A stretch of DNA of 20,763 bases from a virus. The position numbers were made by a program, and so were the translations under genes. How positions within the stretch are numbered: the stretch's first letter is position 1; every line of letters begins with the position of its first letter. The notes under the pieces were generated by a model. The model was given only the letters and a program-made list of their open reading frames with translations. It ran no database searches and had not been told where the DNA came from. This document shows, piece after piece, positions 1-20,763 of this stretch. The stretch spans positions 1 to 20,763 of IMG/VR virus record IMGVR_UViG_3300011436_000011. One strand, 5' to 3'.

Positions 1-416
1 AAAAGATTGACGCGTACTTACAGCGGGAAACCGCCAAGTACCTTGCTAAAAATCAGGAAGCCAAAGCGGACCAACTCAACGATAAGGTGGCCACCATTCG
101 CGTATTTATGGGTCAGCTAGTCGAGACCCGCCGCACCATCGGGGCGCTTAAGGACAGCATCGAGGCCCTGTTTAGCGACAACGGCAAGGGCCTCCTGACC
201 CTGTGCACCATCCACAAGGCCAAGGGTCTTGAGTGGCCCACGGTCTACATACTGGACGCTAACCTTATGCCGTCCAAGTGGGCAAGGCAGGACTGGCAAC
301 TGGAACAGGAAACCAATCTGCAATATGTTGGAGTTACAAGGGCCAAAAATACGCTCCGGTATATCTACAGCGATGGGATACGTGATGAAGCAAAAACTGA
401 CACAGGAAAAGCTTAA
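1..416 (+). CDS. UvrD/Rep-like SF1 DNA helicase, C-terminal part (5' end outside window)
   Basis: The reading frame is open to the left edge (first full codon at base 3), so only about 137 C-terminal residues are present. They carry the last two motifs of a superfamily 1A helicase C-terminal domain: TIHKAKGLEW (motif V type, around bases 210-239) and NLQYVGVTRAKNTL (motif VI with its arginine finger, around bases 315-356). By family knowledge this is an ATP-driven 3'-5' DNA translocase or helicase acting in phage replication or recombination. The protein stops only about 19 residues after motif VI, and its last codons lie inside the start of the downstream HNH gene (32-base overlap), so the original C-terminus may have been replaced. 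The GTG at 87 is internal and not a real start. The helicase assignment is sure; the exact subfamily (UvrD, Rep, PcrA or phage-specific) is not. Confidence 0.85.
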   Translation, partial: KIDAYLQRETAKYLAKNQEAKADQLNDKVATIRVFMGQLVETRRTIGALKDSIEALFSDNGKGLLTLCTIHKAKGLEWPTVYILDANLMPSKWARQDWQLEQETNLQYVGVTRAKNTLRYIYSDGIRDEAKTDTGKA

Positions 417-879
417 ACGCCTATTGCGCTATGATCCTAAAACGGGCCACTTCTACTGGAGAGTGGCCCGCCGAGGCATTACTAAGGGCATGCGGGCCGG
501 GTACGCTGTGCAAAGAGGTTACGTATATATCTGCATAGACCGCCAAATGTATCTCGCTCATAGACTGGCATGGTTGTATAAAAAAGGTGGCTGGCCTGCC
601 GATGAACTTGACCATAAAAATAGAAGGCCATCCATAAATAAATGGAGCAACTTGCGCCTTGCAAACAGCACGCTCAACAAGATCAATTCAAATCTTAATA
701 GCAAAAATACAAGCGGCTATAAAGGTGTGACGTGGAATAAGAAACTTAAAAAATGGTGCGCTCGACTTTACATAAACAAAGCACCTAAAGCCCTTGGGTT
801 CTACACAAACAAGAAGCACGCGGCCCTAGCTTACAAACTCGCCGCGATAAAGCACTACAAGGAATTTGCCCATGTCTAG
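385..879 (+). CDS. HNH homing-endonuclease-like protein with C-terminal AP2 DNA-binding domain
   Basis: The product has 164 residues. The N-terminus (LTQEKLKRLLRYDPKTGHFYW) and the central segment AHRLAWLYKKGGWPADELDH followed by N-x(7)-N-K/R-type spacing match the HNH_3 type of phage HNH nucleases, with the conserved D-H pair in ELDHKN. The last 55 residues (SGYKGVTWNKKLKKWCARLY onward, with LGFYTNKKHAALAY) match the AP2/ERF-type DNA-binding domain often fused to HNH endonucleases in phages. ATG 385 is chosen because family members begin just there; an in-frame ATG at 373 is the alternative, and neither has a good ribosome binding site. The gene overlaps the helicase 3' end by 32 bases. It is clearly more AT-rich than its neighbours (I counted 43 G+C in 120 at 661-780 and 53 in 120 at 541-660), which fits recent acquisition as a selfish element. 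Confidence 0.85.
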   Translation: MKQKLTQEKLKRLLRYDPKTGHFYWRVARRGITKGMRAGYAVQRGYVYICIDRQMYLAHRLAWLYKKGGWPADELDHKNRRPSINKWSNLRLANSTLNKINSNLNSKNTSGYKGVTWNKKLKKWCARLYINKAPKALGFYTNKKHAALAYKLAAIKHYKEFAHV

Positions 880-1207
880 CGCCGCCAACGTCAACAGCCC
901 CGCCCCTGCTACCCGATGGGTTAAGCAGGGGTGCGGCTGGTATCTTGTGGGCGCGGATGTGGTGTATAGGCTGCGCAAGGCCAGCCCGTGCCGTGTGCGA
1001 TGGGTCTATAAGAATGGGGGCAATCACCCTACGCAAGTGTCGAGCAGCCGTGGCCTGGAGTATTGGGCGGTTGCCCGATGCAGCGCACAAGACGGGCTGT
1101 GGTCCTATCACAGCGGCTTTACCCGCGTTGATAGTTTCCTGCATTTCCGTAGGGCTAGGATGATGGCCCGCAAATATCTGTATAGGGAGTTAGGCTATGA
1201 GTGCTAA
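872..1207 (+). CDS. Hypothetical phage protein, 111 residues
   Basis: I do not recognise this protein. ATG 872 is preceded by AAGGA at about 859-863, so it is preferred over the in-frame TTG at 866. It overlaps the end of the HNH gene by 8 bases and its 3' end overlaps the next gene by 11 bases, so it sits in the early operon. The sequence is rich in Trp, Tyr and Arg (GCGWYLVGADVVYRLR, RVRWVYKNGG, GLWSYHSG), suggesting a small basic beta-rich fold. No membrane segment, signal peptide or catalytic motif is visible. GC content returns to the phage average straight after the HNH gene, so it looks like a resident early gene rather than part of the insertion. Confidence 0.75.
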   Translation: MSSAANVNSPAPATRWVKQGCGWYLVGADVVYRLRKASPCRVRWVYKNGGNHPTQVSSSRGLEYWAVARCSAQDGLWSYHSGFTRVDSFLHFRRARMMARKYLYRELGYEC

Positions 1208-1508
1208 GGAGATTGCGGAGGAGTTGTCTGGTGAGCGGTTTAGTATCGAAGAAGTACGCGACCTTGAAAACGATATCACGGGGCTACGAATATGTGCGCA
1301 GTGGCCCTATGCGGATGCACTAGCCAAGCTGGTCAGGGATTTTATGATCGTAAACGGCGGGCGCGTTGCACGGGAGGAACGGGCCAAGTACCAAGCCCGT
1401 CAGGAAAAGGGCGCGGCCGAAGCGGGCTTTTCTGCTGCGCACTTGCAAAGCGTGGCCCGCAAAGCGTACGAAGACGCCAGCGAAAAGCCAGGAGGTAAGC
1501 CGTCATGA
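1197..1508 (+). CDS. Hypothetical phage protein, acidic N-terminus, 103 residues
   Basis: I do not recognise a family. It starts at ATG 1197, inside the last codons of the previous gene, with TAGGGAG at about 1183-1189 as ribosome binding site. The first 30 residues (SAKEIAEELSGERFSIEEVR) are acidic and predicted helical, and the middle contains LAKLVRDFMIVNGGRVAREE, also helical. The C-terminal third is charged and Ala-rich, so the protein is probably mostly alpha-helical and soluble. Its 3' end overlaps the following gene by 4 bases (ATGA-type junction), pointing to translational coupling. Function is unknown. Confidence 0.75.
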   Translation: MSAKEIAEELSGERFSIEEVRDLENDITGLRICAQWPYADALAKLVRDFMIVNGGRVAREERAKYQARQEKGAAEAGFSAAHLQSVARKAYEDASEKPGGKPS

Positions 1509-2008
1509 AGTACCAAAACACACGGCGGGCGGTTGACGTGTTGCTGCCCTTGGGGCTGTTGGTAGTAGCAGCCAAGCGCCTTGACGCGCTGGACAGTGAC
1601 GGGGCTAACGCCACGATGGTCAACGCGTTTAACGGCTGCAATGATGACATTCGCCAGAACGTGGCTAACCGCATGTACCGCTTGACAGGCGAATACTGGC
1701 CTGACCCGTTTAGCACCAATGACACGCCAGCCTATGCCATGGGCGTCTTGTTCTGGTACGAAACCATTACGCGTATCGGCGGGCTTGGCTATGATCACAG
1801 CGGCCCGGAGGAGGCGCTTGCCACCACGATCTTTAGTAGGACGGCGGCGGGCGTTACGGGCACAGCGTGGTTAAGTCTACAACACGCCGGACGGGTCAAG
1901 GGCCTTGACCTTGTGCGGTTGTGCCAACGTAACATGCTCTATAGGGAGTATGACTTGTACAGGTGTTTGACCAACATGAAGGAGACACTTGATGGCACGC
2001 GGCAGTGA
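1505..2008 (+). CDS. Hypothetical phage protein, 167 residues
   Basis: I do not recognise this protein. It has the strongest ribosome binding site of the early operon (CAGGAGGTAAG at about 1489-1499) before ATG 1505, so it is probably well translated. The sequence has a mildly hydrophobic stretch near residues 12-23 (LLPLGLLVVAAKRL), too broken by charge to call a membrane segment with confidence. The rest alternates helical segments (MVNAFNGCNDDIRQNVANRM; YAMGVLFWYETITRI) and ends with basic, Tyr-rich LCQRNMLYREYDLYRCL. It overlaps the nuclease-like gene that follows by 17 bases. Position between helicase and nuclease genes suggests an accessory role in DNA metabolism, but that is inference from context only. 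Confidence 0.75.
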   Translation: MKYQNTRRAVDVLLPLGLLVVAAKRLDALDSDGANATMVNAFNGCNDDIRQNVANRMYRLTGEYWPDPFSTNDTPAYAMGVLFWYETITRIGGLGYDHSGPEEALATTIFSRTAAGVTGTAWLSLQHAGRVKGLDLVRLCQRNMLYREYDLYRCLTNMKETLDGTRQ

Positions 2009-2459
2009 AGCAGCGCTACGGGCGTTGTTCCGCGATAAGGTCAAGGCGGCTTTCCCGGGCTGCCACTACCAGCGCATCGAATCACCCATGACCAGCGGCA
2101 CGCCTGACAGTGTGGTAGCCATCAAAGGCACGGGCGACAATTGGGTAGAGTTCAAGTTTCTAAAGCGTCTGGCCGTGCGCCCGCACGCGTTAATCAAGGT
2201 GGGCTTGCGCGATGAACAAGCCGCCTGGATCATCAGCCACAACCGGGCGGGCGGGCGCTGTTACGTACTGCTACAAGTGCAGCGCACCGGCTACTTTGCA
2301 TTCTACGACGAGCCAGCCATCAGGGCCTTGCACGCTGGCATACCTGCCGGGCTGGTCTACCCGCGCCTCTATGATTGGGCCGTGTGGCATGGCAAGCGCC
2401 TGGATTTCAAACCGCTGGCCCCACTGTGGGGCATGGCAAGACAGATAGGGCCAACATGA
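1992..2459 (+). CDS. PD-(D/E)XK nuclease-like protein (VRR-NUC/Holliday-junction-resolvase type)
   Basis: The product has 155 residues, with ATG 1992 behind AAGGAGA at about 1979-1985; TTG 1989 is in frame but less likely. The core of the PD-(D/E)XK nuclease fold is visible: an N-terminal helix with a conserved-looking acidic residue (E6 or E30), then SGTPDSVV (P38-D39), then WVEFKF (E53-x-K55) on the next strand, and a later LRDEQAAWI helix with Q76. This motif order matches the small VRR-NUC and phage resolvase-like nucleases that use D39, E53 and K55 to bind metal and cut DNA, often at branched structures. Neighbours are a helicase and a Topo VI-A/Spo11-like protein, which fits a role in recombination, replication-fork or genome processing. 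The precise substrate cannot be read from sequence. Confidence 0.7.
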   Translation: MARGSEAALRALFRDKVKAAFPGCHYQRIESPMTSGTPDSVVAIKGTGDNWVEFKFLKRLAVRPHALIKVGLRDEQAAWIISHNRAGGRCYVLLQVQRTGYFAFYDEPAIRALHAGIPAGLVYPRLYDWAVWHGKRLDFKPLAPLWGMARQIGPT

Positions 2460-2635
2460 TATACCGCCTAACTCAACTCTATTACAGATTGCTATGGTGG
2501 TGGCTTGTCCGCATTGACCAGCCCGTGCGCAAGGCTGGCGGCTGGCGCGTGTGGTGGACTGACGGCCTAATATTCCTAGCGGCCTTGGCCGTTATGGTAG
2601 TGATCTTGACAATGATAGCAGTAGTGGGAGACTGA
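2456..2635 (+). CDS. Small Trp-rich membrane protein, 59 residues
   Basis: The start is ATG 2456, which overlaps the stop of the nuclease-like gene as ATGA, a clear translational-coupling junction; the longer in-frame reading upstream from 2375 lies wholly inside the nuclease gene and is rejected. The N-terminal half is rich in aromatic and basic residues (YYRLLWWWLVR), and the C-terminal half is one hydrophobic helix, about residues 38-57 (DGLIFLAALAVMVVILTMIA). This suggests a single-pass inner-membrane protein. Small membrane proteins in phage early regions sometimes act in superinfection exclusion or in membrane attachment of replication, but nothing in this sequence decides that. No family is recognised. 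Confidence 0.65.
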   Translation: MIYRLTQLYYRLLWWWLVRIDQPVRKAGGWRVWWTDGLIFLAALAVMVVILTMIAVVGD

Positions 2636-2636
2636 C

Positions 2637-2948
2637 ATGCCACGTAAAAGAAACATACTGGCGCAACGCTACTATATCGGTATCAATGTAGCCAGCGATG
2701 GCGGGCGCACTTACGGCTTGCGGTCCAAGCGGACAGATAGCAGTCACGAAAAGGACTTGGCTATATTCTTTGATCGTAACTTCGCACAGTTTGTAAGTGA
2801 CATGCTAAACGGCTTTACGGAAGCCGCCCGGACTGATCGCTTTAGATACCGTCACGCCAAGGGACCGCTTAAGCCCGCTGATATCCAACTTGAATTGACA
2901 ACGGAGGTAGACCGTGGAACTGATCCTAGTAAGCCGGTTGGTGGTTGA
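2637..2948 (+). CDS. Hypothetical phage protein, 103 residues
   Basis: I do not recognise a family. ATG 2637 lies one base after the previous stop and is preceded by GTGGGAG, so it is translated in the same operon. The N-terminus is basic (MPRKRN), followed by YYIGINVASDGGRTYGLRSK and a central helix, DLAIFFDRNFAQFVSDMLNG. The C-terminus runs into the next gene, which starts 35 bases before this stop. No catalytic motif, membrane segment or signal is visible. The protein is basic overall, so nucleic-acid binding is possible but unsupported. Confidence 0.7.
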   Translation: MPRKRNILAQRYYIGINVASDGGRTYGLRSKRTDSSHEKDLAIFFDRNFAQFVSDMLNGFTEAARTDRFRYRHAKGPLKPADIQLELTTEVDRGTDPSKPVGG

Positions 2949-3129
2949 CCTTGTGCGCTTACCTGACGGCTCATACAGACTGCGCATTGAAACCACGTCC
3001 AATGAGGCCACGCTTGTTAGCGAAAGCGTCTTTGCATCCGGCAAAGTCCGTGAAGCATTTGTCAAGGCATCATCAGACTTGTACGTAATGGCGGATGAGC
3101 TTGCCTCCGCCCCGCATGTAAAAGGATAG
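2914..3129 (+). CDS. Small hypothetical phage protein, 71 residues, GTG start
   Basis: I do not recognise a family. The GTG at 2914 is chosen because an exact ACGGAGGTAGACC ribosome binding site precedes it (bases about 2901-2913), even though this makes a 35-base overlap with the preceding gene. The product alternates beta-like segments (LILVSRLVVDLVRL, YRLRIETTSNEATL) and ends in a helix (KVREAFVKASSDLYVMADEL), a compact beta-alpha layout for a soluble small protein. It lies 6 bases upstream of the Topo VI-A/Spo11-like gene and may be co-translated with it. Whether it works with that protein is unknown. Confidence 0.7.
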   Translation: MELILVSRLVVDLVRLPDGSYRLRIETTSNEATLVSESVFASGKVREAFVKASSDLYVMADELASAPHVKG

Positions 3130-3135
3130 ATAGCT

Positions 3136-4041
3136 ATGCCAAAGATCACATACATCAAGAAGAACTTTCATCAGACAAGCCTAGCCATGATTGCTAAGGC
3201 TAACGAAATCATTACCGAGTATATGGCCAAGGGCTACAGCCTGACCCTGCGGCAATTATATTACCAGTTTGTGGCGCGTGACCTGTTGGCCAACAATCAA
3301 AAGAACTACAAAAACCTAGGCGCTATCCTGTCTGACGCTAGGCTTGCGGGCATGGTTGATTGGGACGCGCTAGAGGACCGCACGCGCAACCTGCGGAAGA
3401 ACCCTACGTGGTCCAGCCCTGCGGATATCGTGACAGCTTGCGCGGGACAATTCGATGTTGACTTGTGGCAGGATCAACGCAACCGCGTAGAAGTCTGGAT
3501 TGAAAAAGACGCGCTGGTAGGTGTCATCGAGCGTGTGTGCCATCAATGGCAGGTGCCTTACTTTGCTTGCCGTGGGTACACGTCACAAAGCGAGGCGTGG
3601 CAAGCCGGGCAACGGTTGCTCCACCACATTGACAACGGGCAAGAGCCTATTGTGCTGCACCTAGGGGACCATGACCCTAGCGGCCTGGACATGACGCGGG
3701 ACAACGGCAGCCGATTGGACCTGTTCACGGGCGGGGTCAAGATCAAGCGCCTTGCACTAAACATGAACCAAGTGAAACGCTACAACCCGCCACCAAATCC
3801 GGCAAAGGAAACAGACACGCGCCACGCGGATTACGTCAACGAGTACGGGCCTAGCTGTTGGGAGCTGGATGCGCTTGACCCAGAGGTAATCAGCAACTTG
3901 ATTGATGACGAAATATTAAAGCTAGTGGACGTGCCCAAGTTTGACAACATGATTAAGCAACGGGATTTAGGCCGCAAAGAACTAAAGACCGTGGCCGATA
4001 GCTGGCCTACGGCTGTTGCAGCCTGCCGCAAACGCAGGTAG
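3136..4041 (+). CDS. Stand-alone Topo VI subunit A / Spo11-like protein (winged helix plus Toprim)
   Basis: The product has 301 residues; ATG 3136 follows AAAGGATAG. Near residues 36-45, LTLRQLYYQF matches the winged-helix catalytic motif of Spo11 and Topo VI-A (R-x-x-Y-Y), so Y43 is the expected DNA-attacking tyrosine with R39 nearby. A Toprim domain follows: RVEVWIEKDAL around 117-127 (E123) and HLGDHDPSGLDM around 175-186 (D178 and D180), the metal-binding acidic triad. By family knowledge such proteins make or transfer double-strand breaks through a covalent 5'-phosphotyrosine link; the cellular enzyme needs the ATP-binding B subunit, and none is visible here. Stand-alone A-type proteins ('mini-A') are known, to my recollection, from mobile elements. 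The gene ends the early operon and borders a palindrome-rich noncoding region that could be its substrate. The fold assignment is strong; the activity is inferred. Confidence 0.8.
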   Translation: MPKITYIKKNFHQTSLAMIAKANEIITEYMAKGYSLTLRQLYYQFVARDLLANNQKNYKNLGAILSDARLAGMVDWDALEDRTRNLRKNPTWSSPADIVTACAGQFDVDLWQDQRNRVEVWIEKDALVGVIERVCHQWQVPYFACRGYTSQSEAWQAGQRLLHHIDNGQEPIVLHLGDHDPSGLDMTRDNGSRLDLFTGGVKIKRLALNMNQVKRYNPPPNPAKETDTRHADYVNEYGPSCWELDALDPEVISNLIDDEILKLVDVPKFDNMIKQRDLGRKELKTVADSWPTAVAACRKRR

Positions 4042-4113
4042 GATCAAGGCAGGGCCGCACCTAGCCATGGTCTAGCCCTCCTTTGTCCAAGGCGTTGAGG
4101 GACACTTTGGACC

Positions 4114-4143
4114 CCGCCGCCAGCCCTAACAGGTTGGCGGCGG
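4114..4143. repeat. 12-bp inverted repeat (stem-loop)
   Basis: CCGCCGCCAGCC (4114-4125) and GGTTGGCGGCGG (4132-4143) pair along their whole length with one G-T wobble and a 6-base loop (CTAACA). No T-run follows, so this is not a standard intrinsic terminator. It lies about 70 bases after the Spo11-like stop and could protect the early mRNA 3' end or be part of an origin structure. A weaker pair, GTCCAA (4085-4090) and TTGGAC (4107-4112), lies just upstream, and CCGGG/CCCGG (4152-4156, 4165-4169) just downstream. Confidence 0.6.
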
Positions 4144-4193
4144 TGCCGTGTCCGGGTCAAAACGCCCGGCCCCCTGCGGCGCTGGACAACCCA

Positions 4194-4262
4194 TAGGCGC
4201 TAACCCCAAAAACGCACACAGGTAGCCCGCCAGCCAGCGCCTACCAGCGGCCCAAAAACGCA
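4194..4262. repeat. 12-base direct repeats and 8-bp inverted repeat, iteron-like
   Basis: The exact 12-mer CCCAAAAACGCA occurs at 4205-4216 and again at 4251-4262. Interleaved with it is a perfect inverted repeat, TAGGCGCT (4194-4201) and AGCGCCTA (4236-4243). Two exact copies within 60 bases, close to an AT-rich stretch, resemble iterons near an unwinding element, but two copies are few for an iteron array. Confidence 0.5.
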
Positions 4263-4308
4263 GCCCTAGGGCATGTTTATCACGGTCTAGACCGGTTAAA
4301 GCCTAGGC
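4263..4308. repeat. Cluster of three CTAG-centred perfect palindromes
   Basis: GCCCTAGGGC (4263-4272), CGGTCTAGACCG (4283-4294) and GCCTAGGC (4301-4308) are perfect palindromes spaced 10 and 6 bases apart, immediately left of the AT-rich block at 4311-4330. Such regularly spaced dyads are typical binding sites for dimeric DNA-binding proteins. The 12-bp member recurs exactly, with its TTAAA flank, at 16091-16102. Confidence 0.5.
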
Positions 4309-4396
4309 GGGATCTGATTTTATAATGATTACAAAAAGCCCTAGGATCGTCGCCCATGCGGGCTGCCCTGGTGGGCTGTCCCTGGTGCCTGGATCA

Positions 4397-4441
4397 TGAC
4401 CGCCCCGCGCAGGCGCGATACGCGTAAGCACGGGGCGGTCA
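4397..4441. repeat. Perfect 11-bp inverted repeat with inner stem
   Basis: TGACCGCCCCG (4397-4407) is the exact reverse complement of CGGGGCGGTCA (4431-4441). The 23-base interval contains CGCG-ATA-CGCG, which could form an inner stem, giving a long cruciform or RNA hairpin. No T-run follows, so a simple terminator is unlikely. Confidence 0.6.
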
Positions 4442-4619
4442 ATCCTGGCCCTTGGTCCCTGGCACGCCTTGCGGCCCGTCAGGTGGCCCCGCCCCGTCAT
4501 GGCCCTTTCGGTCGGGCAATCGTGGGCGGCTGGCCTGTACCCGCCGCGTGGCCCATCCGGTTGGTTGGGCTTAGGCGGCTGGCACCCGGATACTACCATG
4601 GGCAGCTACAGGGTCAAGC

Positions 4620-4635
4620 CCCCTGCTAGCAGGGG
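4620..4635. repeat. 16-bp perfect CTAG-centred palindrome upstream of promoter, operator-like
   Basis: CCCCTGCTAGCAGGGG is a perfect 16-bp palindrome ending 29 bases before the -35 element proposed for the 79-residue gene. Its position upstream of the promoter suggests an activator or repressor site for a dimeric protein. No regulator gene that would bind it is visible in the window. Confidence 0.5.
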
Positions 4636-4664
4636 TTGGGCGGGGTAGGGGCTTCCGATTGCAC

Positions 4665-4693
4665 TTGATTAAGGTGAATGCCGCACCTATATT
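4665..4693 (+). promoter_or_regulatory. Sigma70-like promoter for the 79-residue gene
   Basis: TTGATT (4665-4670, 4 of 6 consensus) and TATATT (4688-4693, 5 of 6) are separated by 17 bases, placing transcription start near 4700 and giving a leader of about 27 bases to ATG 4727. A short inverted repeat, AGGTG (4672-4676) and CACCT (4684-4688), fills the spacer and could be an operator. Confidence 0.6.
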
Positions 4694-4726
4694 CTGGTGA
4701 CGCTTAACCCTGTCCCGGAGATTGAC

Positions 4727-4966
4727 ATGACTGCCAAGACCCAATTCATTGTTGGCCAAACCTACCAAACCCGTAGCCCTTGCGATCACGATTGTATCAT
4801 AACCGCCAAGGTGTTGACCCGGACGGCGCACACGGTCACAGTCGAGCTAAGCAACCGGGGCAACAAGACATTCCGCGTTAAGGCTGGCTATAATGGTGCC
4901 GAGATGTTTGCCCCGTGGGGCCGGTACAGCCTAGCGCCCCTAATGTCCGCTGGCGATATGGTCTAG
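4727..4966 (+). CDS. Small hypothetical phage protein, 79 residues, own transcription unit
   Basis: I do not recognise a family. ATG 4727 is preceded by CGGAG at 4716-4720; the longer in-frame reading from 4697 would start at the predicted transcription start and is rejected. The product is beta-rich, with IVGQTYQTRS followed by CDHDC (two Cys and a His in four residues), IITAKVLTRTAHTVTVELSN and TFRVKAGYNGAEMF. The pattern suggests a small SH3-like or beta-barrel fold; the C-x-x-x-C cluster could bind metal, but there is no second Cys pair. It has a dedicated promoter and a strong terminator, so it is expressed alone, as is common for host-modifying or regulatory phage genes. Function is unknown. 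Confidence 0.75.
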   Translation: MTAKTQFIVGQTYQTRSPCDHDCIITAKVLTRTAHTVTVELSNRGNKTFRVKAGYNGAEMFAPWGRYSLAPLMSAGDMV

Positions 4967-4988
4967 TCCGGTCCACCTGGACCCCAAC

Positions 4989-5018
4989 AAGCCCGGCCCT
5001 AGGCCGGGCTTTTTGTTT
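4989..5018 (+). terminator. Intrinsic terminator after the 79-residue gene
   Basis: AAGCCCGGCC (4989-4998) and GGCCGGGCTT (5002-5011) form a perfect 10-bp GC-rich stem with a 3-base loop, followed by TTTTGTTT. It lies 22 bases after the stop codon. This is a textbook Rho-independent terminator. Confidence 0.9.
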
Positions 5019-5028
5019 CCTTTTGCGC

Positions 5029-5058
5029 TTGACCCGGCCAGGGTCAAGGGCCTAGAGT
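5029..5058 (+). promoter_or_regulatory. Sigma70-like promoter with overlapping inverted repeat
   Basis: TTGACC (5029-5034) and TAGAGT (5053-5058) are spaced by 18 bases upstream of the 146-residue gene. The -35 box is the left arm of a perfect inverted repeat, TTGACCC-GGCCA-GGGTCAA (5029-5047), so a dimeric protein bound there would cover the -35 element and spacer. The predicted leader is about 28 bases. Confidence 0.6.
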
Positions 5059-5092
5059 CATCAGGCTTAACAACCGTAAGGGAGTCCCTCAC

Positions 5093-5533
5093 ATGCTATA
5101 TTTTAAGTACGAAATCACTGGCAAGGCCAAAGCCTACACACAAGATCAATGCGCGGGCGTCAATGGTTTTGACATTGAGCTAGCCCACCTGATAACCCGC
5201 AATGACCTTAAGAGCTTTGCGGCTGCCCAAGTGCTGGCGCAAGACGTGACGGCGGGCATGGGCGAAACCTACATTGCTACGGACGCGGGCGGCTATTGCT
5301 ACCCACAGTTCGACGTGATCAAGTTGCCCACGGTAGGCAGCCCCGTCAGCAAGGGCTTCAATGGCGACTACTACCCATGCGGTCTCATCGCCAAGGTAAG
5401 CCAGGATCATAAGCGGGTCACCACGGACACGGGCCTTACTTTTTACCGCCGCAAGCTGTCCGGCACTTGGCTAAACGAGCGTACTTGGTCGCTAGTCGCC
5501 GGGCACCTGGACCTCCGCAACCCATCATTCTAA
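5093..5533 (+). CDS. Hypothetical phage protein, 146 residues, own transcription unit
   Basis: I do not recognise a family. ATG 5093 is preceded by AAGGGA at about 5079-5084. The protein opens with LYFKYEITGKAKAYTQDQ and continues through DIELAHLITRNDLKSFAAAQ to a Gly/Tyr-rich middle (YIATDAGGYCYPQF) and a basic end (GLTFYRRKLSGTWLNERTW). No membrane segment, signal peptide or catalytic motif is visible. The gene is isolated between the terminator of the previous unit and the bidirectional terminator at the junction with the late operon, and has its own promoter. That layout, shared with the gene before it, is typical of independently controlled early phage genes. Function is unknown. Confidence 0.75.
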   Translation: MLYFKYEITGKAKAYTQDQCAGVNGFDIELAHLITRNDLKSFAAAQVLAQDVTAGMGETYIATDAGGYCYPQFDVIKLPTVGSPVSKGFNGDYYPCGLIAKVSQDHKRVTTDTGLTFYRRKLSGTWLNERTWSLVAGHLDLRNPSF

Positions 5534-5553
5534 ATACCGCTGCACACAAAAAG

Positions 5554-5586
5554 ACGCCCCGGCAAGAAACCGGGGCGTTTTAGTTT
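5554..5586. terminator. Bidirectional intrinsic terminator between converging operons
   Basis: ACGCCCCGG (5554-5562) and CCGGGGCGT (5570-5578) form a perfect 9-bp stem with a 7-base loop. On the plus strand it is followed by TTTTAGTTTT; on the minus strand the flanking AAAAAG (5548-5553) gives CTTTTT. It can therefore end both the plus-strand unit finishing at 5533 and the minus-strand late operon finishing at 5666. Confidence 0.9.
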
Positions 5587-5604
5587 TCCGTTTTCACATT
5601 GGGA

Positions 5605-5646
5605 GGTTAAACCCGCCGCGTCACATATGCGCGGCCTTGGTTAAAC
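5605..5646. repeat. GGTTAAAC direct repeats flanking a 6-bp hairpin
   Basis: GGTTAAAC occurs at 5605-5612 and 5639-5646. Between them GCCGCG (5615-5620) and CGCGGC (5630-5635) can pair around a 9-base loop. The element lies in the 3' untranslated end of the late operon, just before the bidirectional terminator. Its role is unknown. Confidence 0.4.
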
Positions 5647-5665
5647 GTATAGGAGACCTGTCAAG

Positions 5666-6121
5666 TTACTGGACCGGACCCGCTGGCAAAAAAGCCAGCG
5701 GCGATACGGTCGCTGTGGTGTCAGGGCAAATACGTTCGCCAATCAAGTTGCCGTCCGAAATGCCCTTCATATCGGTCCTAACGTCTTGGTGCCCGTTGCG
5801 CAGATAGTTTAGAAATCTGACCTCGGGCATTGTGTCAGGATCAACCCCGGCTTGCGTAGCCGCGTCAACCCATCGCGCAAGCAACGCGTCGTATTCAGCC
5901 GTGGCCGTGATACTAGGCGGCAGCCCATCCCGCCCGATGACAAGCGCCGTAATGCTGTCCTCGGATAGATAGTTAGGCTGCCACCATTCACAACCACTGC
6001 TAGGCACCGGTTGGATTGCGGTTAGTTCTATTAGCGGGGCGTCGCAAGCCGTCAAGAATAGCATCGTCAGACTTAGGCAAAGCCCTTTCGCCTTTTGCAA
6101 TAGCCGCTCTCTCCAACGCAT
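5666..6121 (-). CDS. Rz1-like outer spanin / lipoprotein
   Basis: The product has 151 residues from ATG 6121, which has AAAGGTG as ribosome binding site 6-7 bases upstream; the frame extends to 6343 but that part lies inside other genes. The N-terminus (MRWRERLLQKAKGLCLSLTM then LFLTAC) is a lipoprotein signal with lipobox L-T-A-C and lipidated C26. It is followed by CEWWQPNYLSEDSIT, resembling the W-x-P-I-Y-x-S-x-x-D pattern of many phage Rz1-like proteins. The first 122 bases overlap the preceding gene in another frame, as Rz1 nests in Rz. By family role an outer spanin joins an inner spanin across the periplasm to fuse the membranes at lysis. Odd points: it is longer than classical Rz1, and residue +2 after Cys is Asp, which in enteric bacteria keeps lipoproteins in the inner membrane. 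Confidence 0.6.
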   Translation of the reverse strand: MRWRERLLQKAKGLCLSLTMLFLTACDAPLIELTAIQPVPSSGCEWWQPNYLSEDSITALVIGRDGLPPSITATAEYDALLARWVDAATQAGVDPDTMPEVRFLNYLRNGHQDVRTDMKGISDGNLIGERICPDTTATVSPLAFLPAGPVQ

Positions 6122-6281
6122 CTCGGTCACCTTTTGCTTTTGCCGCCATGGCACCAACGCTTGCCATGGCTTGCGCGTTACGCCTGCGTTCGATGTAGTC
6201 ATTGAGCCCGCCCACAACGGAATTGATAAGAGTGCCAAGTCCGCCGAGAACAAGGTCAGTGACCCACTTAAAGCCGAACAC
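6000..6281 (-). CDS. Small lysis-block protein, possible inner-spanin (Rz-like) partner
   Basis: The product has 93 residues and starts at GTG 6281, directly after the stop of the upstream gene (TAAGTG), so translation is probably coupled. Residues about 5-27 (KWVTDLVLGGLGTLINSVVG) form a mildly hydrophobic segment, followed by a charged, Ala/Arg-rich helix (YIERRRNAQAMASVGAMAAK onward) that could be coiled coil. Its 3' half overlaps the lipoprotein gene in a different frame, the arrangement seen for Rz/Rz1. That context and the hydrophobic N-terminus plus long helix support an inner-spanin role, but the membrane segment is weak and the protein is short for Rz (usually about 150 residues). 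It may instead be a small virion or holin-associated protein. Confidence 0.5.
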   Translation of the reverse strand: MFGFKWVTDLVLGGLGTLINSVVGGLNDYIERRRNAQAMASVGAMAAKAKGDRDALERAAIAKGERALPKSDDAILDGLRRPANRTNRNPTGA

Positions 6282-6929
6282 TTAGGTAGCCGGTACAGGC
6301 ACGGGCAAAGGCGCACCGGTCCAATTGCCGGGGTCTTTGTCATACGGGAGTAACCGGGCTAGGACAAGATCGCGCAAGGCGTTCTCATCCTTGATGCCAA
6401 ACTTGGCCAGGGCACCGGGTACGAACTGTAGGATATAGCCAACGGCCAAGCTTACGAGTTGATTCCTCGTTTCAATCTTGGTCCAACTGACTTCCTTCAG
6501 TTCGCTTATGGCAAACTTGATACCGTAGTTGATGGCCTTGTCAAGATACTGCCGGTAAATGTCCTCCTGGCCTAAGATCGTAATGCCAGTTTTAGCCGAC
6601 ACTAGATTGGCGACCAGCCGGAATAACCAAATGCCAATTGCCCCAAGGACGGCGGCAATGAACTTGAGTACCGTTTCGATGGTTGGCATGAGGTCTAGAA
6701 TGCCGCCCTCAGTAGGCGGCACTGTGCCGTCCTGCGCAAAGGCAACTGTGGCCATAAGGACATGGGCCACGGGTTGCGCGATGATAGCGAAGGCGTAAAG
6801 CATCAGGAACGCAATCGCTAGGTTAGTCGCCACATAAAACGCGTTGCGTTCAACGTAGCGTAGTCCGCCGTTAATCGTGCGCATTGCCAACAGCGGCAAC
6901 GCTACGGCACTCGTAAGTAGTCGAAACAT
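6282..6929 (-). CDS. Membrane protein of the lysis block, holin-like
   Basis: The product has 215 residues from ATG 6929, with an excellent TAGGAGGTAAG ribosome binding site. Two hydrophobic helices are clear: residues about 31-51 (FYVATNLAIAFLMLYAFAII) and 84-107 (TVLKFIAAVLGAIGIWLF). AFAQDG at about 63-68 also resembles a signal-peptidase site. The C-terminal half is amphipathic and charged (EDIYRQYLDKAINYGIKFAI; ENALRDLVLARLLPY), reminiscent of long holin-family proteins with a cytoplasmic tail (for example the LLH holin type), though I cannot confirm a family. It follows the endolysin-like gene and precedes the spanin-like pair, so a pore-forming or lysis-timing role is the best inference. 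Confidence 0.5.
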   Translation of the reverse strand: MFRLLTSAVALPLLAMRTINGGLRYVERNAFYVATNLAIAFLMLYAFAIIAQPVAHVLMATVAFAQDGTVPPTEGGILDLMPTIETVLKFIAAVLGAIGIWLFRLVANLVSAKTGITILGQEDIYRQYLDKAINYGIKFAISELKEVSWTKIETRNQLVSLAVGYILQFVPGALAKFGIKDENALRDLVLARLLPYDKDPGNWTGAPLPVPVPAT

Positions 6930-6946
6930 CTTACCTCCTAGCTCTA

Positions 6947-7405
6947 CTAGATTTTCACAATGCCCGCCGCCGCAAGACCTTCCGTAAGGGTCTTGTCATC
7001 GTAAGGCTGTTGCCCGTTCTCATGCTGGATGATGGCTTTCACCAAGGGCAGCATATGGTCAAACATATTGAGGTCAAGCAATTGGTCAGGGGCAAAGCCA
7101 GTGGACTTGACCACGGCATTGATATAGGCGGACGTGTTATTCTCCGCCTTACCGGTATCCCCAAGCGGTGGAGCCCAACGGCCAATGATCCGCCGCACTG
7201 TGCGGATATCATGTCGCCGCTGGTATGTGCGCAAGATCACGGCAAGGGCGCGGATGCCCATTTGCGCCGTGGTAAATTCTTCGAATACAGGATCATCATC
7301 CGTCGCCCGCTCACCCTGCCATTGTGTCTTGTCGCCCGGCAGTTCCTTAATGTTGCCAGGATTGTTGCGCCGTATTCCACGGGGCAATTGCTTTGGTGCT
7401 GTCAC
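6947..7405 (-). CDS. Endolysin-like protein of the RNNNPGN family (predicted peptidoglycan hydrolase)
   Basis: The product has 152 residues from GTG 7405, which has a strong AGGAGGG ribosome binding site and overlaps the previous stop as GTGA. RGIRRNNPGN (9-18), W29 in QWQGE, FEEFTTAQMGIRA (41-53), IIGRWAPP (73-80), NNTSAYINAV and IIQHENG (125-131) follow the conserved order of a phage family typified by RGIRNNNPGNI. Members are annotated variously as lysozyme-like endolysin or structural protein and are thought to have a lysozyme-like fold that cuts peptidoglycan glycan strands. The position between small membrane proteins supports the lysis role. There is no signal peptide, so export would need a holin. 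The N-terminal variant RRNNPGN has one Asn replaced by Arg. Confidence 0.65.
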   Translation of the reverse strand: MTAPKQLPRGIRRNNPGNIKELPGDKTQWQGERATDDDPVFEEFTTAQMGIRALAVILRTYQRRHDIRTVRRIIGRWAPPLGDTGKAENNTSAYINAVVKSTGFAPDQLLDLNMFDHMLPLVKAIIQHENGQQPYDDKTLTEGLAAAGIVKI

Positions 7406-7677
7406 TGGACCCTCCTACGGTCTTCACGATAATCTAATTCCAACCTATCAACGCGGCTATCAAGCACGCGCAAGTTACCATCAATCTCATTAATCCGCTG
7501 CAAGTTGCTTTTGATTTCGGTAAGCTGGACCGTCAAGCCGGAGATGGTGGCGGCTATGGTTGCTTGCTGATTTGAAGCAGCAACTAAAGTGCTGCCTACC
7601 CATGCAAGTAAGCCAGCCGCAAGCGCTGTCAACACAGTGGTTATAGCTCTTTCCATTGTGTTCTGCACGTCAACCAT
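7402..7677 (-). CDS. Single-pass membrane protein with coiled coil, lysis block
   Basis: The product has 91 residues from ATG 7677 (8-base overlap with the upstream gene). One hydrophobic helix spans about residues 11-33 (ITTVLTALAAGLLAWVGSTL), followed by a heptad-rich helix from about residue 43 to the end (ISGLTVQLTEIKSNLQRINE; LRVLDSRVDRLELDYREDRR). This is the layout of a small membrane-anchored coiled-coil protein, such as an inner spanin, a one-TM holin or an assembly factor. It is joined by GTGA to the endolysin-like gene, which favours a holin or spanin function. The protein has no recognised catalytic motif. As an inner-spanin candidate it competes with the small protein at 6000-6281. 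Confidence 0.6.
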   Translation of the reverse strand: MVDVQNTMERAITTVLTALAAGLLAWVGSTLVAASNQQATIAATISGLTVQLTEIKSNLQRINEIDGNLRVLDSRVDRLELDYREDRRRVQ

Positions 7678-8059
7678 GTACCGGACCGCGAATAAGAACC
7701 CATGCCATGACTAGGGCATGTACAAAGTAAACCCCACCCGATGAACCGTATGGGACAGTTAGCGAAGCCATGACCGCCATGAAAACCCATACACCCATGG
7801 CAACGGCGGCCCCTGGATAGCGCAGCAACCAAAAGCCCCCACACATAGCAAGGCTTTGTAGCAGGGCTGCAACGCCAAAGATAGCGGCCCAAGCGTACTG
7901 GCTAGGGAGTACAGCGACCATGACCTTGTAGCGATATAGGCTTAGCGTCTGCTCACCATAGACCATCAACAGCCAACACCAATACCACAGGATGAACGCA
8001 GACGTTACTTCGGCTATCCGCGTGTCACTGTACCACCACCAAAAAGGTCTAAAGGTCAT
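7670..8059 (-). CDS. Polytopic membrane protein (about four TM helices) after the tail fibre gene
   Basis: The product has 129 residues from ATG 8059, preceded by AAGGA with 8-base spacing. It is very hydrophobic and rich in Trp and Tyr, with predicted helices near residues 17-36 (VTSAFILWYWCWLLMVYG), 53-78 (SQYAWAAIFGVAALLQSLAM), 83-102 (AAVAMGVWVFMAVMASLTV) and 108-125. It begins the block of membrane and lysis genes behind the tail fibre. Four-helix phage membrane proteins in this position can be holins, antiholins or membrane-modifying proteins. I do not recognise the family, so the call rests on topology and context. Confidence 0.6.
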   Translation of the reverse strand: MTFRPFWWWYSDTRIAEVTSAFILWYWCWLLMVYGEQTLSLYRYKVMVAVLPSQYAWAAIFGVAALLQSLAMCGGFWLLRYPGAAVAMGVWVFMAVMASLTVPYGSSGGVYFVHALVMAWVLIRGPVHG

Positions 8060-8062
8060 GGC

Positions 8063-9511
8063 TTAAATCCTTGGGTCATACCAACCCGCCGTTGCCAAGT
8101 CCGTATTGGTATTGGCAGCGGTGGACCGGGCAAAAACCTGTGAGGAGGTATCAGTCCAGATTTCCAAATCTTGTAACGGAGATAGCCATACACCGCCAGC
8201 GGTCCACATTTGCGCAGTTAACGGACCACCCGATGAAGCTGCAACGTCAACTTGACCCGACTCGCTAAAGTAAATAGCGTGAGTGATATTCTCCGGATAG
8301 AACCGGACCTTGGCTCTGGTTATAATCCCAAGCGGTGTAGACACAACAAACGCCTGCCGCGCGGCGCTGCCCAGCGCATTTACTGTATTGTCATTCTGGA
8401 TAGGAGTCTTCCAGATAAAATCTCCGCCATGTTGCAAGAACGCAAGTATATTAGATGACCCGTCAGTAAGCACAGAGCCAAGACGCTTTTTCTTGGTGTA
8501 GTTAGTAGGCATACTTGGCGTACCGGCATTGAGCGTGAAGATGGCATCCACCACGCCTGTATCAAGGCGCTTGATCCGCCATACATGATACCAAGAGGCG
8601 GCAGCCTTTGCGCCCGTGTCAATGCCGCCGTTGCCACTGCCTACGGCCCACGTCGCATCGAGACGCTTTGTGAGTATGGCGCTGCTACCCATGTCAACAG
8701 TGTGGGCATCATCGCGGCACTCACCTACTGAAATGTCAATATCATTAAGCGCATCCGTACCGTTATTTGAAAGCTCACAGCCCTCAATGTATCGGTAGCC
8801 TAAGCGTTGATCCGCTAGCACTAAGCCAGCATAGGGAATGTAACCGGTCAAATGCCAGTTGGCACCTAGGCGGGTCAACGCAAAGATATCGAACTGCTTA
8901 ATGTCAATGTCCACAGCGCCCGGCAAGAATACGCGTTCAGTTCCGCTTACATTGTGCCGCAGTAGGCCGGGCGTTGCATGGATGAAACGCAGCACAACAG
9001 TACGCCCATTGCCAGGGCCGCCCGCGTCACTGATGCTGTGCACGTCCGTAGCGCCGTCAACTTCAAACAAGCCACCATTCCCGGACCCGATGCTAAGCGC
9101 ATTGGCGGCGGTCAAAGTAGACCCCTGCTTAAACAACGCGCCTATGCCCGATGGTGTCACGGCAAATGACGTGCTCGACATGGCCAAGACTTCGGCACTC
9201 GTTGCCAATTCAACCAAACCAACGGCAGACGTACTGCTATTCCCAATGGCCACGCCCGCTAGGTAAGGCGTATAAGCATTGGTTGACGCGTTAACGGACC
9301 CGCGCACAATCCAATCCGCGCCATCATAAATTTTATCGAGCCATGGCGTGCCAGCATCGTCAAGCCAAACTGTGCCCGCTATCCGATAGCTTGGCGCGGT
9401 TGCGCCTTTGTGGCTGCTGTTAATTGCAGTGCGCCACGAGTTAAGATCGGAAGCAAGGTCCGTACCGCTTTTGGTTGCGGGATTGATGGTCCCAAAATCA
9501 TACTGAGACAT
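8063..9511 (-). CDS. Tail fibre protein (receptor-binding candidate)
   Basis: The product has 482 residues. ATG 9511 overlaps the J-like stop by one base (TAATG) and has GGAACGG upstream; the in-frame reading from 9544 lies inside the J-like gene. The N-terminus (SQYDFGTINPATKSGTDLA, then LNSWRTAINSSHKG) matches phage fibre openings, with a small domain where SYRIAGTVWLDDAG-P-W-KIYDG describes an expected-value strand pattern. Residues 98-126 (VGLVELATSAEVLAMSS then FAVTPSGIGALF) match the short repeat found in many tail fibres, including T4- and lambda-type side fibres. The C-terminal two-thirds are beta-rich without a catalytic motif, as expected for a trimeric receptor-binding region. Position just after J suggests it attaches to the tail tip. 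Confidence 0.8.
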   Translation of the reverse strand: MSQYDFGTINPATKSGTDLASDLNSWRTAINSSHKGATAPSYRIAGTVWLDDAGTPWLDKIYDGADWIVRGSVNASTNAYTPYLAGVAIGNSSTSAVGLVELATSAEVLAMSSTSFAVTPSGIGALFKQGSTLTAANALSIGSGNGGLFEVDGATDVHSISDAGGPGNGRTVVLRFIHATPGLLRHNVSGTERVFLPGAVDIDIKQFDIFALTRLGANWHLTGYIPYAGLVLADQRLGYRYIEGCELSNNGTDALNDIDISVGECRDDAHTVDMGSSAILTKRLDATWAVGSGNGGIDTGAKAAASWYHVWRIKRLDTGVVDAIFTLNAGTPSMPTNYTKKKRLGSVLTDGSSNILAFLQHGGDFIWKTPIQNDNTVNALGSAARQAFVVSTPLGIITRAKVRFYPENITHAIYFSESGQVDVAASSGGPLTAQMWTAGGVWLSPLQDLEIWTDTSSQVFARSTAANTNTDLATAGWYDPRI

Positions 9512-12500
9512 TACGTTACCGTTCCATATCCTGTAGCGGTCCAATCGAAATTGCGGGAAACCCGCGTAGCAGCCGCATTGAAGAAATTGATCGTAAAGCC
9601 CGTGCGCGATTTGCTGGTAGCCGTGTAGTAATCGCCCGAACCCATATTAGCAGGGGTGACTTGCAGCACTGGCTCATCTTTGAAAGCCGGGCTGTATGTT
9701 ATATTGGTATCTGCGCCGCTGTTGCTGGCAACATTTTTATTCCCTAGCGTCCTGTCCGGCATGTCAACCGTAAACACTAGCCCGCGTATTGCGGCATTGG
9801 TATTGGCAACGTAGCTTAGGATGATGGCGCGGAACTGCGCTCCCCTAAACGTATAGTCACCGGTAACAAAGTCTTTCCACGCTGTCCAAGTAGGTGACCC
9901 CGCCGGGTTATCCCGCGTGGTCCGTAGCTGCAAGATCACTTTCCACTCGGTTGGTTCAGTTTGCTGTAGCGCCGCAACACTAGCCAACGTGACCCAATTA
10001 GACATGACGTTCCCGGTATCAATGCCGATAGCGTCAAGCGTAGCGATAACTCTATTGTTGTAAACGTCGCCAAGGTCAACCGTAGTGGCAGACACATAAA
10101 GGGCGCTGGCAACTGGCGCACCACTATTAGGCGACGTGTCCAAATCAGATTGCGCAATGTTAGTATCCAGCGCCGTCAAACGCAAGGTGCTAGATACCAC
10201 AGTGCAATTAGTCTTTGTGCCGGTAAAGGCTGTATGCTCTGTGATGGTTTGCACAATGTTGAGATTGCTTTGCTCATCAATGGGCGTGACCACACTAGCC
10301 GCGTTAACGCTCTCATTCCCGCTGGTATCCACAGCCTTAATCAAGTAGGTGCCCACAACCATAGGCAACTTCACCGTAACATCTTTAACATTGGGCGAGT
10401 AGTCAGTAGACGAACCCCACGTTACGCCCGTGGTCAATGTGCTGTACTTGATCCTATAGTGGTCTAAGTCCAGGTCAGTCACCGGCTGCCAAACAAGCTG
10501 CATAGCGCCAGCGATGACAGACACCGAAAAACCCGTCACGTCCGCAGGCTTGCCAGCCAAGCCCGCGATTATAGCCGGGTCCAGCGTAGCCCATGGGCTA
10601 AACAATCTCTTATGCCCGTCAATGGCGCGCACCCTAAAGCCCCATGACCCTTCGGTAGTGTCAAGCACCTCAACGCGCGGTTGGTTGGTAAAGCCGATAG
10701 TGGTATAGTTCCCCGCACCCGCCCGACGCGTAGCCACTTCATATATCTGCACCCGTGGGTCCGCTGCGGCCGTCCAGCTAAGCGTTGCTGCGGACTTGAC
10801 GCTAGGACCGGCCCGGTACAAATACTCGGTAAAGCCAAGCGCCGTTGGCGGGGCCATGGGGCCAGTTGTCATAAGCGTATAGTTCGGTTCAGCTAGGACA
10901 ATGCCCTGTTCAACACGGTCATACTTGGCCGCGTCGTTAAAGATGGCAACGGCCTTGGCCGTCAGCTTGTCGATTTCTGACAAGGCCAATATGCGGAACT
11001 GGCGCGGGCTGAGATTGGTGCCCTTCAATATCCACACAGCACCGGGTACGCATGGGCGGACGTGGTACAGTTGGGCATTTGAAGCGTAAATGCCAGAACT
11101 ATTATCACCAACAAAAGAGGTTGTACCATAAGGATTCTGCGGCTTAAGGGCACAAGTGCCGATAGCCTGACCAGAAGGAACAAGTGCCCGCAATGTGCAG
11201 CGATAGATACCGCCGCCAAGGTCCAAAACGCTATTTGAAATAATAGTATAACCACTGCCGAATGTTGACGGCGACATAGCTTGAGTTGATAAGTTCACAC
11301 CGAGGGCTGCACCACTTGCCCCGTCAACTTGTGAAATGGTCAACTGACAAGCTGTGTACTCGGCCGGGTCAACATCAAAAACTAATTCAAATATTTGAGA
11401 GACATTTGTGTTACGGTCATAGCGCTGCGTAATGTAGTGCTGCGCACTCACTGTATTCGCTACTATCTTATCCGCCCGAGCCGTGCCATCGGCAGCATTA
11501 GCAGCGTTAGGAGTGACAGTGTTAAGTTGAGTGCGGGTCCAGACAACAGAATTATCAAGTTCATATGCGGACTGTAGAATGTTGTCACCCAAATACGCAC
11601 CGCTATATGGCGCAGCAACATCAAGCTCTGTGTAAGTGCCCTGTCCATTCGTAACCGTCTGATATTCTAACTTGCCGTCAGCCATCACAAGCCCGAGCTG
11701 GTAAGTCTCCCCGGCTTCCAATGTCACCGCCGCGTCAAGTACAATATGTGTAGCCGTGGCCGATGGCGACCGCCCGCCCCAACGGACGCCCATATAGTTA
11801 GGGTCCGCGATATCCACCAACAGGCCGGGCATCAAGTCCAAATTGTCAACGGCCACGGCCCAATCACAAAGCTCCGTCTCATGCTCCTCTGTATCCAAGA
11901 TCATCTTGGCATGTCGCCTAGCCTGCCCCCTGCTAGTGCAAAGCGGTATAGCGACATTGACCGGACGCCAACCGTACTTCCGTACCAAAGCCGCGTTTTG
12001 CACCACCTCTATTGTGGGCCGGTAATGGTCCACAGGATCGTTCCAACTGACCAGTGCAACCGTATGGCGGGCTAATAGGCCGGTGCCACTGTAATTGAAC
12101 TTGCCGTTAACGGTATCCGCCGGGACAATCGCCCTAGCAGGGGTGCCGGGCATGTCCGCCGATACGAACACTGTTCCGGTTGCGTAGTACATCATGCCCC
12201 GGAAGATGCTGGCTATGGCTTGGAGCACGTTGTACGCGTCTTCAAATTTGTTCAGTATGCCGTTGGCCTCAAAGCGTGGCTCAAGCCCGCCGAAGCCATC
12301 GTCTACGAATACGTCACTGTACTTAGCGACTTCGTAGAAAGACCATTTATCAATGGCGCTACTGTCGAGGTACTTGCCCAAGCCCCAACGCCTATTAGTC
12401 AACAGCGTATATAGGAACCACACTGCATTGGTGGTGTAGGCCGTTGTAAACGTGCCTGACCATACGCCATCATAGACCCGCGATTCTGGGTCATAGTTAT

Positions 12501-14001
12501 CCGGCACGCTGATATTGTTTAGGCCATAGATTTCGTAAGACCGTCGCGGCACCCGTCCGGCAAATTGCTGTGCGTCAATCTCAATGCCAATCACGGCGCT
12601 ATCACTGTAAGACACCTTAGCGTCAATCAACTTCGTGTAGCTTGACCAGAACAATTGATTATTGAGATTCACCCGTGTGCTATCGGGCGTGACCCTGCGC
12701 ACCCGCACATTCCAAGGTGCGCCACCTACCGGCAAATCAAAGTCATATTGGACTTCCGCCGGTGACGTGGCCTTGTCATTGAGTTCGATATAGTCCTTGG
12801 TGACATATCCTTTCTTTGTGATAATTGAGACAGTGCCGGGAGGCAAACTCGTGCCGCCAACGCCCTGATTTTTTACGTTGAACTTGCTAACGCGGACTTC
12901 GTAATCGCCTTCGGTCAAGTCCATTACGCTGTAGTGCCGCGTGACCGGTTTTATATAGGAAGTCCCGCCCCCGTCACGCCCGCCGATAACTTGCACGCGA
13001 TTAGCAACACCCGACGCTTTACCCATCTCCAACCATGTACCACTCGACACCAACTTATATTCAACAAGGATTGACCATTTTTCCGAAGCGTCGTTAGGAT
13101 TGGCCGGATCATACTTTGCCACCACGTCCAGGCCCGTAGCCGTTGGCCCGGTGCTAGTAACAAAGCTTTCAAACTTTTTCATTTGGCGGACAGGCTTATA
13201 GCTGCCGCCGTTAGGCTGTACATCAATTATAAAGCGGAGTACCGTGCCCACCAAATCGCCCGTAGTCGGGTTCTGATATGACAATGCGGGCATACGCAAG
13301 GCCACGCGTAGACGTGTTATCTCATCGTCGCTGATTTGGCGGACTACGCCACCTGTAACAGCGCCGAATGTATGTATGCCGCTACCCGGCCCGGTGATAT
13401 TGACGTAAGGGCCTGATGTTGAATTGCCCGATGATATAGCAAATAGAAAATGGTCCGCGTCGTTTACGTGAACCCAATAATCAGTTAAGAGCGACAACCC
13501 CGGAGGAAGGACGCCCAACGTATCCACCTGGAAGGGGCCGTTACCTGTCGAAAGACCATGACTAACTGACGTGCATATGTCGCTTGCCGCCGCTGTGAAC
13601 TCTTGGCTGTTAGTGTATTGCTTGACTTGTGCGCCAACTGTTTCCTCACTTTCGACTTCTTCAAAACCAGCTAGGAAAGTTTGGTCAGGATAGCCAAGGC
13701 GCGTAACCCAATTAACCGCGTCGAAGTTGTAGGTGCCATCTTCATTCATCAATGGCGTGTAGTCAAAATTAATTGACTCCGCGCCCTTGACAAGTCCAAG
13801 GATAGGGCCTTCGCAAAGCAAATCAATAAAGCGGGCGGTTGACTTGCTTTGCAATGTGTTCTGTGATTCGGACGGTACATGCCCACCCGTACTCCCACCC
13901 TTGCCGCCGCCCTTGCCCTTGGCAAACGCAGCCAGCCTATCGGCATTGGCACGGCCAACCAATCGTTCAACTAGGGGATCATGTTGTGAGCCGTCAGGCA
14001 T
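9511..14001 (-). CDS. J: Tail tip / host specificity protein J-like (1496 residues)
   Basis: The length and place after the I-like gene match lambda J, the central tail-tip protein that contacts the host receptor. N-terminal region: Gly/Lys-rich start, then SKSTARFIDLLCEGPILGL (53-71). Residues about 510-735 fit the Phage-tail_3 region (VYDGVWSGTF; LLTNRRWGLGKYLDSSAIDK; CTSRGQARRHAKMILDTEEH). Two fibronectin-type-III-like domains lie near 1050-1145 and 1150-1240. The C-terminus (DEPVLQVTPANMGSGDYY; SRTGFTINFFNAA; NFDWTATGYG) is a known J-tail ending. Unlike compact J proteins it has two extra segments: about 129-218 (between VKQ and VVRQI) and about 806-983 (carbohydrate-binding-module-like). 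ATG 14001 lies two bases after the I-like stop. Function is well supported by context; the receptor is unknown. Confidence 0.9.
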   Translation of the reverse strand: MPDGSQHDPLVERLVGRANADRLAAFAKGKGGGKGGSTGGHVPSESQNTLQSKSTARFIDLLCEGPILGLVKGAESINFDYTPLMNEDGTYNFDAVNWVTRLGYPDQTFLAGFEEVESEETVGAQVKQYTNSQEFTAAASDICTSVSHGLSTGNGPFQVDTLGVLPPGLSLLTDYWVHVNDADHFLFAISSGNSTSGPYVNITGPGSGIHTFGAVTGGVVRQISDDEITRLRVALRMPALSYQNPTTGDLVGTVLRFIIDVQPNGGSYKPVRQMKKFESFVTSTGPTATGLDVVAKYDPANPNDASEKWSILVEYKLVSSGTWLEMGKASGVANRVQVIGGRDGGGTSYIKPVTRHYSVMDLTEGDYEVRVSKFNVKNQGVGGTSLPPGTVSIITKKGYVTKDYIELNDKATSPAEVQYDFDLPVGGAPWNVRVRRVTPDSTRVNLNNQLFWSSYTKLIDAKVSYSDSAVIGIEIDAQQFAGRVPRRSYEIYGLNNISVPDNYDPESRVYDGVWSGTFTTAYTTNAVWFLYTLLTNRRWGLGKYLDSSAIDKWSFYEVAKYSDVFVDDGFGGLEPRFEANGILNKFEDAYNVLQAIASIFRGMMYYATGTVFVSADMPGTPARAIVPADTVNGKFNYSGTGLLARHTVALVSWNDPVDHYRPTIEVVQNAALVRKYGWRPVNVAIPLCTSRGQARRHAKMILDTEEHETELCDWAVAVDNLDLMPGLLVDIADPNYMGVRWGGRSPSATATHIVLDAAVTLEAGETYQLGLVMADGKLEYQTVTNGQGTYTELDVAAPYSGAYLGDNILQSAYELDNSVVWTRTQLNTVTPNAANAADGTARADKIVANTVSAQHYITQRYDRNTNVSQIFELVFDVDPAEYTACQLTISQVDGASGAALGVNLSTQAMSPSTFGSGYTIISNSVLDLGGGIYRCTLRALVPSGQAIGTCALKPQNPYGTTSFVGDNSSGIYASNAQLYHVRPCVPGAVWILKGTNLSPRQFRILALSEIDKLTAKAVAIFNDAAKYDRVEQGIVLAEPNYTLMTTGPMAPPTALGFTEYLYRAGPSVKSAATLSWTAAADPRVQIYEVATRRAGAGNYTTIGFTNQPRVEVLDTTEGSWGFRVRAIDGHKRLFSPWATLDPAIIAGLAGKPADVTGFSVSVIAGAMQLVWQPVTDLDLDHYRIKYSTLTTGVTWGSSTDYSPNVKDVTVKLPMVVGTYLIKAVDTSGNESVNAASVVTPIDEQSNLNIVQTITEHTAFTGTKTNCTVVSSTLRLTALDTNIAQSDLDTSPNSGAPVASALYVSATTVDLGDVYNNRVIATLDAIGIDTGNVMSNWVTLASVAALQQTEPTEWKVILQLRTTRDNPAGSPTWTAWKDFVTGDYTFRGAQFRAIILSYVANTNAAIRGLVFTVDMPDRTLGNKNVASNSGADTNITYSPAFKDEPVLQVTPANMGSGDYYTATSKSRTGFTINFFNAAATRVSRNFDWTATGYGTVT

Positions 14002-14003
14002 TT

Positions 14004-14639
14004 TTATATCCGTGAAATTACTAGGCCAGCGCTTACAAGCACCGAGCCAACTTCCATACGCCCAACTACAATAGGCACCGGCCCGCCCTGCTCAATTGTG
14101 TTGACAGGACCATTAAAGAAAAACGATGCACGCTCTTCAGGTTTTTCACGGCCCCCATAATCCGACTTAGGCGCTGGCGATAGCAGTTGCGCCGCGCCAG
14201 CCAGGACCAAGGACGCACCCAAAGCCGCTATAGCGCCGTAGGTAACACCTAACGCAATCTCACTAGCAAAGCCTGCCGCCAATGTGCCACCTCCGGCTAT
14301 GCCTGCGGGCGGCACAAAGATTGATATGGCTATCAGGGCCACGCCTAGGATGATCTTGAATATCCCTGTCTTCTTACTACCAACGGGCATAGGTATAATG
14401 TGCAAGTCATTAGCTTGCCCAAGGCTAAGGGTCAGTTGATCCTCGTTAAGCGCAAAGTCCTCCTCCGGCCTGCCCCTGATAACCCGGTATTCACCGCCAT
14501 AAAGTGACCGGTAAAACGTAGGGAAGTTAGCAGACATAGCCCGTATGGCTTCAGCAGGGGTCGCCACGGCCAAGTCAAACTTGGGGCCGTACTCGTCTGC
14601 AAGCTTGCCGTAAAGGTGTATGGTCTTAAGTTGATTCAT
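14004..14639 (-). CDS. I: Tail assembly protein I-like
   Basis: The product has 211 residues; its start overlaps the K-like gene by 14 bases, as in lambda. The N-terminus is ubiquitin/beta-grasp-like (KTIHLYGKLADEYGPKFDLA, then TPAEAIRAMSANFPTFYRSL), followed by a hydrophobic helix pair around residues 92-160 (FKIILGVALIAISIFVPPAG; ALGVTYGAIAALGASLVLAG). The C-terminus carries the family ending FFFNGPVNTIEQGGPVPIVV then GRMEVGSVLVSAGL. Lambda I is needed to build the tail tip and is not a stable part of the mature virion. Gene order K-I-J and the sequence pattern both support the call. Confidence 0.88.
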   Translation of the reverse strand: MNQLKTIHLYGKLADEYGPKFDLAVATPAEAIRAMSANFPTFYRSLYGGEYRVIRGRPEEDFALNEDQLTLSLGQANDLHIIPMPVGSKKTGIFKIILGVALIAISIFVPPAGIAGGGTLAAGFASEIALGVTYGAIAALGASLVLAGAAQLLSPAPKSDYGGREKPEERASFFFNGPVNTIEQGGPVPIVVGRMEVGSVLVSAGLVISRI

Positions 14640-15342
14640 GTCTGTACCAGTTGTCTTTGATGATTGCCATATACCGTTCGATGCTGTCCGCGCGGCTGTA
14701 CTGGTCCATTAGATGGTGGAGCATTTGGCCGTTCCCGATGTACAACCCGCCGTGATTGGGTACGGAACTATCAATTCGCATACTGCACATATCACCCACA
14801 ACCGGGCGCTCATCCGCTGTTAGTCTACGAAAGCCAGCTTCTGCTAGGCCGGTGCGGTAAATGTCCTCGCCCGCTTTCCACCAACCCCACTCACTGGCAA
14901 ACGCAGGCAGCCACAAGCCACGCTCCAACTTGTACCAGTGTCGAATTAGCGTCCAGCAATCGGTAACCCCGTATCTGAACTTGCGCTTTTCAAGTGGCGG
15001 TATCGGCAATTGGTCGCCGTACCAGAATACTTCTTTGACTGCCCTGCCATCCGTAACAGCAATGCCCCATGGCACGCCCATATTGATTTGATTTAGGAGA
15101 TCACGCTTTGTTGGGAACGCGGGGCCGTCTGTGTGGCTGTGGACCACGCCTTGGAGTGTGCCATCAATTAGGGCTTGTGTGAAACCTGTATCGCCCGACA
15201 TATCGAAAGCGTTAAGCGGATCATCCGCCGCATTGATGCACGGGTAGTAAGCGCCGTTAGCTACATAGCCGCAGGACTCACGCGGGTAGTCCGTCGCCGC
15301 GTGTACTGCAATAGCTATGATAAGGTGGTCAAACTCGTACAC
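14626..15342 (-). CDS. K: Tail tip peptidase K-like (JAMM plus NlpC/P60)
   Basis: The product has 238 residues. GTG 15342 is chosen because CAGGAG lies 6-7 bases upstream and it leaves only a 14-base overlap with the L-like gene; the longer frame from 15468 would overlap that gene by 140 bases. An N-terminal Mov34/JAMM domain shows E22, HSH (68-70) and T78-x-x-D81 (consensus H-x-H-x7-S-x2-D with Ser replaced by Thr), the zinc-binding pattern. A C-terminal NlpC/P60 domain has YGVTDCWTLI (C129) and PNHGGLYIGNG (H197) with later HH (209-210) as candidate third residue. In lambda the protein K belongs to the tail tip and is thought to help the tail pass the cell wall. All key residues of both domains appear intact. 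Confidence 0.88.
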   Translation of the reverse strand: MYEFDHLIIAIAVHAATDYPRESCGYVANGAYYPCINAADDPLNAFDMSGDTGFTQALIDGTLQGVVHSHTDGPAFPTKRDLLNQINMGVPWGIAVTDGRAVKEVFWYGDQLPIPPLEKRKFRYGVTDCWTLIRHWYKLERGLWLPAFASEWGWWKAGEDIYRTGLAEAGFRRLTADERPVVGDMCSMRIDSSVPNHGGLYIGNGQMLHHLMDQYSRADSIERYMAIIKDNWYRHEST

Positions 15343-16051
15343 GCGCCACTCCTGGAAATGCCCATGTTGGTAATTCACCGGTGCCGATTGTTGAAAAGCG
15401 TATTTTACATCCAGATAAGAACCGGCTGCAATCATCCTTATCGGCACTTGTGGGTTGATCATTTGCATCGAATGCCGCCATACCTACATAAGGGCATTCA
15501 ATATTGGTGTAGACATACGCGCCAGCCGTAGCATCCCAAAACCTATAGGAACGAGTGCATGTATCGCGCAACACTTGGCGGCCCGGTATCAAGCGGCCTT
15601 CCTGGTCAACAGCCGATGACAATTCAAACTCGATAACTTCACCGGGCGTATGTGCAGCCTTGCGCTCAATGTTGTATATGTCCTTAAGGTGGTGCGCTGT
15701 TGGGTCCGCCTGCGGCTGGCCATCAAGGAAACGCTTATAGGTCCGCCAGCGCGTTAACTGACTCCCTATAAGATCGTTACCAGCTATTACTAGGCTGGTC
15801 ATAAGGAGATCAATGTCACTGAACTTAATCTTAGGCCGTGGCATCACGCCACGCCCCGACCACTCGTAGCCACTGGCCTCCATGTCCGTTGGGTTGTAAG
15901 TATCGCCGTCCCATTGTACTGACGTGCCATCCTCAAAGACGGTTGGCGTAAAGTAGTACGTGCTTAAGCCTTGGTTGGTGGCATCCAACTTGAATAGCCA
16001 CACGATGGCATCAAGCTCGGCACCCTGGATATGTTGAGTGAAGAGAGTCAT
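15329..16051 (-). CDS. L: Minor tail protein L-like, with four conserved-looking cysteines
   Basis: The product has 240 residues. ATG 16051 is chosen because it forms an ATGA overlap with the M-like stop; TTG 16063 is the alternative. The N-terminus (FTQHIQGAELDAIVWLFKLD, then YYFTPTVFEDGTSVQWDGDT) fits phage minor tail protein L. The C-terminal part has cysteines at 165 (RDTCTRSYRFWD), 186 (NIECPYVG), 208 and 215 (KDDCSRFLSGCKIRF). Lambda L uses four C-terminal cysteines to bind an iron-sulfur cluster, and the spacing here fits that arrangement. The protein is expected to sit at the tail tip next to M, K and J. Confidence 0.88.
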   Translation of the reverse strand: MTLFTQHIQGAELDAIVWLFKLDATNQGLSTYYFTPTVFEDGTSVQWDGDTYNPTDMEASGYEWSGRGVMPRPKIKFSDIDLLMTSLVIAGNDLIGSQLTRWRTYKRFLDGQPQADPTAHHLKDIYNIERKAAHTPGEVIEFELSSAVDQEGRLIPGRQVLRDTCTRSYRFWDATAGAYVYTNIECPYVGMAAFDANDQPTSADKDDCSRFLSGCKIRFSTIGTGELPTWAFPGVARVRV

Positions 16052-16407
16052 ATCGCGAACCAATACACCCGTTCTAGAGTTGCCGTTATGCGGTCTAGAC
16101 CGCTTAAACTTGGTCCCCTAAGCGGCACCCGCTGCCATTCTTTACATAGCCACTTCTTTAGCACTGTGTCCCTAGGGGCCAGCCAAAAGAAAGACTTGGC
16201 TATGTGGTCCTTAAAGAACTGATCAATGATAGCTGCGTTAGCTTCCGTAAGCGGAGGCCATTCCAGTGACCATATTTCATCAAGCGGGTTAAGCCCATTA
16301 GGCGACACGGCCCCGTAATTATCACCAAACGGAACCGTTAACAGGCGCGCCCGTCGCGTGCCCTGCGGTTCAAGGCTTGGTGGTAGAGGCGGTGTAAATG
16401 TGTCCAT
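16048..16407 (-). CDS. M: Minor tail protein M-like
   Basis: The product has 119 residues from ATG 16407, preceded by AGGTGAG. The sequence follows the minor tail protein M family: VPFGDNYGAVSPNGLNPLDE, then WSLEWPPLTEANAAIIDQFF, then FFWLAPRD, KKWLCKEWQRVPL and a final RITATLERVYWF. In lambda, M joins the tail tube end to the tip complex. It follows the tape measure gene by 7 bases and overlaps the L-like gene by 4 bases. The 14-bp palindrome at 16090-16103 falls inside its last codons (SGLDR). Confidence 0.85.
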   Translation of the reverse strand: MDTFTPPLPPSLEPQGTRRARLLTVPFGDNYGAVSPNGLNPLDEIWSLEWPPLTEANAAIIDQFFKDHIAKSFFWLAPRDTVLKKWLCKEWQRVPLRGPSLSGLDRITATLERVYWFAI

Positions 16408-16414
16408 TGCTCAC

Positions 16415-18556
16415 CTACGCTAACATGCCACCCGGACGCATTTCGCGCCCGATAACTGACAAGACCTTATCCTCAATGACCCGTTCCACAACTTGCCCAA
16501 CCTGTGAAGCCAAGTCTTTATTCTGTTCCCTACTGCCGCCGCTAGCATTGACCGTAAGATTAAGCATGATCCCACCTACGCCCATACGGCTGCCACGCGG
16601 GATAACCTGCTCGCCCTTTTGCAAGATAGCAGGCATTTCGCCAGACTTAAGACCAGCGCCCGGCGTGCCGCTATGGTAACGCGGGGCACCGGCAAATAGC
16701 AGGGGGCTAACGCTGCGCCCCAGCGTGCCCTTGCCGCCTACGCGCCCGCCGCTATGGAACTGTCCTACAAACCAATCCGTAAGCGGGCCGGTGACAAACT
16801 TGCGCAGCGCCACACGGGCTAGGTCTTGCAGCAATCCTTTTAGCACGTCTTGCAAACTCTCGGCTGCAAAGATGGCTTCCTCAAAAGCACTGGACCATAC
16901 AGAACCAAAATCTTGCGCCGCTGATTTCAGATTGCTTAGCGCGTCGTTCTGTTTTTCCAACGTGTCCTTGGCCTTGGCCACGCCCCGATTAAAGCCCTCC
17001 GCCGTAAGTCCGCCCGTGACCATCAGTTCGCTAAGATGTTTGACGTAAGCGTTGTACTGCTCAAGTGGTGTTAGCGTGTCCTCGATGATTTGCTTGGCTT
17101 CTTCTTGGGCTTTCTTTTGATCGTCTTGCGCCTTTTTAAGATCGTAATAGGCAGCCGCCAAATTGCGGATACGATCATATCGCGGATCGTCAGCACCCAC
17201 GCCCTTAAGCGCGTCACCTATAGCTTGGTCGCGTTCGGTCTTGCCTAACTGCTCTAAGGCAAATTGCAATTCCTTTATTGACGCGGCAACCTTGTCAACT
17301 TCTTTTGACCCGCCCGCGTTCTCCATATCCTGTAGGAACTTTTCTATATCAAATACGGGCGCACCACCCGTACCCATGCCGCCACCTGTACCAGCGCTTG
17401 CACCCGTATCTAACGTGCTTAGGTAAGCAGCCTCCGCCTCTTTTGCCTGCCGTAACCGCCGCTGTATATCGGCTACTTGTGCGTTACGGTAAACCATATC
17501 GGGTGCGTCATTAGGTGTACCGCTCCGTTTTAGCACGTCTAGTTCTTCTTGATTGGCTTTTAATTGTTCCTCCAAGCGCCGAACCTGCGGGTTGCCCGTT
17601 GCCCGCATACCCGTAAGGTTATTACCTTCATTAGCACCATTGACCACCATATCAATAGCGTTGAGCACGCCCTTAAATTGGGAGGCGTTGCGCACGGCGA
17701 AATCAATCATACCAGAAATCCAGCTAGCCACGCGCTTTACACCTTCCTGGAAATCCTTGTTGGTAAACAAATCGACAATGGATTCCATGACCGGCACAAA
17801 CGCAATAGCCAAGTTCATACCGCTAACCTTGATCACGTCGAACAGCACGCCTAGCCTATCGCTTGTCGCTTTGGCCTTGGCGATTGCATCTTTCTCCAGC
17901 ACAAGGCCCAACTCGTGCGCTTGCTCCGCAAGACCCTTAAGCCCACCAGCACCCTCAAGTAGCACGTTCTTAAGATCGTTACCACTCCTCCCCAACAGGT
18001 CCAAGATGACTTTGGTTTGCACGGCTGGGTCTTGGATGCCCTTGATCCTATCGGCAAGTTCAAGGAACACGTCCGCCGTGGCCTTGGTCTTACCCGTATT
18101 GTCCGTAAGGTTGATACCTAGCGCTTCAAATTCAGCGCGCATTGTTTTGTTGCCAGTGACCGCCTCGCCGATATTGTTGTTGAGGAACTTTAGCGCCGTA
18201 TCCATGGCCTCGATACTTGACCCAGACTGACGGGCGGCAAAGCGCAATTCTTGTAGCTGGTCAGTAGTCACGCCTAGCTTCATAGCCGTTTCGCCAATGG
18301 ACCCGGCAGCATCCAGCATCTTTTGAGTAAAGTAGAACATGCCGGTAAGACCAGCCGCCGCAACAGCGGCAGTGCGCAAACTAAACAAGCGGCTAGTGGC
18401 GCGGTTGATTGCCGCGCCAAACTTGTCAGTGGCGCGTTCCGTTCGCTCCGCACTATTTTTGACGTTGCGTTCAACATCCCTTAACTGCGCATCGAACTTA
18501 TCGAGGCGGGCGACTACTTCAATATAGGCTTCGCCTAGTTTATTTTCGTCAGCCAT
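16415..18556 (-). CDS. H: Tape measure protein (lambda H-like)
   Basis: The product has 713 residues from ATG 18556, overlapping the frameshifted chaperone gene by 8 bases. The N-terminus (AYIEVVARLDKFDAQLRDVE then RNVKNSAERTERATDKFG) is coiled-coil-like and typical of tape measures. Hydrophobic segments lie near 59-76 (TAAVAAAGLTGMFYF) and 241-264 (VIKVSGMNLAIAFVPVMESI), helical repeats fill the middle, and the C-terminus carries EMPAILQKGEQVIPRGSRMG near 640-659, a signature of this family. The protein sets tail length during assembly and enters the host with the DNA. At roughly 1.5 angstrom per residue, 713 residues predict a tail of about 107 nm (inference). Confidence 0.9.
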   Translation of the reverse strand: MADENKLGEAYIEVVARLDKFDAQLRDVERNVKNSAERTERATDKFGAAINRATSRLFSLRTAAVAAAGLTGMFYFTQKMLDAAGSIGETAMKLGVTTDQLQELRFAARQSGSSIEAMDTALKFLNNNIGEAVTGNKTMRAEFEALGINLTDNTGKTKATADVFLELADRIKGIQDPAVQTKVILDLLGRSGNDLKNVLLEGAGGLKGLAEQAHELGLVLEKDAIAKAKATSDRLGVLFDVIKVSGMNLAIAFVPVMESIVDLFTNKDFQEGVKRVASWISGMIDFAVRNASQFKGVLNAIDMVVNGANEGNNLTGMRATGNPQVRRLEEQLKANQEELDVLKRSGTPNDAPDMVYRNAQVADIQRRLRQAKEAEAAYLSTLDTGASAGTGGGMGTGGAPVFDIEKFLQDMENAGGSKEVDKVAASIKELQFALEQLGKTERDQAIGDALKGVGADDPRYDRIRNLAAAYYDLKKAQDDQKKAQEEAKQIIEDTLTPLEQYNAYVKHLSELMVTGGLTAEGFNRGVAKAKDTLEKQNDALSNLKSAAQDFGSVWSSAFEEAIFAAESLQDVLKGLLQDLARVALRKFVTGPLTDWFVGQFHSGGRVGGKGTLGRSVSPLLFAGAPRYHSGTPGAGLKSGEMPAILQKGEQVIPRGSRMGVGGIMLNLTVNASGGSREQNKDLASQVGQVVERVIEDKVLSVIGREMRPGGMLA

Positions 18557-19195
18557 TAGGCGCCCCAGCTATCTTGGCATTATGCGCTTCCGCCATTGCA
18601 ACCAACCCTTGGCGCAGGGCATCTTGAGATGTTTCTTTTTTTAGGAACATTGTGTCCAAGTCAGGTAGACGTTCGACACGGGTAAAAGCGCCAACATGCC
18701 AAGCCACACGTATGAGGCGCTGGTACTCTTCCGTATTCTTTTCATTACAAGCATGTATGCACAATCCTAACTGATAGGGCGTTGTCGCCCAAAACTCTTC
18801 CGGCTTTAATCCAACAGTCCAAGCGCTCTTAAAAGACCGCTTGATTATTTCGCTTGGACTATCCGAGGGTTTCCCTTTTCATCCGCCTCCACTTGTACCG
18901 GCGGCCCATCTTTGCCAAAGTAGGCAAATTCATAAGCCTCGGTCACCGCCGCTATTGTCGGAACTAGCGGCGGTGAAAGGTCTTGGATGCGTTCGGGCGT
19001 AAGGCCCTCATTTTTGTGATGCTTCAACAACCCAATGGCAAGCGCCTTAGCCAATGATCCTGTATCGCGCAAGTTCATGTTGTTGAGACCAAACTCCCCA
19101 GCCAACAAGGTAAGCGCATTCCAGTCAAACACAATGGTATAGGTCTTGCCGTCAAGCTGTATCTCACGTTCACCTTTAATAGGATTGGCAGCCAT
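18549..19195 (-). CDS. Tail assembly chaperone, long form made by programmed -1 frameshift (lambda GT-like)
   Basis: Two frames join here. The upstream frame (ATG 19195, AGGTGACC upstream) encodes a 116-residue chaperone ending at 18845; the downstream frame continues to 18549 with no plausible start of its own. On the minus strand GGGAAAC (18875-18869) sits in the correct register (G GGA AAC), so a -1 slip fuses 109 residues of the first frame to 106 of the second, giving 215 residues. The downstream part reads GLKPEEFWATTPYQLGLCIH, a pattern typical of phage tail assembly chaperone C-terminal domains. This mirrors lambda G/GT: the short form coats the tape measure and the T domain recruits tube subunits. 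Position between tube and tape measure genes fits exactly. Confidence 0.88.
18816..18875 (-). promoter_or_regulatory. -1 programmed frameshift signal: slippery GGGAAAC plus stem-loop
   Basis: Read on the minus strand: GGGAAAC (18875-18869), an 8-base spacer CCTCGGAT (18868-18861), then a perfect 10-bp inverted repeat, AGTCCAAGCG (18860-18851) and CGCTTGGACT (18825-18816), around a 25-base loop that contains the zero-frame stop TAA (18847-18845). Slippery site, spacer and downstream structure match the classical -1 frameshift architecture; lambda uses GGGAAAG. Confidence 0.9.
18845..19195 (-). CDS. Tail assembly chaperone, short form (lambda G-like)
   Basis: This is the unshifted 116-residue product. 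It starts MAANPIKGEREIQLDGKTYT and continues with IVFDWNALTLLAGEFGLNNM, resembling the gene-transfer-agent-type tail chaperone (the family includes GTA gp10-like proteins). In the middle is an Ala/Leu-rich helix (GSLAKALAIGLLKHHKNEGL) and then TPERIQDLSPPLVPTIAAVT. The zero-frame stop falls inside the loop of the predicted stimulatory hairpin. In lambda the short form is made in large excess over the frameshifted form. Confidence 0.82.
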   Translation of the reverse strand: MAANPIKGEREIQLDGKTYTIVFDWNALTLLAGEFGLNNMNLRDTGSLAKALAIGLLKHHKNEGLTPERIQDLSPPLVPTIAAVTEAYEFAYFGKDGPPVQVEADEKGNPRIVQAK

Positions 19196-19205
19196 AGGTC
19201 ACCTA

Positions 19206-19628
19206 CTACGGGGTCAACGTGATTGGGCCAGTGATCTCGACAGTAAGCGTGGCTTCAGCAAGCTGATCAACGCCTCCGACAACATTGAAGCCAAGTACGA
19301 AACCGCTGAAAGACATATCGGCGGCCCCGATATCGCTAAACACGATCTTGAAGTTCCGGCGCGTCCGGTTCTTCCGATCATTGTATAGCGCCACTTGCTG
19401 GGCATTGGACGGGATAAAGTTCATCGTGAACGTCACCTGTCCCTCGTCCGGCAGGCCCATAAGCTTTTCGCGGGCCGTACTTTCCAAGTGCGTTGCGTCA
19501 AGTACCGCCGCCTGACCGGACGGCCCGTTAAACGATTTGATTTCACCGATCGTGGTAAACGCTTCGGCGCTTGCACCATCACCACGCTTGATGAGTGTGC
19601 CTTGGGTATTAAATGCGTTCGTAGTCAT
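19206..19628 (-). CDS. Major tail tube protein
   Basis: The product has 140 residues. ATG 19628 forms an ATGA overlap with the tail terminator gene, and GGAGG lies 7 bases upstream. The sequence opens with NTQGTLIKRGDGASAEAF and TTIGEIKSFNGPSGQAAVLD, then ATHLESTAREKLMGLPDEGQ, VTFTMNFIPSN and MSFSGFVLGFNVVG, ending in LTVEITGPITL, the usual layout of the small beta-sandwich tube proteins (TTP/GTA gp9-like). Hexameric rings of this protein stack to form the tube around the tape measure. Place and size fit the family; no C-terminal Ig-like domain is present, so the tube surface should be plain. Confidence 0.85.
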   Translation of the reverse strand: MTTNAFNTQGTLIKRGDGASAEAFTTIGEIKSFNGPSGQAAVLDATHLESTAREKLMGLPDEGQVTFTMNFIPSNAQQVALYNDRKNRTRRNFKIVFSDIGAADMSFSGFVLGFNVVGGVDQLAEATLTVEITGPITLTP

Positions 19629-20065
19629 TCGTTAGCCTCCAAACGTCCAAGAAGAAATCTAACTGTGATCAAGCGACCGTTCACCGTTTGGTCCGTAGGT
19701 GCAATCACCGGGTAGCCAGCGCCGCAAGAAATCAACCGGTATAACGGCACGCTGAACGGTCTAAAGTGCAGCAAGCTCCTTACATAATCTGCAAGGTCAT
19801 CAAGCGTAGCCTGCCCCGCGCTGGCCTTATCATATACGCCAACATCACGCGTAATATCTGCGCCCATCGTGTTCATTGTATCAAGCGCCGTGCCCGTGAT
19901 GTTACCGGACACTGTGACAAATGGGAACGCAGCATCTTCCGGCACCGGCAAGTCCGTAAAGACCGCAGGCCGCAACACCCCATCAAAGCTATACGTGGCC
20001 AAGCGCGCTGCGAGACCCGCATCTGACACGAGGTAGTTAAAGATGCCTTGCGTTAACTGTTTCAC
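19625..20065 (-). CDS. Tail terminator / tail completion protein (DUF3168-like)
   Basis: The product has 146 residues from GTG 20065, overlapping the previous stop as GTGA. The start KQLTQGIFNYLVSDAGLAAR followed by LATYSFDGVLRPAVFTDLPV and EDAAFPFVTVSGN fits the DUF3168 family, whose members end the tail tube and join it to the head. Later segments (ADITRDVGVYDKAS then GQATLDDLADYVRSLLHF) keep the alpha-beta layout, and the final strand reads RLITVRFLLGRLE. Location directly upstream of the tube protein is the usual one for this family. The ribosome binding site is weak, so coupling to the upstream gene is likely. Confidence 0.78.
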   Translation of the reverse strand: MKQLTQGIFNYLVSDAGLAARLATYSFDGVLRPAVFTDLPVPEDAAFPFVTVSGNITGTALDTMNTMGADITRDVGVYDKASAGQATLDDLADYVRSLLHFRPFSVPLYRLISCGAGYPVIAPTDQTVNGRLITVRFLLGRLEANE

Positions 20066-20409
20066 GGCGCTACTACCGGATTGCTAGGCAGCACAAGGAC
20101 GCTACCCGTCGCAATGACTGTTTCCTTTGCCGTACCGTCAATCAAGCGCACGTCATAGTAATACGTGTTAAGCAGCGCCGCCGTTTCGGCTTTGGTCAAT
20201 TCGACTGTGAACACACCATCCGTAGGCGTGCCCGATATCGTGCAAGTCTTATCGAGGATAGTGGATAGGCCCGGTTCCCGTGACAAGCGCCACTTAAGCG
20301 TTGAGCCGCTCAAGTTAAGCGGCGCGTCTGTCTCCTCGTCCGTTGCCAAAAACGATAGCGGCACGTCCGTATTAGCGTAGCATGTGAAATCTTGTAAGGT
20401 CTTGGTCAC
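20062..20409 (-). CDS. Beta-sandwich structural protein, Ig-like/neck type
   Basis: The product has 115 residues from GTG 20409 with GGAGGGG upstream; it overlaps both neighbours as GTGA. The sequence is beta-rich: DVPLSFLATDEETDAPLNLS, STLKWRLSREPGLSTIL, TDGVFTVELTKAETAALLNT, then YYYDVRLIDGTAKETVIATG. The order (short first strand, 'D.PL.LSG', a KW strand, DG.F.v.L, YYYDVRL) resembles the N-terminal domain of phage baseplate BppU-like proteins and other Ig-like phage structural domains. In this position it may decorate the head-tail connector or neck. I cannot place it in a family with certainty. Confidence 0.6.
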   Translation of the reverse strand: MTKTLQDFTCYANTDVPLSFLATDEETDAPLNLSGSTLKWRLSREPGLSTILDKTCTISGTPTDGVFTVELTKAETAALLNTYYYDVRLIDGTAKETVIATGSVLVLPSNPVVAP

Positions 20410-20763
20410 GGTTGCCCCTCCAAATCGACATTGCCCCGGCTACCCAACAAGTCCGGGTCATCTTTGCCAGCGGTCCCGGTCAGGGTGTCCCGCGTAGCCG
20501 TCAAATTTGGCTCGCCCAAGCCTGCCCCCATCATACCCGCCCCTGCTGATGCCCGCAACAGTACCGTGCGGACTAGGCTAGCAATGGCCCCAAATTGCAC
20601 CGTGGCAACGTCTGTAAGGGCAACTGCCAGGGCATCGGTCAAGGCCAACAGCCCCTTGGTGGCTGCCGTATCGGCCACAGACACGGCCAAAGTGTCCAAC
20701 CTAGACAGCACGCTTAGCAGGGTTTGGGCTGTGTCGGTCAGGGCCACGGCTGGCGCGTCTGTG
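20406..20763 (-). CDS. Repetitive Ala/Leu/Asp-rich phage protein (5' end outside window)
   Basis: The frame is open at the right edge of the window, so the N-terminus is missing; about 118 residues are visible, and the GTG at 20747 is internal. The visible N-terminal part has a repeat of about 20-21 residues: units of the form D-x-L/P-A-V-x-L/V-x-D-T/V-A recur at DAPAVALTDTA, LDTLAVSVADTA and DALAVALTDVA. The rest is Gly/Ala-rich and ends acidic. Such short hydrophobic-acidic repeats are seen in elongated structural phage proteins. It precedes the Ig-like protein, sharing a GTGA junction, so a neck or virion-surface role is possible. No function is assigned. Confidence 0.6.
   Translation of the reverse strand, partial: TDAPAVALTDTAQTLLSVLSRLDTLAVSVADTAATKGLLALTDALAVALTDVATVQFGAIASLVRTVLLRASAGAGMMGAGLGEPNLTATRDTLTGTAGKDDPDLLGSRGNVDLEGQP

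Follow-up and report, generated by a model that had tools for sequence, protein, structure and literature searches.

Neither Spo11 nor Topo VI-A normally works without a B-type partner, and the question raised by this locus is whether a virus encodes an A-type protein that stands alone with its catalytic set intact, as an earlier note on this DNA had proposed. The window analyzed here is the whole stretch of 20,763 bases, an IMG/VR virus contig that may be a fragment of a genome. Our answer, held with high confidence, is that the ORF in question encodes a Mini-A protein that would act by a tyrosine-transesterase mechanism. The codons for R39, Y42-Y43, E123, D178 and D180 were read directly and lie where the earlier note had placed them (Table 1).

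Table 1. Positions of the Mini-A gene, its putative translation signal, its predicted domains and its catalytic residues in the window
Feature	Position	Strand	Evidence
Putative RBS AAAGGA (Shine-Dalgarno-like AAGGA), 9 nt 5′ of the ATG	3121..3126	+	Direct read, inference
Mini-A (type IIB topoisomerase A-subunit-like) gene, 301 aa; ATG start, 301 codons, TAG stop	3136..4041	+	ORF list and direct read, PHROG 6247, homologues, AlphaFold2 model
N-terminal winged-helix-like domain, residues 12-83	3169..3384	+	Domain model, PDB match
R39-x-x-Y42-Y43 motif in winged-helix (5Y-CAP) domain; R39 CGG 3250-3252, Y42 TAT 3259-3261, Y43 TAC 3262-3264; Y43 predicted nucleophile	3250..3264	+	Conservation; codons by direct read
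Toprim half, residues 115-263	3478..3924	+	VIA-align to 1d3y
Toprim glutamate E123 (GAA; motif EK-x-AL)	3502..3504	+	Conservation, hhalign; codon by direct read
Toprim D-x-D, D178 (GAC 3667-3669) and D180 (GAC 3673-3675), in GDHDPSG	3667..3675	+	Conservation; codons by direct read

A profile search, one of the checks suggested earlier, matched the protein over nearly its full length to PHROG 6247 (“DNA topoisomerase”; E 1.2e-114) but left the Pfam family TP6A_N below threshold (12.1 bits against a cut-off of 26, E 0.18). By tblastn, residues 11-290 aligned with a protein of Pseudomonas phage NP1 at 47% identity (E 3e-82). NCBIfam and PADLOC searches with the protein gave no match, and sequence searches of the PDB returned no topoisomerase, their sole match, to an unrelated protein, being attributable to chance. 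Mini-A, described in 2020 (Takahashi et al. 2020, cited through PMC8185306), is a family of proteins like type IIB topoisomerases that occurs in viruses and mobile elements. The NP1 protein is the family example drawn in Figure 4 of PMC7614492, and the family is also recognized in PMC8084294 and PMC11302465. Beyond PMC7614492, papers describe Mini-A, encoded by viruses or mobile elements, as homologous to Topo VI-A or to the A part of Topo VIII and as having no known function.

The protein of the window is homologous to that of NP1, carries the R-x-x-[YF]-Y motif together with the Toprim E and D-x-D, is short and A-only, and has a viral or mobile setting, as judged from phage records, plasmids and the tail genes in the window. 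Its size, both catalytic motifs, this setting and the lack of a B subunit are all shared with NP1-type Mini-A; no separating feature was found, and the protein is an ordinary sequence-level variant. It is therefore one more Mini-A and, because the family was already named, not a new discovery. The earlier note had presented the locus as an under-described biochemical system. The description holds insofar as the literature searched yielded no biochemical data on any Mini-A protein, but the system is not new, being already Mini-A/PHROG 6247, so the remaining question is biochemical rather than one of discovery.

Relatives were numerous and, with the PHROG match, make a chance ORF very improbable. 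Matches by tblastn fell in 76 phage records, in 67 of which a single match spanned 80% or more of the query, and 42 plasmid records carried Mini-A homologues. A search of IMG/VR with the single protein found no relatives, whereas an alignment-based search found more than 500; these alignment-seeded scans confirmed at least 584 stretches in IMG/VR and 265 in bacterial and archaeal genomes. In Pseudomonas phage PIP (OR687155.1) the Mini-A region matched at only 26% and was spread over short hypothetical ORFs, which may reflect decay or a frameshift of the gene in this phage but not in its close relatives. Two archaeal MAGs, one of Candidatus Methanimicrococcus and one of Methanosarcinales, contained a Mini-A gene and gave no TP6A_N match. 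The former also had no Top6A Toprim match, which 34 of the 41 genomes searched in its phylum set have. The missing matches likely reflect MAG incompleteness or binning error.

In a 175-sequence Mini-A alignment that included the window protein and was mostly seeded on motifs containing Y43 or D178-D180, R39 was present in 173 sequences (two gaps), Y43 and D180 in 174 each (one gap for Y43), and E123, K124 and D178 in all 175. Because of this seeding, we also inspected eight relatives that tblastn alone had found, mostly with identities of 23-34%; among them are HCIV-1, plasmids of Streptomyces and Cupriavidus, and phages of Cellulophaga and Chryseobacterium. None of the eight had lost the arginine, the second tyrosine, the Toprim E-K or the first aspartate; in HCIV-1 the second aspartate of D-x-D was replaced by asparagine. 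Conservation in homologues, which the earlier note had named as a check, was thus borne out for Y43 and the acidic residues in both sets. Five of these eight relatives had A or H in place of the first tyrosine. Since the second tyrosine survives in divergent relatives in which the first has become A or H, Y43 rather than Y42 is likely the nucleophile.

Some actinophage annotations name the protein a “DNA binding protein”, in keeping with a structural or regulatory DNA-binding function for which catalysis is no longer selected. That reading predicts the opposite of what was found: the catalytic residues rank among the most conserved positions of the family, which argues against loss of catalysis, and we give it almost no credence.

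Alignment by hhalign with 19 archaeal Topo VI-A sequences was collinear across the motifs (E 7e-4, probability 26%; 2% with a smaller alignment). It paired R39/Y42-Y43 with STLRELYY, E123 with the Toprim glutamate and D178/D180 with the DGD of Topo VI-A. Judged at the level of sequence, the similarity to Topo VI-A is weak. The AlphaFold2 model of the full protein, built with 90 sequences, had a pLDDT of 91.9. With VIA-align, its Toprim half was superimposed on Topo VI-A 1d3y over 139 residues at 3.0 Å (Z 10.0), on other Topo VI-A chains at Z 9.2-9.8 and on the Spo11 core complex 8urq at Z 8.4; small Toprim proteins scored as high as Topo VI-A, up to Z 10.3 over about 107 residues. Foldseek with the full model gave modest E-values (4e-3 for Topo VI-A), and its search of predicted viral structures gave no informative match. 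The predicted Toprim half matches a Topo VI-A-like fold, and the model is not of a fold unrelated to Topo VI-A, the outcome that had been raised earlier as a check.

The N-terminal domain modelled alone had a pLDDT of 89.7. Its top PDB match by both programs was Topo VI-A (Foldseek E 1.7); the alignment with 1d3y covered 69 residues at 2.4 Å with a Z of 7.4, a value in the range of chance matches. Residues 12-83 of the model aligned with residues 72-143 of the 1d3y chain, an offset of 60 that places Y43 on residue 103, the catalytic tyrosine of M. jannaschii Topo VI-A. The domain match gains weight from this placement and from the independent collinear profile alignment with archaeal Topo VI-A. 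Motif conservation, profile alignment and predicted fold agree on a Topo VI-A/Spo11-like protein with its catalytic set intact, as the earlier note had claimed.

The Toprim half fits the Wadjet nuclease JetD (8b7f and 7til; Z 9.7 and 9.5) as well as it fits Topo VI-A. Mini-A could accordingly be read as a Toprim metal-dependent nuclease that hydrolyzes DNA with no covalent tyrosine intermediate. We consider this improbable, because the transesterase pair Y43/R39 is invariant in Mini-A and a metal-only nuclease would not need it. In addition, the PADLOC result gave no support to a Wadjet assignment, and the scanned ORFs neighbouring the Mini-A gene in the window included no SMC-type JetABC operon. 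The resemblance to JetD lies in the similar fold of the Toprim half, and the differences are the retained Tyr/Arg pair and the missing JetABC partners.

The earlier note had seen no Topo VI-B subunit in the window, and a profile search there likewise found no HATPase_c (PF02518). Because the window may be a fragment, it cannot by itself exclude a partner; however, HATPase_c, HATPase_c_3 (PF13589) and Topo-VIb_trans (PF09239) were also absent from 39 other Mini-A records, which include complete phage genomes and a complete plasmid, and the positive controls were matched in the genomes expected. With no GHKL or Topo VI-B domain in the window or in those 39 records, the stand-alone state of Mini-A looks genuine. 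In addition, the invariant tyrosine is at about residue 108 in archaeal Topo VI-A and at residue 43 here, so the part of Topo VI-A on the N-terminal side of this tyrosine has no counterpart in the window protein.

These results also bear on whether Mini-A is a complete topoisomerase subunit that borrows its ATPase partner from the host or from another part of the phage genome. Topo VI-B is the usual partner of Topo VI-A, and a host protein could stand in for Topo VI-B, but the three domain families are absent from complete phage genomes, the Topo VI-B transducer family was found in none of 10 bacterial control genomes, and the region preceding the tyrosine is lacking. We regard such recruitment as highly improbable.

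Set beside the known systems, the window protein shares with Topo VI-A the motif order (R-x-x-Y-Y, Toprim E, D-x-D), the predicted Toprim fold and the predicted placing of the catalytic tyrosine within a winged-helix domain, and differs in lacking about 65 N-terminal residues and a Topo VI-B partner and in its TP6A_N score below the cut-off. With Spo11, to which it was compared by motifs and fold only, it shares the motif order and a predicted Toprim half that aligns with 8urq, but it is viral, about 300 aa long and has no TopVIB-like partner that we could find. Mini-A is described as close to Topoisomerase VIII (PMC8185306), which likewise has a type IIB A-module and occurs on mobile elements; Topo VIII, however, has an ATPase B-module, usually fused, whereas the window protein has 301 aa and no GHKL domain.

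The preferred explanation is that Mini-A is the Topo VI-A/Spo11 DNA-gate module reduced to a minimal form that stands alone; we infer its dimerization, chemistry, DNA target and role as follows. Two copies would dimerize on duplex DNA, and Y43 in the winged helix would attack a backbone phosphate, aided by R39 and by Mg2+ held by Toprim residues E123, D178 and D180. By analogy with Topo VI-A and Spo11, the Toprim Mg2+ site would act in trans. The predicted product is a double-strand break with staggered ends, a tyrosine being covalently linked to each 5′ end. Since there is no GHKL ATPase gate, normal ATP-driven strand passage would not be expected, and Mini-A should instead cleave and religate DNA, reversibly or in a single turnover, during phage replication or recombination. 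With every catalytic residue retained across a widespread viral family and no B subunit detectable there, Mini-A would amount to an A-only DNA gate made by nature, through which the capabilities of the isolated A module and the origin of Spo11 could be studied. The window sequence adds one example to this family, and its relatives support Y43 over Y42 as the nucleophile.

The genes flanking Mini-A in annotated phages often belong to DNA metabolism: ligase, Sak4/RecA-like protein, Cas4 exonuclease, DNA polymerase, ThyX, RuvC-like resolvase and helicases. Of the roles suggested in the earlier note (replication, recombination, resolution or attack on host DNA), what the data support is this location next to genes of DNA metabolism. 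In NP1 and PaMx25, a DNA ligase/ThyX block lies on one side of Mini-A and a Sak4/RecA-like gene on the other, and in Fizzles Mini-A follows a Cas4-family exonuclease gene, with RuvC-like and recombinase genes nearby. Mini-A adjoins endonuclease V in RcSimone-Hastad, where a DNA polymerase gene is nearby, and follows a polymerase exonuclease subunit in Bacteroides phage BKO1-3. Base-modification genes are present in some Mini-A phages, namely aGPT-Pplase/Nmad5 in Pam3, QueE/QueC in PaMx25 and QueE in MA9V-3, so that Mini-A may conceivably be connected with hypermodified DNA.

When neighbours at about 175 loci were clustered, no partner (helicases, integrases, terminase, RecE-like exonuclease) occurred at more than 20 loci, indicating that there is no fixed operon partner. 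We also compared 28 Mini-A contigs with 22 background contigs picked by tail protein J and of broadly similar length (35-70 kb). Sak4-type AAA_24 was found in 5/28 and 5/22 contigs, respectively, and PDDEXK_1, which may miss Cas4-type exonucleases, in 2/28 and 0/22; neither was enriched, in sets that were sampled differently and consist of incomplete contigs, so that a small effect could be missed. On this result we dropped, as a general rule, the notion that Mini-A co-occurs with Sak4 or Cas4/RecB recombination genes. With neither a conserved neighbour nor any enrichment of these two gene types, it is the general genomic context that speaks to the biological role, and the case for a role specifically in phage replication or recombination is evenly balanced. 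In a narrower version, Mini-A would be a viral Spo11, an A-only maker of programmed double-strand breaks that start recombination-dependent phage replication. The context for it is the position of Mini-A in NP1, PaMx25 and Fizzles beside a Sak4/RecA-like recombinase, Cas4-type exonuclease, ligase or RuvC-like resolvase, and we offer it as a tentative and rather unlikely proposal.

The left part of the window encodes, on the plus strand, the C-terminus of a UvrD-like helicase, an HNH endonuclease and a small protein of a helicase/endonuclease PHROG. Major tail protein, tape measure, minor tail proteins and a J-type tip protein are encoded on the minus strand of the right part; this gene set is consistent with a siphovirus, the type of virus assumed in the earlier note. 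The HNH endonuclease ORF (229-879, plus strand) has a weak AP2-like domain, overlaps the end of the UvrD-like helicase ORF (87-416) and looks like a homing-type endonuclease. The region 3′ of the Mini-A gene (4042-5092) is poor in convincing ORFs; it holds several short repeats and, at 4989-5011, a strong hairpin resembling a terminator. A further terminator-like hairpin at 5551-5581, on both strands, separates the plus-strand early genes from the minus-strand tail genes, which fits the expectation for convergent transcription units. The tail protein J segment of another record, IMGVR_UViG_3300011425_000015 (15,171 bases), is 100% identical to that of the window, and this record probably derives from the same phage, as a further piece or isolate of it.
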